From: Albidovulum marisflavi
GTDB taxonomy: Bacteria > Pseudomonadota > Alphaproteobacteria > Rhodobacterales > Rhodobacteraceae
DNA: 64,000 nucleotides
Assembly: GCF_025751435.1 (NCBI RefSeq)
Contig: NZ_JAOWKY010000005.1
Coordinates: 62,001 to 126,000, forward strand
Direction: 5' to 3'
Shown: piece after piece, positions 1 to 64,000 of the stretch
Layout: each line of letters starts with the position of its first letter
Numbering within the stretch: the stretch's first letter is position 1
Position numbers and translations under genes: made by a program
The notes under the pieces: generated by a model
Seen by the model: the letters and a program-made list of their open reading frames with translations, nothing else
Told to the model about the DNA's origin: nothing
The model's database searches: none

Positions 1-414
1 GATCTGACGGGGCTTCAGAACGCCCGCTTCGTCGCGCGGATTCACGGGGCGGATACCGATTCGATGGTCGATTTCGTCACCGAGTTTTCCGAGCTGGGCT
101 CTGACATGCGCCTGCCCGTTCGTGCTTACTCCGCGGGAATGCGCGCGCGCCTAGCCTTCGGGCTTTCGATGGCGCTCGATTTTGACTGGTACCTGGTGGA
201 CGAGATCATCGCGGTCGGGGACCAGCGGTTTCGTGCGCGGGCGGAGGCGATGTTCCGGGAACGGTTGGCCCGCTCTGGCCTGATCATGGTGTCCCATGCA
301 CCGGCGATCCTGCGCCAGTATTGCCACGGCGCGATCCTGCTGCATCGCGGTCGGGCCGAGGTGTTCGACGATATCGAACCGGCGCTGGCACGTCAGTCCG
401 CGTTGGCGGGCTGA
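1..414 (+). CDS. Polysaccharide/O-antigen export ABC transporter ATP-binding protein (3' part)
   Basis: The reading frame is open from the first base, so the 5' part, including Walker A, lies outside the window. The visible 137 residues carry an ABC signature variant (YSAGMRARLAF) and a Walker B-like stretch (WYLVDEIIAVGD), followed by a D-loop/switch-like segment with MVSHAP. The YSxGM signature and the VDEIIAVGD motif are typical of KpsT/Wzt-type ATPases that energise capsule or O-antigen export with a separate permease. The exact substrate cannot be told. It converges on the VOC gene with a 12-base gap. Confidence 0.82.
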   Translation, partial: DLTGLQNARFVARIHGADTDSMVDFVTEFSELGSDMRLPVRAYSAGMRARLAFGLSMALDFDWYLVDEIIAVGDQRFRARAEAMFRERLARSGLIMVSHAPAILRQYCHGAILLHRGRAEVFDDIEPALARQSALAG

Positions 415-426
415 CCCGGCAGGTCT

Positions 427-912
427 TCAGGTCGCCTCTGCCAGCAGGGCTTTCAGATCCAGTGGCCCGGTGACCATTGCAAGCTCGCCATTGCCGTCAC
501 GCGGCCAGTCGGCCTGATCCCGATCTCGGTAAAGCTCCACCCCGTTCCCGTCGGGGTCCCGCAGATAGATCGCTTCGCTCACGCCATGGTCGGATGCGCC
601 GTCAAGCGGATAGCCCGCCTCGACCAGGCTCTTGAGAACCCGCGCCAGATCGCGGCGCGAGGGGTAGAGGATCGCGGTGTGGTAAAGGCCGGTGTGACCC
701 GGTGCAGGCGGCGTGCCGCCCCGGCTTTCCCAGGTGTTCAGCCCGATGTGGTGATGGTATCCCCCGGCCGACAGGAAGGCAGCGCCCTTGCCATAGCGTT
801 GCGTGACCTCAAGACCGAGCAATCCGGAGTAAAAACCGATCGCGCGTTCCAGGTCGGCCACCTTCAGGTGAACGTGGCCGATGCGCGTGCCCGCCGGTGC
901 CGTGTAACCCAT
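427..912 (-). CDS. VOC (glyoxalase/extradiol dioxygenase) family protein
   Basis: This 161-residue protein has two beta-alpha-beta-beta-beta VOC half-modules. The first starts IGHVHLKVADLERAIGFYSGLLGL and the second runs from GLYHTAILYPSRRDLARVL to the metal-site-like RDPDGNGVELYRD. His in the first strand, His in the second module and Glu near the end are the usual metal ligands. I chose the ATG at 912 because a good AGAGAGG ribosome site sits just upstream and the family usually begins a few residues before the first strand; the longer frame adds only unrelated residues. The substrate is unknown; CatE-like ring-cleavage proteins are the nearest family I recognise. Confidence 0.8.
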   Translation of the reverse strand: MGYTAPAGTRIGHVHLKVADLERAIGFYSGLLGLEVTQRYGKGAAFLSAGGYHHHIGLNTWESRGGTPPAPGHTGLYHTAILYPSRRDLARVLKSLVEAGYPLDGASDHGVSEAIYLRDPDGNGVELYRDRDQADWPRDGNGELAMVTGPLDLKALLAEAT

Positions 913-1010
913 GACGTACCCTCTCTGTCGCGAACGCAGTATGGCACGACCGGCGCGCACGGGAAGGCGCGCAATCGCATGGGCGCTGTGCGGAGAATGA
1001 CAGGCCCGGC

Positions 1011-2045
1011 TCAGGCCCGCGACCGGATCATTCCCACGATGTCGTAGGTCTGCCTCAGGATGGGCGAGGCGATCGCGTTGGCCCGGTCCGCCCCGTCACC
1101 CAGAGTGCGATCGATCTCGGCGGGGTCCGCCATCAGACGCTTCATCTCTCCCGAGATGGGGGCGAGCTTGGCAACGGCAAGATCGACCAGCGCCGGCTTG
1201 AACGTGCCAAATCCCTTGCCGCCGAACTCCGCGATGACCGCCTCGGTCGTCATGTCCGCAAGGGCTGCGTAGATGTTGACCAGGTTCTTGGCCTCTGGCC
1301 GGTCCTTCAGTCCCTCCAGCGTTTCGGGCAGCGGCTCGGGATCCGTCTTGGCCTTGCGGAACTTCTGCGAGATCGCATCCGCCTCGTCGGTCAGATTGAT
1401 CCGGCTCGCGTCGGAAGGGTCGGATTTCGACATCTTCTTCGACCCGTCGCGCAGGGACATGACGCGCGTCGCCGCGCCTTCGATCACCGGTTCGGTGATG
1501 GGGAAGAAGTCAACGCCGTAATCGTGGTTGAACTTGGCCGCGATGTCGCGTGTGAGTTCCAGATGCTGCTTCTGGTCTTCGCCGACGGGCACGTGCGTCG
1601 CGTGATACAGAAGGATGTCCGCCGCCATCAGCGAAGGGTAAGCGAACAGGCCCAGGCTTTCGGCCTCGGCGTTCTTGCCCGCCGTCTTGTCCTTCCACTG
1701 CGTCATCCGGCCCATCCAGCCCATGCGCGCGACGCAGTTGAAGATCCATGCCAGCTGAGCATGGCCCGGCACCTGGCTCTGGTTGAAGAGGATGGAGCGC
1801 CGGGGATCGATGCCTGCCGCGATGAAGCCTGCCGCTGCCTCGCGCGTCTGGGCGCGCAGCTTTTCCGGGTCCTGCCAGACGGTGATCGCGTGCAGATCGA
1901 CGAGGCAGTAGATCGTCTCGATGCCTTCGTTCTGCTTCTCGACGAAGCGTTTGAGAGCGCCCAGGTAGTTGCCCAGCGTCAGACCGCCCGACGGCTGGAT
2001 GCCCGAAAAGATGCGCGGGGTGAATTTGGAGGTCGCCTCGGCCAT
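1011..2045 (-). CDS. trpS: Tryptophanyl-tRNA synthetase
   Basis: Class I aminoacyl-tRNA synthetase that charges tRNA-Trp. The 344-residue protein starts [20 protein letters not shown], containing the family's GIQPSG nucleotide-binding stretch, followed by a HIGH-like LGNYLGAL. The KMSKS loop is visible as KKMSKSDPS near residue 210, and the bacterial TrpRS motif DLHAIT is present. Its length matches bacterial TrpRS (about 330-345). The frame is open far upstream of 2045, but that extension has no family similarity and the next gene starts divergently at 2133, so the ATG at 2045 is preferred. Confidence 0.97.
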
Positions 2046-2132
2046 GGTCCGTCCCACTTGTCCGTCTGGAAATTTGTGCCCCGCTCGCGTATCGCAGGGG
2101 GGAAGTCCCGTCAACGCCGGAAGGAGATCGCG

Positions 2133-2819
2133 ATGCGGCCAGGTTATGACGAAGCACCGCTGAACCCTCTGCCGGGGGTGGTGTGGCTCTTGCTGCTGCC
2201 GCTTGTCGCGATGGAGGCGGTGATCGGACTTGGCAGGGCCGGGCTGGCCGGCGGCGGCATGGGCGAGGCTTGGCGCAACGACGCGCTGCAACGCTTCGCG
2301 CTGCCGCCACAGTTGCTTGAGACGATGATCGACACCGGACAGTATCCGCTCGACGGGCTCTGGCGGTTCGTAACCTACATCTACGTCCACGGAAGTTTCA
2401 CGCACGCGATCTTCGTCTTGGTTTTCCTACTGGCGCTCGGCAAGATGGTGGCAGAGGTCTACAAGGCCTGGTCGGTCCTGGTGATCTTCTTCGGCGCGGG
2501 CATCTTCGGCGCGATCATCTATTCGCTGGTGCCGGGGATCAGCTATCCGCTTTTCGGGGGATACCCGGCCGTCTACGGGCTGATCGGCACCTTCACCTTC
2601 ATGCTGTGGGCACGGCTCGGCGCTGAGAACGCCAACCGCTACCGCGCCTTCACGCTGATCGGGTTCCTGCTGGGTATCCAGTTGTTGTTCGGGCTGCTCT
2701 TTGGCGGAACACCCGACTGGATCGCGGACCTTGCGGGGTTCGGCTTCGGTTTCGGTGCGTCCTTCGTCGTGGGGCCTGGCGGTCCCGCGCATCTGCTGCA
2801 GCGTATCCGTCAGCGCTGA
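2133..2819 (+). CDS. Rhomboid-fold membrane protein, predicted inactive
   Basis: The 228-residue polytopic protein begins [20 protein letters not shown] after an AAGGAG ribosome site at 2121. It has about six membrane helices and clear rhomboid topology: [16 protein letters not shown], then a long hydrophobic run, then the TM4 region [11 protein letters not shown] and the TM6 region [12 protein letters not shown]. In active rhomboids these are GxSG(A/V)xxGLxG and a His in AHxGG. Here the Ser-Gly is Tyr-Pro and the His is Asp, and the Asn of the HxxxN loop is also absent. It is therefore read as a rhomboid pseudoprotease. It overlaps murJ tail-to-tail by 10 bases. Confidence 0.85.
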
Positions 2820-4354
2820 CGCGACAGCCCCGCGCGCAGATCGGACGGGCGGAATGCGCCCGTCAGCACGGCGGCGATCGCAAAGCTTGCCATCCCGCCA
2901 AGTACCAGAAGGAACAGCCCAAGAATGCGGGCGTGTTCGCGCTGAAGCATGTCCGACATCAGGATGGACAGGCCCCAAAGGCAAAGGCCCATAAGCGCGG
3001 CGGCCAGCATCGTGCGCGGCAGGCGCCTGCGGAAGCGTTCGTCCGCCTTGGCCGCGTCGCCCATGTGGCGCACACCCCACCAAAGCTGCGCCGTCATTGC
3101 CCAGCCCGACAAGGTCGTGCCCCAGGCGGCTGCGCTGAAACCGATCAGCGGGGCCAGGCCGATGGCAAGAGCCGCGTTCACAACCATCGAGTGCACCGCG
3201 AAACGAAACGGGGTCCGCGTGTCTTCGCGCGCGAAATACAGCGGTTGCAGCACCTTCTGCAGGACGAAGGCCGGTAGGCCCAGGCCGTAGATCGCCAGCA
3301 CATGGGCGGTGGGCAAGGTGTCGGATGCCTGGAATGCGCCTCGCTCGAACAGGACCGAGATGAGCGGGACGGGGATCACGACCAGCGCCACAGCCGCCGG
3401 GATTGTGAGGAACAGCGCGAACTCCAGCGCCCGTGACAGGGCGTGGCGGCTGCCGCCGATGTCGCCGGTCTTCAGCCTCCGCGACAGGTCAGGCAGCAGG
3501 ACGATCCCGATGGCGATGCCGACGACGCCAAGGGGAAGCTGGTAAAGCCGGTCGGCGTAGTTCAGCCAGGCGATGCCCCCTTCGAAAAAGCTGCCGACCT
3601 GGCGCCCGACCAGCAGGTTTATCTGGACCACGCCGCCCGCCAGCACCGATGGCGCCGCGATCGCCAGCAGCCTGCGCAACTCGGGCGTGAAGCGCGGACG
3701 CCGGAAGCGAAGCGGAAAGCCCATTCGCGCCGCGGCGATCCAGACCAGCGCCAACTGCGCCAGCCCGGTGATCGGGGTCGCCCACGACAGGGTGAGCCCC
3801 ATGTCCCAGCCCTGATCGCGCGCGACCACCATCGCCGCGATGAAGATCAAGTTCAGCAAGACCGGCGCACCGGCCGCCGCGATGAAGCGTCCGCCCGCGT
3901 TCAGAAGCCCGGAAAGCAGCGCGGTCAGCGAGATGAAAAGGATGTAGGGAAAGCAGATGCGCCCGAACTCGACCGCCAGCGGAAGGCGTTCGTCCCCCGC
4001 GAATCCACCCGCCATGGCAAGCACCAGCCAAGGCATCGCGACCATCGCCACGACCGAGACGCCGGTCACCACGATCGCCAGGCCGGTGAATGCGTCCTCG
4101 GCAAAGCCGCGGGCGTCTTCGCCGGATTCCAGCTTCTTGGAGAACATCGGCACGAAGGCCGTGTTGAAGGCGCCCTCGGCGAAGAAGCGGCGGAACATGT
4201 TGGGCAGCGAAAAGGCGACCAGAAAGGCCTCGGCCACCGGACCGGTGCCAAGATAGGCCGCGATCAGCATGTCGCGCAGGAATCCCACGACCCTGCTGAC
4301 CAGCGTCCAGGCCCCAACGGTCAGAAACCCCCTGACAAGGCGGATCGGCTGCAT
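2810..4354 (-). CDS. murJ: Lipid II flippase MurJ (MviN)
   Basis: Inner-membrane MOP-superfamily flippase that moves lipid II across the membrane for peptidoglycan synthesis. The 514-residue protein starts MQPIRLVRGFLTVGAWTLVS, with the family's SRVVGFLRDMLIAAYLG and FRRFFAEGAFNTAFVP stretches within the first 70 residues, and about 14 hydrophobic helices follow. Its ATG overlaps the glnD stop by one base (TGATG), so translation is probably coupled, an arrangement I know from related alphaproteobacteria. The product is essential in most bacteria. Confidence 0.97.
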   Translation of the reverse strand: MQPIRLVRGFLTVGAWTLVSRVVGFLRDMLIAAYLGTGPVAEAFLVAFSLPNMFRRFFAEGAFNTAFVPMFSKKLESGEDARGFAEDAFTGLAIVVTGVSVVAMVAMPWLVLAMAGGFAGDERLPLAVEFGRICFPYILFISLTALLSGLLNAGGRFIAAAGAPVLLNLIFIAAMVVARDQGWDMGLTLSWATPITGLAQLALVWIAAARMGFPLRFRRPRFTPELRRLLAIAAPSVLAGGVVQINLLVGRQVGSFFEGGIAWLNYADRLYQLPLGVVGIAIGIVLLPDLSRRLKTGDIGGSRHALSRALEFALFLTIPAAVALVVIPVPLISVLFERGAFQASDTLPTAHVLAIYGLGLPAFVLQKVLQPLYFAREDTRTPFRFAVHSMVVNAALAIGLAPLIGFSAAAWGTTLSGWAMTAQLWWGVRHMGDAAKADERFRRRLPRTMLAAALMGLCLWGLSILMSDMLQREHARILGLFLLVLGGMASFAIAAVLTGAFRPSDLRAGLSRQR

Positions 4355-7140
4355 CAGGCCTGCGCCCTTTCCGCGCCTTCGCGGATCGCCTGCTGCAACT
4401 TGCGTTCAAGGCTTTCGCGCTTGGCCTTGGTGTGCAGCTTCAGCCCGAACATGTCCTTGACGTAGAACGTATCGACGACCTGGGCCCCGTAGGTCGCGAT
4501 CACGGCCGAGGCGATGTAGATGTTGTTGTTCGCCAGCGTCCGGGTCAGGTCGTAAAGCAGCGCGGGACGGTCGCGCGTATCGACCTCGATGATCGTGTAG
4601 ATCTCGGAGCCTTCGTTGTCGAAGGTGATGTGGGTCGGGAACCGGAACTGGCGTTCGCGCTTCTTGATCTTGTCACGGGTCCTCAAAGCCTCGCGCGCGA
4701 CGACCTCCCCTTTCAGTGTCCTTTCGATCGTGGTTCGCAGCCGGGGCAGGTGTTCTGCCTCGTAGGGGTGGCCCTCGGCGTCCTGCACCCAGAAGGCGGC
4801 GGTTGCATAGCCATCCTTTGACGTGTAGGTGCGCGCGTCCACCACGTTCGCCCCGACAAGGGCAAGCGCCCCTGCCAGGCGTGAAAAGATGCCGGGATGG
4901 TCGGCAAGCGCGAAGCACGCCCGTGTCGCGTCCCGGTCCAGGTCGGGCTTGATGTCGATGCGGATCTCATCGTCCGCGATCCCGCGCAGAAGCTGCGCGA
5001 AGACGGCCTGGGTTTCGGTCGAAAGCCCCTGCCAGTAGGGGCCGTAATGCCGCCCGGTTTCCTTGCGCAAGTCCTTGGCGTCCCAGCCTTTCAACGCCTC
5101 GCGCAGTGCGCGCTTCTGTTCGTCCTGCCGTTTTTCGCGGTTGACCGATTCCAGTCCCGCCTCAAGCGCGTCCGAGGTTTCGGCATGGAGCCTGCGCAGC
5201 AGCATCGCCTTCCAGTTGTTCCAGGTGTTCGGCCCCACGCCGCGGATGTCGCAGACCGTCAGCACGGTCAGAAGATCAAGCCGTTTCTTGGTCTTCACCA
5301 CCTTGGCGAAATCCCTGACCGTCCGTGGGTCCGAGATGTCACGCTTCTGCGCCATGTCGGACATGAACAGGTGATAGCGCACCAGCCATTCGACGGTTTC
5401 GCATTCTTCCGCGTTCAGACCAAGCCGCGGCGCCACCCGCCGCGCGATCTGCGCACCCAGGATGGAATGATCCTCGGGTCGGCCCTTGCCGATATCGTGC
5501 ATCAGAAGCGCCACGTAGAGCACGCGCCGGTTCACGCCCTCTTCCAGGATCGACGAGGACAACGGCAGTTCCTCGATCAGTTCCTTCCGCTCGATCTGCG
5601 CCAGGGTCGAAATCGTCTGGATCGTGTGTTCGTCCACCGTGTAGTGATGGTAGACGTTGAATTGCATCATCGCGACGATCGGCTCGAACTCGGGGATGAA
5701 GGCCGAGAGGATGCCAAGTTCGTTCATGCGCCTGAGCGCGCGTTCAGGGTTTCCGTGTTTCAGAAGCAGGTCAAGGAAGATGCGCGTGGCTTCCCGATCC
5801 TCGCGCATGTCGTCGTCGATCAGGTGCAGGTTCGCGGTCACGACACGCATCGCGTCGGGATGGATCAGGTAGCCCGTGCGCAAGGCCTCTTCGAAGATGC
5901 GAAGCAGGTTCAGCTTGTCCGACAGGAATTCGCGTTCGTTGCCGATGGCAAGGCGCCCATTCTCGATCCGGAACCCCCAACGCAGCTTCTTGCGGCGCCG
6001 GAAGAAACCGGCAATCGCCGCCTCGCGCTTGACATGCCGTGCTTCAAGCACGGTCAGGAACACGCGCGTCAGTTCGCCTACATGGGTCGCATGGCGGAAA
6101 TAGTCCTGCATGAAGTGTTCGACCGCGCGCCGGCCGCCCGTGTCGCGGTAGCCCATGCGGGATGCGACCTCGACCTGAAGGTCAAAGGTCAGCTGATCCG
6201 CCGCACGCCCCGTGATCAGGTGCAGGTGGCAGCGCACCGCCCAAAGAAAGTTCTCCGCCTCCTGGAAAGCGCGAAACTCGTCCGCGCGCAGCAGCCCGAC
6301 ATCGACCAGTTCGGCCGAACTGCGGACGCCATGAATGTACTTGCCAATCCAGTAAAGCGTCTGAAGGTCGCGCAGCCCGCCCTTGCCTTCCTTGACGTTG
6401 GGTTCAAGCATGTAGCGCTGGCCGCCTTGGCGTTTGTGCCGTTCGGCGCGCTCCTGAAGCTTGGCCTCGATGAACTCGGGCGCAGTGTTCTTGAAAAGCT
6501 CGCCCCGCAGTTTCTTGCGCAGATCCTCGGAAAGGGGTTGGTGACCGATCAGGAAGCGACGCTCGAGAAGCGCGGTGCGGATCGTGTAATCCTCGCGCCC
6601 CAGCCGAAGACAGTCCTTCACGGTGCGGCTGGCATGGCCGACCTTCAGCCGCATGTCCCACAGGATGTAGAGCATGGATTCGATCACGCTCTCTGCCCAG
6701 GGCGTCATCTTCCAGGGTGTCAGAAACAGAAGGTCGACATCCGAAGAGGGGGCCATCTCGGCACGGCCATAGCCGCCGACGGCAAGCACGGCGATTTTTT
6801 CGGCCTCTGTCGGGCTGGACAGCGGATGCAGAAGGCGCGTGGCCGCGGCAAAAGCCGCGGCCACCACCGCATCGGTCAGGGCGGCATAAGCCCGCGTGAT
6901 GGTCCGCGCGTCACGCGGCGCGGCGCGCAGCGTCGCCTCGATCGCCTGTAGCCCGTCCTGGCGGCCGGCGGCCAGCGCCTTGACGATCGCTGCCCGCTTC
7001 GCGCGAATGTCGGTCAGCTCTGCCGTTTCCGCGGCCAGCGCGGCGATCAGCGCTTCGGTGTCCCAAAGCGTCAGATGGCCCAGAATTGGCCCGGCCTCTT
7101 GCCCTGGTGCGGGGGCGGCCGCCTCAGAAACCGGCGCCAC
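4354..7140 (-). CDS. glnD: Bifunctional PII uridylyltransferase/uridylyl-removing enzyme
   Basis: Nitrogen sensor that uridylylates PII proteins when glutamine is low and removes UMP when it is high. The 928-residue product shows the nucleotidyltransferase motif GGYGRAEMAPSSDVDLLFL (glycines near residue 122, metal Asp 134 and 136), an HD domain with LLMHDIGKGRPEDHS in the middle, and two C-terminal ACT domains (HPGIFSRLAGALALVGANVVDA and DRPALLYDLTRTLANNNIYI). I place the start at the GTG at 7140, which overlaps the preceding lipoprotein gene by 17 bases, because the longer frame adds only antisense-like residues inside that gene. It lies between the lipoprotein gene and murJ in one transcription unit. 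Confidence 0.95.
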   Translation of the reverse strand: MAPVSEAAAPAPGQEAGPILGHLTLWDTEALIAALAAETAELTDIRAKRAAIVKALAAGRQDGLQAIEATLRAAPRDARTITRAYAALTDAVVAAAFAAATRLLHPLSSPTEAEKIAVLAVGGYGRAEMAPSSDVDLLFLTPWKMTPWAESVIESMLYILWDMRLKVGHASRTVKDCLRLGREDYTIRTALLERRFLIGHQPLSEDLRKKLRGELFKNTAPEFIEAKLQERAERHKRQGGQRYMLEPNVKEGKGGLRDLQTLYWIGKYIHGVRSSAELVDVGLLRADEFRAFQEAENFLWAVRCHLHLITGRAADQLTFDLQVEVASRMGYRDTGGRRAVEHFMQDYFRHATHVGELTRVFLTVLEARHVKREAAIAGFFRRRKKLRWGFRIENGRLAIGNEREFLSDKLNLLRIFEEALRTGYLIHPDAMRVVTANLHLIDDDMREDREATRIFLDLLLKHGNPERALRRMNELGILSAFIPEFEPIVAMMQFNVYHHYTVDEHTIQTISTLAQIERKELIEELPLSSSILEEGVNRRVLYVALLMHDIGKGRPEDHSILGAQIARRVAPRLGLNAEECETVEWLVRYHLFMSDMAQKRDISDPRTVRDFAKVVKTKKRLDLLTVLTVCDIRGVGPNTWNNWKAMLLRRLHAETSDALEAGLESVNREKRQDEQKRALREALKGWDAKDLRKETGRHYGPYWQGLSTETQAVFAQLLRGIADDEIRIDIKPDLDRDATRACFALADHPGIFSRLAGALALVGANVVDARTYTSKDGYATAAFWVQDAEGHPYEAEHLPRLRTTIERTLKGEVVAREALRTRDKIKKRERQFRFPTHITFDNEGSEIYTIIEVDTRDRPALLYDLTRTLANNNIYIASAVIATYGAQVVDTFYVKDMFGLKLHTKAKRESLERKLQQAIREGAERAQA

Positions 7141-8287
7141 CGAAGCTTCTCGGAGCTGGGTCGATGATGACGATCTGGCCGTTGCGGATCTCTGCCACGG
7201 CCAGGGCTCGTTCGTTGGTGCCATCCGGCAGGAGCCTGAAGACCCCGTTCACACCGGCGAAGCCCGCGCTCTGGGTCAGCGCCGCCCCGGACAGGGAATT
7301 CCCCGAGCCCGATCGGGCAAGCGCCCCGATCGCCGCGATTCCATCATAGGCAAGCCCGGCGATGGGCAGCGGCACCGATCCGTATCTGGCCGCGAAGCGC
7401 GACTGGAAGGATGACGAAGGCGCAGGATCGGGAAGCGCGAACCAGCCGCCCTGCAGCCCGGACAGGGTCAGGTTGGCAGGCGAGGTGTCCCACCGCGTCA
7501 GGCCGATCAGCTTGACCGCGTTCGTGTCCAGGCCGTTTTCCGGCAGGAGTTGCGCCAGCAGTTGAAGGGCGCCGCCGCTGTCCGCGGTCAGAAATACCGC
7601 GCTCGCGCCGGAGGCGTTGATCCGCGCCACGATGCCGGGCGCCGCGCTGATGATCCCCTGTTGCGAGAACTCGTAGCTCATCGTGCCCGCGCTGCTTGCC
7701 GGAGACCGCGCGATCGCCGTTTCGATGGCGCGCCGACCCGTTTCGCCAGCCGGGGTTCGCTCGTGCAGGACAAAGATCCGGTCGCGGCCTTGCGCGGCGG
7801 CAAGGCGGACAAGCCGGTCTGCGGTGTTGGGATAGGTCTGGCCAAGAACGAAGACATTTCCACCCGCGATGTCGGTCACGTTGGAAAAGGCCAGAACGTT
7901 GACGCCAGAGCCAGCGACAGCCCTGCCGGCCGCGTTCGCCGACTGGGCGTAGACCGGACCCAGGATGATCGCGGCGCCGTCCGCCACGGCGTTCTGCGCC
8001 GCGTTTGCCGCCCCGGCCGGGTTGGCGGCGGTGTTGTAGACCCGCAGATCGACCGAGGCGCCCTGAAGGTCGCCCGCCGCCATTTCCGCCGCCTGACTCA
8101 GGTTCTGCGCCAGGACCTCGTCCGACGCGTTGCCCGATCCGCCCGGCACCAGAAGGGCCACCGGCACGGGTTTTCCGGGTTGCAAGCCACCGCCGCCCAT
8201 GGGACCCGGGCCGCAGGCGGTCAGCGACAAAAGCGACAGCGCCAGCCATGTCAGAGGCTTGCGGGCGGATTTCAAAACGGCGAACAT
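7124..8287 (-). CDS. LppC/LpoA-like penicillin-binding protein activator lipoprotein
   Basis: The 387-residue protein has a lipoprotein signal: a basic N-terminus, a hydrophobic stretch and the lipobox SLTAC near residue 25. The mature part is a periplasmic-binding-protein type I fold (VPVALLVPGGSG, AIILGPVYAQSA, NVLAFSNVTD, GLAYDGIAAIG), as in the C-terminal domain of LpoA. LpoA activates PBP1A from the outer membrane in gammaproteobacteria; short alphaproteobacterial forms keep only this domain, and their role is inferred. It is divergent from rsmI and leads the minus-strand lppC-glnD-murJ run. An amino-acid ABC binding protein is a less likely alternative, since no transporter genes adjoin. 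Confidence 0.85.
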   Translation of the reverse strand: MFAVLKSARKPLTWLALSLLSLTACGPGPMGGGGLQPGKPVPVALLVPGGSGNASDEVLAQNLSQAAEMAAGDLQGASVDLRVYNTAANPAGAANAAQNAVADGAAIILGPVYAQSANAAGRAVAGSGVNVLAFSNVTDIAGGNVFVLGQTYPNTADRLVRLAAAQGRDRIFVLHERTPAGETGRRAIETAIARSPASSAGTMSYEFSQQGIISAAPGIVARINASGASAVFLTADSGGALQLLAQLLPENGLDTNAVKLIGLTRWDTSPANLTLSGLQGGWFALPDPAPSSSFQSRFAARYGSVPLPIAGLAYDGIAAIGALARSGSGNSLSGAALTQSAGFAGVNGVFRLLPDGTNERALAVAEIRNGQIVIIDPAPRSFGGAGF

Positions 8288-8377
8288 GGAAAAGACCTCA
8301 TCCTGGCGCAGCAGAAAGTTGCGCCGACCCTATGCGTTTCGCGGGGTGAAGTAAACTTTGCAACGGGCCTTGTAACC

Positions 8378-9238
8378 ATGACCGGCGAAATTCAGAAACT
8401 GGCGCCGGGGCTGTATTTCGTCTCGACCCCGATCGGCGCGGCCCGCGACATAACCCTGCGCGCGCTCGACATCCTGGCCTCCGCCGACGTGATCGCCGCC
8501 GAGGATACGCGAACACTTCGCCATCTGCTCGAGATCCATGGCATTTCCGTCGGCGGGCGCCCCCTGGTCGCCTACCACGACCACAACGGGGACGAGGCGC
8601 GTCCGCGTCTGCTTCGCGCCCTGTCCGAGGGCAAGTCGGTCGCCTATGCCTCCGAGGCCGGGACGCCCCTTGTCGCCGATCCGGGGTTTCAGCTGGGCCG
8701 CGCAGCGGCCGCGGCGGGGCACATGGTGACCGCGGCGCCCGGCGCTTCGGCGGTGCTTTGCGCGCTGACAGTATCGGGGCTGCCAAGCGACCGTTTCCTG
8801 TTTGCGGGTTTCCCGCCTGCCGCCGAGGGTGCGCGCCGCCGGTGGCTTGCCGACCTTGCGGCGACACCCGCTACGCTGATCCTTTATGAATCTCCGAGGC
8901 GCGTAGGGGATTTGTTAACCGAACTGGCCCAAGGCTTCGGTGGGGACCGGCAGGCCGTGGTCTGCCGCGAACTGACAAAGAAGTTCGAAGAGGTGCGGCG
9001 CGGAACCTTGTCCGCCCTTGCCGAGGAGTTCGCCGCGCGCACGGTCAAGGGCGAAGTCGTCGTGCTGGTGGATCGCGCGCCCGAACGCGCCGTTGATGCG
9101 GCGGACATGGAGGCGATGCTGTGCGAGGCGATGAAGACCCTGTCTGTCAAGGACGCCGCGGCGATGGTGGCGGAGGCCCTGAAACTTCCCAAGCGGGAGG
9201 TGTATCAGGCGGCGCTGAAACTCGGGCGCGACGGATAA
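8378..9238 (+). CDS. rsmI: 16S rRNA (cytidine-1402-2'-O)-methyltransferase
   Basis: Methylates the 2'-hydroxyl of C1402 in 16S rRNA using S-adenosylmethionine. The 286-residue protein starts MTGEIQKLAPGLYFVSTPIG and carries the tetrapyrrole-methylase-fold motifs ARDITLRALDILASADVIAAEDTR, LVAYHDHN, SEAGTPLVADPGF and GASAVLCALTVSGLP, plus the ESPRRV segment. The frame stays open upstream into the divergent lipoprotein gene, but the ATG at 8378 fits the family's N-terminus. The order lppC (divergent), rsmI, yraN, gshB is common in alphaproteobacteria. Confidence 0.97.
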   Translation: MTGEIQKLAPGLYFVSTPIGAARDITLRALDILASADVIAAEDTRTLRHLLEIHGISVGGRPLVAYHDHNGDEARPRLLRALSEGKSVAYASEAGTPLVADPGFQLGRAAAAAGHMVTAAPGASAVLCALTVSGLPSDRFLFAGFPPAAEGARRRWLADLAATPATLILYESPRRVGDLLTELAQGFGGDRQAVVCRELTKKFEEVRRGTLSALAEEFAARTVKGEVVVLVDRAPERAVDAADMEAMLCEAMKTLSVKDAAAMVAEALKLPKREVYQAALKLGRDG

Positions 9239-9588
9239 GAGGGCAGGCCGCCTTTCTTGCGGGGCAATCCGCCGAAGAGCAGGTGGCGCGGCGCTACATC
9301 GCCGCCGGGGCGTCTGTCGCTGCGCGGCGCTGGCGCAGCAAGGCCGGTGAAATCGACCTGATCCTGCGTGAGGGTGCCCGGGTCGTATTCGTCGAGGTCA
9401 AGTTCTCCGAAACGCTTTCCCGAGCCGCTGAAATGCTCGGCCCGCGCCAGATCGCCCGGCTTCGCGCTGCGGCACAGGTCTTTGTCGCCGGAGAGCCGTT
9501 GGGGCAGGATACGGAAATGCGCTTTGACGTCGCGCTTGTCGATGCGCGCGGGCACGTCGAGGTGATTGAAAACGCGCTTGGGATTTGA
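9121..9588 (+). CDS. yraN: YraN (UPF0102) nuclease-fold protein, start uncertain
   Basis: The core from AEEQVARRYIAAG through KAGEIDLILREGARVVFVEVKF to the C-terminus is the UPF0102 endonuclease-like domain, with the E-(I)D-EVK metal motif visible. The start is problematic. The core begins about 15 bases after the rsmI stop, yet the only ATG/GTG/TTG in frame upstream of it is a GTG at 9121, deep inside rsmI (118-base overlap), preceded by GGAGG at 9109. The usual position for a coupled start holds ATA at 9235. A GTG at 9283 would cut into the domain. The coordinates given use the GTG at 9121; the true product may be about 115-120 residues. Function is unknown for the family. Confidence 0.75.
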   Translation: MRGDEDPVCQGRRGDGGGGPETSQAGGVSGGAETRARRIRGQAAFLAGQSAEEQVARRYIAAGASVAARRWRSKAGEIDLILREGARVVFVEVKFSETLSRAAEMLGPRQIARLRAAAQVFVAGEPLGQDTEMRFDVALVDARGHVEVIENALGI

Positions 9589-9655
9589 CGCCGGACGTTG
9601 CATCCGGCAGTCCCATGCGCCATCACTCCGCTGACGGACAGGAGCGGGGGACGCC

Positions 9656-10603
9656 ATGGCACTCAAGGTAGCAATCCAGATGGATCCGATCGGACCCATC
9701 AACATCGACGCGGACTCCACCTTTCGCATCGCGCTTGAGGCCCAGACGCGCGGGCATGAGCTTTTCTACTACACGCCCGACCGCCTGTCCTATCGCGCAG
9801 GCCGCATCCTTGCGCGCGGATGGCCGCTGACCCTGCGCCGGGAAAGGGGCAATCACTTTACCCTGGGTCAGGAGACCGAGGTGGATCTGGCCGATTGGGA
9901 TGTCGTCTGGCTGCGCCAGGATCCCCCCTTCGACATGAGCTACATCACCAACACCCACATGCTCGAACGGCTGACCCCCGGCACGATGGTGGTCAACGAC
10001 CCTTTCTGGGTGCGCAACTGTCCGGAAAAGCTGCTGGTGCTCGATTTCCCTCACCTCACCCCGCCGACGCTGATCGCCCGTGACCTGGCGACAATCCGGT
10101 CCTTCAAGGCCGAGCACGGAGACATCATCCTCAAGCCGCTATATGGCAACGGCGGCGCGGGTGTCTTCCGGCTTGATCCGAACGACCGCAACCTCGCCTC
10201 GCTGCACGAACTGTTTGCCGGTATCAACCGGGAACCGTTGATCGCGCAGAAATACGTTCCTGCCGTGGTGAAGGGCGACAAGCGCATCATCCTGGTGGAC
10301 GGCAAACCGGTGGGTGCGATCAACCGCGTGCCCGCCGAGGGCGAAACCCGGTCGAACATGCACGTGGGCGGGCGGCCCGAAAAGGTAGGTCTGACCGAGC
10401 GCGACCGCGAGATCTGCGCCGCGATCGGGCCCGCGCTGCGCGAAAAGGGCCAGGTATTCGTGGGCATCGACGTGATCGGCGACTGGCTGACCGAAATCAA
10501 CGTGACCTCGCCCACCGGCATCCAGGAGCTTGAACGTTTCGATGGAACCAATGCCGCCGGGATGATCTGGGAGGTGATCGAGGCGCGGCGGACGGGGCGG
10601 TGA
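9656..10603 (+). CDS. gshB: Glutathione synthetase
   Basis: ATP-grasp ligase joining gamma-glutamylcysteine and glycine, the second step of glutathione synthesis, in the cytoplasm. The 315-residue protein shows the GshB N-terminal domain ([33 protein letters not shown]), the ATP-grasp lysine region ([18 protein letters not shown]) and the C-terminal metal/ATP residues ([25 protein letters not shown]). The length is that of bacterial GshB. It is followed, overlapping by four bases, by the alpha/beta hydrolase gene, so the two are probably cotranscribed. Confidence 0.97.
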
Positions 10604-11526
10604 GCATCAGGCTCAGGCTGCTGAACGCGGGGCTCAAGTCGATCGTCAAGCCTTCGCTGCGGCGACAGTCAGAGCCCACCCGCGCCCGCGCAGCCTTCGA
10701 GATCGTTGCACGCCTCGCGTTTGCCCGCCCGCGCGGCGTGGCGATTCGGCGAAGCGAGGGTTGCGGCATGACGCCACCCGCTGTCCGGTTCACGCCACCT
10801 GAACCGGCGGCCAAGGTCCTGCTCTATTTCCATGGCGGCGGGTTTGTCGCCGGATCGCCCCGCACGCATGGCGGGATGCTGGCGCATCTTGCGCGTGGCG
10901 CCGGTATCGAGGTTTGCGCCCCCGACTACAGGCTTGCGCCAGAGCATCCCTTCCCTGCGGCCTGGGACGATGCGCGTGCCGCGTGGGACGCGCTGATCGA
11001 CGACGGTCTAAGCCCTTGCGACATCGCGCTTGGCGGCGACAGCGCTGGCGGCGGGCTCGCCCTGTCGCTGCTCGCCGACTTGTGCCGCGAGGGCATGCCA
11101 CCCGCCGCGACGATCGTCTTTTCGCCACTGACCGACATGACCGGGTCCGGCGCGTCGATCCAGAAGAATGCCGGAACCGAAGTTCTTTTGCCGTTCGAGC
11201 GCTTCGATGAGTTGATGCGCATGGCGTTGGGGCCGCACGACCCGGAGGATCCACGCGCTTCGCCGCTTTTTGCCGATTTTCCAAGCTGTTCGCGGGTTTT
11301 CTTCGCAGTCTCGGATGCCGAGGGGCTTTTCGACGACAGCGCCCGGCTTTTCGCGCGCCTCAAGTCCGAAGGCGTGCGGACGGAACTGCACATCGGACGT
11401 GCCTGCCCCCACGCGTGGCCGATCTTCGCAGGGCGTCTGGCCGAGGCCGATGAAACGCTGCGCGTGGCCTGCGGCTTTCTGAGGAATGCCCTTGGCATGA
11501 CGGCGATGGCGGCGGAACTGCGCTAA
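10600..11526 (+). CDS. Alpha/beta hydrolase, hormone-sensitive-lipase family
   Basis: The 308-residue protein has the HSL-family oxyanion motif [10 protein letters not shown] near residue 75 and the nucleophile elbow GDSAGGGL near residue 145. Late Asp ([10 protein letters not shown]) and His (ACPHAWPIF) candidates complete a Ser-Asp-His triad. Such enzymes hydrolyse short-chain or arylated carboxylic esters; the substrate is unknown. The start is a GTG that overlaps the gshB stop (GTGA), implying coupled translation. The gene converges on comM with a few bases of overlap. Confidence 0.88.
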
Positions 11527-13037
11527 AGCGATCTGGCGAGCGTCAGGCGATAGCTGACCGCCTCGGCTACATGAGGTTTGCGAACCGTGCCTGAGCGATC
11601 CAGATCCGCGATGGTGCGCGCGACGCGCAGAACGCGATGGTAGCCGCGCGCCGAAAGGCCGAAGCGCTTGGCGATCTTCAGAAGCAGGTCCTTTCCCTCC
11701 GGGTCCGGTTCGGCGATCTCTTCCAGCAGCCTGCCCTCTACCTCGGCGTTGACGCGGATGTCGGGGTGATCCTTGAACCGCGCCGATTGGATTTCCCGCG
11801 CTGCTGACACTCTGATGGCAACATCGGCGGAGCTTTCCCCCGTCGCCGGCAGGTCCAGATCGGTGAAGGATACCGGCGGCACCTCGACCCGCAGGTCGAT
11901 CCGGTCCATCAAAGGCCCAGACAGCCGCCCCAGGTAGTCTTCCCCGCACAGGGGGCTTTTCGGACAGGCGCGGGCGGGGTCCGACAGGTAGCCACAGCGG
12001 CAGGGGTTGGCGGCTGCCACCATCAGGAAGCGGCAGGGGTAGCGCACATGGGCGTTGGCGCGGGCAACGACGACCTCCCCCGTTTCGATCGGCTGGCGCA
12101 GGGTTTCAAGCACGGGCCGTGGGAACTCCGGCAGTTCGTCCAGGAACAGGACACCGTTGTGCGCAAGGCTGATCTCGCCCGGTTTCGCGCCGCGCCCTCC
12201 GCCCACGATGGCCGCCATGGATGCCGTGTGGTGAGGCTCCCGGAAGGGGCGGGTGCGGCTGATGCCGCCCTCGTCAAGCAGCCCGGCAAGCGAATGTATC
12301 ATCGAGGTTTCCAGCGCCTCGACCGGGGACAGAGGCGGCAGGATGCCGGGAATGCGTGCGGCAAGCATGGACTTGCCTGACCCCGGCGTGCCGACCATCA
12401 GCAAGTGATGCCGGCCCGCCGCGGCGATCTCGAGCGCGCGTTTCGCGCGTTCCTGACCCTTCACGTCTCGCAGGTCGCGCGTGCCGGATGCGGCCCGCAC
12501 TTCCCCTGGGGTCGCGACGGTGATCGGAGACCGGCCCGCGAAGTGGCCCAGCACCTCGGCCAGGGAGGCGGCGGCAAAGACCGGCGTCGCCGTGACCCAG
12601 GCCGCCTCCGGCCCGCAGGGCTTGGGACAGAGGAGCCAGCGTTCCTCTTCCGCCGCCGCCATCGCGGCGGGAAGCGCGCCCGCGACTGCGACCAGCCGGC
12701 CGTCCAGCGACAATTCGCCCAGCGAGACGGTTCGCTCCGCATCCTCGCGCGGGATGATGTCGATTGCCGCCAGCAGCGCCAGCGCGATGGGCAGATCGAA
12801 ATGCGACCCTTCCTTGGGAAGGTCGGCCGGCGAGAGGTTCACCGTGATCTTCTTCGAGGGCAGTGCAATGGAGAGCGCCGTAAGGGCGGACCGCACGCGG
12901 TCGCGCGCCTCGCTGACGGCCTTGTCGGCAAGGCCGACGATGGAAAAGGCCGGAAGCCCGTTCGCGACGGCACACTGTACCTCGACGATGCGCGCCTCCA
13001 CGCCCTCGAAGGCCACCGTGAAGGTGCGCGCAACCAT
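11523..13037 (-). CDS. comM: ComM/YifB-type AAA+ Mg-chelatase-like ATPase
   Basis: Hexameric helicase that promotes branch migration of incoming DNA during natural transformation. The 504-residue product has the N-terminal S5-like domain (VNLSPADLPKEGSHFDLPIALALL), Walker A GTPGSGKSM, Walker B VLFLDELPEF, the zinc cysteine cluster CRCGYLSDPARAC...C, and the C-terminal domain (SARGYHRVLRVARTIADL). I start it at the ATG at 13037, preceded by GGAG at normal spacing; the longer TTG start adds three residues. A CtrA-like site lies just upstream, fitting DNA-uptake genes known to be CtrA-controlled in Rhodobacter. Confidence 0.95.
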   Translation of the reverse strand: MVARTFTVAFEGVEARIVEVQCAVANGLPAFSIVGLADKAVSEARDRVRSALTALSIALPSKKITVNLSPADLPKEGSHFDLPIALALLAAIDIIPREDAERTVSLGELSLDGRLVAVAGALPAAMAAAEEERWLLCPKPCGPEAAWVTATPVFAAASLAEVLGHFAGRSPITVATPGEVRAASGTRDLRDVKGQERAKRALEIAAAGRHHLLMVGTPGSGKSMLAARIPGILPPLSPVEALETSMIHSLAGLLDEGGISRTRPFREPHHTASMAAIVGGGRGAKPGEISLAHNGVLFLDELPEFPRPVLETLRQPIETGEVVVARANAHVRYPCRFLMVAAANPCRCGYLSDPARACPKSPLCGEDYLGRLSGPLMDRIDLRVEVPPVSFTDLDLPATGESSADVAIRVSAAREIQSARFKDHPDIRVNAEVEGRLLEEIAEPDPEGKDLLLKIAKRFGLSARGYHRVLRVARTIADLDRSGTVRKPHVAEAVSYRLTLARSL

Positions 13038-13058
13038 CCGTTCCAACTCCGCTATCGA

Positions 13059-13099
13059 ATGGTTAACCGGTAGCGGCGCGACGGTTTAGAAAGGGTTAA
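13059..13099 (-). promoter_or_regulatory. Candidate CtrA-binding region upstream of comM
   Basis: Plus-strand bases 13085-13099 read TTTA-N7-TTAA, one mismatch from the CtrA full site TTAA-N7-TTAA. On the comM strand, bases 13066-13059 read TTAACCAT, which is exactly the frequent CtrA half-site. Both lie 22 to 62 bases upstream of the comM ATG. Assignment rests on motif match and gene function only. Confidence 0.5.
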
Positions 13100-13977
13100 C
13101 GTGGCGCGCTGGCCTCCGACATCTCCATGAATTTCGGCCAGACCTCGGGATCATGCATCGTCTTGTCACGGCAGAACGCGTTGCAGAACCCCCAGACCCG
13201 CCCCTCAAGACGCAGGAAGTGGCTGACCGGCTTGCCGGAATAGGGGCAGGCTTCATTGAGCGAAGGACCCTTGCAAGCTTCCGCCTTCAGGGGCGTCGGG
13301 CCGGGCCAGGGGCGTTCGGCATAGGGTTTGTAGTAGCTGGGCTGCACGAGGTTTTCGGCCTGTCCCATGGCCCGCCAGCGGCGGAAGGACGGATCCGTCA
13401 GATGCGTCATGACATAGTCCTGCGCCGCCTTTGAAACCGGCAGGTTGTAGGTGGCGATCCGCGTGGCCACCGGGGCGAAGAACGCATCCGCAGCGGTGTA
13501 GCGACCGAAAAGCCAGGGGCCGCCTGCGCCGAACCGATCGCGGGCGCGGGACCAGATCAGCTCGATCCGGGCGATGTCGGCCAGAACCTCGGCGCGCGGG
13601 GCGCTGTCCTGATAGCTTTTCAACAGGTTCATGGCGCAGTCACCGCGAACCGCCGTGAAGCCCGCGTGCATCTCGGCGACCATGTATCGCGCCATGATCC
13701 GGGCGGCCGGATCATCGGGCCAGAGACCCGCATCGGGGTGCCGTTCGACCAGGGTCTCAAGTATGGCGATGCTTTCGCCGATCACCTCACCCTCCGGGGT
13801 GCGGACAGCGGGCACCAGCCGCGCGGGCGCAAAATCCTCAAGCAGGCGCTGCACCTGGTCGGTGTAAAGCACGCAGGTGCGGACCTTGACCGGGATTCCG
13901 AACTTCTCGAAGAAAAGCCAGCCCCTGAGCGACCAGCTTGAATAGCTGCGGTCCCCGATGGCAAGTTCATAGGTCAT
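13096..13977 (-). CDS. Glutathione S-transferase with C-terminal Cys-rich (YHS/TRASH-like) domain
   Basis: Of the 293 residues, the first 210 are a GST: a thioredoxin-like N-terminal domain with an SYSSWSLRGWL start, the glutathione-binding GESIAILETL, and a helical C-terminal domain (GPWLFGRYTAADAFFAPVATR). The last 60 residues are unusual for a GST: ACPYSG...FLRLEGRVWGFCNAFCRDK...DPEVWPKF, with Cys-x(n)-Cys-x3-Cys spacing resembling YHS/TRASH metal-binding domains. GSTs conjugate glutathione to electrophiles; the tail suggests metal or redox sensing, which is inference. The stop lies 58 bases upstream of the comM start on the same strand. Confidence 0.85.
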   Translation of the reverse strand: MTYELAIGDRSYSSWSLRGWLFFEKFGIPVKVRTCVLYTDQVQRLLEDFAPARLVPAVRTPEGEVIGESIAILETLVERHPDAGLWPDDPAARIMARYMVAEMHAGFTAVRGDCAMNLLKSYQDSAPRAEVLADIARIELIWSRARDRFGAGGPWLFGRYTAADAFFAPVATRIATYNLPVSKAAQDYVMTHLTDPSFRRWRAMGQAENLVQPSYYKPYAERPWPGPTPLKAEACKGPSLNEACPYSGKPVSHFLRLEGRVWGFCNAFCRDKTMHDPEVWPKFMEMSEASAPR

Positions 13978-14129
13978 CTGAATCTCCCTGTTCGGCGCAC
14001 CCTAGCCACGGCGCGCGCGGTGCGCACGCGATGATTTGTGGCGCCGCGCATCACGGATCGTGAACCATGCCGCGGCTTGTCATCCCGCGCCCCCGGGCCT
14101 AATCCTGATGCAGGCAAGGGAGAGGGCCG

Positions 14130-15335
14130 ATGCTGACGGGCAAGCGTATCCTTCTGGTGATCGGCGGCGGCATCGCGGCCTACAAGTCGCTGGACCTGAT
14201 CCGGCGGCTGCGCGAACGCGGCGCCTCGGTGACGCCGGTCCTGACCCGGGCGGCGGAGGAGTTCGTAACCCCCCTGTCGGCGGGCGCGCTTGCCGGGACG
14301 AAATGCTTTCGCCACCTGTTCGACCTGACGGACGAGGCCGAGATGGGCCATATCGAACTGTCGCGTTCCGCCGATCTGGTCGTCGTCGCGCCCGCGACCG
14401 CGGACCTGATGGCGAAGATGGCCGGGGGGCACGCGGATGATCTGGCGTCCACTCTTATGATGGCGACGGACAAGCGGGTGCTGGTGGCACCGGCGATGAA
14501 CGTGCGGATGTGGCTGCACCCGGCGAACCAGCGCAACATCGCCCTGCTCAGGCGTGACGGCGTGCTTTTCTGCGGTCCGAACGAAGGGGACATGGCCTGC
14601 GGTGAATTCGGCCCGGGCCGCATGGCAGAACCACTGGAAATCGTGGCGTCGGTGCAGGCGGCATTGGGCGAGGGGCCGCTGAAGGGGCGCCACGTCATTG
14701 TGACCTCGGGGCCGACCCACGAGCCGATCGATCCGGTTCGCTACATCGCCAACCGGTCCTCGGGCACGCAGGGCACGGCGATCGCCGGGGCGCTGCGGGA
14801 CCTTGGCGCGAAGGTGACGTTCGTCACGGGCCCCGCCAGCGTTCCGCCCCCGACCGGCGTCGAGGTGGTGCGGGTTGAAACCGCGCGACAGATGCTGTCG
14901 GCAGTCGAGGCCGCGCTGCCCGCAGACATTGCTGTGTTCGCGGCTGCCGTGGCCGACTGGCGTGTGGATAACGCGGCGGGGTCGAAGATGAAGAAGGACG
15001 GGACGGGTCGGGCGCCCGCGCTTGAATTCGCAGAAAACCCCGACATCCTTGCGACCGTGTCGAAGATGGCGACCGGACGCCCGGCGCTTGTGATCGGATT
15101 TGCCGCCGAAACGGATGACGTCATCGCAAATGCCACCGCAAAGCGTGACCGCAAGGGCTGTGACTGGATCGTCGCGAACGACGTTTCCCCCGCGACGGGG
15201 ATCATGGGCGGGGAGGAGAACGCGGTGACGCTGATCACCGCGGCGGGTGGCGAAGAATGGCCCAGGCTCCCCAAGGACGAGGTCGCGCGGCGGCTTGCCG
15301 CGCGCATCGCCTCGGTCCTGGGGGCGGATGTCTAG
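14130..15335 (+). CDS. coaBC: Bifunctional phosphopantothenoylcysteine decarboxylase/synthetase
   Basis: Makes 4'-phosphopantetheine from phosphopantothenate in two steps of coenzyme A synthesis. The N-terminal flavoprotein CoaC domain (ILLVIGGGIAAYKSLDLIRRL, PAMNVRMW, then an ACGEFGPGRMAEP active-site segment with the conserved Cys) is fused to the CoaB domain (HVIVTSGPTHEPIDPVRYIANRSS; AAVADWRV; the KMKK loop). The length of 401 residues is standard. Only 50 bases separate it from dut, a common pairing. Confidence 0.97.
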   Translation: MLTGKRILLVIGGGIAAYKSLDLIRRLRERGASVTPVLTRAAEEFVTPLSAGALAGTKCFRHLFDLTDEAEMGHIELSRSADLVVVAPATADLMAKMAGGHADDLASTLMMATDKRVLVAPAMNVRMWLHPANQRNIALLRRDGVLFCGPNEGDMACGEFGPGRMAEPLEIVASVQAALGEGPLKGRHVIVTSGPTHEPIDPVRYIANRSSGTQGTAIAGALRDLGAKVTFVTGPASVPPPTGVEVVRVETARQMLSAVEAALPADIAVFAAAVADWRVDNAAGSKMKKDGTGRAPALEFAENPDILATVSKMATGRPALVIGFAAETDDVIANATAKRDRKGCDWIVANDVSPATGIMGGEENAVTLITAAGGEEWPRLPKDEVARRLAARIASVLGADV

Positions 15336-15385
15336 GCTGGGACCTGGCGGCGGGCGATGTCGATCGGGAATGAAGGGGGCAGGCG

Positions 15386-15853
15386 ATGGTGCCGGTGATC
15401 CGGGTGATGCGAGAGGACTGGGCGGATCCGTCCGTGCAATTGCCATCCTACGAAACCGCCGGCGCGGCCGGCGCCGACATTCGCGCGAACCTGCCACCCG
15501 AGTTGCGGGTAATGGGGTTCGAACTGGCCCCGATGCAGCGGGCGGTGGTGCCGACGGGCCTGCGGGTGGAAATCCCCGAAGGCTACGAGGCGCAGATCCG
15601 TCCCCGTTCGGGGCTGGCTTTGAAGCACGGGATATCCCTGCCGAACACGCCCGGAACGATCGACAGCGACTATCGCGGGCCCTTGGGGGTACTGCTGATC
15701 AATCTCGGGTCAGAGCCCTTCGTCATCGGCCATGGCGAGCGGATCGCGCAGATGATCGTCGCCCCCGTCGTTCAGGCCCGGTTCGAGGCCGCCGACGCGT
15801 TGGGACAGACGGTTCGCGGAGGGGGCGGGTTCGGCTCTACCGGGCGCGCATGA
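15386..15853 (+). CDS. dut: Deoxyuridine 5'-triphosphate nucleotidohydrolase
   Basis: Trimeric dUTPase that hydrolyses dUTP to dUMP and pyrophosphate, keeping uracil out of DNA and feeding dTMP synthesis. All five family motifs can be read in the 155 residues: [13 protein letters not shown], the [12 protein letters not shown] segment, [32 protein letters not shown] and the C-terminal [10 protein letters not shown] lid. It follows coaBC and precedes the MoeB-like gene, all on the plus strand. Confidence 0.97.
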
Positions 15854-15890
15854 AGGACCTCTGGTCAGGTCGTGATTGGTGGGAGTTGGC

Positions 15891-16937
15891 ATGACGGTTT
15901 TCCTGATAGCGGCGGCGATGGTGGGCTTCGGCCTTGCGCTGCGGCTGCCTGCGCGCATCGTCTGGGTCATGCTCGGCACGCTTTGGGTCGCGGTCATGAT
16001 CGTTCACCTTGCCCTGCCGGGTGACCATGCCCTGACACGCGCCATCGGCGGCAGCTTCGGGCACTGGCTGGTCGCGGGCGGCGGCGTTATCCTGATCCTT
16101 CTCTACCGCGCGGCCCTGTCCGCGATCCGCGCGCGCGCGCGTCCAGCTCCGGATGCGCCGGCCCGGCCCGGCACTTTCAGCCCCGCCGAACTGGACCGCT
16201 ACGCCCGCCACATCGTCCTGCGAGAGGTCGGCGGACCCGGCCAGAAGCGGCTGAAGGGGGCGAAGGTTCTTGTCGTGGGCGCCGGGGGGCTGGGATCGCC
16301 CGCGCTTCTTTACCTGGCCGCCGCAGGTGTCGGGACGATCGGTGTCGTCGACGATGATACCGTCTCATCCTCGAACCTCCAGCGCCAGGTCATCCACACC
16401 GATGCCCGCATCGGCCAGCCCAAGGTCTTTTCCGCCGAGGCGGCGATGAAGGCGCTCAACCCCTTCATTGACGTGCGCCCCTACAACCGGCGACTGTCCG
16501 CGGAAGATGCGGCCGCCCTGTTCGACGAGTATGATCTTGTCCTGGACGGATCGGACAATTTCGACACCCGCTACATGGTGAACGCGGCCTGCGTCGCGGC
16601 GGGCAAACCGTTGATCTCGGCTGCGATCACCCAGTGGGAGGGGCAGATTTCCATCTACGACCCCGCGCATGGCGCCCCTTGCTACGCCTGCATCTTTCCG
16701 GACCGGCCAGCCGACGGCCTTGCGCCCGCCTGCGCCGTCGCGGGGGTGATGGGGGCGCTGCCGGGGGTCGTCGGCGCCATGATGGCCGTAGAGGCGATAA
16801 AGGAGATCACCGGCGCGGGCGATGTGCTGCGTGGTCGGATGCTGATCTACGACGCGCTTTACGCCGAGGCGCGCGGGATATCTCTCAAGCGCAACCCGGA
16901 CTGTGCGGTCTGCGGTAGCGGCGTCGGACCGGCCTGA
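15891..16937 (+). CDS. moeB: Membrane-anchored MoeB/ThiF/HesA-family adenylyltransferase
   Basis: E1-like enzyme that adenylates the C-terminal glycine of a ubiquitin-fold sulfur carrier (MoaD or ThiS). The 348-residue product has an N-terminal extension of about 85 residues with two or three hydrophobic segments (MTVFLIAAAMVGFGLAL; IVWVMLGTLWVAVMIVHLAL; WLVAGGGVILILLY). A complete E1 domain follows: RYARHIVLREVGGPGQKRL, VLVVGAGGLGSPAL, DDDTVSSSNLQRQ, DGSDNFDTRY and paired CxxC zinc knuckles (CYAC, CAVC). The start at 15891 follows a GGGAG site. Whether MoaD or ThiS is the partner cannot be told here. Membrane attachment of a normally soluble enzyme is the odd feature. Confidence 0.88.
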   Translation: MTVFLIAAAMVGFGLALRLPARIVWVMLGTLWVAVMIVHLALPGDHALTRAIGGSFGHWLVAGGGVILILLYRAALSAIRARARPAPDAPARPGTFSPAELDRYARHIVLREVGGPGQKRLKGAKVLVVGAGGLGSPALLYLAAAGVGTIGVVDDDTVSSSNLQRQVIHTDARIGQPKVFSAEAAMKALNPFIDVRPYNRRLSAEDAAALFDEYDLVLDGSDNFDTRYMVNAACVAAGKPLISAAITQWEGQISIYDPAHGAPCYACIFPDRPADGLAPACAVAGVMGALPGVVGAMMAVEAIKEITGAGDVLRGRMLIYDALYAEARGISLKRNPDCAVCGSGVGPA

Positions 16938-17022
16938 CTGCGGGTCCTGACTGTCGGAACGGCGGACGCTCTGGCAATTCGCCACGGGCCCCCATAGCTT
17001 GCGGGTGTAAAGGAGATCCCTG

Positions 17023-19044
17023 ATGACCAATCCGCTGCTTTCCGACTGGACCGGAGACTTCGCCCTTCCGCCGTTCGCCGCGATCCGGGATGAAGATTTC
17101 GGACCCGCCTTCGACGCGGCGCTGGCCGAGGCCCGGGCCAATATCGCCGCGATCGCCGAAAGCGCGGATGCGCCGAGCTTTGCCAACACCATCGCCGCGA
17201 TGGAACTGGCCGAGGAAACACTGTCGCGCGTTGCGGGCGCATTCTACAACCTTGTCGGCGCCGACAGCACGCCCGCGCGCGAGGCGCTTCAGCGCGATCT
17301 GGCGCCGAAGCTTTCAACCTTCGCCTCTGAAGTGACGATGAACGAACGGCTCTTTGCCCGGATCGAGGCGCTGTGGCAGGCGCGCGACAGTCTGGGTCTG
17401 GCTGCCGAAGAGGCGCGCGTGCTGCACCTGACCCGGCGCAGCTTCGTCCGAGCGGGTGCCAGGCTTGAAGGCGCGTCGCGGGACCGGATGACCCAGCTCA
17501 AGGCGCGCCTTGCGGTCCTGTCCACCGAGTTCACGCAGAACCTTCTGGCCGACGAACGCGACTGGTTCATGCCACTTGAGGCCGCCGATCTGGAGGGCCT
17601 GCCCGACTTCGTTGTGGCCAACGCACGCGCCGCGGCGGAAGAACGCGGGCGCGAAGGCCATGTGGTGACGCTCAGCCGGTCGCTGATCGTTCCTTTCCTG
17701 CAGTTTTCGTCGCGCCGCGCCCTGCGCGAGAAGGCCTATGAGGCCTGGACGGCGCGCGGCGCGAATGGGGGCGCCACCGACAATCGCGCCATTGCCGCCG
17801 AAATTCTGAAGCTGCGGGAAGAGCGGGCGAAGCTCTTGGGCTATGACAGTTTCGCCGCCTACAAGCTTGAGACCGAGATGGCCAAGACCCCGGACCGCGT
17901 GCGCGATCTACTGATGCGGGTCTGGGACCCCGCCCGGGCAAAGGCGATGGAAGACGCCGAAGTTCTGACCGGCATGATGCACGACGAGGGCATCAACGGC
18001 GCACTCGAACCCTGGGACTGGCGCTACTACGCGGAAAAGAGGCGGGCGCGGGACCACGCGCTGGATGAGGCGGCGCTGAAGCCCTACCTGTCGCTCGACG
18101 CGATGATCGCGGCTGCCTTCGATTGCGCGTCGCGGCTTTTCGGCCTGTCGTTCCGGCCGCTGGATGTAGCGCTCTACCACCCCGATGCCCGCGCCTGGGA
18201 GGTCACGCGCGACGGGCGGCACATGGCGGTCTTCATTGGCGACTATTTCGCAAGGCCCTCCAAGCGCTCGGGCGCCTGGTGTTCGGCCTTCCGCCAACAG
18301 CGCAAGCTTGGGGGCGAGGTGCGCCCCGTCGTCGTGAACGTCTGTAACTTCGCCAAGCCCGCGCAGGGGGAACCCGCGCTTCTGTCCTGGGACGACGCGC
18401 GGACGCTTTTCCACGAGTTCGGACACGCGCTGCACCAGATGCTGTCGGACGTGACCTACGAAATGATCTCGGGGACATCGGTCGCCCGCGATTTCGTCGA
18501 ATTGCCCAGCCAGCTTTACGAGCACTGGCTGGAGGTGCCCGAGGTGATCGAGACCCACGCGCGCCATGTCCGGACGGGCGAGCCGATGCCGAAGGATATG
18601 CTGAGCCGTCTTCTGGCGGCCCGGAACTTCGATCAGGGGTTCGCCACGGTGGAATACGTGGCCTCGGCCCTGGTCGATCTGGCCTTCCACGAAGGGGCCG
18701 CGCCCGAGGATCCGATGGCCGCCCAGGCCAAGGTTCTGGACCGGATCGGAATGCCCTCGGCGATCCGCATGCGCCACGCGACTCCGCAGTTCGCGCATGT
18801 CTTCGCGGGCGATGGCTATTCGGCTGGATATTACAGCTACATGTGGTCCGAGGTCATGGATGCCGACGCCTTCGAGGCCTTCGAGGAGGCGGGCGATCCC
18901 TTTGATCCTGCGACGGCCGAAAGGCTTGAGAAATGGGTGCTGTCGGCGGGCGGTTCGCAAGAGGCGGAAACGCTCTACATCGGGTTCCGGGGCCGGATGC
19001 CCGGAGTCGAGGCGCTGCTGCGGGGGCGGGGGCTGTTGGACTGA
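17023..19044 (+). CDS. M3 family zinc metallopeptidase (oligopeptidase A/Dcp type)
   Basis: Cytoplasmic oligopeptidase of 673 residues with the HExxH zinc motif in TLFHEFGHALHQMLSD near residue 465 and the third ligand Glu in the following FVELPSQLYEHW segment. Upstream is the typical long helical N-terminus (PLLSDWTGDFALPPFAAIRDEDFGPAFDAAL), and downstream is the family's YSAGYYSYMWSEVMDADAF signature. Length and order match PrlC/Dcp. It degrades peptides, including cleaved signal peptides in E. coli. An imperfect hairpin with a T-run follows the gene. Confidence 0.95.
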   Translation: MTNPLLSDWTGDFALPPFAAIRDEDFGPAFDAALAEARANIAAIAESADAPSFANTIAAMELAEETLSRVAGAFYNLVGADSTPAREALQRDLAPKLSTFASEVTMNERLFARIEALWQARDSLGLAAEEARVLHLTRRSFVRAGARLEGASRDRMTQLKARLAVLSTEFTQNLLADERDWFMPLEAADLEGLPDFVVANARAAAEERGREGHVVTLSRSLIVPFLQFSSRRALREKAYEAWTARGANGGATDNRAIAAEILKLREERAKLLGYDSFAAYKLETEMAKTPDRVRDLLMRVWDPARAKAMEDAEVLTGMMHDEGINGALEPWDWRYYAEKRRARDHALDEAALKPYLSLDAMIAAAFDCASRLFGLSFRPLDVALYHPDARAWEVTRDGRHMAVFIGDYFARPSKRSGAWCSAFRQQRKLGGEVRPVVVNVCNFAKPAQGEPALLSWDDARTLFHEFGHALHQMLSDVTYEMISGTSVARDFVELPSQLYEHWLEVPEVIETHARHVRTGEPMPKDMLSRLLAARNFDQGFATVEYVASALVDLAFHEGAAPEDPMAAQAKVLDRIGMPSAIRMRHATPQFAHVFAGDGYSAGYYSYMWSEVMDADAFEAFEEAGDPFDPATAERLEKWVLSAGGSQEAETLYIGFRGRMPGVEALLRGRGLLD

Positions 19045-19102
19045 AATCGGCAACCCAGCGAGTGGTTCGACATGCCGCGGTGAGTTCGGAATCAACCCCG
19101 GA

Positions 19103-19150
19103 AAACGGCTTGCGAAGATTTCTGCAAGGGCCGTTTAGACGCCCCTTTTT
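19103..19150 (+). terminator. Weak intrinsic terminator candidate after M3 peptidase
   Basis: Bases 19103-19113 can pair with 19124-19136 in an 11-bp stem with a two-G bulge and a 10-base loop. A run of five T lies at 19146-19150. The T-run is displaced about ten bases from the stem, so function is uncertain. Confidence 0.35.
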
Positions 19151-19180
19151 CTTTCCCGCGCGCGGTGACATGGTGCCGCC

Positions 19181-20260
19181 ATGCTTACCGATATTCTGAT
19201 CATCGGCGGTGGAATCGCGGGCGTTTCCGCGGCGGCGCGCCTGTCCCATCTGGGCTCGGTGGTGCTGGCCGAGGCCGAATCCGCCTTGGCCTGGCACGCC
19301 TCGGGCCGGTCTGCGGCGCTTTATGAACCGGGCTATGGCACCGGCGCCGTGACCGATCTGACCCGGGCAAGCGGCGCCTACCTTGCCGAGGCGAATGGCG
19401 GCGTGCTGTCGCCGCGCGGCCTGATGATCGTGGGGGGCGCCGGTGACGACGCCGTGTTCGCGGCAGAGGCCGGCGCGATGGCCCTGGCCCCGATAACCTT
19501 GGATGAAGCCCGAGCCATGGTGCCGATCCTGTCGCCCGATCGCGTGGCGATGGCGGCCTATACAGACGCGGCGCGCGACATCGACACGGATCTTCTGATC
19601 CAGAACTTCGCGCGCGAGGCGCGTGCCAACGGCGCGAGGATCGAGACGGGGCTTGCCGTAACCGGCATCGAACGGTTGGCCGGGGGCTGGCGCGTCGTCA
19701 CCGCCCAGGGCGACATGACCGCGCGCATCCTTGTCAACGCGGCCGGGGCTTGGGCGGACGGCATCGCGCGCATGGCGGGTGTCAAGCCCCTTGGCCTTCA
19801 GCCCAACCGTCGATCGATGGTGCGTATCCCGGGCCCGGCGAACCAGGACGTCGCGCGCTGGCCGATGATCTTCGGCGCGGGCGAGACCTGGTACATGAAG
19901 CCCGATGCCGGGGCGCTGATCGTGTCGCCGGCCGATGAACATCCGATGGATCCGCACGACGCGTGGGCCGACGACATGGTGCTGGCCGAAGGCCTTGCGC
20001 GGTATGAGGAATTCGTGACCGAACCCGTGACGCGGCTTCTGGCGTCCTGGGCGGGGCTGCGGACCTTTTCGCCCGACCGCGTTCTGGTGATCGGCGAGGA
20101 TCCGGTGGCGAAGGGATTCTACTGGCTGGCAGGGCAGGGCGGATACGGTTTTCAGACCTGCCCCGCGGCCAGCCGCCATATCGCCGATCTGATCGGGGGC
20201 TGTACGCCTGAAATCGGTATCGCGGCGACAGCGCGGCTGTCGCCCGCACGGTTCGCCTGA
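19181..20260 (+). CDS. DAO-type FAD-dependent oxidoreductase (D-arginine dehydrogenase-like)
   Basis: The 359-residue flavoprotein has the dinucleotide-binding start ILIIGGGIAGVSAAARLSHLG, then the DAO-family segments WHASGRSAALYEPGYG, DTDLLIQNFAREARANGARI, LVNAAGAWADGIARMAGV, and the C-terminal FAD motif GFYWLAGQGGYGFQTCPAASR. This pattern is close to DauA-type D-arginine dehydrogenases, which deaminate D-amino acids and pass electrons to the respiratory chain. The substrate is inferred only. It lies two bases upstream of the DUF938 methyltransferase gene, so the pair is likely one transcript. Confidence 0.88.
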   Translation: MLTDILIIGGGIAGVSAAARLSHLGSVVLAEAESALAWHASGRSAALYEPGYGTGAVTDLTRASGAYLAEANGGVLSPRGLMIVGGAGDDAVFAAEAGAMALAPITLDEARAMVPILSPDRVAMAAYTDAARDIDTDLLIQNFAREARANGARIETGLAVTGIERLAGGWRVVTAQGDMTARILVNAAGAWADGIARMAGVKPLGLQPNRRSMVRIPGPANQDVARWPMIFGAGETWYMKPDAGALIVSPADEHPMDPHDAWADDMVLAEGLARYEEFVTEPVTRLLASWAGLRTFSPDRVLVIGEDPVAKGFYWLAGQGGYGFQTCPAASRHIADLIGGCTPEIGIAATARLSPARFA

Positions 20261-20262
20261 CG

Positions 20263-20919
20263 ATGCCGCCGCGCCGGCTGAAGCTTGGCTATGCGACCCC
20301 TGCCAAAGGCGGTGACGCACGGCTATTCGCGCCGTCTGCCGAACGAAACGCCGGGGCGATCATTGACGTTCTGCATCGCCATGCGCCGGCACGTGGACGC
20401 GCATTGGAACTTGCCGCGGGGACAGGGCAGCATTCGGCCGCCTGCGCCGCGGCCTTTCCCGATCTGAACTGGCAGCCCACGGATGGTGCCGAGGCGGCAC
20501 TTGCCTCGATCGCGGCCTGGCGTGACGCGGCGGGCCTGGCGAACCTGGCCGAGCCCGCGCTTCTCGACGTCTCCGCACCCGGATGGGGGGCGGCCAGAGC
20601 CGGGCAGGACCTGGTCCTGGTGGCGAACCTTCTGCACCTGATCAGCGCCGCAGAGGCCAAGACGGTTCTGGGCGGGATCGGCCAGGCCCTGGCGCCGGGC
20701 GGCACGGCGGTGATCTACGGCCCCTTCCGCCGGCAGGGAAGGCTCACAAGCGAAGGCGACATCGCCTTTGACGCCGATCTGCGCCTTCAGGATCCCGAGA
20801 TCGGCTACAAGGATGACACCTGGGTCATTCGGTCGGCCAGCGAAGCGGGGCTTGATCTGGTGGCGGTCGAGCAGATGCCCGCCAACAACATGTGCTTCAT
20901 CTTTCGGCGGCAGGGGTGA
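20263..20919 (+). CDS. DUF938 SAM-dependent methyltransferase-like protein
   Basis: The 218-residue protein begins with the DUF938 hallmark DARLFAPSAERNAGAIIDVL, followed by the SAM-binding motif ALELAAGTGQHSAACAAAFPDL, then DLVLVANLLHLIS, GTAVIYGPFRRQGRLTSEGD and the terminal MPANNMCFIFRR. The substrate is unknown. It abuts the DAO-type oxidoreductase gene, which may be chance. Confidence 0.92.
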   Translation: MPPRRLKLGYATPAKGGDARLFAPSAERNAGAIIDVLHRHAPARGRALELAAGTGQHSAACAAAFPDLNWQPTDGAEAALASIAAWRDAAGLANLAEPALLDVSAPGWGAARAGQDLVLVANLLHLISAAEAKTVLGGIGQALAPGGTAVIYGPFRRQGRLTSEGDIAFDADLRLQDPEIGYKDDTWVIRSASEAGLDLVAVEQMPANNMCFIFRRQG

Positions 20920-20949
20920 GGCGACATCACATTCCTATTTCGGAATGGA

Positions 20950-20963
20950 TTGACCTTGATCAA
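20950..20963. promoter_or_regulatory. FNR/FnrL-type binding site
   Basis: The 14-mer TTGACCTTGATCAA fits TTGA(T/C)-N4-(A/G)TCAA, the FNR/FnrL consensus used in Rhodobacter relatives. Its centre is about 57 bases upstream of the AhpD-like start codon, compatible with class II activation of a promoter between them. This implies induction of the AhpD-like gene under low oxygen. Confidence 0.7.
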
Positions 20964-21013
20964 GGCGAACGGCGGCATGACGTGGAACTCCGGCCCGAAA
21001 GCAAGGAGTGATC

Positions 21014-21349
21014 ATGAGCTATCGGGAAGAGATTGATGAAATGCGTGGCGAGCTGCGGGTCCTGAACAAGGCCGTTCCAGCCGCGATGGGCGGCTTTGCC
21101 GCGCTGTCGAAGGCAGTCAAGGACAACGGTCCGCTCAGCGTCAAGGAAAAGGAATATGTGGCGCTTGGCATGGCCGTGGCGCTGCGCTGCGAGCCTTGCA
21201 TCAACTTCCACGTCGAGGCGCTGATGAAAGCGGGCGCCACGAGAGAGGAACTGGGTGACGTACTGGCAATGGCGGTGCAGATGAGCGGCGGGCCAGGCGT
21301 GATGTACGCCGCTCACGCGCTTGCCTGCTGGGACGAACTCGCGGCCTGA
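21014..21349 (+). CDS. AhpD-like carboxymuconolactone decarboxylase-family protein
   Basis: The 111-residue protein has the alkylhydroperoxidase-D signature: CEPC followed by INFH (CxxC-x3-H) in ALRCEPCINFHVEALMKAGA, and the helical EELGDVLAMAVQMSGGPGVMYAAHAL. Such proteins are small trimeric thiol-active peroxidases or redox partners. I start it at the ATG at 21014 because AAGGAG lies seven bases upstream; a GTG at 21008 overlaps that site. An FNR-type box upstream suggests an anaerobic or microaerobic role. Confidence 0.9.
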   Translation: MSYREEIDEMRGELRVLNKAVPAAMGGFAALSKAVKDNGPLSVKEKEYVALGMAVALRCEPCINFHVEALMKAGATREELGDVLAMAVQMSGGPGVMYAAHALACWDELAA

Positions 21350-21428
21350 ACGGGGTTTCGTCGACGGTGACAGAGTCGTCGATTTCCGCTATGATGATGC
21401 CAAACGCGAAGAACAGCGTGAGGCAGAC

Positions 21429-22196
21429 ATGAGGGCAGTATCCAGCCTTGTAGCAGCAGCCATTGCCGCCGTGACGCTTGTCGGCTGCGGCGGCGGCCAT
21501 CCGCACGGCATTCCCAGCCGGTTCGACGATGCCGATCCCTACGCTTGGCGCCAGAACGCGCCCGACACCTATCCTGTGCACGGTATCGACGTGTCGCGCT
21601 GGCAAGGGGCGATCGATTGGCACAGGGTGGCGGGTTCGGGCGTGGGCTTCGCCTTCATCAAGGCGACCGAGGGCGGGGATGTGGCGGATCCGCTTTTCGA
21701 CAACCATTGGCGGGGCGCCGCGGCGGCAGGCATTCCGGCTGGCGCCTACCATTTCTATTATCATTGCCGCGGCGGGGCAGAGCAGGCGCGATGGTTCCTG
21801 GAAAACGCGCCGCCACGCGCGGGAACGCTGCCCCCAGTGCTGGACATCGAGTGGACCCAGTCGCGCAACTGCCCGCGCCGTCCTGATCCCGAAACCGTCA
21901 GGGCCGAGGCGCAAGCCTTTCTGGATACGGTGAGGCTGGCCTGGGGCAAGACGCCGATCATCTACACCACGGTCGATTTCTGGGAACAGAACCAGCTTTG
22001 GCGGCTGGGCAACTACCCGTTCTGGCTTCGCTCGGTCGCGGGGCATCCGCATGACACCTTCGGCCACCGCAACTGGACCTTCTGGCAGTATACCGGCACC
22101 GGGCTTGTTCCCGGCGTGCGTGGGCAGGTCGACCTGAACGCCTTTGCCGGAAGCGAGGCCGCCTGGCAGGCCTGGCTGGCGGCGGCCACGCTCTGA
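21429..22196 (+). CDS. Glycoside hydrolase family 25 lysozyme lipoprotein
   Basis: The 255-residue protein starts MRAVSSLVAAAIAAVTLVGC, a lipoprotein signal with lipobox LVGC at residue 20. The GH25 domain follows: HGIDVSRWQGAIDW with the first conserved Asp, FAFIKATEGGD, GAYHFYYHC, the catalytic pair in VLDIEW, and the C-terminal FWQYTGTGLVPGVRGQVDLNAF. GH25 enzymes cleave MurNAc-GlcNAc bonds in peptidoglycan. A lipidated periplasmic form probably acts in wall turnover. A GC-rich hairpin terminator follows. Confidence 0.92.
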   Translation: MRAVSSLVAAAIAAVTLVGCGGGHPHGIPSRFDDADPYAWRQNAPDTYPVHGIDVSRWQGAIDWHRVAGSGVGFAFIKATEGGDVADPLFDNHWRGAAAAGIPAGAYHFYYHCRGGAEQARWFLENAPPRAGTLPPVLDIEWTQSRNCPRRPDPETVRAEAQAFLDTVRLAWGKTPIIYTTVDFWEQNQLWRLGNYPFWLRSVAGHPHDTFGHRNWTFWQYTGTGLVPGVRGQVDLNAFAGSEAAWQAWLAAATL

Positions 22197-22200
22197 CGCG

Positions 22201-22226
22201 AAAGGGGCCGGTTTCCCGGCCCCTTT
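22201..22226. terminator. Bidirectional hairpin terminator
   Basis: A perfect 11-bp inverted repeat (AAAGGGGCCGG at 22201-22211 and its complement at 22216-22226) with a TTTC loop lies between the convergent lysozyme and dehydrogenase genes. A-rich and T-rich flanks on the two arms let it serve both strands. Confidence 0.8.
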
Positions 22227-22258
22227 CCAGTTCTCCGTCCCGGACGATCGGCCCCGGA

Positions 22259-24760
22259 TCAGCCGTTGACGCGGATACGCTCGTTCTTCGGGTCGAACGG
22301 GCTGTCCTCGACGACCTCGGCATCCCATTCCTGGCGCAGCATCCGCACCTTCAGCTTGGTGCCGACGGCGGCCAGATCCGGACGGACGTAGCCCATGCCG
22401 ATCTGCTTGCCGAACGCGACCGAGTAGCCGCCCGAGGTCAAGCGCCCGATCTTCTCGCCGTTCAGCAGCAGCGCTTCCTTGCCCCACGGATCGGTGTCCG
22501 ACGGACCGTCGATCAGAAGCGTGACGCACATCGCGCGGACGCCGGTGTCGATCATCGCCTGTTTGCCGTGGAAGTCCTTCGACATGTCGATGAACCGGTC
22601 AAGACCAGCTTCCGCCGGGGTGGCGTCGCGGCCCAGCTCGGTGCCGAAGGCGCGGTAGGACTTCTCCTGGCGCAGCCAGTTCTGCGCGCGCGCGCCGACC
22701 AGCTTCATGCCGTGCTTTTCGCCCGCCGCAAGCAGCAGGTCCCAAAGGTAGCGCTGCATCTCGATCGGGTGGTGAAGTTCCCAGCCAAGCTCACCGGTGT
22801 AGGCCACGCGGATCGCGTTGACCGGGCACATGCCCAGCTCGATCTTGCGGGCGGAAAGCCAGGGGAAGCGCTTGTTCGACAGCGCGGTTTCCGGCTCTGC
22901 GTCCTTGATGATCTCTTTCAGGATGTCGCGCGACTTCGGACCGGCGATGGCGAAGACGCCCCACTGGGTGGTCACATCGTTGATATCGATGTGGCCGCCA
23001 CCGTTCGCCATGAAGTCCTCGGCCGACTTGCGCAGGAAGTCCGCGTCATACGCGGTCCAGGCGCCGGCGGAGACAAGGTAGTAGTCGTTCTCGCCGTTGC
23101 GGACGATGGTGTATTCGGTCCGCGTCGTGCCTGCCGACGTCAGCGCGTAGGTCAGGTTGATGCGGCCGATCGCCGGCAGCTTGTTGCAAGTGAACCAGTC
23201 TAGGAACGCCGTCGCGCCGGGTCCGCGCACGGTGTGCTTGGTGAAGGCGGTCGCGTCGATCAGGCCGGCGGTCTCGCGGATCGCCTTGGCTTCATCGACG
23301 GCGTATTGCCACCAGGCGCCGCGCCGGAACGAGCGGGAATCGTGGTCGAACGACGCGGGCGCGTCCTTCGGGCCGTAGTAGTTGGGGCGTTCCCAGCCGT
23401 TCACCTGGCCGAACTGCGCGCCAAGCGCCTTCTGGCGGTCATAGACCGGCGCGGTGCGCAGCGGGCGGCAGGCTTCGCGCTCTTCGTCCGGGTGGTGCAG
23501 AACGAAGACGTGGTCGTAGCACTCTTCGTTCTTGCGCGCGGCATATTCGGTCGTCATCCAGCTGCCGTAGCGCTTGGGGTCAAGCGAGGCCATGTCGATT
23601 TCGGCTTCGCCGTTGACCATCATCTGCGCCAGGTAGTAGCCGGTACCGCCCGCCGCGGTGATCCCGAAGCTGAAGCCTTCGGCCAGCCACATGTTGCGCA
23701 GGCCCGGGGCGGGGCCCACCAGCGGGTTGCCGTCCGGCGTGTAGCAGATCGGGCCGTTGAAGTCGTCCTTCAGACCCACGGTTTCCGAGGTCGGGATCCG
23801 GTGGATCATCGACATGTACTCTTCCTCGATCCGCTCCAGGTCGAGCGGGAAGAGGTCGGCGCGGAACGATTCCGGCACGTCGTAGAGGAAGCGCGCCGGG
23901 GCGCCCTTTTCATAGGGGCCAAGGATCCAGCCGCCGCGCTCTTCGCGGACATACCACTTGGCGTCGGCGTCGCGCAGCACCGGGTGCTCCGGGTTGCCGG
24001 CGGCGCGCCAGGCCTGAAGTGCCGGATCGGGCTCGGTGACGATGTACTGGTGCTCGACCGGGATCGCCGGGATCTTGATGCCCAGAAGGCGGGCCGTGCG
24101 CTGAGCGTGGTTGCCGGTGGCGGTGACGACGTGTTCGGCGTGGATTTCAGCAGTTTCCTCGCCGGGCACAAGGTTGCCGCCCTTTTCGACCATCTTCGTG
24201 ACCGAGACGATCCATTCGGAGCCGGTCCAGCGGTAGCCGTCCACCTGCCACTTGCGCTCGATCGTGACGCCCAGCTGGCGCGCGCCCTTGGCCATGGCCT
24301 GGGTCACGTCGGCGGGGTTGATGTAGCCGTCCTGCGGGTGGAAGAGCGCGCCTTTCAGGTCCTCGGTCCGGACCAGCGGCCAGCGCTCCTTGATCTGGGC
24401 GGGGGTCAGGAATTCATGGTAGACCCCGGCGGTTTCTGCGACCGACGAATAGAGCATGTATTCGTCCATCCGCGCGTCGGTCTGCGCCATGCGCAGGTTG
24501 CCCACGACCGCGAAGCCCGCGTTCAGGCCGGTTTCCGCCTCGAGCGTCTTGTAGAAGTCGACCGAGTACTTGTGGATGTGCGTCGTCGCGTAGGACATGT
24601 TGAACAGCGGCAGAAGGCCGGCGGCGTGCCAGGTCGAGCCCGAGGTCAGCTCGTCCCGCTCCAGCAGCATCGTGTCCCATCCGGCTTTCGCAAGGTGATA
24701 GGCGATCCCGCAGCCGACGGCTCCGCCGCCGACGACTAGGGCTTTGACATGGGTTTTCAT
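22259..24760 (-). CDS. Dimethylglycine/sarcosine dehydrogenase-like flavoprotein (DAO + GcvT)
   Basis: The 833-residue protein starts MKTHVKALVVGGGAVGCGIA after a GAGGAG site. Its N-terminal DAO domain carries the GGGAVGCGIAYHLAKAG motif and the STWHAAGLL segment, whose His carries covalent FAD in this family. The C-terminal half is an FAO_M linker plus GcvT folate-binding domain (TAFTKHTVRGPGATAFLDWF, VRVAYTGELGWELHHP, LGRDATPAEAGLDRFIDM). These enzymes demethylate N-methyl amino acids and pass one-carbon units to tetrahydrofolate. The substrate is not fixed by the sequence. It lies 125 bases downstream of the rutR-like gene on the same strand. Confidence 0.9.
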   Translation of the reverse strand: MKTHVKALVVGGGAVGCGIAYHLAKAGWDTMLLERDELTSGSTWHAAGLLPLFNMSYATTHIHKYSVDFYKTLEAETGLNAGFAVVGNLRMAQTDARMDEYMLYSSVAETAGVYHEFLTPAQIKERWPLVRTEDLKGALFHPQDGYINPADVTQAMAKGARQLGVTIERKWQVDGYRWTGSEWIVSVTKMVEKGGNLVPGEETAEIHAEHVVTATGNHAQRTARLLGIKIPAIPVEHQYIVTEPDPALQAWRAAGNPEHPVLRDADAKWYVREERGGWILGPYEKGAPARFLYDVPESFRADLFPLDLERIEEEYMSMIHRIPTSETVGLKDDFNGPICYTPDGNPLVGPAPGLRNMWLAEGFSFGITAAGGTGYYLAQMMVNGEAEIDMASLDPKRYGSWMTTEYAARKNEECYDHVFVLHHPDEEREACRPLRTAPVYDRQKALGAQFGQVNGWERPNYYGPKDAPASFDHDSRSFRRGAWWQYAVDEAKAIRETAGLIDATAFTKHTVRGPGATAFLDWFTCNKLPAIGRINLTYALTSAGTTRTEYTIVRNGENDYYLVSAGAWTAYDADFLRKSAEDFMANGGGHIDINDVTTQWGVFAIAGPKSRDILKEIIKDAEPETALSNKRFPWLSARKIELGMCPVNAIRVAYTGELGWELHHPIEMQRYLWDLLLAAGEKHGMKLVGARAQNWLRQEKSYRAFGTELGRDATPAEAGLDRFIDMSKDFHGKQAMIDTGVRAMCVTLLIDGPSDTDPWGKEALLLNGEKIGRLTSGGYSVAFGKQIGMGYVRPDLAAVGTKLKVRMLRQEWDAEVVEDSPFDPKNERIRVNG

Positions 24761-24773
24761 GGGCCGACTCCTC

Positions 24774-24792
24774 GGGTCAAATGATTGGACCC
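24774..24792. repeat. Inverted repeat upstream of the dehydrogenase gene
   Basis: GGGTC at 24774-24778 and GACCC at 24788-24792 flank a nine-base centre, just upstream of the ribosome site of the dimethylglycine dehydrogenase-like gene. It could be an operator or a leader hairpin. It does not match the RutR box arrangement seen at 25536 and 25570. Confidence 0.35.
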
Positions 24793-24885
24793 TATCTGCC
24801 AGAGGCACCGTTTTCTTGAAAGGTCAGCCCGACGCTTGTTGAATGAAAAGCGACACGGCGCACGGTCGTTTTCAGTCGTGAGCGA

Positions 24886-25518
24886 TTACAGCGCCCCGAT
24901 CCCGCGCAGGATGATCGTCTTGACGCTGGCCTTCGCCGCCTTCCACTGCTGATCTGAAAGCGGCATCCCGCCGTTCAGCGTCTCGATCTGATGGCCGAAG
25001 TCGGCGTAATGCTGCGTTGTCGCCCAAAGCATGTAAAGCAGGTGGTTGGGGTCGATGGGCGCCATCTTGCCCTCGTCGATCCACTTTTGGATCAATCGGG
25101 CCCGTCCGGCGGTCCAGTCGCGCAGCGTGGTTTCCAGGTAGTCCTGGATGACCGGTGCGCCGTGCATGACCTCGCTTGCCCAGACCTTTGAGCCGAACGG
25201 ATGACGGCGCGAGATTTCCATCTTGGCATCAATGTAGGCGCCGATCGCCTCGACCGGTCCGGGCGCATTGTCGAAGCTGTCGGCGGCGTGCAACCAGATT
25301 TCGAAGATCTGCTGCACCACCTTGCGGTAAAGCTCTTCCTTCGTCGCAAAATAGTAGTGCAGGTTGGCCTTGGGCAGCCCGGCCATGTCGGCGATCAGTT
25401 GCATCGTCGCGCCGCCGAAACCGGCTTCGGCAAAGACCTTTTCGGCCGCCGCCAGGATCCGCGCCTCGTTTTCCTGCCGGATCGCGCCGCGCTTCGATAT
25501 GCGTTCGACTTCGGTCAT
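24886..25518 (-). CDS. rutR: RutR-like TetR-family pyrimidine regulator
   Basis: The 210-residue repressor has an N-terminal TetR helix-turn-helix (ATMQLIADMAGLPKANLHYYFATKEELYRKVV). Its ligand domain contains WATTQHYADFGHQIE, nearly the E. coli RutR segment, as well as GKMAPIDPNHLLYMLW. RutR binds uracil or thymine and then releases DNA, so the inferred ligand is a pyrimidine. The ATG at 25518 has GGAGG only two bases upstream; an in-frame TTG at 25527 is the alternative. The operator at 25536 is 17 bases from the start codon, indicating autoregulation, and the divergent operon encodes pyrimidine breakdown. Confidence 0.9.
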   Translation of the reverse strand: MTEVERISKRGAIRQENEARILAAAEKVFAEAGFGGATMQLIADMAGLPKANLHYYFATKEELYRKVVQQIFEIWLHAADSFDNAPGPVEAIGAYIDAKMEISRRHPFGSKVWASEVMHGAPVIQDYLETTLRDWTAGRARLIQKWIDEGKMAPIDPNHLLYMLWATTQHYADFGHQIETLNGGMPLSDQQWKAAKASVKTIILRGIGAL

Positions 25519-25535
25519 GGCCTCCAAGATAATCG

Positions 25536-25551
25536 TTGACCGGTTGGTCAG
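25536..25551. promoter_or_regulatory. RutR operator 1
   Basis: TTGACCGGTTGGTCAG matches the RutR consensus TTGACCA-NN-TGGTCAA at 12 of the 14 specified positions. It lies immediately upstream of the rutR-like start codon, where bound protein would block its own transcription. Confidence 0.78.
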
Positions 25552-25569
25552 GTTGTGGTGCTTTTAACC

Positions 25570-25585
25570 TTGACCATATGGTCAG
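25570..25585. promoter_or_regulatory. RutR operator 2
   Basis: TTGACCATATGGTCAG matches the RutR consensus at all but the last specified position. It is 34 bases centre-to-centre from operator 1 and 58 bases upstream of the pydC start, well placed to control the catabolic operon. Confidence 0.87.
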
Positions 25586-25643
25586 GAAGCGAGTCGTCGC
25601 AAGGGGCATCAAGATCCCGGTCGGGCGACCAAGGGAGATAGCC

Positions 25644-26894
25644 ATGGCAGCACCCGGAGAGAACCTCCGCATAGATCCCGCGCGACTGTGGGACAGCCTG
25701 ATGGAGATGGCCAAGATCGGTCCCGGCGTCGCGGGTGGCAACAACCGCCAGACCCTGACCGACGCCGACAGCGAGGGCCGGCACCTGTTCAAGAAGTGGT
25801 GCGATGCGGCGGGCATGACCATGGGCGTCGACACGATGGGCAACATGTTCGCGACCCGCGCGGGCGAGGACCCGGACGCGGCGCCGGTTTACATGGGCTC
25901 TCACCTTGATACCCAGCCCACGGGCGGCAAGTACGACGGTGTCCTTGGGGTTCTGGGCGCGCTGGAATGCGTGCGCACGATGAACGACCTTGGCATCAGG
26001 ACGAAACATCCGATCGTCGTCGTCAACTGGACGAACGAGGAGGGAACGCGCTTTGCCCCCGCCATGCTCGCCTCGGGCGTGTTCGCGGGCAAACACACGC
26101 AGGACTTTGCCTACGACCGCGAGGATCACGACGGCAAGAAATTCGGCGACGAGTTGAAACGCATCGGCTGGGTCGGCGATGAGCCGGTCGGCGACCGCAA
26201 GATCCACGCGCTGTTCGAATTGCATATCGAGCAGGGTCCGATCCTTGAGGCCGAGGGCAAGGACATCGGCGTCGTCACCCACGGGCAAGGCCTGCGCTGG
26301 ATCGAGTGTACGGTGACGGGCAAGGAGAGCCACACCGGATCGACCCCGATGCACATGCGCAAGAACGCAGGCCGGGGTTTGGCGCTGGTCACCGAGCTTG
26401 TCCACGAGATCGCGATGAAGAACCAGCCGAACGCGGTGGGCGCGATCGGCCATATCGATGTCTATCCCAACAGCCGCAACATCATCCCGGGCCGCGTCGT
26501 CTTTACCGTCGACATGCGGACCCACATTCTGCCCAAGCTGAACGCGATGGTCGATGAGCTGATGGCGCGCGCCCCCAAGCTCTGCGCCGATATCGGCGTG
26601 GGGTTCGAGGCCAGGATCGTCGGCCAGTTCGACCCGCCCGCCTTCGACGAGGGCTGCGTGGCGGCCGTGCGCAACGCGGCCGAGCGGCTGGGCTACAGCC
26701 ATATGGATATCGTCTCGGGCGCCGGCCATGACGCCTGCTGGATCAACGACGTAGCACCCACCGCGATGATCATGTGCCCCTGCGTGGACGGTCTGTCCCA
26801 CAACGAGGCCGAGGAGATCACCCCGGAATGGGCGGCTGCGGGCACGGATGTTCTCCTGCACGCGGTCCTGGAGACGGCGGAGGTCGTGGGGTGA
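25644..26894 (+). CDS. pydC: N-carbamoyl-beta-alanine amidohydrolase / Zn-dependent carbamoylase
   Basis: M20-family zinc hydrolase of 416 residues that removes the carbamoyl group from N-carbamoyl-beta-alanine, the last step of reductive uracil breakdown. Family segments are clear: YMGSHLDTQPTGGKYDGVLGVLGAL, VNWTNEEGTRFAPAMLASGVFAG, LFELHIEQGPILEAEG, ESHTGSTPMHMRKNAG and SGAGHDACWINDVAPTAMI. The metal ligands His, Asp, Glu and His are present. It starts at the ATG at 25644 after an AAGGGAG site. The next gene is dihydropyrimidinase, supporting the ureidopropionase role over L-carbamoylase or allantoate hydrolase. Confidence 0.9.
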   Translation: MAAPGENLRIDPARLWDSLMEMAKIGPGVAGGNNRQTLTDADSEGRHLFKKWCDAAGMTMGVDTMGNMFATRAGEDPDAAPVYMGSHLDTQPTGGKYDGVLGVLGALECVRTMNDLGIRTKHPIVVVNWTNEEGTRFAPAMLASGVFAGKHTQDFAYDREDHDGKKFGDELKRIGWVGDEPVGDRKIHALFELHIEQGPILEAEGKDIGVVTHGQGLRWIECTVTGKESHTGSTPMHMRKNAGRGLALVTELVHEIAMKNQPNAVGAIGHIDVYPNSRNIIPGRVVFTVDMRTHILPKLNAMVDELMARAPKLCADIGVGFEARIVGQFDPPAFDEGCVAAVRNAAERLGYSHMDIVSGAGHDACWINDVAPTAMIMCPCVDGLSHNEAEEITPEWAAAGTDVLLHAVLETAEVVG

Positions 26895-26902
26895 GCGCAA
26901 AG

Positions 26903-26954
26903 CCGGGGGCGCTGCCCCCGGACCCCCGGGATATTTGAGAAAAGAAGAAGGGGC
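26903..26954 (+). repeat. Intergenic hairpin element, copy 1
   Basis: A CCGGGGGC-GCT-GCCCCCGG hairpin is followed by ACCCCCGGGATATTTGAGAA and AAGAAGAAG. A diverged copy with the same order of parts lies at 29308-29382. I believe similar elements are widespread between genes in Rhodobacteraceae. Here it separates pydC from dihydropyrimidinase. Confidence 0.7.
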
Positions 26955-26988
26955 GGATCGCCGCCATTCTGACAGGAGAGTGAAAGTA

Positions 26989-28446
26989 ATGGCGACCACA
27001 GTCATCAAGAACGGCACCATCGTCACCGCCGATCTGACCTACAAGGCGGATGTGCTGGTCGAGGGCGGCAAGATCACCCAGATCGGCGAGAACCTGAAAG
27101 GTGACAAGGTGCTCGACGCCACCGGCTGCTATGTCATGCCCGGCGGCATCGACCCGCATACGCATCTGGAGATGCCCTTCATGGGCACCTACTCAAGCGA
27201 TGATTTCGAAAGCGGCACCCGGGCGGCGCTGGCGGGCGGGACGACGATGGTGGTGGACTTCGTGCTGCCCTCGCCGGGGCAGGGGCTGCTGGATGCCAAG
27301 CAGATGTGGCACAACAAGTCTGGCCGGGCGAATTGCGATTACAGCTACCACATGGCCGTTACCTGGTGGGGCGAGCAGGTCTTTGACGAGATGAAGACGG
27401 TGGTCGAAAAGGAAGGCATCACCACCTTCAAGCATTTCATGGCCTACAAGGGCGCGCTTATGGTCAATGACGATGAGATGTACGCCTCGTTCCGCCGACT
27501 GGCGGAACTGGGCGGCATCGCGCTGGTGCATGCCGAAAACGGCGACGTGGTGGCAGAGTTGCAGCGCAAGCTTCTGGAAGAGGGAAACACCGGCCCCGAG
27601 GCGCACGCCTATTCCCGCCCCCCGCAGGTCGAGGGCGAGGCCACGAACCGCGCGATCATGATCGCGGACATGGCGGGTGTGCCGCTTTACGTCGTCCACA
27701 CCTCCTGCGAGGAGGCGCACGAGGCGATCCGACGCGCGCGGATGCAGGGCAAGCGCGTCTGGGGCGAGCCCTTGATCCAGCACCTGACGCTGGATGAAAG
27801 CGAGTATTTCAACCAGGACTGGGATCACGCCGCCCGCCGCGTGATGTCGCCGCCTTTCCGCAATCGCAAGCACCAGGAAAGCCTGTGGGCGGGCCTGCAA
27901 TCCGGGTCGCTTTCCGTGGTCGCGACCGACCACTGCGCCTTCACGACCGAACAGAAGCGGTTTGGGGTCGGCGACTTCACCAAGATCCCGAACGGAACGG
28001 GGGGGCTTGAGGACCGGATGCCGATGCTCTGGACCCACGGGGTCGCGACCGGCCGGCTGACACCGAACGAATTCGTCGCGGTCACCTCGACCAACATCGC
28101 CAAGATCCTGAACTGCTATCCGCGCAAGGGCGCGGTGCTGGTGGGCGCGGATGCCGACCTTGTCGTTTGGGACCCCGAGAAGGAGAAGGTGATCAGCGCC
28201 GGGACCCAGCAGTCAGCGATCGACTACAACGTGTTCGAAGGGCAGAAGGTGAAGGGTCTGCCGCGTTATACGCTGACGCGCGGGGTCGTTGCGGTGAACG
28301 ACGGCAAGGTCGAGACGCGCGAGGGTCACGGCGAGTTCGTGCGGCGCGAGGCCGGCAACCCGGTCAACAGGGCGCTGTCGAGTTGGAAGGAACTGACCGC
28401 GCCGCGCCCGGTCGCGCGCAGCGGCATCCCGGCCAGCGGGGTCTGA
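26989..28446 (+). CDS. hydA: Dihydropyrimidinase (D-hydantoinase)
   Basis: Opens the ring of dihydrouracil or dihydrothymine to give N-carbamoyl-beta-amino acids. The 485-residue amidohydrolase has the metal motif GIDPHTHLEMPF near residue 57, the lysine carbamylation segment FKHFMAYKGALMVNDDEMY, the further ligand His in LVHAENGD, and VVATDHCAF with the catalytic Asp. It starts at the ATG at 26989 after AGGAGAG. It sits between pydC and an importer, in the order expected for the reductive pathway. The dihydropyrimidine dehydrogenase genes for the first step are not in this window. Confidence 0.95.
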   Translation: MATTVIKNGTIVTADLTYKADVLVEGGKITQIGENLKGDKVLDATGCYVMPGGIDPHTHLEMPFMGTYSSDDFESGTRAALAGGTTMVVDFVLPSPGQGLLDAKQMWHNKSGRANCDYSYHMAVTWWGEQVFDEMKTVVEKEGITTFKHFMAYKGALMVNDDEMYASFRRLAELGGIALVHAENGDVVAELQRKLLEEGNTGPEAHAYSRPPQVEGEATNRAIMIADMAGVPLYVVHTSCEEAHEAIRRARMQGKRVWGEPLIQHLTLDESEYFNQDWDHAARRVMSPPFRNRKHQESLWAGLQSGSLSVVATDHCAFTTEQKRFGVGDFTKIPNGTGGLEDRMPMLWTHGVATGRLTPNEFVAVTSTNIAKILNCYPRKGAVLVGADADLVVWDPEKEKVISAGTQQSAIDYNVFEGQKVKGLPRYTLTRGVVAVNDGKVETREGHGEFVRREAGNPVNRALSSWKELTAPRPVARSGIPASGV

Positions 28447-28448
28447 CG

Positions 28449-29249
28449 GTGAAGGATACTGTCGCCACCGCAAGGCCGGTGATCGAGGCGAAGGGTCTGG
28501 GTCTGACGTTCCAGACCAACGACGGCCCCGTCCACGCTCTGACGGATGTGAACCTCACGATCGGCAAGGGCGAGTTCGTCAGCTTCATCGGGCCGTCGGG
28601 TTGTGGCAAGACGACGTTTCTTCGGTGTATCGCCGCGCTGGAACATCCGACGCAAGGGGCGCTGACGGTCAACGGCACCTCACCCGATGCGGCGCGTCAG
28701 GCGCGGGCCTATGGCTATGTCTTCCAGGCGGCGGGGCTTTATCCCTGGCGCACGATTGCAGGGAATGTGAAACTTCCGTTGGAAATAATGGGATATTCCA
28801 AGGCCGAGCAGAACGAACGTGTTCGAAAAGTGCTATCCTTGGTGGACCTCGACGGCTTCGGGAAGAAGTTCCCGTGGCAGCTTTCAGGGGGGATGCAGCA
28901 GCGCGCCTCGATCGCGCGTGCCCTGGCCTTCGATGCCGACATCCTGTTGATGGACGAACCCTTCGGCGCGCTGGACGAAATCGTGCGCGACCGGCTGAAC
29001 GAAGAGCTGCTGAAGCTTTGGGCGGCGACGGGTAAGACCATCGGTTTCGTCACCCATTCCATCCCCGAGGCGGTCTATCTGTCCACGAGGATCGTCGTAA
29101 TGAGCCCACGGCCGGGACGGATCACCGACGTGATCGAAAGCACGTTGCCAAAGGAACGGCCTCTGGAGATCAGGGATTCTAGGGAATTCATCGAGATCGC
29201 GCACCGCGTGCGGGAAGGGCTGCGGGCGGGGCACGGCGATGAGGTCTGA
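28449..29249 (+). CDS. Pyrimidine-type ABC importer, ATP-binding subunit
   Basis: The 266-residue ATPase has Walker A GPSGCGKTT, Q-loop FQAAGLYPWRT, signature LSGGMQQRASIARAL, Walker B ILLMDEPFGALDE and the switch His in VTHSIPEA. It belongs to the nitrate/sulfonate/taurine (SsuB/TauB) subfamily. The start is a GTG two bases after the dihydropyrimidinase stop. Together with the next three genes it forms a complete importer; given the flanking pydC/hydA and RutR operators, pyrimidines or their dihydro forms are the inferred cargo. Confidence 0.92.
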   Translation: MKDTVATARPVIEAKGLGLTFQTNDGPVHALTDVNLTIGKGEFVSFIGPSGCGKTTFLRCIAALEHPTQGALTVNGTSPDAARQARAYGYVFQAAGLYPWRTIAGNVKLPLEIMGYSKAEQNERVRKVLSLVDLDGFGKKFPWQLSGGMQQRASIARALAFDADILLMDEPFGALDEIVRDRLNEELLKLWAATGKTIGFVTHSIPEAVYLSTRIVVMSPRPGRITDVIESTLPKERPLEIRDSREFIEIAHRVREGLRAGHGDEV

Positions 29250-29307
29250 GCTTCGCATGAACCCATTCGGCCGACACCGCGGACATCGCCCGCCCTGGGC
29301 CGGGTGC

Positions 29308-29382
29308 GGGGGGCTGTCTGCCCCCCGGTCGCCGGCCGCGCCGGCGACGCCCCCCGAGGATACTTGGGAAAAGAAGACGGGG
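29308..29382 (+). repeat. Intergenic hairpin element, copy 2
   Basis: It holds two stem-loops, GGGGGGC-TGTCT-GCCCCCC and GTCGCCGG-CCGCG-CCGGCGAC, then CGAGGATACTTGGGAAAAGA and AGACGGGG. The tail matches copy 1 at 26903 (GGATATTTGAGAAAAGAAGAAG) with few changes, while copy 2 has an extra second hairpin. It lies between the ATPase and first permease genes, and its purine-rich end abuts the permease ribosome site. Confidence 0.7.
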
Positions 29383-29390
29383 CGGGTTGC

Positions 29391-30254
29391 ATGAGGTCGG
29401 TCCTGCCCATCCTTGCCGTGCTTCTTGCCATCGTCGCGGTCTGGTACATCGCGGCGATCAGGATGAACTCGACCTGGACCTACGACCAGGCGGCACGGGC
29501 GGAAACCGAGGTTTCCTTCGCCGAGGTCGTGGTCGACACGATGGCGCAGGAGCGCCCGGTTCTGCCCGCGCCGCATCAGGTGGCGGTTGGCCTGTGGGAG
29601 GGTTTGTTCGGTCAGAAGTTCACTTCGAAGCGCAGTCTTGTCTATCATGGCTGGATCACGCTCTCGGCCACGCTGGTCGGGTTTGCGATCGGCACGGGGC
29701 TGGGTATCCTGCTGGCCGTGGGGATCGTTCACAACCGGGCGATGGACCTGTCGGTCATGCCCTGGGCGATCGCAAGCCAGACGATCCCGATCCTGGCCAT
29801 CGCGCCCATGGTGATCGTGGTTCTGGCATCGGTCGGCGTGACCGGGCTTTTGCCGAAGGCGGTGATTTCCGCCTATCTGTCGTTCTTTCCGGTGGTCGTG
29901 GGCATGGTAAAGGGGCTCAGAAGCCCGGACCGCATGCAGCTTGACCTTCTCAAGACATATAACGCGAGCCGTTGGGCCGCGTTCTGGAAGTTGCGGCTTC
30001 CCGCGTCGATGCCTTACCTTTTCGCCTCGCTCAAGGTGTCGATGGCGGCGTCGCTTGTCGGCGCCATCGTGGGTGAGCTGCCGGCCGGGGCGACTTCCGG
30101 ATTGGGCGCGCGGCTTCTGTCGGGCAGCTACTATGGCCAGACGATCCAGATATGGGCCGCGTTGTTCGCGGCGGCGATACTGGCGGCCGGATTGGTCATC
30201 GTGATCGGCGCGATCGAGAAGGTGGCGCTACGTCGGATGGGAATGGTGCGATGA
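29391..30254 (+). CDS. Pyrimidine-type ABC importer, permease 1
   Basis: A 287-residue membrane protein with an N-terminal helix (MRSVLPILAVLLAIVAVWYI), then a BPD_transp_1 domain with about six helices. The cytoplasmic coupling segment reads MQLDLLKTYNASRWAAFWKLRLPASMPYLFASLKVSM, the EAA-loop form found in SsuC-type permeases. Its ATG follows directly on the second hairpin element. It ends in an ATGA overlap with permease 2, so the two are translated together, probably as a heterodimer. Confidence 0.9.
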   Translation: MRSVLPILAVLLAIVAVWYIAAIRMNSTWTYDQAARAETEVSFAEVVVDTMAQERPVLPAPHQVAVGLWEGLFGQKFTSKRSLVYHGWITLSATLVGFAIGTGLGILLAVGIVHNRAMDLSVMPWAIASQTIPILAIAPMVIVVLASVGVTGLLPKAVISAYLSFFPVVVGMVKGLRSPDRMQLDLLKTYNASRWAAFWKLRLPASMPYLFASLKVSMAASLVGAIVGELPAGATSGLGARLLSGSYYGQTIQIWAALFAAAILAAGLVIVIGAIEKVALRRMGMVR

Positions 30255-31102
30255 CGTGGCTTTGGGGTGCGATCCTGTTCTGGCTGGGTGCCTGGGGCCT
30301 CAATGCCTGGGCCGCGAACCAGCCCTTCGCGCGGACCCGCGCGGGCAAGCTGGCGATACCCGCTCTGTTCGGCGTGACGCTGCTGGTTCTTTGGGAAGGC
30401 ATTGTGCGCGGGCTGGACGTGCCTGGCGTCATCCTGCCCGCGCCGTCCGTCATATGGGGAACGATCACGACCTCTGTCCCGACGCTTTGGCAGGATTTCG
30501 TCCAGACGATCTTGAAGGGCGGGCTGTCGGGCTATGTGATCGGTTGTGGCGCGGCGATCGCGACGGCGATCGCCATCGACCGCTCGCCCTTCCTGCAAAA
30601 GGGCCTGCTGCCGGTCGGAAATTTCGTCGCGGCCCTTCCCATCGTCGGCATCGCGCCGATCCTTGTCATGTGGTTCGGCTTCGACTGGCAGTCGAAGGCG
30701 GCGGTGGTCGTCGTGATGGTCTTCTTCCCCGTGCTGGTGAACACGGTGGCGGGGCTAGCCGCGACCGACCGGATGCAGCGCGACCTCATGGCGACCTATT
30801 CGGCCAGCTATTGGCAGACCCTGATGAAACTGCGTCTGCCGGCGGCCATGCCGTTCATCTTCAACGGGCTGAAAATCGCGACGACCCTTGCCCTGATCGG
30901 GGCGATCGTTGCCGAATTTTTCGGCTCTCCCATCAAGGGGATGGGATTTCGCATCTCGACCGCCGTTGGCCAGCTTGCGCTGGACATGGTTTGGGCGGAG
31001 ATTGCCGTGGCGGCCCTGGCCGGTTCGGCATTCTACGGGCTTGTGGCGCTGATCGAGAAAGGCGTCACCTTCTGGCATCCGTCGCAGCGGGCGCGGAGCT
31101 GA
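30251..31102 (+). CDS. Pyrimidine-type ABC importer, permease 2
   Basis: A 283-residue inner-membrane permease starting MTWLWGAILFWLGAWGLNAW. The EAA-type loop is MQRDLMATYSASYWQTLMKLRLPAAMPFIFNGLKIA, closely parallel to permease 1, so the pair probably arose by duplication and works as a heterodimer with the 28449 ATPase. Its start overlaps permease 1 by four bases. The binding protein follows 18 bases downstream. Confidence 0.92.
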   Translation: MTWLWGAILFWLGAWGLNAWAANQPFARTRAGKLAIPALFGVTLLVLWEGIVRGLDVPGVILPAPSVIWGTITTSVPTLWQDFVQTILKGGLSGYVIGCGAAIATAIAIDRSPFLQKGLLPVGNFVAALPIVGIAPILVMWFGFDWQSKAAVVVVMVFFPVLVNTVAGLAATDRMQRDLMATYSASYWQTLMKLRLPAAMPFIFNGLKIATTLALIGAIVAEFFGSPIKGMGFRISTAVGQLALDMVWAEIAVAALAGSAFYGLVALIEKGVTFWHPSQRARS

Positions 31103-31120
31103 CAACAGGGGAGCAATGAC

Positions 31121-32104
31121 ATGATGAAATGGACGGTTTCGGTTCTTGCGGCGGGGCTTCTGGCCACCGCGGCGCAGGCGGCCGACGACGTGACGCTGCA
31201 GCTGAAATGGGTCACGCAAGCCCAGTTCGCAGGCTATTACGTCGCCAAGGACAAGGGCTTCTATGAGGAAGAGGGGCTGAACGTCACGATCCTTCCGGGC
31301 GGACCGGACATCGCGCCCACGCAGGTGATTGCGGGCGGCGGCGCCGACGTGATGATCGACTGGATGCCCTCGGCGCTTGCGGCGCGGGAAAAGGGCCTGC
31401 CGCTGGTCAACATCGCGCAACCCTTCAAGTCCTCGGGGATGATGCTGACCTGCCTGAAGGAAACGGGCGTCACGGGGCCTGAGGATTTCAAGGGCAAGAC
31501 GCTGGGCGTCTGGTTCTTCGGCAACGAATACCCGTTCCTGTCGTGGATGGCGACGCTTGGCATTCCGACCACGGGTGGCGCGGACGGAGTCGAGGTTCTG
31601 AAGCAGGGTTTCAACGTCGACCCGCTTCTTCAGAAGCAGGCGGCCTGCATCTCGACCATGACCTACAACGAATACTGGCAGGTCATCGATGCCGGGATAA
31701 GCCCGGATGACCTCGTCACCTTCAAGTACCAGGACGAGGGCGTGGCGACGATGGAGGACGGGCTTTACGTGCTTGAGGGCAACCTTCAGGACCAGGCGTT
31801 CGAAGACAAGATGGTTCGCTTCGTCCGCGCGTCGATGAAGGGATGGAAGTGGGCCGAAGAAAACCCGGACGAGGCGGCGATGATCGTTCTGGACAACGAC
31901 GAAACCGGCGCCCAGACCGAAACCCACCAGAAGCGGATGATGGGCGAGATCGCCAAGTTGACGGCCGGCTCCAATGGCGCGCTTGATCCTGCCGACTACG
32001 AACGCACGGTTGCGACGCTTCTTGCAGGCGGATCGGATCCTGTGATCTCGAAAGCGCCCGAAGGGGCCTGGACGCACCAGATCACGGACAAGGCGCTTCA
32101 GTAA
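31121..32104 (+). CDS. ABC importer periplasmic substrate-binding protein (NMT1/THI5-like)
   Basis: The 327-residue protein has a cleavable signal peptide ending TAAQA, then an NMT1/THI5-like domain: VTLQLKWVTQAQFAGYYVAKDKGFYEEEGLNVTI, VIAGGGADVMIDWMPSALAAR, GKTLGVWFFGNEYPFLSWM. This family binds pyrimidine-like compounds such as thiamine precursors, riboflavin or formylaminopyrimidine, which fits the catabolic genes of the operon. The specificity is inferred from context. A strong terminator follows. Confidence 0.9.
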   Translation: MMKWTVSVLAAGLLATAAQAADDVTLQLKWVTQAQFAGYYVAKDKGFYEEEGLNVTILPGGPDIAPTQVIAGGGADVMIDWMPSALAAREKGLPLVNIAQPFKSSGMMLTCLKETGVTGPEDFKGKTLGVWFFGNEYPFLSWMATLGIPTTGGADGVEVLKQGFNVDPLLQKQAACISTMTYNEYWQVIDAGISPDDLVTFKYQDEGVATMEDGLYVLEGNLQDQAFEDKMVRFVRASMKGWKWAEENPDEAAMIVLDNDETGAQTETHQKRMMGEIAKLTAGSNGALDPADYERTVATLLAGGSDPVISKAPEGAWTHQITDKALQ

Positions 32105-32126
32105 ACCTTTGCACCTGAAAGGCTCG

Positions 32127-32156
32127 GCGCGGGACGGCAACGTCCCGCGCCTTTTT
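32127..32156 (+). terminator. Strong intrinsic terminator of the pyrimidine operon
   Basis: A perfect 10-bp GC-rich stem (GCGCGGGACG, 32127-32136) closed by a GCAA tetraloop pairs with 32141-32150 and is followed by CTTTTT. It lies 23 bases after the binding-protein stop. Confidence 0.93.
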
Positions 32157-32379
32157 CATGCCGATGCCGGATGTCGCCGCCGGTCCCGGAACTGTCTTCG
32201 CCGCGATCGCAAGGGTTGCCGGTTGCATCGCGATCCTGGCGCCACGCGACAAGTTCACCATTGCCAGGATGGTGGCCATTGATGTTGCTCAATTCGTCCC
32301 GGTGCGGGGGCTTTGGTCTTGCTCTTGGAGCCGGATCGGGGTCTATCTGGCGCTGGCAGGTCAGATCTAGGGGGATGGC

Positions 32380-32553
32380 ATGGCGATGCATTCGGGGCTT
32401 CGGAAAAGCGGGCGCGCAGTGCTGGCTGCCGTGGCATTCACGGTTGTGGCGATGGTCGCGGCTTGTGACCGGGACAAGGTCGAGCTGACCCAGTGCGAAG
32501 GCGATTTGCCCGAGATCGCGCGGACCTCGGACGTCGCGCCGCCGAACTGCTGA
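32380..32553 (+). CDS. Small lipoprotein, unknown function
   Basis: A 57-residue frame begins MAMHSGLRKSGRAVLAAVAF after a GGGGGA site. It has a basic N-terminus, a hydrophobic core and the lipobox MVAAC with Cys at residue 29. The mature part is only about 29 residues, with two further Cys (LTQCEGDLPE; PPNC at the end) that could form a disulfide. It resembles the many tiny entericidin-like or unknown lipoproteins; I recognise no family. It stands alone between the terminator at 32156 and the ScfR-type regulator. Confidence 0.6.
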   Translation: MAMHSGLRKSGRAVLAAVAFTVVAMVAACDRDKVELTQCEGDLPEIARTSDVAPPNC

Positions 32554-32638
32554 TCGGTAAAGCAGCTGGCAAGCCCCTATCCTTGCAATGGATTTCTGTT
32601 AATCTTGCAGCCGCTGCGCAAGGCTGGGAGGAACGGAT

Positions 32639-33949
32639 ATGGCGCGCGGGGCGCTGACGGGATCGCGGGTGCGCGAACGGCGCGCGCTGGCCGGTCTGAA
32701 GCAGGCCGATCTGGCGCGGGCAGCTGGCATATCCGCGGCTTATCTCAACCTGATAGAACACAACCGCCGCAGGGTCGGGCCGGAACTTCTGTCGCGACTG
32801 GCTGCGGCGCTTGGCGTCGATGAAACCTCGCTTGCCGAAGGCGGCAAGAGTGCGCTGTTTGACGCACTGCGCGAGGCCGCGGCCGGGGTCGGGGCGGGCG
32901 AGGTGCCGCCGGAGGTCGAACAGATCGAGGAATTCGCGGGCCGCTTTCCGGGTTGGGCGGCGCTGCTGGCCGCGCGGCAGCGCCGGGTCGGGGACCTGGA
33001 ACGGACCGTCGAGGCGCTGACCGAGCGCATGGCCCATGATCCGCATCTGTCGGCCTCATTGCACGAGGTTCTATCTGCGGTGACGTCGGTCCGCTCGACC
33101 GCGGCGATCCTTGCGGAAACAGAGGATATCGAACCGCGCTGGCGGGCGCTATTCCATCGGAACCTCGGCAACGATTCCCTGAGGCTGTCCGAGGCCGCGG
33201 CGGCGCTTGTCGCCTATCTCGACCTTGCCAAGGAGGCAGAGACAGGCCCGTCCTCGCCGCAGGAGGAGGTCGAAGCCTGGTTGGCGAACCAGAACTACCA
33301 CGTCGCGGCGCTTGAAGGCGCGTCTGCCCCCGCGCCCGAGGACCTGGTTCAGGGGGCCGTGGACCTGGCCACGACGCCCGCGCGGCGCCTGGCCGTGCAG
33401 CACCTGACTCGCTATCGGCAGGATGCGCTTGCGATGCCGCTTGGCGCATTCCGCAAGTCGGTGGCGGAGCTTGGGCAGAATCCCTCGGCCCTTGCCCGCG
33501 CCTTCGGCACGCGCCTGACGCAGGTATTCCGGCGCCTTGCAAGCCTGCCGCCCGACGAGGGCATGCGGCAGGTCGGGCTGGTCGTCTGCGACGCGGCTGG
33601 GGCGTTCACCTTCCGCAAGCCCGCGCCGGGCTTCGCCTTGCCGCGCCATGGTGCGGCCTGTCCGCTCTGGCCGCTCTACGAGGCGCTGGCCCGGCCCGGT
33701 GTTCCGATCCGGGCGGTGATGGAGGTGGCGGGCCGTGTGCCGCAGCGCTTCGAGGTCTTTGCGATCGGAGAGGTGAGCCATCCGCAGGGCTTCGACGGGC
33801 CGACGGTGTCAGAGGCGGCGATGCTGGTCCTGCCCGCGGCAACGGTCCGGACCGATGCCGAACTGATGGTCGGGGCCGCCTGCCGCATCTGTCCGCGCGC
33901 CGATTGCGCCGCCCGGCGCGAGCCCTCGATCCTGCTTGAGGGCGTTTGA
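32639..33949 (+). CDS. XRE/ScfR-type transcriptional regulator (DUF2083)
   Basis: The 436-residue protein has an N-terminal XRE helix-turn-helix (LKQADLARAAGISAAYLNLIEHNRR, residues about 18-42). A long helical middle follows, and the C-terminus has the DUF2083 signature VGAACRICPRADCAARREPSIL with paired cysteines. Related ScfR/RamB proteins regulate short-chain fatty acid or glyoxylate metabolism, often through acyl-CoA. The IrrE/M78-like HExxH motif of some relatives is not seen. Targets cannot be inferred here; a GGGAGG ribosome site precedes the ATG. Confidence 0.85.
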   Translation: MARGALTGSRVRERRALAGLKQADLARAAGISAAYLNLIEHNRRRVGPELLSRLAAALGVDETSLAEGGKSALFDALREAAAGVGAGEVPPEVEQIEEFAGRFPGWAALLAARQRRVGDLERTVEALTERMAHDPHLSASLHEVLSAVTSVRSTAAILAETEDIEPRWRALFHRNLGNDSLRLSEAAAALVAYLDLAKEAETGPSSPQEEVEAWLANQNYHVAALEGASAPAPEDLVQGAVDLATTPARRLAVQHLTRYRQDALAMPLGAFRKSVAELGQNPSALARAFGTRLTQVFRRLASLPPDEGMRQVGLVVCDAAGAFTFRKPAPGFALPRHGAACPLWPLYEALARPGVPIRAVMEVAGRVPQRFEVFAIGEVSHPQGFDGPTVSEAAMLVLPAATVRTDAELMVGAACRICPRADCAARREPSILLEGV

Positions 33950-34011
33950 CGGTTTTCTTTGACAGGCGGGGCGCGCAGTCGCGATGATCGCCGCAATGGG
34001 GGAGGTGATGC

Positions 34012-34281
34012 ATGAGCCGTAAGCCGAGGCCGCTCTTTCTGGAACGGCGAAGCTATCGACGCAGGCGCCTTTCGGATGCCGCGCGCATTCTTCCACTGCT
34101 GGGATTTGTCCTTTTCCTCGTCCCGATCCTGTGGTTGCCCGCCGAAACGCCTGCGCCCGATACGGGCCGTGGCGGCGTCTATGTTTTCGCCGTTTGGTTC
34201 CTGCTGATCATCGCCACATTCGGGCTGTCGCGCGTCCTGTCGGATGACGAGGACGCCAAGCGCCCCGACGGGGATGACTGA
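34012..34281 (+). CDS. Small two-helix membrane protein upstream of the symporter-kinase
   Basis: An 89-residue protein with a very basic N-terminus (RRSYRRRRLSDAARI), two predicted helices (LLGFVLFLVPILWLP and GVYVFAVWFLLIIATFGLS), and an acidic tail (DDEDAKRPDGDD). Its stop overlaps the ATG of the symporter-histidine kinase by one base, so the two are coupled. It could be a small subunit or modulator of that sensor, which is inference. I do not recognise a named family. Confidence 0.8.
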   Translation: MSRKPRPLFLERRSYRRRRLSDAARILPLLGFVLFLVPILWLPAETPAPDTGRGGVYVFAVWFLLIIATFGLSRVLSDDEDAKRPDGDD

Positions 34282-36974
34282 TGGTGCCTTTCAACATCCT
34301 CGTCGCGGTCTGCCTGTTCTATGTTCTGGTGCTGTTCGTTGTCGCCTGGGCGGCAGAGCGGCGCGCCGAACGCGGACGGGCGCACTGGCTGCGGTCCCCC
34401 ACGATATACACGCTGTCGCTGTCGATCTATTGCACGGCTTGGACCTTCTACGGGGCGGTCGGCTATGCGGCGCGATCCGGCCTGGAATTCGTCACGATCT
34501 ACCTTGGTCCTTCGCTGATCATGGTGGGCTGGTGGTGGTTTCTCAGAAAGCTTGTCCGCATCGGCCGCAGCCAGCGCGTGACCTCGATCGCCGACCTGAT
34601 CTCGTCGCGCTACGGCAAGTCGAACCTGCTTGGCGTGATCGTGACCTTGATCGCGGTTGTCGCGGCGACCCCCTACATCGCGCTTCAGCTTCAGTCGGTC
34701 ACGCTGTCCTTCGGCGTGTTCGCCTCGGGCACGCCCGAGGGCTGGGGGCTGCCCGATCAGGGCGCGACCGCGCTTTGGGTGGCGGGGGGGCTTGCGATCT
34801 TCACCATTCTTTTCGGAACGCGGAACCTTGACGCGAACGAGCGTCACCATGGTGTTGTGACCGCCATCGCGCTTGAAGCGGTGGTCAAACTGGTGGCACT
34901 GCTGGCGGTGGGGATCTTCGTCGTCTGGGGGGTGGCCGGAAGCTGGGCCGAAGTCTTTGCCCGCATCGACGCCTCACCCATCGCCGACTGGGAGCTGAAG
35001 CCCGCGCGGTGGATCGGGCTGACGATGGTATCCGCCGCCGCCGTCCTGACACTTCCGCGCATGTTCCAGGTCATGGTCGTCGAAAACTCGGACGAGCGGC
35101 ATCTTGAGACCGCTTCCTGGGCGTTCCCGCTGTACCTGCTGCTGATGAGCCTGTTCGTCGTTCCCATCGCTGTCGTCGGCCTGTCGGTCCTGCCGCCGGG
35201 ATCGAACCCCGACCTGTTCGTGCTGACGCTGCCCTTGGCCTTCGATCAGGGAAAGCTGGCGATGCTGGCATTCCTGGGCGGGTTCTCTTCGGCAACGTCG
35301 ATGGTGATCGTGGCGGCAATCGCGCTGGCCACGATGGTCTCGAACCATATCGTGGTGCCGCTCTGGCTGGCCTTCCGCGAAGGGGGGGCGCGCGCGCCGG
35401 GCGATGTGCGTGGGATCGTCCTGACCTCCCGACGGGTGTCTATCGCGGGCATCCTGGCGCTGGGATATATCTACTACCGCCTGTCGGGCGGGTCCGCGGC
35501 GCTGGCGGCGATCGGCCTGATCGCCTTCGTGGGCGTTGCGCAGATCCTGCCCGCGATGATGGGCGCGATCTTCTGGCGGGGCGCCACGGGCCGTGGCGCG
35601 GCACTTGGGCTGGTGACGGGCTTCCTGGTCTGGCTCTACACGCTCTATCTGCCCTCTTTCGGCGAAGAGGGGCTTTTGTCCCATGCCGTCCTGGCTGAAG
35701 GGCCGTGGGGAATATCCTGGCTCAGGCCCCAGGCGCTGTTCGGGTCCGAGGCGCTGGACCCGCTTCTGCACGCGGTCTTCTGGTCGCTGGCGTTGAACAC
35801 GCTGGCCTTCATCGCGGGTTCGCTGCTCAGCTTTCCCACGCCTCTGGAGCGTCTTCAGGGGTTGGCGTTCGTCAACGTCTTCGATCATGCCCCGGGCCAG
35901 GGCGGATGGTCGCGCGGCGGGGCCGAGGCCGAGGACCTTCTGGCGATGTCGCAGGGCATCCTTGGCGCAGAAGAGGCGCAGGAGTTCTTCCGTGCCGAAG
36001 CGGCTGCGCAGGGGCGTGCCGGCTTCCTGCCCGACACCACGCCCGAGTTCATCGAACGGCTTGAGCGGCGGCTGGCGGGCTCGGTCGGTTCGGCGACGGC
36101 CCATGCGATGATCGCGCAGTTCGCCGTCGGCGCTGCCGTATCCGCGCAGGACCTGATGGCTGTCGCCTCCGAGGCGCAGCAGATCATGGAGTATTCCGCG
36201 CAGCTTGAAGCCAAGTCAGAGGAACTGGCCCGCACCGCGCGGCAGCTTCGCGACGCGAACGACAAGCTGACGGAACTGTCGGTGCAGAAAGACGCCTTCC
36301 TCAGCCAGATCAGCCACGAGCTGCGGACGCCCATGACGTCGATCCGGGCGTTTTCCGAGATCCTGATGGATGAGGACCTGCCGGCGGACATGCGCAAGAA
36401 GTACGCCTGCATCATCCAGGACGAGGCGATCCGTCTGACAGGGCTTCTGAACGACCTGCTCGACCTGTCGGTACTTGAGAACCGCAAGGTTCAGCTGAAC
36501 GTCCGTGTCGCGAACCTGCACGATCTGATAGATCGCGCACTGCAATCCGCGGGATCGACGCGGCCGGAGCGGTCCTTCCTGATCCACCGCGACATCGCTT
36601 CCGAGCACATGCCTGTCTTTACCGACACCGATCGGCTGGTGCAGGTCTTCATCAACCTGATTTCCAACGCGCGAAAGTACTGCGACGCCGAGCGGCCAGA
36701 ACTGACGATCAAGGTGCGGCGCCGGTCATCCCGGATCGAGATCGACTTCATCGACAACGGCGCAGGCATACCGAAGAAGTCCCAGACGCTGATCTTCGAG
36801 AAATTCGCGCGCCTGACGGACACGAGCCGCGCGGGCGGTGCCGGCCTTGGCCTTGCGATCTGTCGCGAGATCATGGTCAACCTCGGAGGATCTGTCGCCT
36901 ATCTGCCCGGACAGGGCGGTGCGGCCTTCCGGGTGACCCTGCCGGTGCGCAAGGGGGCAGAAAAAGCCGCCTGA
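34281..36974 (+). CDS. Sodium:solute symporter-like sensor histidine kinase (CbrA type)
   Basis: The 897-residue protein fuses about 13 membrane helices of the SSS family (PTIYTLSLSIYCTAWTFYGA to about residue 540) to a STAC-like linker (LAMSQGILGAEEAQEFF). A coiled region follows, then a HisKA domain with SHELRTPMTSIRAFSEIL near residue 675, and HATPase_c with N, G1 and G2 boxes (NLISNARKY, DNGAGIP, GGAGLGLAI). CbrA-like kinases couple solute passage or binding to signalling for carbon and nitrogen balance. No response regulator is adjacent, so the partner lies elsewhere. No PAS domain was seen between the parts. Confidence 0.92.
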   Translation: MVPFNILVAVCLFYVLVLFVVAWAAERRAERGRAHWLRSPTIYTLSLSIYCTAWTFYGAVGYAARSGLEFVTIYLGPSLIMVGWWWFLRKLVRIGRSQRVTSIADLISSRYGKSNLLGVIVTLIAVVAATPYIALQLQSVTLSFGVFASGTPEGWGLPDQGATALWVAGGLAIFTILFGTRNLDANERHHGVVTAIALEAVVKLVALLAVGIFVVWGVAGSWAEVFARIDASPIADWELKPARWIGLTMVSAAAVLTLPRMFQVMVVENSDERHLETASWAFPLYLLLMSLFVVPIAVVGLSVLPPGSNPDLFVLTLPLAFDQGKLAMLAFLGGFSSATSMVIVAAIALATMVSNHIVVPLWLAFREGGARAPGDVRGIVLTSRRVSIAGILALGYIYYRLSGGSAALAAIGLIAFVGVAQILPAMMGAIFWRGATGRGAALGLVTGFLVWLYTLYLPSFGEEGLLSHAVLAEGPWGISWLRPQALFGSEALDPLLHAVFWSLALNTLAFIAGSLLSFPTPLERLQGLAFVNVFDHAPGQGGWSRGGAEAEDLLAMSQGILGAEEAQEFFRAEAAAQGRAGFLPDTTPEFIERLERRLAGSVGSATAHAMIAQFAVGAAVSAQDLMAVASEAQQIMEYSAQLEAKSEELARTARQLRDANDKLTELSVQKDAFLSQISHELRTPMTSIRAFSEILMDEDLPADMRKKYACIIQDEAIRLTGLLNDLLDLSVLENRKVQLNVRVANLHDLIDRALQSAGSTRPERSFLIHRDIASEHMPVFTDTDRLVQVFINLISNARKYCDAERPELTIKVRRRSSRIEIDFIDNGAGIPKKSQTLIFEKFARLTDTSRAGGAGLGLAICREIMVNLGGSVAYLPGQGGAAFRVTLPVRKGAEKAA

Positions 36975-36996
36975 CACGGCCGGGCGACGTGTCGCG

Positions 36997-37013
36997 TCAA
37001 CCAATCGCTAACC
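36997..37013. promoter_or_regulatory. Possible CtrA site upstream of FliM-like gene
   Basis: TCAACCAATCGCTAACC fits TTAA-N7-TTAAC with two mismatches and lies about 45 bases upstream of the FliM-like start. CtrA controls flagellar genes in related alphaproteobacteria. The match is imperfect. Confidence 0.3.
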
Positions 37014-37055
37014 GCTTCCTGCGACACCTCGCAAAAGGGGCGCGAGGCGTATCGG

Positions 37056-38102
37056 ATGGCTGAGGCCGCGGCAACTGCAGTGAAGCGCAAGCTCATGGCC
37101 AAGGGGGGCGGCGGAGACGCCGTGCTTCATGCCTTTGGCCAGGCTATCGCCCGCGCGGCACATGACCTGTTCGCCTTGTCCCTAAGGGTGAATGCGCAGT
37201 CGATCTCGCTCAGGTCCCTGACCGAACTGCCCGAACTTCTTGAGGATCACGCCCTGCTGACCCTGCTTGACGGCCCGAAGGAAGCGATCGGGCTTTGCGC
37301 GGTGGGGGCAGGGCTGTTGTCTGCGTTGATCGAGATGCAGATGACCGGGCGAATTGGACCGACCGCGCCTGATCAGCGGCGTCCGACCCGCACCGATGCG
37401 GCCATGATCTCGCCCTTTGTCGACGCCGTGCTGATGGGCGTGACGGCTGCGCTTGAGGAAAGCGATGACCGCGTTTGGGCCAGCGGGTTCAATTATGCCT
37501 CCTGCCTTGAGGATCCGCGGCCGCTTCAGCTCTTGCTTGAGGATGGTGCGCTCAAGGTGTTGCGGATCGGCCTTCTTCTGGGCAACGAGGCGATCCGGGA
37601 AGGTAGCATCCTTCTGGCCTTGCCTTCCAACGGCAGGGCACAGGCGCCGGCGTCCGGCACCGGAAACGCTGCGGAAGGCGCGCGCGACTGGAGCCAGAGC
37701 CTGGAACGCGCTGTTCTTGGGGCTCCGGTCGTGGCGGAAGCCTTGCTGGGACGCATCCGCTTGTCGGCGCAGGGGATGCTGGACCTGAGGCCCGGAATGC
37801 TGCTGCCCCTGCCTTCCGAAAGCATCGGGCGGGCAACACTGGAAGTCGGCCTGGGCGGGACGTTCGCGCGCGGCCGATTGGGGCGCATGCGCGGGATGCG
37901 CGCGCTCAGGATCGACGAACTCTCGGAGATCGCAGCGCCGGAGCCCGCGGTCTTCGTCACGCCGCTCCCCCCTCCGATGCAGGGGCTTGGCAGCGCCCGA
38001 AGTTCCGCCGCGACAGTCGGGGCGGACAGGGCAGACCATGCCCAAGACAACGCGCGCGATGCGCGCGCGCGCCTTGAACGGACTGCGCGCCAAGCCAGCT
38101 AG
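37056..38102 (+). CDS. FliM/FliN-like flagellar motor switch (SpoA-domain) protein
   Basis: The 348-residue protein has a helical N-terminus and a FliM-middle-like region (LLTLLDGPKEAIGLCAVGAGLLSALIEMQMTG). A C-terminal SpoA-type beta domain follows (APVVAEALLGRIRLSAQGMLDLRPGMLLPLP...GRLGRMRGMRALRI), as in FliM and FliN of the flagellar C-ring. Rhodobacterales have divergent FliM proteins of this shape. No other flagellar gene is in the window, so it is an orphan, and whether it works in the motor is inferred. It converges on the Blh-type gene. Confidence 0.65.
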   Translation: MAEAAATAVKRKLMAKGGGGDAVLHAFGQAIARAAHDLFALSLRVNAQSISLRSLTELPELLEDHALLTLLDGPKEAIGLCAVGAGLLSALIEMQMTGRIGPTAPDQRRPTRTDAAMISPFVDAVLMGVTAALEESDDRVWASGFNYASCLEDPRPLQLLLEDGALKVLRIGLLLGNEAIREGSILLALPSNGRAQAPASGTGNAAEGARDWSQSLERAVLGAPVVAEALLGRIRLSAQGMLDLRPGMLLPLPSESIGRATLEVGLGGTFARGRLGRMRGMRALRIDELSEIAAPEPAVFVTPLPPPMQGLGSARSSAATVGADRADHAQDNARDARARLERTARQAS

Positions 38103-38114
38103 GCCAAGGGCGTG

Positions 38115-38540
38115 TCAACGCTGGGCGAGATCCGAAAGACGTGCGCGAAACGGTTCAAGGTCGTATCCCCACTTGGCGGGGCGCGCGATCAGTTCGTCGG
38201 TGGGCAGCTTGCCGGCCTGGCTGAACGCCCAGGCGATCGAGGACCGGTTGCCCGAGGCGCAATAGGCAAGGACCGGCCCTTCGGTTTCGGCCTGAACCCG
38301 GCCCTGGGTCGCGATGTTGTCCGGGGTGAACGCGCCCGGGATCAGCGGGTTCTCGATGAAGGTCATGCCCGCAGCCTCGACCACGGCGCGCATGTTGTCC
38401 GCGCAGATCGCATCGGGGATTTCAGCATCCGGCCGGTTGCAGATGACGGCCACGAACCCGGCAGCCTTCAAGGCGGGGACATCCTCCGGCAGGATCTGCG
38501 GGGACACCGCGTAGGTTGGGGTCAGGTAGCGGAATTCCAT
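38115..38540 (-). CDS. DUF442/TIGR01244 sulfur-metabolism phosphatase-like protein (Blh type)
   Basis: The 141-residue protein starts MEFRYLTPTYAVSPQILPED after GGAGACG. It has the dual-specificity-phosphatase/rhodanese-like loop YCASGNRSS with the catalytic Cys and Arg, and the FVAVICNRPDAE strand typical of DUF442. Such proteins accompany sulfide-responsive genes, including BigR/SqrR regulators, YeeE-type transporters and persulfide dioxygenases. Here its neighbours, upstream on the same strand, are a decayed YeeE/DUF6691 pair, so it may be the surviving member of that module. Confidence 0.85.
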   Translation of the reverse strand: MEFRYLTPTYAVSPQILPEDVPALKAAGFVAVICNRPDAEIPDAICADNMRAVVEAAGMTFIENPLIPGAFTPDNIATQGRVQAETEGPVLAYCASGNRSSIAWAFSQAGKLPTDELIARPAKWGYDLEPFRARLSDLAQR

Positions 38541-38550
38541 TATCGTCTCC

Positions 38551-38948
38551 TCAGCCGGCAGCAAGGCGGTCGATCCGCACCCGCAATACTGGTGCCGCGA
38601 CCATACCTGCCAACATTGCGATAAGGAAGAGCAGGCCGTTCCATCCGCCAAAGGGCAGGATCGCTACCGAAGGGCCTGGGCAAAGGCCCGCAAGGCCCCG
38701 GCCGAAGCCGAGGAAAAGCGAGCGGATGACAAGGGCCTGGTCGGCCTCGCGGAAGGGGGCGGAGGGGGGGGCGGGGTCAGCGCGCCGCCGGACATCGGGG
38801 ACCTGCGGCGCGGTGCGATCCGCCAGGCGATGGCCATGGGGATGATCGCCGCGGCCAGGACGAAGGCCAACGTCGGGTTCCAGTTGCCGAAGACGTCGCG
38901 CCAGCCGATGACTTTCGTCGTGTCGGTCATGCCAGATACCATTGGGCC
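38551..38948 (-). pseudogene. DUF6691 (YeeE/YedE-type) transporter subunit, 5'-deleted and frameshifted
   Basis: The first part encodes MVSGMTDTTKVIGWRDVFGN and then NPTLAFVLAAAIIPMAIAWRI. Then the frame enters an artificial proline run and a nonsense tail. In the next frame, from about 38758 down to the stop at 38551, reads QALVIRSLFLGFGRGLAGLC, PGPSVAILPFGGWNGLLFLI and AMLAGMVAAPVLRVRIDRLA: the missing second half of the family. The shift falls in a run of eight G at 38764-38771, where one extra base would restore the frame. The usual N-terminal helix (about 15-20 residues before MVSGMTD) is also missing. Confidence 0.85.
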
Positions 38949-39247
38949 CGCCGCGTGCCCGCGCCCACCATCAGCCCCGCAGCGATCAGGATCAGCGGCC
39001 GGGTCGTCAGATGAGTGGCGGGCTTGCCCAGCACCAGCCAAAGCAGGCCGGGCACGAGCGCGAGGCTCGAAAGGTAGGCAAGGTTCTCAAGCGCCGAGGC
39101 TCGGCTGGCGCGTTGTTCGCTTCCATCGGCAAGACCGCCGATGATCCCGGAAGCCCCCATGATCCTGCCGTTCAGCCACAGGTATGCCGCGGCCGCGGTG
39201 CCGATCATCGCGCCGCCGACGAGTCCCCAAATCCAGTCCGACTGCAT
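38927..39247 (-). pseudogene. YeeE/YedE sulfur-transport subunit, 3'-truncated
   Basis: The frame starts MQSDWIWGLVGGAMIGTAAA and continues through NGRIMGASGIIGGLADGS to ILIAAGLMVGAGTRRAQWYL, then stops. Intact relatives run on after GTR with the signature containing Cys in a CTSGHGVCG-like motif, needed for thiosulfate or sulfur passage, plus two more helices. Here those residues are replaced by the start of the DUF6691 remnant in another frame. It is therefore a deletion product of 106 residues rather than a complete subunit. Confidence 0.8.
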
Positions 39248-39325
39248 CCGTCACCCTCTTGTGTCCAACCATCGAGATCGTCGGGCCCGTCCCGGCTGAA
39301 ATGGGGAAGTCATCACGCCTCCGGA

Positions 39326-39339
39326 TTGACTTGCGTCAA
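39326..39339. promoter_or_regulatory. FNR/Dnr-type palindrome
   Basis: TTGACTTGCGTCAA is a perfect five-base-arm palindrome fitting the CRP/FNR-family pattern. It lies 53 bases upstream of the DksA-type gene and 79 bases upstream of the truncated yeeE, so it could have served either. Confidence 0.55.
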
Positions 39340-39392
39340 TGCCCAGTTTGGCAGAGCCTGTGTAATTGAGAGACAGGATCAAGGAGACGCAT

Positions 39393-39716
39393 ATGAAATC
39401 CGTCGCAACCCGCAAGGCAGAACTTGAAGCGCGCCGCAAGGCGCTGCTGTCTCGGATCGAGGAGATCGGACAAGAGCTTGACGCCCATGACTCGAAGGAT
39501 TGGGAGGAGCTCGCCGTCGAGCGGGAAAGCGATGAGGTGCTTGAGGATCTGGGCAACTCGGCCCAGAACGAATTGCGCATGATCGACGCGGCGATGCACC
39601 GCATCGAGGACGGTGAATACGGCTTCTGCGTCCAGTGCGGCAACGAGATCACCGAAGAGCGGCTTGATCTGCTGCCTGCTACCCCATTCTGCCGCGACTG
39701 TGCGCAGCTCCGCTGA
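39393..39716 (+). CDS. DksA/TraR-family zinc-finger protein
   Basis: The 107-residue protein has an N-terminal coiled-coil-like region rich in Glu and Arg (KAELEARRKALLSRIEEIGQ) and a C-terminal C4 zinc finger: CVQC, then about 17 residues, then CRDC. It lacks the long coiled-coil of full DksA (about 150 residues), so it is a short DksA-like protein that may enter the RNA polymerase secondary channel. It starts at the ATG at 39393 after AAGGAG. An FNR-type palindrome precedes it. Confidence 0.9.
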   Translation: MKSVATRKAELEARRKALLSRIEEIGQELDAHDSKDWEELAVERESDEVLEDLGNSAQNELRMIDAAMHRIEDGEYGFCVQCGNEITEERLDLLPATPFCRDCAQLR

Positions 39717-39833
39717 CCGCGCGACGCCAAGGTTGCGAAATGCGGCGGCGGCGATAAGCTCCGGTCAGGGCAGCAGTGCGTTCCGTATCTGACTGAATCG
39801 GGCGCAACCGGGATCGGCGAGGCGCGTGCAGGC

Positions 39834-41915
39834 ATGGCAGAGCTGGTAAGGGCCGTGAACAGCGATGGCATCGCCTTGCTGCGCATTGTCAACCCGCCGC
39901 TCAACCTCTTGTCTCAACCGGTTCGCGTGGCCCTTTTGGCCGCGCTCGAGGCCGCCGAGGCCGATCCGTCGGTCGAGGCGATCGTTCTTGCCGCCGAAGG
40001 CCCGAACTGGTCCGCGGGCGAGGACATCAAGGAACTTGACCTGCCTGCCACCCGTCCGTCGTTGTCAGACGTGTGCGACGCCGTCGCGGCCAGCCTGAAG
40101 CCTGTCGCCGCCGCCATGCGTGGCAGTGTTTCGGGCGGCGGGCTGGAATTGGCGCTCGCGGCGGGGACGCGCGTGGCATCGGCGGATGCGCGCTTCGGAT
40201 TTCCGTGGGTCGCGCTTGGCATGGCGCCCGGTGCGGGCGGGACCCAGCGTGCGCCGCGCCTGATCGGCGCACGCGCGGCGCTGGAGTTGATGCTTGGCGG
40301 GCAGATGATGTCGGCGCAAGGTGCCCGCGCCGCAGGTCTGATCGATGCGGTTTCGGATGATGCGGTGAGTGCCGCAAAGGATATTGCACGTGCGATGGCG
40401 GGTGGCGCGCCGCCCCCGGTGCGTCCGGCCACCGCCGATGGCGTCGACCGTCCCGGCGCCTATCTTGCCGCCGTCGCCGAGGCCCGCGCCGCACTGCGCG
40501 ACACGCAAACCGAGGCGCCTGCCCGCATCATGGAGTGCATCGAGGCCGCGGCCCTGCTGCCCGAGGCCGAGGGGTATGAGTTTGAACGGGTCGCCTACGA
40601 AGAATTGCGCGCCAGCCCCGAAGCCGCTGCATTGCGCCATCTCCACCAGGCCGAGCGCCGCTTGCTGCGCAACCCCGACCTGGGCGCGATCGAGATCGCG
40701 CCGCGCCGCACGGTTGCCCTTGCAGGTGAGACCCTGGTCGTGGCCGATCTGGCGCGCGATCTGCTGCATCGGGGCTGGCGCGTCACCCTGTTCGATCCCG
40801 CGACCGAGATCCTCACCCGCACGATCGGATTGGTTGCCGCCCGCTTTGAGCACGACGAGGCACAAGGGCGCATGTCTGCCGCCGCGCGCCAGGAAGCCTG
40901 GGCGCGCTTCGACGGCGCGACCGAGTTCCGTGATTTGCAGGGGGTCGATGTCGTATGCGACCTGTCCGATCTTGCCGGGCGCGAAGCCGAAGCGCGCATG
41001 GCCGAGTTCGGACGCGTCGCGGCAGAGGGCGCGATCCTCGCGACTTCGGCGACCGGGCCGAATCTGGACAAGGCGATCGCGGTCTCGCGGCGGCCAGCGG
41101 CCGTGGTGGGCCTGCGCCCGGCCGGACCCGAGACGTCGCGCCTGTTCGAAATCGCCGCAAGCCGGATCACCGACCGGGAAATCCTTGCAGCCGTTCTGGG
41201 TCTGCTGGTGCAAAGCGGGCGGAGCGCTGTTCGGACCGGACTTGGCAGCGGCAGTTTGGGGGAACATCTTTTCGGCGCGTTGCGGTTCGCCGCCGACACG
41301 CTGCTGGAAGAGGGCGCCAGCCCGTACCAGGTCGATGCCGTGATGGTCGCGCAGGGGTGGCATGCTGGCCCCTACGCGGCGCTCGACCGGCAGGGGCTTA
41401 TCTCGGATCTTGAGTGGCGCGCGCGGCTTGAGGCCGAAGAGGTCCGCCCGCTTGGAAACGCGGGGATCGGGCTTGCGCTGCTGGAACTGGGCCGGGGCGG
41501 GGTCGCCACCGGGGCGGGCTACTACCGCCACGAGGCAAGGGACGGCGAGCCCGTTCAGGACCCGGACGTCCTGCGGATTCTCGCGGAACATCGTGGCGGG
41601 CCGGGGCGGACGATTTCCGCGCAAGAGATACGTACGCGTCTTGGCGCAGCACTTGCCAACGAGGGCGCGCGGCTTATCGAAGAGGGGCTGGCCCGGCGCC
41701 CTTCGGACATCGATATTGTCGCGATCCTTGGGATGGGCGCGCCAAGGACAACGGGCGGGCCGATGCATGCGGCAGAGCGCGCGGGGCTTCTGACGGTTCG
41801 AAACGTGCTGCGCAAGCTGGCCCAAGGGCGCGACGAACGGTTCTGGCGCCCTGCCGCGATCTGGGATGAAATGATCCGGTCGGGGCGCCGCTTTGCCGAT
41901 CTGAACGGCGCGTGA
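39834..41915 (+). CDS. FadJ/FadB-like fusion protein with degenerate active sites
   Basis: The 693-residue protein has the domain order of the multifunctional beta-oxidation alpha subunit: an enoyl-CoA hydratase domain (VSGGGLELALAAGTRVASAD; GAGGTQRAPRLIGARAALEL) and a hydroxyacyl-CoA dehydrogenase half (LLEEGASPYQVDAVMVAQGW; EEGLARRPSDIDIVAILGMG). Key residues are changed. The second catalytic Glu of the hydratase (FGxPEVxLG) is Trp (FPWVALG). The GxGxxG NAD motif reads ALAGETLVVADLA. The dehydrogenase His (GxHFFNP) is Arg (GLRPAGP). The family is certain; enzyme activity is doubtful. No thiolase partner adjoins. Confidence 0.85.
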   Translation: MAELVRAVNSDGIALLRIVNPPLNLLSQPVRVALLAALEAAEADPSVEAIVLAAEGPNWSAGEDIKELDLPATRPSLSDVCDAVAASLKPVAAAMRGSVSGGGLELALAAGTRVASADARFGFPWVALGMAPGAGGTQRAPRLIGARAALELMLGGQMMSAQGARAAGLIDAVSDDAVSAAKDIARAMAGGAPPPVRPATADGVDRPGAYLAAVAEARAALRDTQTEAPARIMECIEAAALLPEAEGYEFERVAYEELRASPEAAALRHLHQAERRLLRNPDLGAIEIAPRRTVALAGETLVVADLARDLLHRGWRVTLFDPATEILTRTIGLVAARFEHDEAQGRMSAAARQEAWARFDGATEFRDLQGVDVVCDLSDLAGREAEARMAEFGRVAAEGAILATSATGPNLDKAIAVSRRPAAVVGLRPAGPETSRLFEIAASRITDREILAAVLGLLVQSGRSAVRTGLGSGSLGEHLFGALRFAADTLLEEGASPYQVDAVMVAQGWHAGPYAALDRQGLISDLEWRARLEAEEVRPLGNAGIGLALLELGRGGVATGAGYYRHEARDGEPVQDPDVLRILAEHRGGPGRTISAQEIRTRLGAALANEGARLIEEGLARRPSDIDIVAILGMGAPRTTGGPMHAAERAGLLTVRNVLRKLAQGRDERFWRPAAIWDEMIRSGRRFADLNGA

Positions 41916-41934
41916 CGCGGTCGCCGCAGTTGTC

Positions 41935-42150
41935 TTATCCCAGGACGATCCCGACCACGACCATCATCAGGCCGATGGCGGAAAGCAGTAGCGCCCCCAG
42001 GTTCCAGGCGATCACGCGCTGAATCCTGGCGCGCAGCTCGGCGTCGTCCAGTCCCGCGCGCCGCGCCTTCGCGACGCTGACGATACAGGCCACCAGACCC
42101 GCCAGCCCCAACAGCGTCACTGCAGCACCTGTCCAGATCAGCCAGCCCAT
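41935..42150 (-). CDS. Small two-helix membrane protein, unknown function
   Basis: A 71-residue protein from the ATG at 42150, preceded by GGAGGCGAC. It has helix one (MGWLIWTGAAVTLLGLAGLV), a short basic/acidic loop (SVAKARRAGLDDAELRARIQ) and helix two (WNLGALLLSAIGLMMVVVGI). It looks like the hypothetical small membrane proteins common in Rhodobacteraceae. It converges on the FadJ-like gene. Confidence 0.75.
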   Translation of the reverse strand: MGWLIWTGAAVTLLGLAGLVACIVSVAKARRAGLDDAELRARIQRVIAWNLGALLLSAIGLMMVVVGIVLG

Positions 42151-42293
42151 GTCGCCTCCTTGTCTGACGCATCCTGCCCTAGCGCGGGGCGCGGCAGAGG
42201 GCAAGTCCATGGCGCGCCGCGACCGCCTGCGGCCCCTTGAAGCGGCGCGCCCTAGGCTTTAGTCAGGACGCCTGTCCGAAAGGGAGTCCCAGG

Positions 42294-42554
42294 ATGAACC
42301 AGCCCGTGTCCGACGCCACCTACAACGTCACCGCCGACGAACTGCGTCAGTTCATCGAGCAGTACGAGCACCTGGAGGCCGAGAAGAAGGACGTCACAGA
42401 GCAGCAGAAGGAAATCATGGCCGAAGCGAAGGCGCGGGGCTATGACACCAAGGTGATGCGCAAGATCATCGCGCTCAGGAAGCGTGACAAGGATGACATC
42501 GCCGAGGAAGAGGCCGTGCTGGAAATGTACAAGGCCGCGCTTGGCATGAGCTGA
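42294..42554 (+). CDS. gapR: GapR/DUF2312 nucleoid-associated protein
   Basis: The 86-residue protein matches DUF2312: ELRQFIEQYEHLEAEKKDVT, IMAEAKARGYDTKVMRKIIA and EEEAVLEMYKAALGM, a coiled-coil helix followed by the DNA-clasping segment. GapR binds overtwisted AT-rich DNA ahead of replication and transcription forks and stimulates gyrase and topoisomerase IV in Caulobacter. It begins at the ATG at 42294. Its DUF2312 core is complete. Confidence 0.95.
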   Translation: MNQPVSDATYNVTADELRQFIEQYEHLEAEKKDVTEQQKEIMAEAKARGYDTKVMRKIIALRKRDKDDIAEEEAVLEMYKAALGMS

Positions 42555-42596
42555 AGCCGGGACGCATTTTCATCGTCACGTCACCAAACCGAGAAA

Positions 42597-42624
42597 ATTC
42601 CATCAAACTCGTGCTGCATGGAAT
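42597..42624. repeat. Inverted repeat in the PhoX-like leader
   Basis: ATTCCAT at 42597-42603 and ATGGAAT at 42618-42624 are exact complements separated by 14 bases, about 30 bases upstream of the PhoX-like start. It could be an operator or an RNA hairpin near the ribosome site. No PhoB box was recognised nearby. Confidence 0.4.
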
Positions 42625-42652
42625 GCCCACGGAAAACTTTCTGGGGGTAACC

Positions 42653-44092
42653 ATGAAAAGCCTTGCTCTTCTTTGCCTGTCTTCAAGCCTTCTGGCGGTG
42701 ACCACGGCTTCGGCCGAAGATTTCGGCGCCGGCCGCGACATCGCTCTTGCCGAAAATGCCGCCGGTCTTTTCGGCGTGGCCGGGCCCTTGGCGGCCTCGA
42801 CAGAGCCTTCGGTCGAGACGGGCTACCGCGTGGCGGACCAGTCCGCTGGCGATCAGCTTCTGCTGGCCTCGGGCCTGAGCGCTGAGTACGTCACCCGCGC
42901 GGCCGGCAATCATCTGGACATGATGGTCTTCTGGCCTGCCGAAAACCCCACTCACATGGTTGCCTGCATCGAGGGCAAACGGGAAGAGATCGCGGCTGGC
43001 AAGTTCAACCCGGCGATCCAATCGATCGATCTGGCGAACGGTGAGGTGCGGACCCTTGTTCGGGGCATGGACCGTTGCGACGGGATCCGCACGACGGCCT
43101 GGGGCACGATCCTTGCGACCGAGGAAACCGACGATGGCGCAGCGTGGGAGATCATCGATCCGCTCGGGCTCGACAATGCCGTGATCTCGGATCGCGAAGG
43201 CGGCATTGCCTCGGATCCTGCGCGGCTGGTCAGGCGGCCGAAACTGCCGGTGATGGCCTGGGAGGGCCTCACGGTCACGCCCGAGGGCGTGGTGATCGGC
43301 GGCGATGAGCTGCGACCGGGAACCGCGGCGGCAGACGTCGATGGCGGCGCGATGTTCAAGTTCGTGCCGGCCGTGGCGCATGGCGGTGGGGCGATCGAAA
43401 GCCTTGACCAGTCGCCCCTGGCCGATGGCAGATCCTATGCGATGCAGGTGTCTTGCGTGAAGGGCAAGGTCCAGGCCGGGCAGGGCTGCGAGGTCGGCAA
43501 CGCGCTTTGGGTGGAAATCGACCCGACGAACGCGCGCGCCGATGCCGACGCCAAGGGCGCGACCGGGTTCTACCGCCCCGAAGATCTGCATGCGGATCCG
43601 ACCTTTGCCGGCGAAGGTGTCCGCTTCTGCTGGACCAACACCGGTAACGAAGGTGCGGGCCACTACGGCGAGGTGCTCTGCGCCATCGACCGAGAGCCGA
43701 TGGCGACGCCGCAACCCGACGCCGAGGGCAAGCTGGCCATGACCGTGAAGGTCAACCGCTTCATCGAGGGCGACCCCGAGCTGAATTCGGTCGACAACCT
43801 GGACTTCCAGCCGGTGACGGGGATCCTCTACGTCGTCGAGGATCACGAGAATGGCGATGTCTGGGCCTGTCTGCCCGACGGCTGGGACCGTGACCTGAAG
43901 TCCGACGGTTGCGTCCGCGTGCTATCGGTCAAGGACAGCTCGGCCGAACCGACCGGCTTCATCTTCGCGCCCGATGGTCGCACGGCCTATGTCTCGATCC
44001 AGCACTCGGACGATACGAACATGCCGATGGTCGACGATTACGCCACCGACGACCTGATCCGCATCACGGGTTTCCAGGCAGTGGCCAACTGA
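42653..44092 (+). CDS. PhoX/DUF839-family exported protein
   Basis: The 479-residue protein has a signal peptide (MKSLALLCLSSSLLAVTTASA, cut before EDF) and a beta-propeller of the PhoX/DUF839 type: GMDRCDGIRTTAWGTILATEE, MAWEGLTVTPEGVVIGGDEL, FYRPEDLHADP, VDNLDFQPVTGILYVVEDH and PTGFIFAPDGRTAYVSIQHS. PhoX enzymes are calcium/iron-dependent alkaline phosphatases exported by Tat; this one lacks a twin-arginine and looks Sec-exported, so phosphatase activity is not assured. A hairpin terminator follows. Confidence 0.8.
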   Translation: MKSLALLCLSSSLLAVTTASAEDFGAGRDIALAENAAGLFGVAGPLAASTEPSVETGYRVADQSAGDQLLLASGLSAEYVTRAAGNHLDMMVFWPAENPTHMVACIEGKREEIAAGKFNPAIQSIDLANGEVRTLVRGMDRCDGIRTTAWGTILATEETDDGAAWEIIDPLGLDNAVISDREGGIASDPARLVRRPKLPVMAWEGLTVTPEGVVIGGDELRPGTAAADVDGGAMFKFVPAVAHGGGAIESLDQSPLADGRSYAMQVSCVKGKVQAGQGCEVGNALWVEIDPTNARADADAKGATGFYRPEDLHADPTFAGEGVRFCWTNTGNEGAGHYGEVLCAIDREPMATPQPDAEGKLAMTVKVNRFIEGDPELNSVDNLDFQPVTGILYVVEDHENGDVWACLPDGWDRDLKSDGCVRVLSVKDSSAEPTGFIFAPDGRTAYVSIQHSDDTNMPMVDDYATDDLIRITGFQAVAN

Positions 44093-44110
44093 ACCCCCGA
44101 CAGGATTGCG

Positions 44111-44134
44111 AAGGGCGGCGTTTCCGCCGCCCTT
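44111..44134. terminator. Bidirectional hairpin terminator
   Basis: AAGGGCGGCG at 44111-44120 pairs perfectly with 44125-44134 across a TTTC loop, between the convergent PhoX-like gene and the unknown gene at 44141. The A/T flanks are compatible with use on both strands. The loop sequence is the same as in the terminator at 22201. Confidence 0.78.
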
Positions 44135-44140
44135 CTTGCA

Positions 44141-45013
44141 TCATGGCCAAAGGAACTCGACCCGCGGAAAGGACGCGATCGCGGCGACGTCGGCATCATA
44201 TTCGGCCGTCATCTGGTCGATCAGAGTCTGGGACCAGCCGGGCAGTTCTATGGCCTCTTCCGCCGCACCCTCGCGCAGGTGCGCCGCGAGCACTTCGGCG
44301 GTGATCGCGCGGCGGCTTTCGATGTCGCGCGGGGCGGTCGACAGACGGGACTCGAGCGTGGCCAAGCCCGCGGGCGTCAGCAGGGTCGCGAGAAAGTCGT
44401 TCTCTCCCTCAAGCGCGATTTCGGGGTTCAGATCGGCCATGCGGCGCAGCAGTTCGGGCCACACGAACGGAAGGTCCTCATCGCACCAGAGGACAAGCCG
44501 CGCATCGGGGACGCGCTCGAATATACGCTCGATCACGGGGCGCCAGCGCATTTCCAGCGGGTGGGCGGCCCCCATCACGTCGCGATAGCTTTGCCCCCGC
44601 TGCATGCGCACCAGCGCGGGCACCAGCGTGGCGGGATTGCGCAACCCGATGTGGAATTCGCACGCACCCTCGGCGAAGATTCGCGACAGCGCGGCAACAT
44701 TTCGCGGCGCGTTGGCGTAAAGGCCGTCCTCTCCGATCGAATGCATGGGAATCGACATGAGGAAATCGTGGCTGAAGATCAGGCGGCTGGCCGGGGTTCC
44801 GTCCAGCAGGTCCTCGATGATCATCTGCCCCGCGTCCTGCCCCAGAAGCCCGCCCGAGAGCGACTGCATGGCGCGGCGCAGAACCGGCCTGAACTGCGCA
44901 GGCGAAGGTACGGCGACCCCGCGGTCGACCAGAAGCCCGCGATTCTTGAGAAGCGCCTTCAGGATACGGCCTTCGTCGGTGCAATGCGCGCCGATGTGAT
45001 AGATGACCTGCAT
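44141..45013 (-). CDS. Hypothetical protein, faintly sulfotransferase-like
   Basis: A 290-residue soluble protein without signal or membrane segment. The opening VIYHIGAHCTDEGRILKALL resembles the 5'-phosphosulfate-binding start of bacterial sulfotransferases (HIGAPKTGTT), but the conserved Lys-Thr-Gly is not kept. A later LIFSHDFLMSIP and EFHIGLRNPATLVPALVRMQ resemble the strand-loop that contacts the 3'-phosphate. It may be a degenerate or specialised sulfotransferase fold; the family is not established. It is divergent from the FbpB-type permease. Confidence 0.7.
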   Translation of the reverse strand: MQVIYHIGAHCTDEGRILKALLKNRGLLVDRGVAVPSPAQFRPVLRRAMQSLSGGLLGQDAGQMIIEDLLDGTPASRLIFSHDFLMSIPMHSIGEDGLYANAPRNVAALSRIFAEGACEFHIGLRNPATLVPALVRMQRGQSYRDVMGAAHPLEMRWRPVIERIFERVPDARLVLWCDEDLPFVWPELLRRMADLNPEIALEGENDFLATLLTPAGLATLESRLSTAPRDIESRRAITAEVLAAHLREGAAEEAIELPGWSQTLIDQMTAEYDADVAAIASFPRVEFLWP

Positions 45014-45102
45014 ACCGAAACGGTTCCCGTCTGTGTTCGACCGGGGCGGACAGTATACGGGCTTTCTGGACAGGAAAACCGCTTTCGGCTAACCCCGTCG
45101 CC

Positions 45103-46791
45103 ATGACCAACGACATGCCAGCCCCGATCCCCGGTTCGATCGCCCCCGGCGCGCGCAAGCGGGCGGGCAGCGGGGTCTGGTCGCTGGCGGCGCTGGTCAT
45201 CGCCGCGCTCGTTCTGCTGCCGATCCTGTCGGTCGTGGCCATCGCCTTTCATCCCAGCGAAAACATCTGGCCACATCTGCTGTCGACGACCTTGCCGCGC
45301 TACCTGGGCAACACCACGCTGCTCACGCTCGGGACGGGCGCGCTTTCGGCCGCTGTGGGCGCGGGGGCGGCCTGGCTTGTGACGATGTACCGCTTCCCGT
45401 TTTCGCGGCTGATGGAGTGGCTGCTGCTTCTCCCGCTGGCCATTCCGGCCTATGTCGGCGCCTATGCGCTTGTCGACTTCCTGGAATATTCCGGGCCCGT
45501 TCAGACCACGCTGCGCGAGGCGATGGGCTGGACCTCGGCGCGCGACTACTGGTTCCCCGAAGTCCGTTCGCGCCTGATGGCTATCGTCGTGCTGTCGGCG
45601 GCGCTTTATCCCTATGTCTACATGTTGGCCCGCGCGGCCTTCCGCGAACAGTCCGCCGGCAGTTACGAAGTTGCGCGCGCTCTGGGCGCCGGACCTGTCG
45701 GGTTGTTCCTGCGCGTCGGGCTGCCGCTTGCCCGTCCGGCAATCGCCGCCGGCGCCGCCATCGTGATGATGGAAACGGTCAACGATTTCGGCGTCGTCGA
45801 TTTCTTTGGCGTCCAGACGCTGACGACGGGCATCTTCTCGGTCTGGCTGGAATCCATGAACGCCGGCGGTGCGGCGCAGATCGCCTGCGTGATCCTGACG
45901 ATCATCCTGGTGCTTGTGGCGCTGGAAAAGGTCAGCCGCCGCCATTCGCGCTACTACCACTCCGCCCGCCAGCCGCGCCCGATCGCGCGGGTCGAACTGA
46001 AGGCGGGCGCGGGGCTGCTGGCCTTGGGCCTGTGCGCGCTGCCCTTCGCCACGGGCTTCCTGCTGCCGGTCGGGGTCATCGGGGCCCACGCACTCGACAA
46101 TCCCGAGGCATGGGTCAGCAAGGGGCTGGTGCGGGCGTTCCTGAATACCCTGACGGTGGCTGGATCGGCGGCGGCGGTGACGGTCCTGGGCGCGCTTCTG
46201 ATGGTCTATGGCGTCAGGCTAACCGGGCGGCGGCTGCCCCGGCTGCTGCTGCCCGCCACGACGATCGGCTACGCCGCGCCCGGCGCGGTGCTTGCGGTCG
46301 GCATCCTGATCCCCATGGCGGCCTTCGATCACGCGGTGGCCGATACGGTGCTGTACCTGACCGGCTTCGATCCGGGCCTGCTGATCACCGGTTCCGCGGC
46401 CGCGATCGTGTTCGCCTATTCCGTTCGCTTCTTCGCCATCGCGCAAGGTGCGCTGGATACCGCCTTCGGGCGCGTCTCGCCTTCGCTTCCCATGGCCGCG
46501 CGATCGCTTGGCCGCACCGCCGGCGGCTCGCTGCGCGAGGTCTATCTTCCGCTGATGAAAGGCTCGGTCGGAACGGCGCTCTTGCTGGTCTTCGTCGACG
46601 GGGTCAAGGAATTGCCGGCAACGCTTCTGCTGCGTCCTTTCAACTACGATACACTGGCCACACGTGTGCATGAGAAGGCGAGTCTCGAGAATCTGGGCGA
46701 CGCGTCCCCGCCCGCGCTGCTGGTGATCGGGGTCGGACTTCTGGCCGTCGGACTGATGGCGCGCGCCCAGATGCGCCCCGGCTCAACCTGA
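45103..46791 (+). CDS. FbpB/SfuB-type iron(III) ABC transporter permease
   Basis: The 562-residue protein is a fused double permease with about 12 helices and two EAA loops (SYEVARALGAGPVGLFLRVGLPLARPAI near residue 190 and MAARSLGRTAGGSLREVYLPLMKGS near residue 470). The single-polypeptide duplicated form is typical of iron(III)/thiamine/2-aminoethylphosphonate permeases such as FbpB. The ending ELPATLLLRPFNYDTLATRVHEKASLE is characteristic of the iron group. No binding protein (FbpA) or ATPase (FbpC) gene adjoins, so it must pair with subunits encoded elsewhere. The frame runs to 46791; the tRNA-Thr gene follows. Confidence 0.88.
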   Translation: MTNDMPAPIPGSIAPGARKRAGSGVWSLAALVIAALVLLPILSVVAIAFHPSENIWPHLLSTTLPRYLGNTTLLTLGTGALSAAVGAGAAWLVTMYRFPFSRLMEWLLLLPLAIPAYVGAYALVDFLEYSGPVQTTLREAMGWTSARDYWFPEVRSRLMAIVVLSAALYPYVYMLARAAFREQSAGSYEVARALGAGPVGLFLRVGLPLARPAIAAGAAIVMMETVNDFGVVDFFGVQTLTTGIFSVWLESMNAGGAAQIACVILTIILVLVALEKVSRRHSRYYHSARQPRPIARVELKAGAGLLALGLCALPFATGFLLPVGVIGAHALDNPEAWVSKGLVRAFLNTLTVAGSAAAVTVLGALLMVYGVRLTGRRLPRLLLPATTIGYAAPGAVLAVGILIPMAAFDHAVADTVLYLTGFDPGLLITGSAAAIVFAYSVRFFAIAQGALDTAFGRVSPSLPMAARSLGRTAGGSLREVYLPLMKGSVGTALLLVFVDGVKELPATLLLRPFNYDTLATRVHEKASLENLGDASPPALLVIGVGLLAVGLMARAQMRPGST

Positions 46792-46838
46792 GGCTTCCTC
46801 TTGCGTGGACCGGGCAACGCGTTTATTCCAGCCGCAGT

Positions 46839-46914
46839 GCCCCTATAGCTCAGCTGGTAGAGCATCTGATTTGTAATCAGAGGGTCGGCGGTTCAAGTCC
46901 GTCTGGGGGCACCA
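46839..46914 (+). tRNA. tRNA-Thr (UGU)
   Basis: A 76-base cloverleaf: acceptor GCCCCTA pairs with TGGGGGC, D-stem GCTC/GAGC, anticodon stem TCTGA/TCAGA with loop TTTGTAA (anticodon TGT at 46872-46874), T-arm with GGTTCAAGTCC, discriminator A, and CCA encoded in the DNA. It lies between the iron permease gene and the ATP-grasp operon. Minus-strand frames across it are spurious. Confidence 0.97.
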
Positions 46915-47129
46915 GTTTCCAACATCGATGAACTGTGGTTCTTGCGGCCATTCGAGGCGTGGCGGCCTGGATCTTGGGCAGCCAGATGCCGCGGCGCATG
47001 GCCCAGGATGTGCCCTTTATGCTTGCAAAGGCCAAGTGCGCAGCGCAGAAATTAGGCAATCCTGGATTGTCCCGGCGGCGGCGTTCAGCATGCATGGATT
47101 CCGGCGGACTTGCGCGCCGATGGTGGGTC

Positions 47130-48554
47130 ATGAGCCAAGAATCGATCTTTGACGAAATGTGGGGGCGCGAGGGAAGCTTGCGCGATCCCTACCGCAGGTT
47201 CAGCGGCTGGCTGGACGGCGAGGATCCGAAGCGGCTTCGCGCCAAACAGCGCGAGGCCGAAGACCTGTTCCGGCTGACGGGCATCACTTTCAACGTCTAT
47301 GGCCGCGCCGAGGCCGAAGAGCGGCTGATCCCCTTCGACATCATCCCGCGCATCGTTTCGGGCGCCGAGTGGACCCGGCTGTCGCGCGGGATCGAACAAC
47401 GCGTTCGGGCGATCAACGCCTTTCTGTTCGACATCTACCATGGACAGGAGATCATCAAGGCGGGGCGCTTGCCGCTAGAGATGATCAGCCGCAACGAAGC
47501 CTTCCTGCCCCAGATGATCGGCGTTTCGCCTCCGGGCGGGATCTACACCCATATCGTCGGTATCGACCTGGTGCGCACCGGGCCGGATGAATTCTACGTT
47601 CTTGAGGACAATGCGCGCACGCCGTCCGGGGTCAGCTACATGCTGGAGAACCGCGAGACGATGCTGCAGATGTTCCCCGAGCTTTTCGCCCGCAACCGGG
47701 TGCAGCCGGTCCAGACTTATCCGGCCGATCTCTTGCGCTCGCTCGCGGCCTGCGCGCCGGAAAACACCGGTGCCAACCCGACCGTCGCGGTCCTGACACC
47801 AGGCATCTACAACTCGGCCTATTTCGAACATGCGTTCCTGGCCGATCAGATGGGAATCGAGCTGGTCGAGGGGCAGGACCTTCGCGTGGTGGACGGCCGC
47901 GTTGCGATGCGGACCACGCGGGGCTACAAGGCGATCGATGTCCTGTACCGCCGGGTGGACGACGATTTTCTCGATCCCCTGAACTTCAATCCCGAAAGCG
48001 CGCTCGGCGTGCCGGGGATCATGGACGTGTATCGTGCGGGCGGCATCACGATCGCCAACGCGCCGGGCACCGGGATCGCCGACGACAAGGCCATCTATTC
48101 CTACATGCCCGAAATCGTCGAGTTCTACACGGGGGAGCGTCCGCTTCTGGGCAACGTGCCGACCTGGCGCTGTTCCGAAAGGGAAGCCCTGGCCTATGTG
48201 CTTGACCACCTGGATGAACTGGTGGTGAAAGAGGTCCATGGCTCGGGCGGCTACGGCATGCTGATCGGGCCGACGTCAAGCAAGAAGGAACTGGCGGCGT
48301 TCCGCCAGAAGCTGATCGCGCGGCCCTCCAACTACATCGCGCAGCCGACGCTCAGCCTTTCGACCGTGCCGATCTTTTCGCGCGCGGGACTGAGCCCCCG
48401 GCATGTGGACCTGCGGCCGTTCGTGCTGATGAGCCCGGACGGCATCAAGATCACGCCCGGCGGCTTGACGCGCGTCGCGCTCAAGAAAGGGTCGCTTGTC
48501 GTCAACTCCTCGCAGGGGGGCGGCACGAAGGACACCTGGGTGCTGGAGGACTGA
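47130..48554 (+). CDS. Circularly permuted ATP-grasp protein
   Basis: The 474-residue protein starts MSQESIFDEMWGREGSLRDP and shows the CP-ATP-grasp core: FDIIPRIVSGAEWTRLSRGIEQRVRAINAFL, YVLEDNARTPSGVSYMLENR, TPGIYNSAYFEHAFLADQMG, the Lys/Gly motif VVKEVHGSGGYGMLIGP, and the C-terminal Asn-rich metal site VVNSSQGGGTKDTWVL. Such proteins are predicted peptide or amide ligases of unknown substrate, found with alpha-E and transglutaminase genes, as here. The upstream in-frame extension toward the tRNA shows no family similarity. The next gene starts four bases after its stop. Confidence 0.93.
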   Translation: MSQESIFDEMWGREGSLRDPYRRFSGWLDGEDPKRLRAKQREAEDLFRLTGITFNVYGRAEAEERLIPFDIIPRIVSGAEWTRLSRGIEQRVRAINAFLFDIYHGQEIIKAGRLPLEMISRNEAFLPQMIGVSPPGGIYTHIVGIDLVRTGPDEFYVLEDNARTPSGVSYMLENRETMLQMFPELFARNRVQPVQTYPADLLRSLAACAPENTGANPTVAVLTPGIYNSAYFEHAFLADQMGIELVEGQDLRVVDGRVAMRTTRGYKAIDVLYRRVDDDFLDPLNFNPESALGVPGIMDVYRAGGITIANAPGTGIADDKAIYSYMPEIVEFYTGERPLLGNVPTWRCSEREALAYVLDHLDELVVKEVHGSGGYGMLIGPTSSKKELAAFRQKLIARPSNYIAQPTLSLSTVPIFSRAGLSPRHVDLRPFVLMSPDGIKITPGGLTRVALKKGSLVVNSSQGGGTKDTWVLED

Positions 48555-48557
48555 CGG

Positions 48558-49499
48558 TTGCTGGGCAAGACGGCCAACGGGCTTTTCTGGATGTACCGTT
48601 ACCTCGAACGGGCGGAAAACACCTCCCGCCTGATCGAGACGGGCCAGCGCATCGCGCTGACGCGTCTTGGCGCCTCTGCCGAGGAGTGGCGCTCGATCCT
48701 GGAAACGGCCGGTGTCTACTCGGGCTACGCTTCGGTCCATGACACGCTGTCGAAAGAAGCTGCGATCGACTGGATGCTGCGCGATCCGGCCAACCCTTCC
48801 TCCGTGCTCTCGTCGATCGCGGCGGCGCGTCAGAACGCGCGGATGGTTCGCACGGCGCTGACACACGAGGTATGGGAAGCGACGAACAGCGCCCACATGC
48901 GCGCGCAGGAGCTTCTGTCTCGAAAGGTGGGCGAACGAGACCTGCCCGGCGTTCTCGGTTCCATCCGGCAACGTGCGGCGCTGGTGCGCGGGGCGACCCA
49001 CGGGACGATGCTGCGCAACGACATCTACGATTTCGCCCGCATCGGCACTTTCCTTGAGCGCGCGGACAACACGGCGCGGATCCTTGACGTGAAGTACTAC
49101 GTCCTGCTGCCTTCGGTGTCCGCCGTCGGTTCCACCGTGGACAACGTGCAATGGGAAACGATCCTGCGCGCCGTGTCGGGGCGCGGCGGCTTTCGAATGG
49201 AATACGGCGCCAGCGCCGGTCCACGCGAAATCGCCCAGTTCCTGATCCTGGACAAGCGGATGCCGCGCAGCCTGGCCTTCTGCCTTGGCAAGATCCGCGA
49301 CAATCTGGGCTATCTCGACGGGGATTCCGGCCAGCGCTCGCCCGCGCTTGCCAAGCTGGATCACATCGAAACCACCTATCTGAGCCACGATATCGACGCG
49401 GTCTTCGATTTCGGCCTGCACGAATTCATCCAGAAGATGCTGACTCTTCTGGCGGAGATCGGCCGCCAGATCGAGATCGACTACAGATTTTACGAGTGA
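48558..49499 (+). CDS. Alpha-E domain protein
   Basis: An all-helical 313-residue protein beginning MLGKTANGLFWMYRYLERAENTSRLIETG from a TTG start just after the ATP-grasp stop. It has the alpha-E signature WMYRYLERAENT near residue 11, a repeated segment ENARMVR/QNARMVRTALTHEVWEATN, and FLERADNTARILDVKYY about 180 residues in. Alpha-E proteins are thought to assist the partner ATP-grasp enzyme. The TTG start and close spacing imply coupled translation at lower yield. The transglutaminase follows three bases downstream. Confidence 0.93.
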   Translation: MLGKTANGLFWMYRYLERAENTSRLIETGQRIALTRLGASAEEWRSILETAGVYSGYASVHDTLSKEAAIDWMLRDPANPSSVLSSIAAARQNARMVRTALTHEVWEATNSAHMRAQELLSRKVGERDLPGVLGSIRQRAALVRGATHGTMLRNDIYDFARIGTFLERADNTARILDVKYYVLLPSVSAVGSTVDNVQWETILRAVSGRGGFRMEYGASAGPREIAQFLILDKRMPRSLAFCLGKIRDNLGYLDGDSGQRSPALAKLDHIETTYLSHDIDAVFDFGLHEFIQKMLTLLAEIGRQIEIDYRFYE

Positions 49500-49502
49500 T
49501 CC

Positions 49503-50300
49503 ATGCGCCTGAAAGTCTCCCACGCGACGCGCTACCGTTTCGATCACCCGGTCAGCTACGGGCTTCAGCAACTGCGCAAGACGCCCAGGGCGAGCGACGC
49601 CCAGACGGTGCTGGCCTGGACGACCTCGGTGACCGGCGGAAAGAAGGAACTGTCGTTCGATGACCATCACGGCAATCGGGTCGAGTTGATCAGCTTCGAA
49701 CGCGATGTGAGCGAAGTGGTCGTCGCAAGCGAAGGTGAAGTGGAGCTTCGCGACACCAATGGCGTCGTTGGGCGGCACGCGGGTCCCGCGCCCCTGTGGC
49801 TTTACGCCCGCGCGACCCGTCGCACGCAGGCCGGCGCCGGGGTCAAGGCTCTGGTGCAGGCGGTCGAAGGGGACGGAGCGCTTGCGCGGATGCACCATCT
49901 GATGGGGACGGTCCTGGACGCGGTCCGTTACGAGGTCGGCGCCTCTGACCCTGGCTGGGGGGCTGAAGCGGCGCTTGGAGCCGGGCGGGGCGTGTGTCAG
50001 GATCACGCCCATGTGTTCATCGCCTGCGCGCGCGAGATGGGCGTGCCCGCGCGTTATGTTTCCGGCTACCTGATGCTGGACGGCCGTATCCAGCAAGAGG
50101 CGATGCACGCCTGGGCCGAAGCCCATGTCGAAGGACTGGGGTGGGTCGGCTTCGACGTGGCGAACGGGATCTGCCCCGACGATCGCTACGTTCGCGTGGC
50201 GACCGGGCTTGACTACGCCGATGCGGCACCCGTGATCGGCACGCGCATCGGCGGGCAGGGCGAGGCATTGGACATCCAGATCCAGGTTTCCCAGCAGTAG
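49503..50300 (+). CDS. Transglutaminase-like cysteine protease-fold protein
   Basis: The 265-residue protein has the N-terminal immunoglobulin-like domain (MRLKVSHATRYRFDHPVSYG) and a transglutaminase core with the catalytic triad: Cys in GAGRGVCQDHAHVFIACARE near residue 162, His in HAWAEAHVEGLGWVGFD, and Asp in the following strand. These proteins act as peptidases or amidases within the ATP-grasp/alpha-E module, perhaps trimming the peptide made by the ligase. The usual Anbu proteasome-like gene, common beside this trio, is not found next to it. Confidence 0.94.
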   Translation: MRLKVSHATRYRFDHPVSYGLQQLRKTPRASDAQTVLAWTTSVTGGKKELSFDDHHGNRVELISFERDVSEVVVASEGEVELRDTNGVVGRHAGPAPLWLYARATRRTQAGAGVKALVQAVEGDGALARMHHLMGTVLDAVRYEVGASDPGWGAEAALGAGRGVCQDHAHVFIACAREMGVPARYVSGYLMLDGRIQQEAMHAWAEAHVEGLGWVGFDVANGICPDDRYVRVATGLDYADAAPVIGTRIGGQGEALDIQIQVSQQ

Positions 50301-50380
50301 CTCCATTCGCCATCGGGCTTTTCGATTTGATGGGACCCGGAGTGCGCGCAGTTTCCGTCCGTGCGAAACCCCGCAAAAAG

Positions 50381-50409
50381 TTGACGATCCGGCGATTCGG
50401 TCACAGAAT
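50381..50409 (+). promoter_or_regulatory. Sigma-70-type promoter for the RHH gene
   Basis: TTGACG at 50381-50386 and CAGAAT at 50404-50409 are 17 bases apart, a good -35/-10 pair. The start codon is 33 bases further on. It sits in the gap after the transglutaminase gene. Confidence 0.6.
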
Positions 50410-50414
50410 GTGTG

Positions 50415-50435
50415 CCTTCGCGACCATGTCGAAGG
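50415..50435 (+). repeat. Inverted repeat at the RHH ribosome site
   Basis: CCTTCG (50415-50420) and CGAAGG (50430-50435) are complementary around a nine-base loop, just downstream of the -10 box. The right arm includes GAAGG, the only Shine-Dalgarno-like stretch before the ATG at 50442, so the hairpin could hide it; equally it could be an operator bound by the RHH protein itself. Confidence 0.45.
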
Positions 50436-50441
50436 TGGACC

Positions 50442-50735
50442 ATGTGCGAGATCTTTGCAGGGCAGGACCCGAACCGCTATGAGTGCGTCACGCGTCGCTT
50501 GCGGTTGAACGGCCAAAGCACATCCATCCGGCTCGAGCGTTCGTTCTGGCGCATTCTTGACCGGATCGCCGAGCGCGAGGGCCTGACGACCCCGGCCTTC
50601 ATTTCGCGCCTTCACTCCGAAGTGCTTGAGCTTCATGGCGAAGCTCCGAACTTCACCTCGCTGCTGCGGTGTGCCTGCACCATTCATCTTGGCGAATACG
50701 AACAGGATGCCGGCGCGCGGATTGCCGCCGAATAG
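50442..50735 (+). CDS. Ribbon-helix-helix domain protein
   Basis: A 97-residue protein starting MCEIFAGQDPNRYECVTRRL. The central RLNGQSTSIRLERSFWRILD followed by RIAEREGLTTPAFISRLHSE is a ribbon-helix-helix fold of the RHH_4 type (beta strand QSTSIRLERSFW, two helices). Such proteins are found in alphaproteobacteria; their targets are unknown. A hairpin overlaps its ribosome site and a good promoter precedes it, suggesting autoregulation. No toxin gene follows, so an antitoxin role is unlikely. Confidence 0.85.
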   Translation: MCEIFAGQDPNRYECVTRRLRLNGQSTSIRLERSFWRILDRIAEREGLTTPAFISRLHSEVLELHGEAPNFTSLLRCACTIHLGEYEQDAGARIAAE

Positions 50736-50750
50736 GAACTTTTTGCGCCT

Positions 50751-50768
50751 GTAGTACCCCGCTACTAC
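50751..50768. repeat. GTAGTA-N6-TACTAC inverted repeat upstream of the VOC gene
   Basis: GTAGTA at 50751-50756 and TACTAC at 50763-50768 form a perfect six-base inverted repeat centred 66 bases upstream of the VOC start. The position is suitable for a regulator near a promoter. No known regulator is assigned. Confidence 0.4.
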
Positions 50769-50825
50769 CCGTCGCCTGAATTGGTCATTTAGTCTTACCA
50801 AAATCGCAAGAATTTTGGAGGGCCA

Positions 50826-51221
50826 ATGGCAAAGGCGATTCATTCGATGATCCGCGTTCTCGACGAGGCGCGCTCGGTCGATTTCTACTCTCGCGCTTTC
50901 GGGCTCTCTGTCGCCGACCGGCTGGACTTCGAGAGCTTCACCCTTGTCTATCTCTCGAACCCCGAGACGAGCTTCGAGCTTGAGTTGACGGTCAACAAGG
51001 GCCGGACCGAGCCCTATGAGCTTGGCGACGGCTACGGCCATCTTGCCGTTTCGGTGAGCGACATCGACGCAGAGCACGCACGGTTGACGGCGGACGGTCT
51101 GGCGCCCCGCAAGCTTGTCGATTTCAAGAACGGCGACGTCACGGTCGCGCGCTTCTTCTTCATCGCTGACCCCGACGGCTACCAGATCGAGGTCATCCAA
51201 CGTGGCGGCCGGTTCCTGTAA
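50826..51221 (+). CDS. VOC-family protein, lactoylglutathione lyase-like
   Basis: A 131-residue protein of glyoxalase I size. The first module is SMIRVLDEARSVDFYSRAFGL with DFESFTLVYLSNPETSFELEL; the second is GYGHLAVSVSDIDAEHARLT with FFFIADPDGYQIEVIQRGG. The metal ligands His/Gln, Glu, His and Glu of GloA can be placed, with His at the first strand of the first module apparently absent (HSMIRV gives one). Glyoxalase I isomerises the hemithioacetal of methylglyoxal and glutathione. A terminator overlaps its stop codon. Confidence 0.85.
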   Translation: MAKAIHSMIRVLDEARSVDFYSRAFGLSVADRLDFESFTLVYLSNPETSFELELTVNKGRTEPYELGDGYGHLAVSVSDIDAEHARLTADGLAPRKLVDFKNGDVTVARFFFIADPDGYQIEVIQRGGRFL

Positions 51222-51236
51222 CCGGCCATGTTTTTT
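51207..51236 (+). terminator. Intrinsic terminator overlapping the VOC stop codon
   Basis: GGCCGGTT at 51207-51214 pairs perfectly with AACCGGCC at 51220-51227 around a CCTGT loop. Three bases later comes a run of six T. The left arm is coding sequence and the TAA stop lies in the loop and right arm. It separates the VOC gene from the Tat/GMC genes. Confidence 0.9.
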
Positions 51237-51250
51237 GCTCAAGGGAGGAC

Positions 51251-51775
51251 ATGATGAGCAAGATCGAACGGCAAGGCTTGACCCGCCGCGCGCTGCTGGC
51301 GCGTTCGGTTGCGGCCGGCGCCCTGGTCGTCGCAGGGGCCGGCTTCATCGCTGCCCCGAACGCGGCCTGGGCGGTCGAAGTCAGGGTCATTTCCGAGCAC
51401 CAGATGGCGACCCTGGTCCAGATGGCGCGCGATATCTATCCGCACGACAGGATCGCGGATCAGTTCTACGCGATCGCCGTCAAGGGCTACGACGCCGAAG
51501 AGCGCAAGGCGCTTGTCGAAGAGGGTGTGGCGGCGCTTGACGCGGCTGCGCAAGCCGCCGGCCATGCCGACTACGTCTCGATGGGCTGGGAGGAAGACCG
51601 CGTCAAGATACTGCAGGCCATGGAGGATTCCGGCTTCTTCCAGACCGTCCGCGGCGGCCTGGTGACCGGACTTTATAACCAGAAGGAAGTCTGGCCGATC
51701 TTCGGCTACGAGGGCGAATCCTTCTCTCAGGGCGGCTACATCGAGCGCGGCTTCGACGACATCAATTGGCTTTGA
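51251..51775 (+). CDS. Tat-exported small subunit of a GMC dehydrogenase (gluconate 2-dehydrogenase subunit 3-like)
   Basis: The 174-residue protein has a twin-arginine signal (LTRRALLARSVAAGALVVAG, then GAGFIAAPNAAWA) and a mature domain with the subunit-3 pattern ISEHQMATLVQMARDIYPHDRIADQFYAIAVKG and GYIERGFDDINWL. In the known complexes (gluconate, fructose, glucose dehydrogenases) this small subunit is exported by Tat and carries the folded flavoprotein with it. The GMC flavoprotein follows 18 bases downstream and lacks its own signal peptide, as expected. Its function is a chaperone/export subunit; the sugar or polyol substrate is unknown. Confidence 0.9.
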   Translation: MMSKIERQGLTRRALLARSVAAGALVVAGAGFIAAPNAAWAVEVRVISEHQMATLVQMARDIYPHDRIADQFYAIAVKGYDAEERKALVEEGVAALDAAAQAAGHADYVSMGWEEDRVKILQAMEDSGFFQTVRGGLVTGLYNQKEVWPIFGYEGESFSQGGYIERGFDDINWL

Positions 51776-51793
51776 CCACGGAGGAGTGGAAAC

Positions 51794-53362
51794 ATGGTCG
51801 CGAAATTTGATCTGACCGACGACTCCGTCGTGGTTGTCATCGGCACCGGCGCTGGCGGCGGGGTGCTTTCGAACGAACTGGCGCAAAAAGGCGTCAAGGT
51901 CGTCGCCCTTGAGGCAGGCGGGCGCTATCTACCCGAGGACTACATCAACGACGAATGGGAAAGCTTCGGGCAACTTGCCTGGACCGACCCGCGGACCACG
52001 TCGGGCGACTGGCGCGTTGCCAGGGACTTCTCGGGCCTTCCGGCCTGGATCGTCAAGGCGGTGGGCGGCACGACGACCCACTGGGCCGGTGCCTCGATCC
52101 GCTTTCAGGAACATGAGTGGAAGGCGCTTTCGACCTATGGTGCCGTCGAGGGGGCAAACCTGCTGGACTGGCCGATCGACGCGGCCGAGATGGCGCCATG
52201 GTACGAAAAGGCCGAAGCCAAGCTGGGCGTGACCCGCACCGGCGACCGTGCGGGCCTTCCCGGCAACAACAACTTCAAGGTCTTTGAAAAGGGCGCCAAG
52301 GCGCTTGGCTATACCGAAGTCCATACCGGCCGCATGGCGATCAACTCAGCCGACTACGACGACAGGATGGCATGCCAGCAGACCGGCTTCTGCTTCCAGG
52401 GCTGCAAATGGGGCGCCAAGTGGTCGGCCGCCTACACCGATATCCCGCGCGGCGAGGCCACCGGCAATCTCGAAGTGCGCGACCACGCCCATGTGGCCAG
52501 GATCCTGCACGACGAAAGCGGCAAGGTGACGGGGGTCGAGTACTTCGACAAGGACGGCAACCTGCAGATGCAGAAGGCGCGGATCGTCTGCGTCGCGGGC
52601 AACAGCTTCGAAAGCCCGCGCCTGCTTCTGAACTCGGCGTCCGAGATGTTCCCGAACGGGCTTGCCAACAGCTCGGATCAGGTCGGCCGCAACTACATGC
52701 GCCACACGACCGGCTCCGTCTACGCGGTTTTCGAAAAGCCTGTCCGGATGTGGCGGGGGACCACGATGGCGGGCATCGTGCAGGACGAGGCGCACCATGA
52801 TCCATCGCGCGGGTTCGTCGGCGGGTACGAGCTTGAAACCCTCTCGCTCGGGATCCCGTTCATGGCGGCGTTCCTCAATCCGGGCGGCTGGGGCCGTTCC
52901 TTCACCACAGCGCTCGACAGCTATGAAAACATGGCCGGCATGTGGATCGTGGGCGAGGACATGCCGCAGGCGACCAACCGCGTCACGCTGTCCGACGTGA
53001 AGGATCAGTGGGGCCTGCCCGTCGCCAACGTGCACTTCAGCGATCACCCGAACGACGTCGCTATGCGCAACCACGCCTACAAGCAGGGCATGGCGATCTA
53101 CGAGGCCGTGGGCGCGACCCGCACATTCCCGACGCCCCCCTATCCGTCGACGCATAACCTTGGCACGAACCGCATGTCGGAAAAGCCCGAGGACGGGGTC
53201 TGCAACAAGTGGGGTCAGACTCACGACATCGCGAACCTGTTCATCTCGGACGGCAGCCAGTTCACGACCGGCGCTGCGGAAAACCCGACGCTGACCATCG
53301 TGGCACTCGCGATCCGTCAGGCGGACTTCATCGCGCGCGAAATGGCTGTGGGCAGCATCTGA
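51794..53362 (+). CDS. GMC-family dehydrogenase flavoprotein subunit
   Basis: The 522-residue flavoprotein starts MVAKFDLTDDSVVVVIGTGAGGGVLSNELA, with the GxGxxG FAD motif and no signal peptide. It shows GGTTTHWAGASIRF, a Cys-rich segment CQQTGFCFQGCKWGAKWSAA near residue 195, and the C-terminal GMC His/Asn region (YPSTHNLGTNRMSE, FTTGAAENPTLTIVALAIRQ). The Cys cluster is like that of three-subunit FAD dehydrogenases that carry an iron-sulfur centre. No cytochrome c subunit gene adjoins. A perfect hairpin follows. Confidence 0.9.
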   Translation: MVAKFDLTDDSVVVVIGTGAGGGVLSNELAQKGVKVVALEAGGRYLPEDYINDEWESFGQLAWTDPRTTSGDWRVARDFSGLPAWIVKAVGGTTTHWAGASIRFQEHEWKALSTYGAVEGANLLDWPIDAAEMAPWYEKAEAKLGVTRTGDRAGLPGNNNFKVFEKGAKALGYTEVHTGRMAINSADYDDRMACQQTGFCFQGCKWGAKWSAAYTDIPRGEATGNLEVRDHAHVARILHDESGKVTGVEYFDKDGNLQMQKARIVCVAGNSFESPRLLLNSASEMFPNGLANSSDQVGRNYMRHTTGSVYAVFEKPVRMWRGTTMAGIVQDEAHHDPSRGFVGGYELETLSLGIPFMAAFLNPGGWGRSFTTALDSYENMAGMWIVGEDMPQATNRVTLSDVKDQWGLPVANVHFSDHPNDVAMRNHAYKQGMAIYEAVGATRTFPTPPYPSTHNLGTNRMSEKPEDGVCNKWGQTHDIANLFISDGSQFTTGAAENPTLTIVALAIRQADFIAREMAVGSI

Positions 53363-53382
53363 TAGCGCTGTCGCTTGGATCT

Positions 53383-53414
53383 CTGCCGGGCCGCGTGGTT
53401 TCGCGGCCCGGCAG
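53383..53414 (+). terminator. GC-rich hairpin after the GMC dehydrogenase gene
   Basis: CTGCCGGGCCGCG at 53383-53395 pairs perfectly with 53402-53414 (13 bp) around TGGTTT. No T-run follows, so it may be a terminator-like or transcript-stabilising hairpin. Remnant genes begin directly after it. Confidence 0.65.
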
Positions 53415-53821
53415 GTCAGCCCTTCACCGGAATGGTGGAGTTTCACGCCATCCCGCAGGCGGGTTCGAATGCCGCTGACGACATCGCCTGGGCGGATGGC
53501 CGCGACGTCCTGATAGCTATGACTTGCCACCCTTACAGGCGCGAGGCGGTCGAAACGGTGAAGATCGCCCGCGAGCAGGGCGTCACGGTAATCGCGATTT
53601 CCGACAGTCCGGCAAGCCCGATCTCGGTGCTCGTCCAGCATCGCTTTGGCGTATCGGTCGATACGCCGCAGTTTTTCCCCTCGTCGGTCTCGCCGATGGC
53701 GCTGCTCGAAACGCCCCTGAGTTTCGTAATAGCGGTCGCAAGCCCCGAGATCGTCGAGCGGGTCAAGAAGTTCCACAAACAACGGCATCAGCTTGGTCTC
53801 TACCTGGAGGATCCCGACTAA
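53415..53821 (+). pseudogene. MurR/RpiR-family regulator, C-terminal SIS-domain remnant
   Basis: From about 53429 the frame reads MVEFHAIPQAGSNAADDIAW, then ADGRDVLIAMTCHPYRREAV and VTVIAISDSPASPISVLVQH, ending HKQRHQLGLYLEDPD with a normal C-terminus. These are the last strands of the sugar-isomerase (SIS) domain of RpiR regulators. The N-terminal helix-turn-helix and first half of SIS are missing; the preceding bases are the hairpin of the GMC operon. A 5'-truncated remnant, not a working regulator. Confidence 0.8.
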
Positions 53822-53835
53822 ACGCTCCGCTCCTC

Positions 53836-53898
53836 CATTCGCTAGAAGCGCGCTACCACACCGACCCCACGATCTTCGCGGCCGAGGGCGCAAGCTGA
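53836..53898 (+). pseudogene. Possible N-terminal remnant of a Rieske-type oxygenase
   Basis: A short frame reads HSLEARYHTDPTIFAAEGAS before a stop. The pattern (L-x-ARY-x-TDP-x-IF-x-xE) is like the N-terminus of ring-hydroxylating or choline-monooxygenase-type Rieske proteins. At about 20 residues the assignment is tentative. It joins directly to the next remnant. Confidence 0.4.
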
Positions 53899-53978
53899 AC
53901 CGTCCGGGCGCCTTCCTTGAGCCGACGGTGCTGCAGGTCACCCCTGACATGACCATCGCAAAGGACGAGGTGTTCGGA
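53895..53978 (+). pseudogene. Aldehyde dehydrogenase fragment
   Basis: The 28 codons LNRPGAFLEPTVLQVTPDMT and IAKDEVFG match the segment G-x-F-x-EPTVL...TPDM-x-I-x-xEEVFG of aldehyde dehydrogenases such as succinate-semialdehyde dehydrogenase. Nothing else of the gene is present, and it is fused in frame to the next remnant. Confidence 0.7.
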
Positions 53979-54173
53979 ATGAACCTCGCCATGATCGGCG
54001 CGCTTGGAAAGATGCACGAATGGGACGTGCACTGCCGCGGCGCCGTCAACAACCGCGTCACCAAGGAGGAGATTCGCGCCATCATCCACGTGATCGGCAT
54101 CTACTGCGGCGTTCCCCGGGCGTTGGAATGTTTCCGCGTCGCCCGGAAGGTGCTGGAAGCCGACAACACGTGA
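53979..54173 (+). pseudogene. Carboxymuconolactone decarboxylase (PcaC-like) C-terminal fragment
   Basis: Reads MNLAMIGALGKMHEWDVHCR, GAVNNRVTKEEIRAIIHVIG, IYCGVPRALECFRVARKVLE and ends normally. This is the C-terminal half of gamma-carboxymuconolactone decarboxylases. The N-terminal half with its active-site region is gone. It is fused in frame downstream of the aldehyde dehydrogenase fragment. Any product of the chimeric frame would be only partial. The following 166 bases up to tRNA-Gly show no further gene. Confidence 0.75.
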
Positions 54174-54299
54174 AAACTGGCGCAGCCGTTTGGGTCGGCC
54201 GAAGCCGGTGGATCCGCCGGGCCGGCGATCGAGAGGGCGCGAAAATCACTCTGGCGTCACTTCATGCAGGATGCGCCGGCGGATATGGCGATCGCTCCC

Positions 54300-54328
54300 T
54301 TGACGCGAACCGGAACCTGCATTAGCTA
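54300..54328 (+). promoter_or_regulatory. Probable tRNA-Gly promoter
   Basis: A clear -35 TTGACG at 54300-54305 is followed after 17 bases by a weak -10 (TAGCTA at 54323-54328). The tRNA begins 12 bases further on. Confidence 0.4.
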
Positions 54329-54339
54329 GCAGGTCCTGC

Positions 54340-54413
54340 GCGGGCGTTGTGTAATGGTAAGACCCTTGCCTTCCAAGCAAGAGACGCGGGTTCGATTCCC
54401 GCCGCCCGCTCCA
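54340..54413 (+). tRNA. tRNA-Gly (UCC)
   Basis: A 74-base cloverleaf: acceptor GCGGGCG pairs with CGCCCGC, anticodon stem CTTGC/GCAAG with loop CTTCCAA (anticodon TCC at 54372-54374), T-arm GCGGGTTCGATTCCCGC, discriminator T and an encoded CCA. The antisense frames across it are the well-known spurious peptides. A tRNA next to a patch of gene remnants raises the possibility of past integration here. Confidence 0.97.
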
Positions 54414-54641
54414 ACCCACATCCAGCAGATGCAAGGTGCACTTCGCCGTACGTCCGGTCGCTGACCTTCGTGCGAAGGCCCGTGCTGTTCAACCACGACA
54501 GCACATCGCTTATCGCGCGCAACCGCTTTGGCTCGCCCATCCTGTCGTCTTCGTGTCTGTTCGCGTGCGCAGCGAGGTCTTTTTTGCACCTTGTTCCCGG
54601 CTGGACCTGCGCCTAAACCCGGTTCGTCAACAGGAGGTTTC

Positions 54642-56432
54642 ATGGCGCGACGTTCCGATCCGACACCGTCCGACCGGCAATCGTCCCAGCGTATGCGATC
54701 CCTGGGCGCGCTCTGGCCGTTTCTCAGACCCTATCGCGGCCTGGTGGCCCTTGCGATCTGCGCGTTGGTCCTGACGGCTTCGGTGTCCCTGATCCTGCCG
54801 CTTGCGGTGCGCCGCGTGATCGACCAGTTCAACGGCGCGACCGAACTTCTGGACAGCTACTTCCTTGTCGCGCTTGGCTTCGCGGCGCTTTTGGCCGTTG
54901 GCACGGGTGCGCGCTACTACCTGGTTACGCGGCTGGGTGAGAGGGTCGTGGCCGACATCCGGCGCGCGGTTTTCGACCGCGTCATAGGGATGAGCCCATC
55001 CTTCTTCGAACGCATCCTGACGGGCGAGGTGCTGAGCCGCATCACCACGGACACGACGCTGATCCTGTCGGTGATCGGATCGTCGGTTTCGATCGCACTG
55101 AGGAACTTCCTGATCCTGATCGGTGGGGCTGGGCTGATGTTGCTGACGTCGCCCAAGCTGACGATCTATGCGCTGCTGATCGTGCCGGTCGTGATCGTTC
55201 CGATCATCCTTCTTGGGCGGCGCCTGCGCGCGCTCAGCCGCGAAAATCAGGACTGGATCGCCGAAAGCTCGGGCAACGCGTCAGAGGCGCTGCTGTCCGT
55301 GCAGACCGTTCAGGCCTTCACGCACGAGAGCGAAAACCGGGCGGCGTTTGCCGATGTGACGGAACGCTCGTTCCTGTCAGCCAAGAAGCGGATCGGCACG
55401 CGGGCGGTCATGACGGTGATCGTCATCTTCTTGATCTTCGCCGGCGTGGTCGTGGTTCTTTGGTCGGGCGCGCGCGATGTGCGCGCAGGCGGGATGAGCG
55501 TTGGCGAACTTGTTCAATTCGTCATTTACGCGGTGATGGTCGCGGGCGCGGCGGGCGCGCTGTCGGAAATCTGGGGCGAATTGCAGCGAGCGGCTGGCGC
55601 GACGGAACGTCTGGGCGAATTGCTCGCAGCCGAGGACAGCGTCAGGGACCCTGCCCAACCCGTCGCGTTGCCGCGGCCCGCGACCGGGGCGGTCGCATTG
55701 GAAGGCGTGACTTTCCGCTATCCGGCGCGGCCCGAGATATCTGCGCTCGAGGGGGTGGACCTGTCAGTGCGGCCGGGCGAGACGGTGGCGCTGGTCGGTC
55801 CTTCGGGTGCCGGCAAGACCACGGTGATCCAGCTTCTGCAGCGGTTCTATGATCCCGACGAGGGGCGAGTGACGATCGACGGGATCGATCTGCGCGACAT
55901 GGCGCGTTCGGACTTCCGCCGCGCGATCGCGCTGGTGCCGCAGGATCCGGTCGTCTTCGCGACGACGGCGCGCGAAAACATCCGCTTCGGCCGGCCGGAC
56001 GCGACCGACGCCGAGGTGGAGGCAGCGGCCCGCGCCGCCGCCGCCCATGATTTCCTGTCCGCGCTACCGCAGGGCTACGACAGCTATGTCGGCGAACGCG
56101 GCGTGATGCTCTCGGGGGGGCAGAAGCAGCGCATCGCGATCGCGCGCGCGATCCTGCGCGACGCGCCGATCCTGCTTCTGGACGAAGCGACCTCGGCGCT
56201 GGATGCCGAAAGCGAGGTCGCGGTGCAAAAGGCGGTCGAGGCCGTGGCGCGCGGGCGCACCACGCTGATCGTCGCCCACCGACTGGCGACCGTGAAGAAG
56301 GCCGACCGCATCGTCGTCTTCGACCAGGGCCGTATCGTGGCCCAGGGCACGCACGACAGCCTTGTGAGCGAGGGCGGGCTTTACGCGCGCCTGGCGCGGC
56401 TTCAGTTCACGGAAGGCCAGGCGGCGGAATAG
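54642..56432 (+). CDS. ABC transporter, fused permease-ATPase (MsbA/LmrA-type exporter)
   Basis: The 596-residue half-transporter starts after AGGAGG. Six membrane helices (RPYRGLVALAICALVLTASV, DSYFLVALGFAALLAVGTGA, RNFLILIGGAGLMLLTSPKL and so on) precede an ATPase with Walker A GPSGAGKTT, Q-loop VPQDPVVFATT, signature LSGGQKQRIAIARAIL, Walker B ILLLDEATSALDAES and switch His in VAHRLATV. It would work as a homodimer, exporting lipid or a hydrophobic compound; substrate unknown. It is 93 bases upstream of the acyl-CoA ligase gene. Confidence 0.93.
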   Translation: MARRSDPTPSDRQSSQRMRSLGALWPFLRPYRGLVALAICALVLTASVSLILPLAVRRVIDQFNGATELLDSYFLVALGFAALLAVGTGARYYLVTRLGERVVADIRRAVFDRVIGMSPSFFERILTGEVLSRITTDTTLILSVIGSSVSIALRNFLILIGGAGLMLLTSPKLTIYALLIVPVVIVPIILLGRRLRALSRENQDWIAESSGNASEALLSVQTVQAFTHESENRAAFADVTERSFLSAKKRIGTRAVMTVIVIFLIFAGVVVVLWSGARDVRAGGMSVGELVQFVIYAVMVAGAAGALSEIWGELQRAAGATERLGELLAAEDSVRDPAQPVALPRPATGAVALEGVTFRYPARPEISALEGVDLSVRPGETVALVGPSGAGKTTVIQLLQRFYDPDEGRVTIDGIDLRDMARSDFRRAIALVPQDPVVFATTARENIRFGRPDATDAEVEAAARAAAAHDFLSALPQGYDSYVGERGVMLSGGQKQRIAIARAILRDAPILLLDEATSALDAESEVAVQKAVEAVARGRTTLIVAHRLATVKKADRIVVFDQGRIVAQGTHDSLVSEGGLYARLARLQFTEGQAAE

Positions 56433-56524
56433 GGGCCGCGTACCGTTTCGCTGCGTCGCGCTTGCCGCAGGATGCTTTTGACCGCATCTTTTCCCGAAGG
56501 CCCGGAAAGGGCAGGGGAGGAGAG

Positions 56525-58423
56525 ATGACGAAATTCGTGACCCGCGCGGACCGTGACGCGATCGAGCGGGAAATGCCATGGGGCGAGCGCGACCTGCCGC
56601 AGACCCTTCATGCCTTTCTCGCTCGGACGGCAGGGCTATACGGCGACCGCAATGCGCTGAGCTTTCAGATCCTTGCCGATCCCGGATCCAAGGCGGAAAC
56701 GCTGACCTGGGCCGACCTTCACGCCCGCGTCACGCGGGCCGCCAACCTGTTCCGAAGCCTTGGCGTCGGGGAAGGGGACGTGGTGGCCTACCTTCTGCCC
56801 AACGCGACCGAAACCGTGGTCACGCTTCTGGGCGGGGCGATCGCGGGGATCGTCAATCCGATCAACCCGTTGCTTGAGCCCGAACAGATCGCAGGGATCC
56901 TGCGGGAAACCGGGGCCAAGGTCCTGGTCACGCTCAAGGCGTTCCCCAAGACGGACGTGCCGCAGAAGGCCGCCGAGGCCGTGCGGCTGGCGCCGAACGT
57001 GAAGACGGTGCTTGAGGTTGACCTGAGCCGCTACCTGCCGTTCCCCAAGCGCTGGATCGTGCCCTTCGTCCGGCCCGAGAACCCGATCGCGCACCAGGCC
57101 GTCGTGAGGGATTTCAAATCCGAATGTGCCAGGATGCCCGGCGACCGGCTTTCCTTCGCAGACAGCGCGGGCGACAGGGTTGCCGCCTATTTCCACACGG
57201 GTGGTACGACCGGGCTGCCCAAGGTGGCGCAGCACAGGTATTCCGGCATGATCTACAACGGCTGGCTTGGCGGCACGCTGCTGTTCGATGAAACCGACGT
57301 TCTGATCTGTCCGTTGCCGCTGTTCCACGTCTTCGCAGCCTATCCGGTCTTCATGTCCGCGATCTGGTCGGGGGCGCATACGGTCTTTCCGACGCCGGCG
57401 GGGTACCGGGGCGAGGGCGTCTTCGACAACTTCTGGAAGCTGATCGAGCGGTGGAAGGTCACGTTCCTGATCACGGTTCCCACGGCCATCGCGGCTTTGA
57501 TGCAGCGCCCGGTCAATGCGGATGTCTCCTCGCTCAAGATCGCGATTTCGGGCTCTGCCCCCTTGCCGATCGAGCTTTACAACCGCTTCAGGGCCGCAAC
57601 GGGTGTCGAGATCGCCGAAGGCTATGGCCTGACCGAGGCGACGTGCCTTGTGTCCTGCAATCCGCCCGAGGGCGACAAGAAGGTGGGATCGGTCGGTCTT
57701 GTCCTGCCCTATTGCGACGTGCGCATCCTGAAGTGCGAGGCGGACGGCACGGTCAGCCACGAATGCGCGACCGACGAGGTGGGGGAAATCTGCGTGTCCA
57801 GTCCCGGCGTTCTGACAGGATCCACCTACACCGAGACATCCAGGAATGCCGGGTTGTTTGCCGAAGGACGATTGCTGCGGACCGGAGACCTGGGCCGGAT
57901 CGATGCGGACGGCTACCTGTGGATCACGGGGCGGTCGAAGGACCTGATCATCCGGGGCGGGCACAACATCGACCCCGCGATCATCGAGGACGCGCTGATG
58001 GGCCACCCTGCCGTGGCCATGGCGGGGGCGATCGGCCAACCCGACGCCTTTGCGGGCGAACTGCCCTGCGCCTATGTCGAACTGGTCGCCGGGGCATCGG
58101 TCACGCCGGCTGAACTGGTCGCCTTCGCGGCAAAGAACCTGGCTGAACGCGCGGCGCTGCCGAAGCACGTCGAGATCCTGCCTGAGTTGCCCAAGACGGC
58201 GGTCGGCAAGGTTTTCAAGCCCGCGCTGCGCAAGCTGGCCATCCGCCGTGTCTACGATGCAGCACTGCGCAAGGCGGGTCTGGCCGTCTCGGTCGTCGAT
58301 GTCTATGAGGACAAGCGGCGCGGCCTTGTCGCACGGCTGCGGCGCGAAGGCGAGGTGGACGAAGAGCAGCTTGGACACGTTCTTGGCGGCTTCACGCGGC
58401 CCTGGGAATGGAGCGAGGACTGA
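56525..58423 (+). CDS. Acyl-CoA synthetase (AMP-forming)
   Basis: The 632-residue enzyme adenylates a fatty acid and transfers it to coenzyme A. Adenylation motifs are intact: the P-loop FHTGGTTGLPKVA, the A5-like EIAEGYGLTEATCLVSCNPP, the A7 LRTGDLGRIDADGYLWITGR and the A8 hinge SKDLIIRGGHNIDP, with the A10 lysine in LPKTAVGKVFKPALRK. It starts at the ATG at 56525 after a strong GGGGAGGAG site. The chain-length preference cannot be told; long-chain fatty acyl-CoA ligases are the closest pattern. It converges on the BASS-like gene. Confidence 0.92.
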   Translation: MTKFVTRADRDAIEREMPWGERDLPQTLHAFLARTAGLYGDRNALSFQILADPGSKAETLTWADLHARVTRAANLFRSLGVGEGDVVAYLLPNATETVVTLLGGAIAGIVNPINPLLEPEQIAGILRETGAKVLVTLKAFPKTDVPQKAAEAVRLAPNVKTVLEVDLSRYLPFPKRWIVPFVRPENPIAHQAVVRDFKSECARMPGDRLSFADSAGDRVAAYFHTGGTTGLPKVAQHRYSGMIYNGWLGGTLLFDETDVLICPLPLFHVFAAYPVFMSAIWSGAHTVFPTPAGYRGEGVFDNFWKLIERWKVTFLITVPTAIAALMQRPVNADVSSLKIAISGSAPLPIELYNRFRAATGVEIAEGYGLTEATCLVSCNPPEGDKKVGSVGLVLPYCDVRILKCEADGTVSHECATDEVGEICVSSPGVLTGSTYTETSRNAGLFAEGRLLRTGDLGRIDADGYLWITGRSKDLIIRGGHNIDPAIIEDALMGHPAVAMAGAIGQPDAFAGELPCAYVELVAGASVTPAELVAFAAKNLAERAALPKHVEILPELPKTAVGKVFKPALRKLAIRRVYDAALRKAGLAVSVVDVYEDKRRGLVARLRREGEVDEEQLGHVLGGFTRPWEWSED

Positions 58424-58427
58424 AGGT

Positions 58428-59363
58428 CTACGCCGCCCGCGCCCGGTGAAGCCCCCGGGCGAACAGGGGCGTCAGGTACATCGGCACCTGGTAGCAGCCG
58501 ACGAAGACCATGAGCGGTGCAAAGACCTCGGGCGGGAGCGCGACAAGGAACAAAAGCACGTTGCGATTGCCTGCGACGATGCCGAATGTCCCTGCCTCGG
58601 CCCCCGCGCCACGGGCGCGCAGGACGGCCGATGTCGCTGCCTGCAGGCCAAGGTTCAGCGCGAAGGCGAAGGCCAGCCAATAGCCAAGTCGAAGCGGATC
58701 GGACACTAGAACCGGGCCCACCTCTGCCATCAGCCCGATGACGATGACGGCACCCAGCATCGCGCCCGCGCCATCGGCCGCGCGGATCTGCGGCTCGCGC
58801 GCTTCGGGCAGCAGCAGCGCGCGCAGGGCGAATCCGGCCCCCGCGCCCAGAAGGATCGTCGCAAGCAGCCTGCCCTCGGCAATCAGGACGCCTGTGCCGG
58901 CACCCACTCCGGGCAGCGCGGCAAGAACCGGCAGGGCCGTGAGCGGCAGCAGAGCGGTTCCCAGAACCAGCTGACGCAGCGCAGGTTCTGGCGGCAGACC
59001 GCTGAGCACCGCGAGTCCGGGCCCCATGCCGACGGGGGGCGCCGACATGACGAGCAGGGCGATCGCGGCCTCTGGGCGGTGCAGCAACCCGGCGGCCCAC
59101 AGGCAACCAAGCGCGGTCAATGGCAGCAAGAACTGAAGCGCCAGCGCGATTCTGAGCGTGAGGACCAGATCCGACAGTGCCCCCACCGCGCGGGACAGCC
59201 CGATACGGAACGCCGCCAAGCCGATCAGCGCCGCCGCCATGGGGCCAAGCCAGGGGGCTATGTCACGCGCAAGGTCCGGCAGGCTCGCCCCCGCGAGAAG
59301 CCCGAGGATCAGCAGCAGCCGGCCATGGCGCGCTGCAAGTCGCAGGAGGCCGCCGCCGGTCAT
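58428..59363 (-). CDS. BASS-like (bile acid:sodium symporter fold) membrane protein
   Basis: A 311-residue protein with nine or ten hydrophobic helices (LLLILGLLAGASLP; MAAALIGLAAFRIGLS; IALALQFLLPLTALGCLWAA; AIALLVMSAPPVGMG; and a late GTFGIVAGNRNVLLFLVALPP). The GNRN stretch near the end and the order of helices recall the BASS/arsenite-efflux fold. It starts in a TAATG overlap with the TauE/SafE gene and closes the TRAP operon. The transported solute is unknown. Confidence 0.65.
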   Translation of the reverse strand: MTGGGLLRLAARHGRLLLILGLLAGASLPDLARDIAPWLGPMAAALIGLAAFRIGLSRAVGALSDLVLTLRIALALQFLLPLTALGCLWAAGLLHRPEAAIALLVMSAPPVGMGPGLAVLSGLPPEPALRQLVLGTALLPLTALPVLAALPGVGAGTGVLIAEGRLLATILLGAGAGFALRALLLPEAREPQIRAADGAGAMLGAVIVIGLMAEVGPVLVSDPLRLGYWLAFAFALNLGLQAATSAVLRARGAGAEAGTFGIVAGNRNVLLFLVALPPEVFAPLMVFVGCYQVPMYLTPLFARGLHRARAA

Positions 59364-60097
59364 TACAAAATCGCCCTGAGCGTCAGCAGGACGGCCGCCA
59401 GCGCGCTGGCGGCAAGCATCAGGCCACGGTAGCGTCGGTCGAAGATGCCGTCGAAACGTCTGGCGGTCCAAAGCCCCGCGACCATTGCCGGCGCCATCAG
59501 GGCCGCCAGCCCCGCATCACCCCAGCCCAGCCGTCCCGCGCCCCAAAGACCCGCAAGCGATGCCGCGCAGCCCAGGGTGAAGAAGGCGGCCAGCGTCGCG
59601 CGCGCCTCGCGTGGCGGTCGGTCCTTGTAGATCAGCGCCAGCGGCGGCGCGCCGACCGAGGTCAGTGTGCCCATCAGCCCCGACAGCGCCGCCAGGGCCA
59701 CGAGCTTGGGCATGGAGAACCGCAGCCTCCATCCAGCGGCCGAAAGCACGACGGCCAGCCCGATCATCCCTGCGAATGCCAACGAGAACGCACGGGGGTC
59801 TGACGTCCCCGCGATGAAGGTCGCGGCAAGCGCCACGCCCGCGATCCGGCCCGCGGTGCCTGTCCAGACCTCGCGCCACTGGATGAGTGGCGGCGCCTGC
59901 AGTGCGACCCAGAGCGATGATGCAAACCCCAGGATCAGCGCCGGGGCCGGCACCAGTTCGGGGTCGAGCAGCGCAAGAAGCGGCGCGGCGGCAAGGCCAA
60001 ACCCCATGCCAAGCCCCGCCTGCACGATCGCGGCGAAGAACACGATCCCCAGCACGGCGGCCAGCAGCAGCGGAGATCCGGCAAGGATCGGTTCCAC
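59363..60097 (-). CDS. TauE/SafE-family sulfite/anion exporter
   Basis: A 244-residue protein with eight predicted helices in two repeats. The TauE/SafE hallmarks are PLLLAAVLGIVFFAAIVQAGLGMGFGLAAAPLLALL at the N-terminus and KLVALAALSGLMGTLTSVGAPPLALIY in the second half. Members export sulfite, sulfoacetate or other organic anions produced by sulfonate breakdown. It sits five bases after the TRAP large permease gene and overlaps the next gene, so it is part of the same operon. Confidence 0.88.
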   Translation of the reverse strand: MEPILAGSPLLLAAVLGIVFFAAIVQAGLGMGFGLAAAPLLALLDPELVPAPALILGFASSLWVALQAPPLIQWREVWTGTAGRIAGVALAATFIAGTSDPRAFSLAFAGMIGLAVVLSAAGWRLRFSMPKLVALAALSGLMGTLTSVGAPPLALIYKDRPPREARATLAAFFTLGCAASLAGLWGAGRLGWGDAGLAALMAPAMVAGLWTARRFDGIFDRRYRGLMLAASALAAVLLTLRAIL

Positions 60098-60102
60098 CGC
60101 GG

Positions 60103-61416
60103 TTACCCCGGCGTCTGGCGCATGTTTTCGGGCAGCCAGGTCGCGAGTTCCGGGAAAGCGATCAGCACGAAGACCATGACGACCATGATCAGGAACATCG
60201 GGAAAGCCGCCCGCGCGATGAAGTTCATCTCGTGCCGTGTCATGCCCTGCAGGACGAACAGGTTGAAGCCGATGGGCGGAGTGATCTGCGCCATTTCCAC
60301 CACCACGACGATGAAGATGCCGAACCAGATGATGTCGATCCCCGCCTGCCGGATCATCGGCTCGACCACCGCGATGGTCAGCACGACCGAGGAGATGCCG
60401 TCAAGGAAGCAGCCGATGACGACGTAGAAGACAAGAAGCGCCATCAGAAGCTCGAACCGCGTCAGGTTCAGTGATCCGATCCATTCCGCCAGCGCCCGCG
60501 GCAGGCCGGTAAAGCCCATAGACAGTGACAGGAACGAGGCGCCGGCAAGGATCAGCGCGATCATCGCCGACGTCCGGGTCGCGCCCATCAGGCTTTCCTT
60601 CAGGCTCTTCCAGGTGAGAGAGCCCTGAAACCCCGCCAGGGCCATCGAACCCAGAACCCCGAACGAGGCGGCCTCGGTCGCGGTGGCGAAGCCCAGGTAC
60701 ATGGAGCCGATGACCAGAAGGATCAGCATGAGGACCGGTATCAGGAAGCGGGAGTTCGAGAGCTTTTCGGCAAAGCTCATCGAGGGCTCGGCGGCCGGGC
60801 GGTAGGTTCCGGAGATCCGTGAATAGATCGCGATGTAGCCCATGAAGAACATTGCAAGCACAAGGCCCGGCAGGATGCCCGCGATGAAAAGCTTGGTGAT
60901 CGATTCATTGATCGTCACGCCGTACACGATCAGCGTTAGCGAGGGCGGGATCATTAGCCCCAGCGTCGCCGCCCCCGCCAGCGTACCGATGACCATGTGT
61001 TCGGGGTAGTCGCGCCGCAGAAGTTCGGGGATCGACATCTTTCCGACCGTCGTCAGGGTGGCCGCCGATGATCCCGAAACCGCCGCGAAGACGGTGCAGC
61101 CGACGACGTTCGTGTGCAAGAGCCCGCCGGGCAGCCGCGCCATCCAGGGGCTGAGCCCGCGGAACATGTCCTGGGACAGGCGTGTTCGGTACAGGATTTC
61201 CCCCATCCAGATAAACAGCGGCAGCGCGGTCAGCGACCAGGACGACGAAGACCGCCAGATCGTGGTCATCATCGCGTCGCCCACGGGGCGGGTCGTGAAC
61301 AGCTCCATCCCCACGAATGCAACGCCCAGAAGGGCGAGACCGATCCAGACGCCAGATCCAAGCAACAGGAACAGGGTGAAAAGAAAGATGGCGAGCGGCC
61401 AGAATTCATGCGCCAC
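60103..61416 (-). CDS. dctM: TRAP transporter large permease (DctM)
   Basis: The 437-residue protein has the 12-helix DctM pattern: the start LAIFLFTLFLLLGSGVWIGLALLG, GEILYRTRLSQDMFRGLSPWM with the amphipathic scoop segment, GGLLHTNVVGCTVFAAVSGSSAATLTTVGKM and the end IIGCFLDGISSVVLTIAVVEP...PPIGFNLFVLQGM. It imports the substrate delivered by DctP using the sodium gradient, together with DctQ. It follows dctQ by nine bases. Confidence 0.96.
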   Translation of the reverse strand: MAHEFWPLAIFLFTLFLLLGSGVWIGLALLGVAFVGMELFTTRPVGDAMMTTIWRSSSSWSLTALPLFIWMGEILYRTRLSQDMFRGLSPWMARLPGGLLHTNVVGCTVFAAVSGSSAATLTTVGKMSIPELLRRDYPEHMVIGTLAGAATLGLMIPPSLTLIVYGVTINESITKLFIAGILPGLVLAMFFMGYIAIYSRISGTYRPAAEPSMSFAEKLSNSRFLIPVLMLILLVIGSMYLGFATATEAASFGVLGSMALAGFQGSLTWKSLKESLMGATRTSAMIALILAGASFLSLSMGFTGLPRALAEWIGSLNLTRFELLMALLVFYVVIGCFLDGISSVVLTIAVVEPMIRQAGIDIIWFGIFIVVVVEMAQITPPIGFNLFVLQGMTRHEMNFIARAAFPMFLIMVVMVFVLIAFPELATWLPENMRQTPG

Positions 61417-61425
61417 GGTCCGCTC

Positions 61426-61968
61426 CTACTCTGCGTGGGATTGATCGGCGAGCGTTTCGCGGATGTTGTCGCGCCCGGTCAGGATCAACGTGACAAGGTT
61501 GTCCGCGAAAGCCACGGCCAGAAGGCACGCGCCGAAGGCCATGGGCGTCTGCACGATCCACAAGTGCATGGCGTCCTGGCCCTGGCTCACGTCCTTGAGC
61601 TTCCAGGACCAGTACACCAGCCGGACCGCGTACCAGGCCAGGTAGGTCGACGCCGCGCTGGCGATGACAAGACACCACAGCTCCCCCCAGTAGCGGTGTC
61701 GTCCGAGCGCCGTCAGCGCCAGCCCGACGCGGATATGCGCGCCGGAATTCAGCGCCGAGGCGAATGCCAGGAACGACGCAGTCGCCATCAGGTAGCCCGC
61801 GTATTCGGACGAGCCGGGAAACGTGAAGGCGAACCACCGCGCGCACATCTGCACCACGATCACGACCAGGATCCCGATCAGGCAGAGCGCCGCGACAGCG
61901 CTTGCCGCAGTGTAGATCCGGTCCAGCGTGCGACGCAGGATGCCTGAATTCGGGTCCGCTTCGGCCAT
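61426..61968 (-). CDS. dctQ: TRAP transporter small permease (DctQ)
   Basis: The 180-residue protein has four helices (IYTAASAVAALCLIGILVVIVVQ; SSEYAGYLMATASFLAFAS; LWCLVIASAASTYLAWYAV; PMAFGACLLAVAFADNLVTL) with the typical cytoplasmic Arg-rich connecting segment. DctQ packs with DctM to form the membrane part of the transporter. It is translated after the DctP gene, separated by a strong hairpin that may lower its expression. Confidence 0.92.
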   Translation of the reverse strand: MAEADPNSGILRRTLDRIYTAASAVAALCLIGILVVIVVQMCARWFAFTFPGSSEYAGYLMATASFLAFASALNSGAHIRVGLALTALGRHRYWGELWCLVIASAASTYLAWYAVRLVYWSWKLKDVSQGQDAMHLWIVQTPMAFGACLLAVAFADNLVTLILTGRDNIRETLADQSHAE

Positions 61969-61989
61969 TGGCCCCTCCTTTGCCAGGCG

Positions 61990-62017
61990 GCGGGACGGGG
62001 CGTTTGCCCCGCCCCGC
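61990..62017 (-). other. Intercistronic hairpin between dctP and dctQ
   Basis: GCGGG-A-CGGGGC pairs with GCCCCG-C-CCCGC around a GTTT loop: 11 paired bases with one A-C mismatch. It lies between the dctP stop and the dctQ start. Such hairpins stabilise the binding-protein part of the message and reduce the permease part, giving more binding protein than transporter. Confidence 0.7.
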
Positions 62018-62028
62018 GCTGTTTGAGG

Positions 62029-63000
62029 TCAGTTTCCGCGATAGGCGGCGATGGCGGCCTTGCCGTCTTCGCCCGCGCTGGCCAGCCACTCCTCGGTCAT
62101 GGTGGCGCCGAATTCCTGCAGCCCGGCCCTGAGTTCGTCCGACGGGCCGCTGACCGTCATGCCGTTTTCCGCCAGCGTCTTGAGGTACTGATCAGTCAGT
62201 TCCTTGGCGCGCGCCTCGCCCGCGGCGGCCGCCTTGGCGCCGCAATCCATCAGCGCCGCCTTGCCCGCGTCGTCCAGCGCGTTGTAGGCGTCCTTGTTCA
62301 CGAAGATCGTGTTGCGCGGCAGCCAGGCCTGAACGTCATAGAAGTGCGTCAGGCTTTCCCAGACCTTTGAATCCACCCCGGTCGAGCCCGAGGAGATGAA
62401 GGCCTCGGCCACGCCGGTCGCCAGCGCCTGGCTCAGTTCGGCGGCTTCGATCTGGACCGGGACCATGCCCGCCAGTTCGGCGATGCGCGCCGTCGCGGCG
62501 TTGTAGGCGCGGAATTTCACCCCGGCCATGTCCGCGACCGAATTGACCTCTTTCTTGAAGTAGAAGCCCTGCGGCGGCCACGGCACCGAATAGACATAGA
62601 CCAGGTTCTGTTCGTCCAGCGCCGCCGCGACGGCGTCCTTGGCCGCGGCCCAAAGCTTGTCGGACTCGTCGAACGATGTGGCAAGGAATGGGATCGAGTC
62701 GACACCGAAAAGCGGATTTTCGTTGGCGTGCGCCGACAGCAGACGTTCGCCGATCGGGGCCTGCCCGGTCTGGACCGCGCGCTTGATGTCGTTGCCCGCA
62801 AACAGCGAGCCGCCGGCGTGAACCACGATGTCGATGCCGCCCTGCGTCGCATCCCTTACGCAAGAGGCGAAAGCCAGCCCGTTTTCCGAGTGATAGTTCG
62901 TCGCCGGATAGGCCATCGGCATGTCCCAGGTTTCCGCCGAAAGCGCGGTCGCGCCCAGGCAGAGGGCGGCGGTGGCCATGAGCGTCGCGGTGATCTTCAT
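62029..63000 (-). CDS. dctP: TRAP transporter periplasmic solute-binding protein (DctP)
   Basis: The 323-residue protein has a signal peptide (MKITATLMATAALCLGATALSA) and the DctP-type domain: WDMPMAYPATNYHSENGLAF, GGSLFAGNDIKRAVQTGQAP, GFYFKKEVNSVADMAGVKFRAYNAATARIAELAGM (containing the conserved Arg that binds carboxylates), and DVQAWLPRNTIFVNKDAYNALDDAGK. The strong GGAGGAAG ribosome site suggests high expression. The neighbouring oxidase suggests an amino-acid-like ligand. Confidence 0.93.
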   Translation of the reverse strand: MKITATLMATAALCLGATALSAETWDMPMAYPATNYHSENGLAFASCVRDATQGGIDIVVHAGGSLFAGNDIKRAVQTGQAPIGERLLSAHANENPLFGVDSIPFLATSFDESDKLWAAAKDAVAAALDEQNLVYVYSVPWPPQGFYFKKEVNSVADMAGVKFRAYNAATARIAELAGMVPVQIEAAELSQALATGVAEAFISSGSTGVDSKVWESLTHFYDVQAWLPRNTIFVNKDAYNALDDAGKAALMDCGAKAAAAGEARAKELTDQYLKTLAENGMTVSGPSDELRAGLQEFGATMTEEWLASAGEDGKAAIAAYRGN

Positions 63001-63031
63001 GTCTTCCTCCTGTTGGTTCTTGTCTTGCGGG

Positions 63032-64000
63032 TCATTGAAAGCGGTCGGGTGCATAGGGTGCAAGGTTTATGTTGGGCGTCTCGCCGCTGATCAGCCCGGC
63101 AAGGATCCGGCCGGTCCGTGGCCCTGCCGTCAGCCCGATGTGGTGATGGCCGAAGCCCGTGAACGCGCCGCGCATCGCCGGCACCTTGCCGATGAAGGGA
63201 AGCGAGTCGGTGGGCGCTGGCCGATGCCCCAGCCATTCGTCCTTGCGGCTCCATTTCAGGTCCGGCATCGCGGCGCGGACCTGGCGTTCCAGAAGCCGCA
63301 GCGGCGCGTCCGAGGCCGGGGCGTCGAGCCCTCCGAATTCGACGATACCGGCAAGGCGCAGACGGCCCTCCATCGGCGTGATGACGAACTTGCCCGAAGC
63401 GACCATGTTGGCGGACCTCGGCGTGATCGAGGGGTCCCAAAGTTCGACATGATAGCCCCGTTCGCTTTCCAGCGGGACGTTCAGGCCCAGTTGGCGGCCG
63501 AGTGTGCCGGACCAGACGCCGGCGGTCAGGACCACGCGATCCGCCGCGATGGTGTCGCCGCCCGCGCGCACGCCTGTGACCTGGCCGTCTTCCGACAGGA
63601 TCGCCGTCGCCTCGGACCGCAGCAGCCGCCCGCCCAGGCGCTCGACATGGGACGCGAGGGCCGAGACATAGCCGCCGGGGTCCTTGATGCGGCCGTGATC
63701 GCCGAAACTGGCGGCAAAGCCGATTTCGGGACCAAAGGCCGGTTCGTAGTCGCGCCATTCCCGACCCTCAAGCTCGCGCCAGCGCAGCCCCATCTCGCGG
63801 CGCAGGCCGAACCCGAAGGCGTCCCCCTGATAATGCGCCCTGTCTCGGTAAAGGAAGTTGTAGTCGCAGGGCACGATGTAGCCCTCGGCCCCGGTGCCTT
63901 CCGCAAGCTGGCGGTGCTGCTCAAGGCTGTCGCCGACGATGGGGGTCAACCCCTGGGCGATGCGGCGGGCATCGGCGGCGTTCGCGTGACGCAGGTAGGG
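63032..64000 (-). CDS. DadA-like FAD-dependent D-amino acid dehydrogenase (3' part)
   Basis: The frame is open to the window end, so the N-terminal FAD motif lies outside. The 322 visible residues show the DAO/DadA pattern: GYIVPCDYNFLYRDRAHYQG, ALASHVERLGGRLLRSEATA, VVLTAGVWSGTLGRQLGLNVPLESERGYHVEL, and the C-terminal GHRPAPTDSLPFIGKVPAMR, GAFTGFGHHHIGLTAGPRTG. It would oxidise an amine or D-amino acid to an oxo-acid. It precedes dctP by 31 bases and leads the TRAP operon; the substrate is probably what the TRAP system imports. Confidence 0.85.
   Translation of the reverse strand, partial: PYLRHANAADARRIAQGLTPIVGDSLEQHRQLAEGTGAEGYIVPCDYNFLYRDRAHYQGDAFGFGLRREMGLRWRELEGREWRDYEPAFGPEIGFAASFGDHGRIKDPGGYVSALASHVERLGGRLLRSEATAILSEDGQVTGVRAGGDTIAADRVVLTAGVWSGTLGRQLGLNVPLESERGYHVELWDPSITPRSANMVASGKFVITPMEGRLRLAGIVEFGGLDAPASDAPLRLLERQVRAAMPDLKWSRKDEWLGHRPAPTDSLPFIGKVPAMRGAFTGFGHHHIGLTAGPRTGRILAGLISGETPNINLAPYAPDRFQ

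Follow-up and report, generated by a model that had tools for sequence, protein, structure and literature searches.

In Escherichia coli the oxidative Rut route is under the control of RutR, a TetR repressor that responds to uracil and acts on both the rut operon and rutR itself. For the reductive breakdown of pyrimidines a RutR-like repressor, PydR of Pseudomonas putida, is known (Hidese et al. 2012, cited in PMC7332683) and represses, according to the title of that paper, the dehydrogenase gene. RutR regulons for pyrimidine catabolism have been predicted across 13 groups of Proteobacteria (68 genomes), the motif changing in a taxon-specific manner (Leyn et al. 2016, PMC5343134).

The locus considered here belongs to Albidovulum marisflavi and lies in a window of 64,000 nucleotides, the whole stretch of DNA that was analysed. 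Its regulator, RutR1, has in common with E. coli RutR the PF08362 domain, the uracil-contact residues, a 16-bp palindromic operator and an autoregulatory position, and with the regulons of Leyn et al. the role of RutR as a regulator of pyrimidine catabolism. Unlike that of E. coli RutR, however, the predicted target of RutR1 is the reductive route, RutA being absent; and whereas PydR acts by title on the dehydrogenase gene, the target adjacent to RutR1 is pydC-hydA-importer. An earlier note on this DNA had described the locus as RutR rewired to the reductive route: the comparative evidence of promoters and contacts supports the control, but the rewiring is known in kind, since RutR-type control of the reductive route had already been published for PydR, and RutR regulons for pyrimidine catabolism had been predicted by Leyn et al. 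A search of titles in the open-access literature yielded none on paired RutR regulators or on a box at preT; this second RutR-lineage regulator (RutR2) and the preT box were beyond the reach of the earlier note because the window alone was visible to it.

The pydC locus and the reductive pathway

The features of the locus are the following:

24886–25518, minus strand: RutR1, RutR-lineage TetR repressor (PF08362, 177 bits; nearest solved chain 3loc)
25536–25551, plus strand: predicted RutR-type operator 1, TTGACCGGTTGGTCAG (consensus match and conservation)
25570–25585, plus strand: predicted RutR-type operator 2, TTGACCATATGGTCAG, 34 bp from operator 1
25644–26894, plus strand: pydC, probable N-carbamoyl-beta-alanine amidohydrolase (beta-ureidopropionase) of the M20 family (nearest PDB chains)
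26989–28446, plus strand: hydA, dihydropyrimidinase (TIGR02033; PDB 3dc8)
28449–29249, plus strand: ATPase of an ABC importer, GTG start (PF00005; start placed by eye)
29391–30254, plus strand: importer permease 1 (PF00528; start placed by eye)
30251–31102, plus strand: importer permease 2, its gene sharing 4 bases with that of permease 1 (PF00528; start deduced from the translation)
31121–32104, plus strand: periplasmic binding protein of the importer, NMT1/THI5 family (PF09084, 132.8 bits)
32118–32156, plus strand: GC-rich inverted repeat with a T run, a possible operon terminator (seen by eye, no program score)

Profile matches confirm the genes and the gene order read earlier from the letters alone, and the divergent arrangement of rutR1 and pydC recurs in 80 of 80 relatives. 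The start of RutR1 was placed at the ATG at 25518, a TTG at 25527 being likewise open, and a promoter scan of the intergenic DNA gave one site, on the plus strand at 25505, with 9 of 12 matches.

In the reductive pathway PreT-PreA convert uracil to dihydrouracil, from which HydA and PydC then produce beta-alanine, CO2 and ammonia. The term "complete", applied by the earlier note to the module, does not suit the locus because the first enzyme of the pathway is not encoded there, as the text of that note itself conceded; of the alternatives it had offered, a dehydrogenase located elsewhere proved to be the right one. Indeed, a genome search for preA and preT located both on another contig (C4, about 367.5–370.1 kb) adjoining RutR2, so that the imported compound need not be already reduced. 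PreA scores 731 bits against an NCBIfam cut-off of 335, and preT is named by its position and its GltD-like family, no NCBIfam model being above cut-off. The separation of preT-preA from the operon in A. marisflavi itself (contigs C4 and C6) may be due to an assembly break. In another genome of the genus (G139) a single contig carries both regulator matches at a distance of ~110 kb, preA adjoining the second and RutR1 being assigned by score only. Among the relatives, 38 of 80 have preA within reach of the operon, as do, by hand count, 43 of 60 family regions.

HydA reaches 607.7 bits with TIGR02033 (cut-off 393.25) and matches the dihydropyrimidinase 3dc8 with E 5e-275. The nearest solved chain of PydC is 8apz, an N-carbamoyl-L-amino-acid hydrolase (E 7.2e-202), with the N-carbamoyl-beta-alanine amidohydrolase 8c46 at E 1.9e-194; the NCBIfam model that it matches best bears the name allantoate amidohydrolase (685 bits against a cut-off of 452), and the cut-off of TIGR01879, the hydantoinase/carbamoylase subfamily, is passed as well. 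These assignments of PydC, and the fact that dihydropyrimidinases and hydantoinases constitute a single family, would fit an operon devoted to hydantoins or allantoin-like ureides instead of uracil, with a hydantoin importer, HydA as hydantoinase and PydC as carbamoylase. Such a specialization seems quite improbable, however, given that the regulator keeps its uracil contacts, that 8c46 and 3dc8 are among the close chains and that preA so often lies within reach of the operon. The reductive Pyd pathway is thus recognized in this one genome by preA and hydA above their cut-offs and by pydC through its nearest solved chains. The oxidative Rut route is not, the best match to RutA in the genome amounting to 20.1 bits (E 5.7e-4) against a cut-off of 498.3.

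Predicted uracil contacts of RutR1 and boxes at the pydC promoter

Among solved chains E. coli RutR (3loc) is the nearest to RutR1 (E 1.7e-45), and the PF08362 score (RutR/YcdC-like TetR C-terminal domain) far exceeds the gathering score of 25. Both regulators fall under both NCBIfam RutR cut-offs, RutR1 with 207 of 368 bits for TIGR03613 and 174.2 of 230 for PRK15008, RutR2 with 226.5 and 216 bits, respectively. The uracil contacts given for E. coli RutR, namely W77, Y97, W167, Q171 and Q179 (PMC10891134), are invariant in 96/96 RutR1 and 113/113 RutR2 proteins, which over their last 150 residues comprise 93 and 113 distinct sequences, respectively. Judged by this conservation, RutR1 is a predicted uracil sensor of the RutR lineage.

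The operator consensus TTGACCANNTGGTCAA, with half-sites TTGACCA and TGGTCAA separated by two bases, is the one given for RutR in the earlier note. The two boxes reported at 25536 and 25570 are borne out, with two and one mismatches, respectively, and they are conserved across the relatives. Within the window, six matches with up to three mismatches were found against 1.12 expected, a number reached in none of 100 shuffles, whereas a genome-wide scan at up to two mismatches gave 42 matches per strand, barely above the controls (37 and 34); the scan alone therefore cannot define a regulon, and it is their position and conservation that speak for the operators. When up to three mismatches to the strict consensus are allowed, two boxes are present in 77 of 81 divergent promoters, the window included, and one in the other four, the spacing being 34 bp in 56, 33 bp in 20 and 32 bp in one; a degenerate pattern that tolerates up to one mismatch finds two boxes in 75 of 80 relatives and one in the other five. 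When the 81 promoters are aligned, the boxes are far better conserved than the remaining promoter, with a mean share of the top base of 0.93 for operator 1 and 0.95 for operator 2 as against 0.69 outside. It is therefore likely, as far as comparison of sequences can tell, that RutR1 controls the pydC-hydA-importer operon as part of the reductive pyrimidine route.

Elsewhere in the genome, boxes resembling the RutR type also occur upstream of deoC (C4:90094) and of a BMP-family importer (C6:47011); these two, the window and five further places (three on C2, one on C5, one on C7) are those with at most one mismatch.

RutR2, box spelling and descent

The box of preT-preA in the A. marisflavi genome, TTTACCGCTTGATAAA, is spelled differently from the pydC boxes, and the RutR2 gene adjoins preT-preA. 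RutR2 autoregulation in this genome was considered and rejected, no box within four mismatches of TTGACCANNTGGTCAA being found in 280 bases around its start. Of 42 preT promoters from the family, 37 carry a box whose halves are both TTTACC-type. That the preT sequence TTTACCRNTTGATAAA belongs to the promoter or serves a regulator unrelated to RutR might be suspected from the TTGATA in one of its halves, which is near a -35 hexamer, from the lack of a RutR-type box before RutR2 in A. marisflavi and from a perfect TTTACC-type match in three of 18 family genomes without a PF08362 match (G028, G033 and G118; hand count), although all three assemblies are incomplete (86, 74 and 84%). This explanation is nevertheless unlikely, for TTTACCRNTTGATAAA shares the 7-2-7 layout of the RutR box, the symmetric TTTACCANNTGGTAAA occupies the position of the RutR box in the rutR2-pydC gap of seven loci (L133, L139, L145, L146, L147, L149 and L150), and among 10 preT promoters of other alphaproteobacteria that adjoin a regulator nearer RutR1, nine have a box of the ordinary TTGACC type, the tenth having none at up to one mismatch.

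In the regulator regions of 79 family genomes, RutR2 occurs without RutR1 in 63, usually with one pydC box, and RutR1 is present in 16, usually with two TTGACC-type boxes at pydC. Where RutR1 faces pydC, two boxes are found in 10 of 15 regions, one in four and none in one; where RutR2 does, one box is found in 56 of 58 and none in two. All boxes under RutR1 are TTGACC-type (155/155 in the named set, 24/24 in the family regions), as opposed to 36 of the 56 pydC boxes under RutR2, the other 20 having a TTTACC-type half; shared descent confounds all these associations, and some species occur in both the named and the unnamed set of genomes.

This difference in spelling, the doubled box that accompanies RutR1 and the consistent divergence of helix-turn-helix residues 51–56 (mostly PKANLH in RutR1, mostly SKPNLL in RutR2) argue against the two regulators being redundant, either of them binding every box with no division of labour. 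Redundancy is a possibility to be reckoned with all the same, considering that the five uracil-contact residues are kept in both proteins and that a single RutR2 is accompanied by the hybrid boxes TTTACCGAATGGTCAA (L136) and TTGACCATCTGGTAAA (L151). In single-regulator genomes, moreover, RutR2 evidently serves both spellings, so that spelling by itself is no bar to RutR2 acting on the RutR1 boxes or to RutR1 acting at preT.

The adjacency of RutR1 and RutR2 in L159, L161, L167, L169 and L172 had suggested that RutR1 is a recent tandem duplicate of RutR2; this was rejected, since the two lie apart on the tree. There, 30 RutR1 sequences form a 100/99 branch with 20 class-survey rows, one of which, L240, is of the same family, and 57 RutR2 sequences with two class rows (L240 and L254) a separate 99/92 branch, in a tree with a midpoint root, a bootstrap that had not settled and E. 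coli RutR as a long branch. Four class rows (L242, L246, L253 and L257) are nearer RutR2 by BLAST, yet are placed on the RutR1 side, and a genome of another family (G256) has both regulator types side by side. The nearest kin of RutR1 outside the family appear to be regulators of other alphaproteobacteria.

The importer and a possibly divided regulon

The solved chain nearest to the 31121 binding protein is 3ix1 (E 1.6e-21), an N-formyl-4-amino-5-aminomethyl-2-methylpyrimidine-binding protein; that this relative binds a thiamin-precursor pyrimidine and not uracil speaks against the preferred assignment of the operon to uracil. The NMT1/THI5 family is common to the 31121 protein and to the ThiY-type thiamin-precursor importers, but unlike the latter the 31121 protein regularly accompanies pydC-hydA and a RutR-type regulator: wherever a locus offers at least 9.5 kb of room, the gene of the binding protein lies on the same strand (55 of 55 loci; 25 of the 80 are too short to count). 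This constant pairing makes a pyrimidine base, whether reduced or not, a likelier substrate than a thiamin precursor, and for the same reason the 31121 protein should not be annotated as a thiamin-precursor or sulfonate transporter from its family alone. A "pyrimidine ABC transporter" is named in the legend of a figure concerning microbes of the ocean (PMC11698098) and a nucleoside ABC transporter, SPO2802-2805, is reported in Ruegeria pomeroyi (PMC9870897), neither having a bearing on RutR.

Under control of the operon by RutR1, the regulator would occupy the boxes at 25536 and 25570 when no pyrimidine is present, shutting off its own gene together with the pydC-hydA-importer operon; once uracil (or thymine) enters its pocket, the repressor would be released, and importer and hydrolases would be made. 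PreT-PreA, supplied from the other contig, would reduce the uracil, and HydA and PydC would complete its breakdown. The differently spelled box of preT-preA and its RutR2 neighbour imply that the regulon may be divided: the first step would answer to RutR2, the later steps and the importer to RutR1. We infer from sequence comparisons the binding itself, its release by uracil, the substrate of the importer and any division of labour. Tentatively, two RutR lineages could share one pathway, RutR2 holding preT-preA through TTTACC-type boxes and RutR1 having taken the hydrolytic steps and the importer through a doubled TTGACC-type operator.

If true, a divided regulon would represent a natural case of the replacement of a regulator in half a regulon, with operators changed to match, and the boxes at the BMP-family importer and at deoC would constitute a third layer. 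The family would offer a comparative series, from one regulator with mostly one box to two regulators with mostly two, and with two spellings, in which to follow the joint change of a repressor and its operators, and the scheme makes a specific prediction as to the sensor that governs each step of pyrimidine use in the Rhodobacteraceae.

The pyrimidine locus and its divergent promoter

The gene content and divergent order that the earlier note had read at this locus are borne out by coordinates and family matches:

24886-25518, minus strand: RutR-family TetR regulator gene (rutR1), diverging from the amidohydrolase gene
25644-26894: M20 amidohydrolase (pydC)
26989-28446: dihydropyrimidinase (hydA), NCBIfam 607.7 bits vs a cut-off of 393.25
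28449-32104: ABC importer (ATPase, two permeases, NMT1/THI5 binding protein)

The solved chain nearest to HydA is 3dc8, a dihydropyrimidinase, and those nearest to the amidohydrolase are 8apz and 8aq0 (named N-carbamoyl-L-amino-acid hydrolase) and 8c46 (named N-carbamoyl-beta-alanine amidohydrolase), the top NCBIfam name of this protein being allantoate amidohydrolase. The two RutR-type boxes, i.e., candidate 16-bp palindromic operators, claimed for the divergent promoter (25536 and 25570) are indeed present, with 2 and 1 mismatches, respectively.

Conservation of this promoter was followed in the best 80 of 506 relatives' loci (the named set), the nearest belonging to Defluviimonas sediminis (L032). 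A divergent pydC adjoins the regulator in 80/80 loci and, with the strict consensus (≤3 mismatches), two boxes occur in 77 of the 81 promoters, window included, and one in 4, the spacing in the two-box promoters being 34 bp in 56, 33 bp in 20 and 32 bp in 1; a degenerate pattern (≤1 mismatch) yields two boxes in 75 of the 80 relatives and one in 5. Over the 81 sequences the top base has a mean share of 0.93 in the first box and 0.95 in the second vs 0.69 at all other positions, the latter set including the 18 positions between the boxes (0.76). A same-strand binding-protein gene is found in all 55 loci offering at least 9.5 kb of room, the other 25 being too short to count. Control of the pydC-hydA-importer operon by RutR1 is predicted, and we consider it likely.

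Two gaps within the operon, 5′ of hydA (26905-26948) and 5′ of the first permease gene (about 29305-29377), hold a GC-rich inverted repeat followed by GGATAYTTGRGAAAAGAAGA. In the window the tail pattern (≤3 mismatches) matches twice vs 0.00 expected, the longer head pattern matches the first copy only, and the repeat may be a repeated intergenic element. Directly behind rutR1 (22259-24760, minus strand) lies a gene for an FAD oxidoreductase joined to a GcvT-like domain, a protein akin to sarcosine/dimethylglycine dehydrogenases; since among the 80 loci this neighbour is seen only in L032, at 95% identity, it may mark a rearrangement point.

The dehydrogenase and a possible wider regulon

Location elsewhere, one of the alternatives offered in the earlier note for the dihydropyrimidine dehydrogenase absent from the window, proved correct: a genome search places preA on contig C4 (731 bits vs a cut-off of 335), behind a GltD-like gene that is presumed to be preT; no NCBIfam model scores above cut-off for the latter. 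Tail to tail with preT-preA stands RutR2, the second of the genome's two PF08362 regulators. RutA was not found in this genome (best 20.1 bits vs a cut-off of 498.3); therefore, the visible pathway is reductive and its first enzyme is encoded elsewhere in the genome. These pieces are often together in relatives, the 80 loci showing RutR2 in 58, preA in 38 and preT in 34, with many contigs too short to show them; behind rutR1 in the window, their place is taken by the FAD/GcvT gene. PF08362 genes occur in all 22 genomes of the genus, at least two of them in 21, and preA occurs in 21/22. In two members of the genus (G120 and G121) preA shares a contig with the paired regulators at distances of about 100 kb and 400 kb, suggesting that preA moved more than once within the genus.

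RutR-type palindromes also precede genes at two other places in this genome (G000):

L031 9012 = G000:C6:47011: palindrome 5′ of a BMP-family ABC importer, own box TTGACCTTTTGGTCAA
L030 6095 = G000:C4:90094: palindrome 5′ of deoC and an aldehyde dehydrogenase gene, own box CTGACCAATTGGTCAG

At ≤1 mismatch, the degenerate pattern picks up a box in 21/30 BMP and 22/30 deoC promoters, own ones included (0.1 and 0.05 expected from shuffles), and 5/30 of each have none within 2 mismatches. As 22/30 members of either set come from the same genus, descent accounts for part of this conservation. Distances are mostly similar and centres variable, the BMP box lying at about -130 to -160. The box is missing at both BMP and deoC in G011, a genome without a PF08362 gene, and likewise in G007 and G012, which have one. 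The BMP importer, whose only NCBIfam match is a weak one to a B6 importer, is presumed from its family to carry nucleosides. The aldehyde dehydrogenase beside deoC has 784 residues, and several models match two stretches of it.

Two regulator lineages and two operator spellings

In a tree of 114 regulators, one branch (99/92) unites 57 RutR2 with 2 class (Alphaproteobacteria) rows and a second one (100/99), on the other side, unites 30 RutR1 with 20 class rows; the RutR1 side also takes in four further rows of the class and E. coli RutR, whose branch is long. Since the two types occupy separate branches, RutR1 is either an older paralog that few genomes retained or a gene of later arrival, both of which fit the tree. 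The five uracil-contact residues named in PMC10891134 are invariant in both types, whereas residues 51-56, in the helix-turn-helix, consistently set them apart. In the class survey 34/190 genomes have PF08362 genes (31 above cut-off), and in G256, from another family, the two types adjoin.

In the family (Rhodobacteraceae) 102/120 genomes have a PF08362 gene, 22 of them, this one included, two or more (hand count). Regions were examined in 60 of the 80 single-regulator genomes, and in all 60 the regulator's best match is to the RutR2 type; among the 21 further genomes with at least two, 18 were examined, RutR1 being present in 15 and only RutR2 appearing in the examined stretch of G052, G062 and G106. 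RutR1 is thus present in 16 and not seen in 63 of 79 family genomes (regions examined, this genome included). With a limit of 400 bases, family regions with RutR2 facing pydC show one box in 56/58 and none in 2, and those with RutR1 facing it show two boxes in 10/15, a single box in 4 and no box in 1; lifting this limit and adding the window gives, for RutR1, two in 12, one in 3 and none in 1 of 16. All boxes under RutR1, 24/24 from family regions and 155/155 from the named set, are TTGACC-type, these two sets overlapping in species and not being independent; boxes under RutR2 are TTGACC-type in 36/56 and have at least one TTTACC-type half in 20/56.

The second spelling is that of a 16-bp element at about -70 from preT, mostly TTTACCRNTTGATAAA, which has the RutR layout with G3 → T and C14 → A and occurs, at ≤1 mismatch, once in the own genome. 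All 33 preT promoters, the own one and those of 32 relatives, contain TTGATAAA; one copy is partly masked and another is altered in its left half. Among 42 family preT promoters, TTTACC-type halves stand on both sides in 37, on one in 3 and on neither in 2, one of the latter (L150) also having TTTACCAGTTGATTAA closer to preT. Among preT promoters of other alphaproteobacteria, 9/10 of those with an adjacent regulator closer in BLAST to RutR1 have a TTGACC-type box; the tenth has no box within 1 mismatch, nor does the single promoter whose regulator is closer to RutR2. These sequences indicate a tendency for one and the same gene to carry the operator spelling that goes with the regulator beside it, and on this ground the preT box is putatively assigned to RutR2; seven single-regulator loci in which a symmetric TTTACCANNTGGTAAA box lies in the rutR2-pydC interval support the assignment. 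Within 1 mismatch the element occurs in 96/120 family genomes, a reversed control pattern also matching many genomes; perfect matches number 82/120 (hand count), i.e., 79/102 with and 3/18 without a PF08362 gene. The last three (G028, G033 and G118), all incomplete assemblies, count against the assignment to RutR2 if their lack of the regulator is real and not a gap in the assembly.

Relation to known RutR regulons

The "rewiring" of RutR to the reductive route, put forward in the earlier note, is known in kind, since repression of this pathway by a RutR-like protein, Pseudomonas putida PydR (cited in PMC7332683), and the prediction, for 68 genomes, of RutR regulons whose motifs are taxon-specific (PMC5343134) have already been published. 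Paired RutR lineages with two operator spellings were not found in the open-access literature, the PMC5343134 supplement aside; they constitute a variant, for which a division of labour between RutR1 and RutR2 is a testable, if rather tentative, idea.
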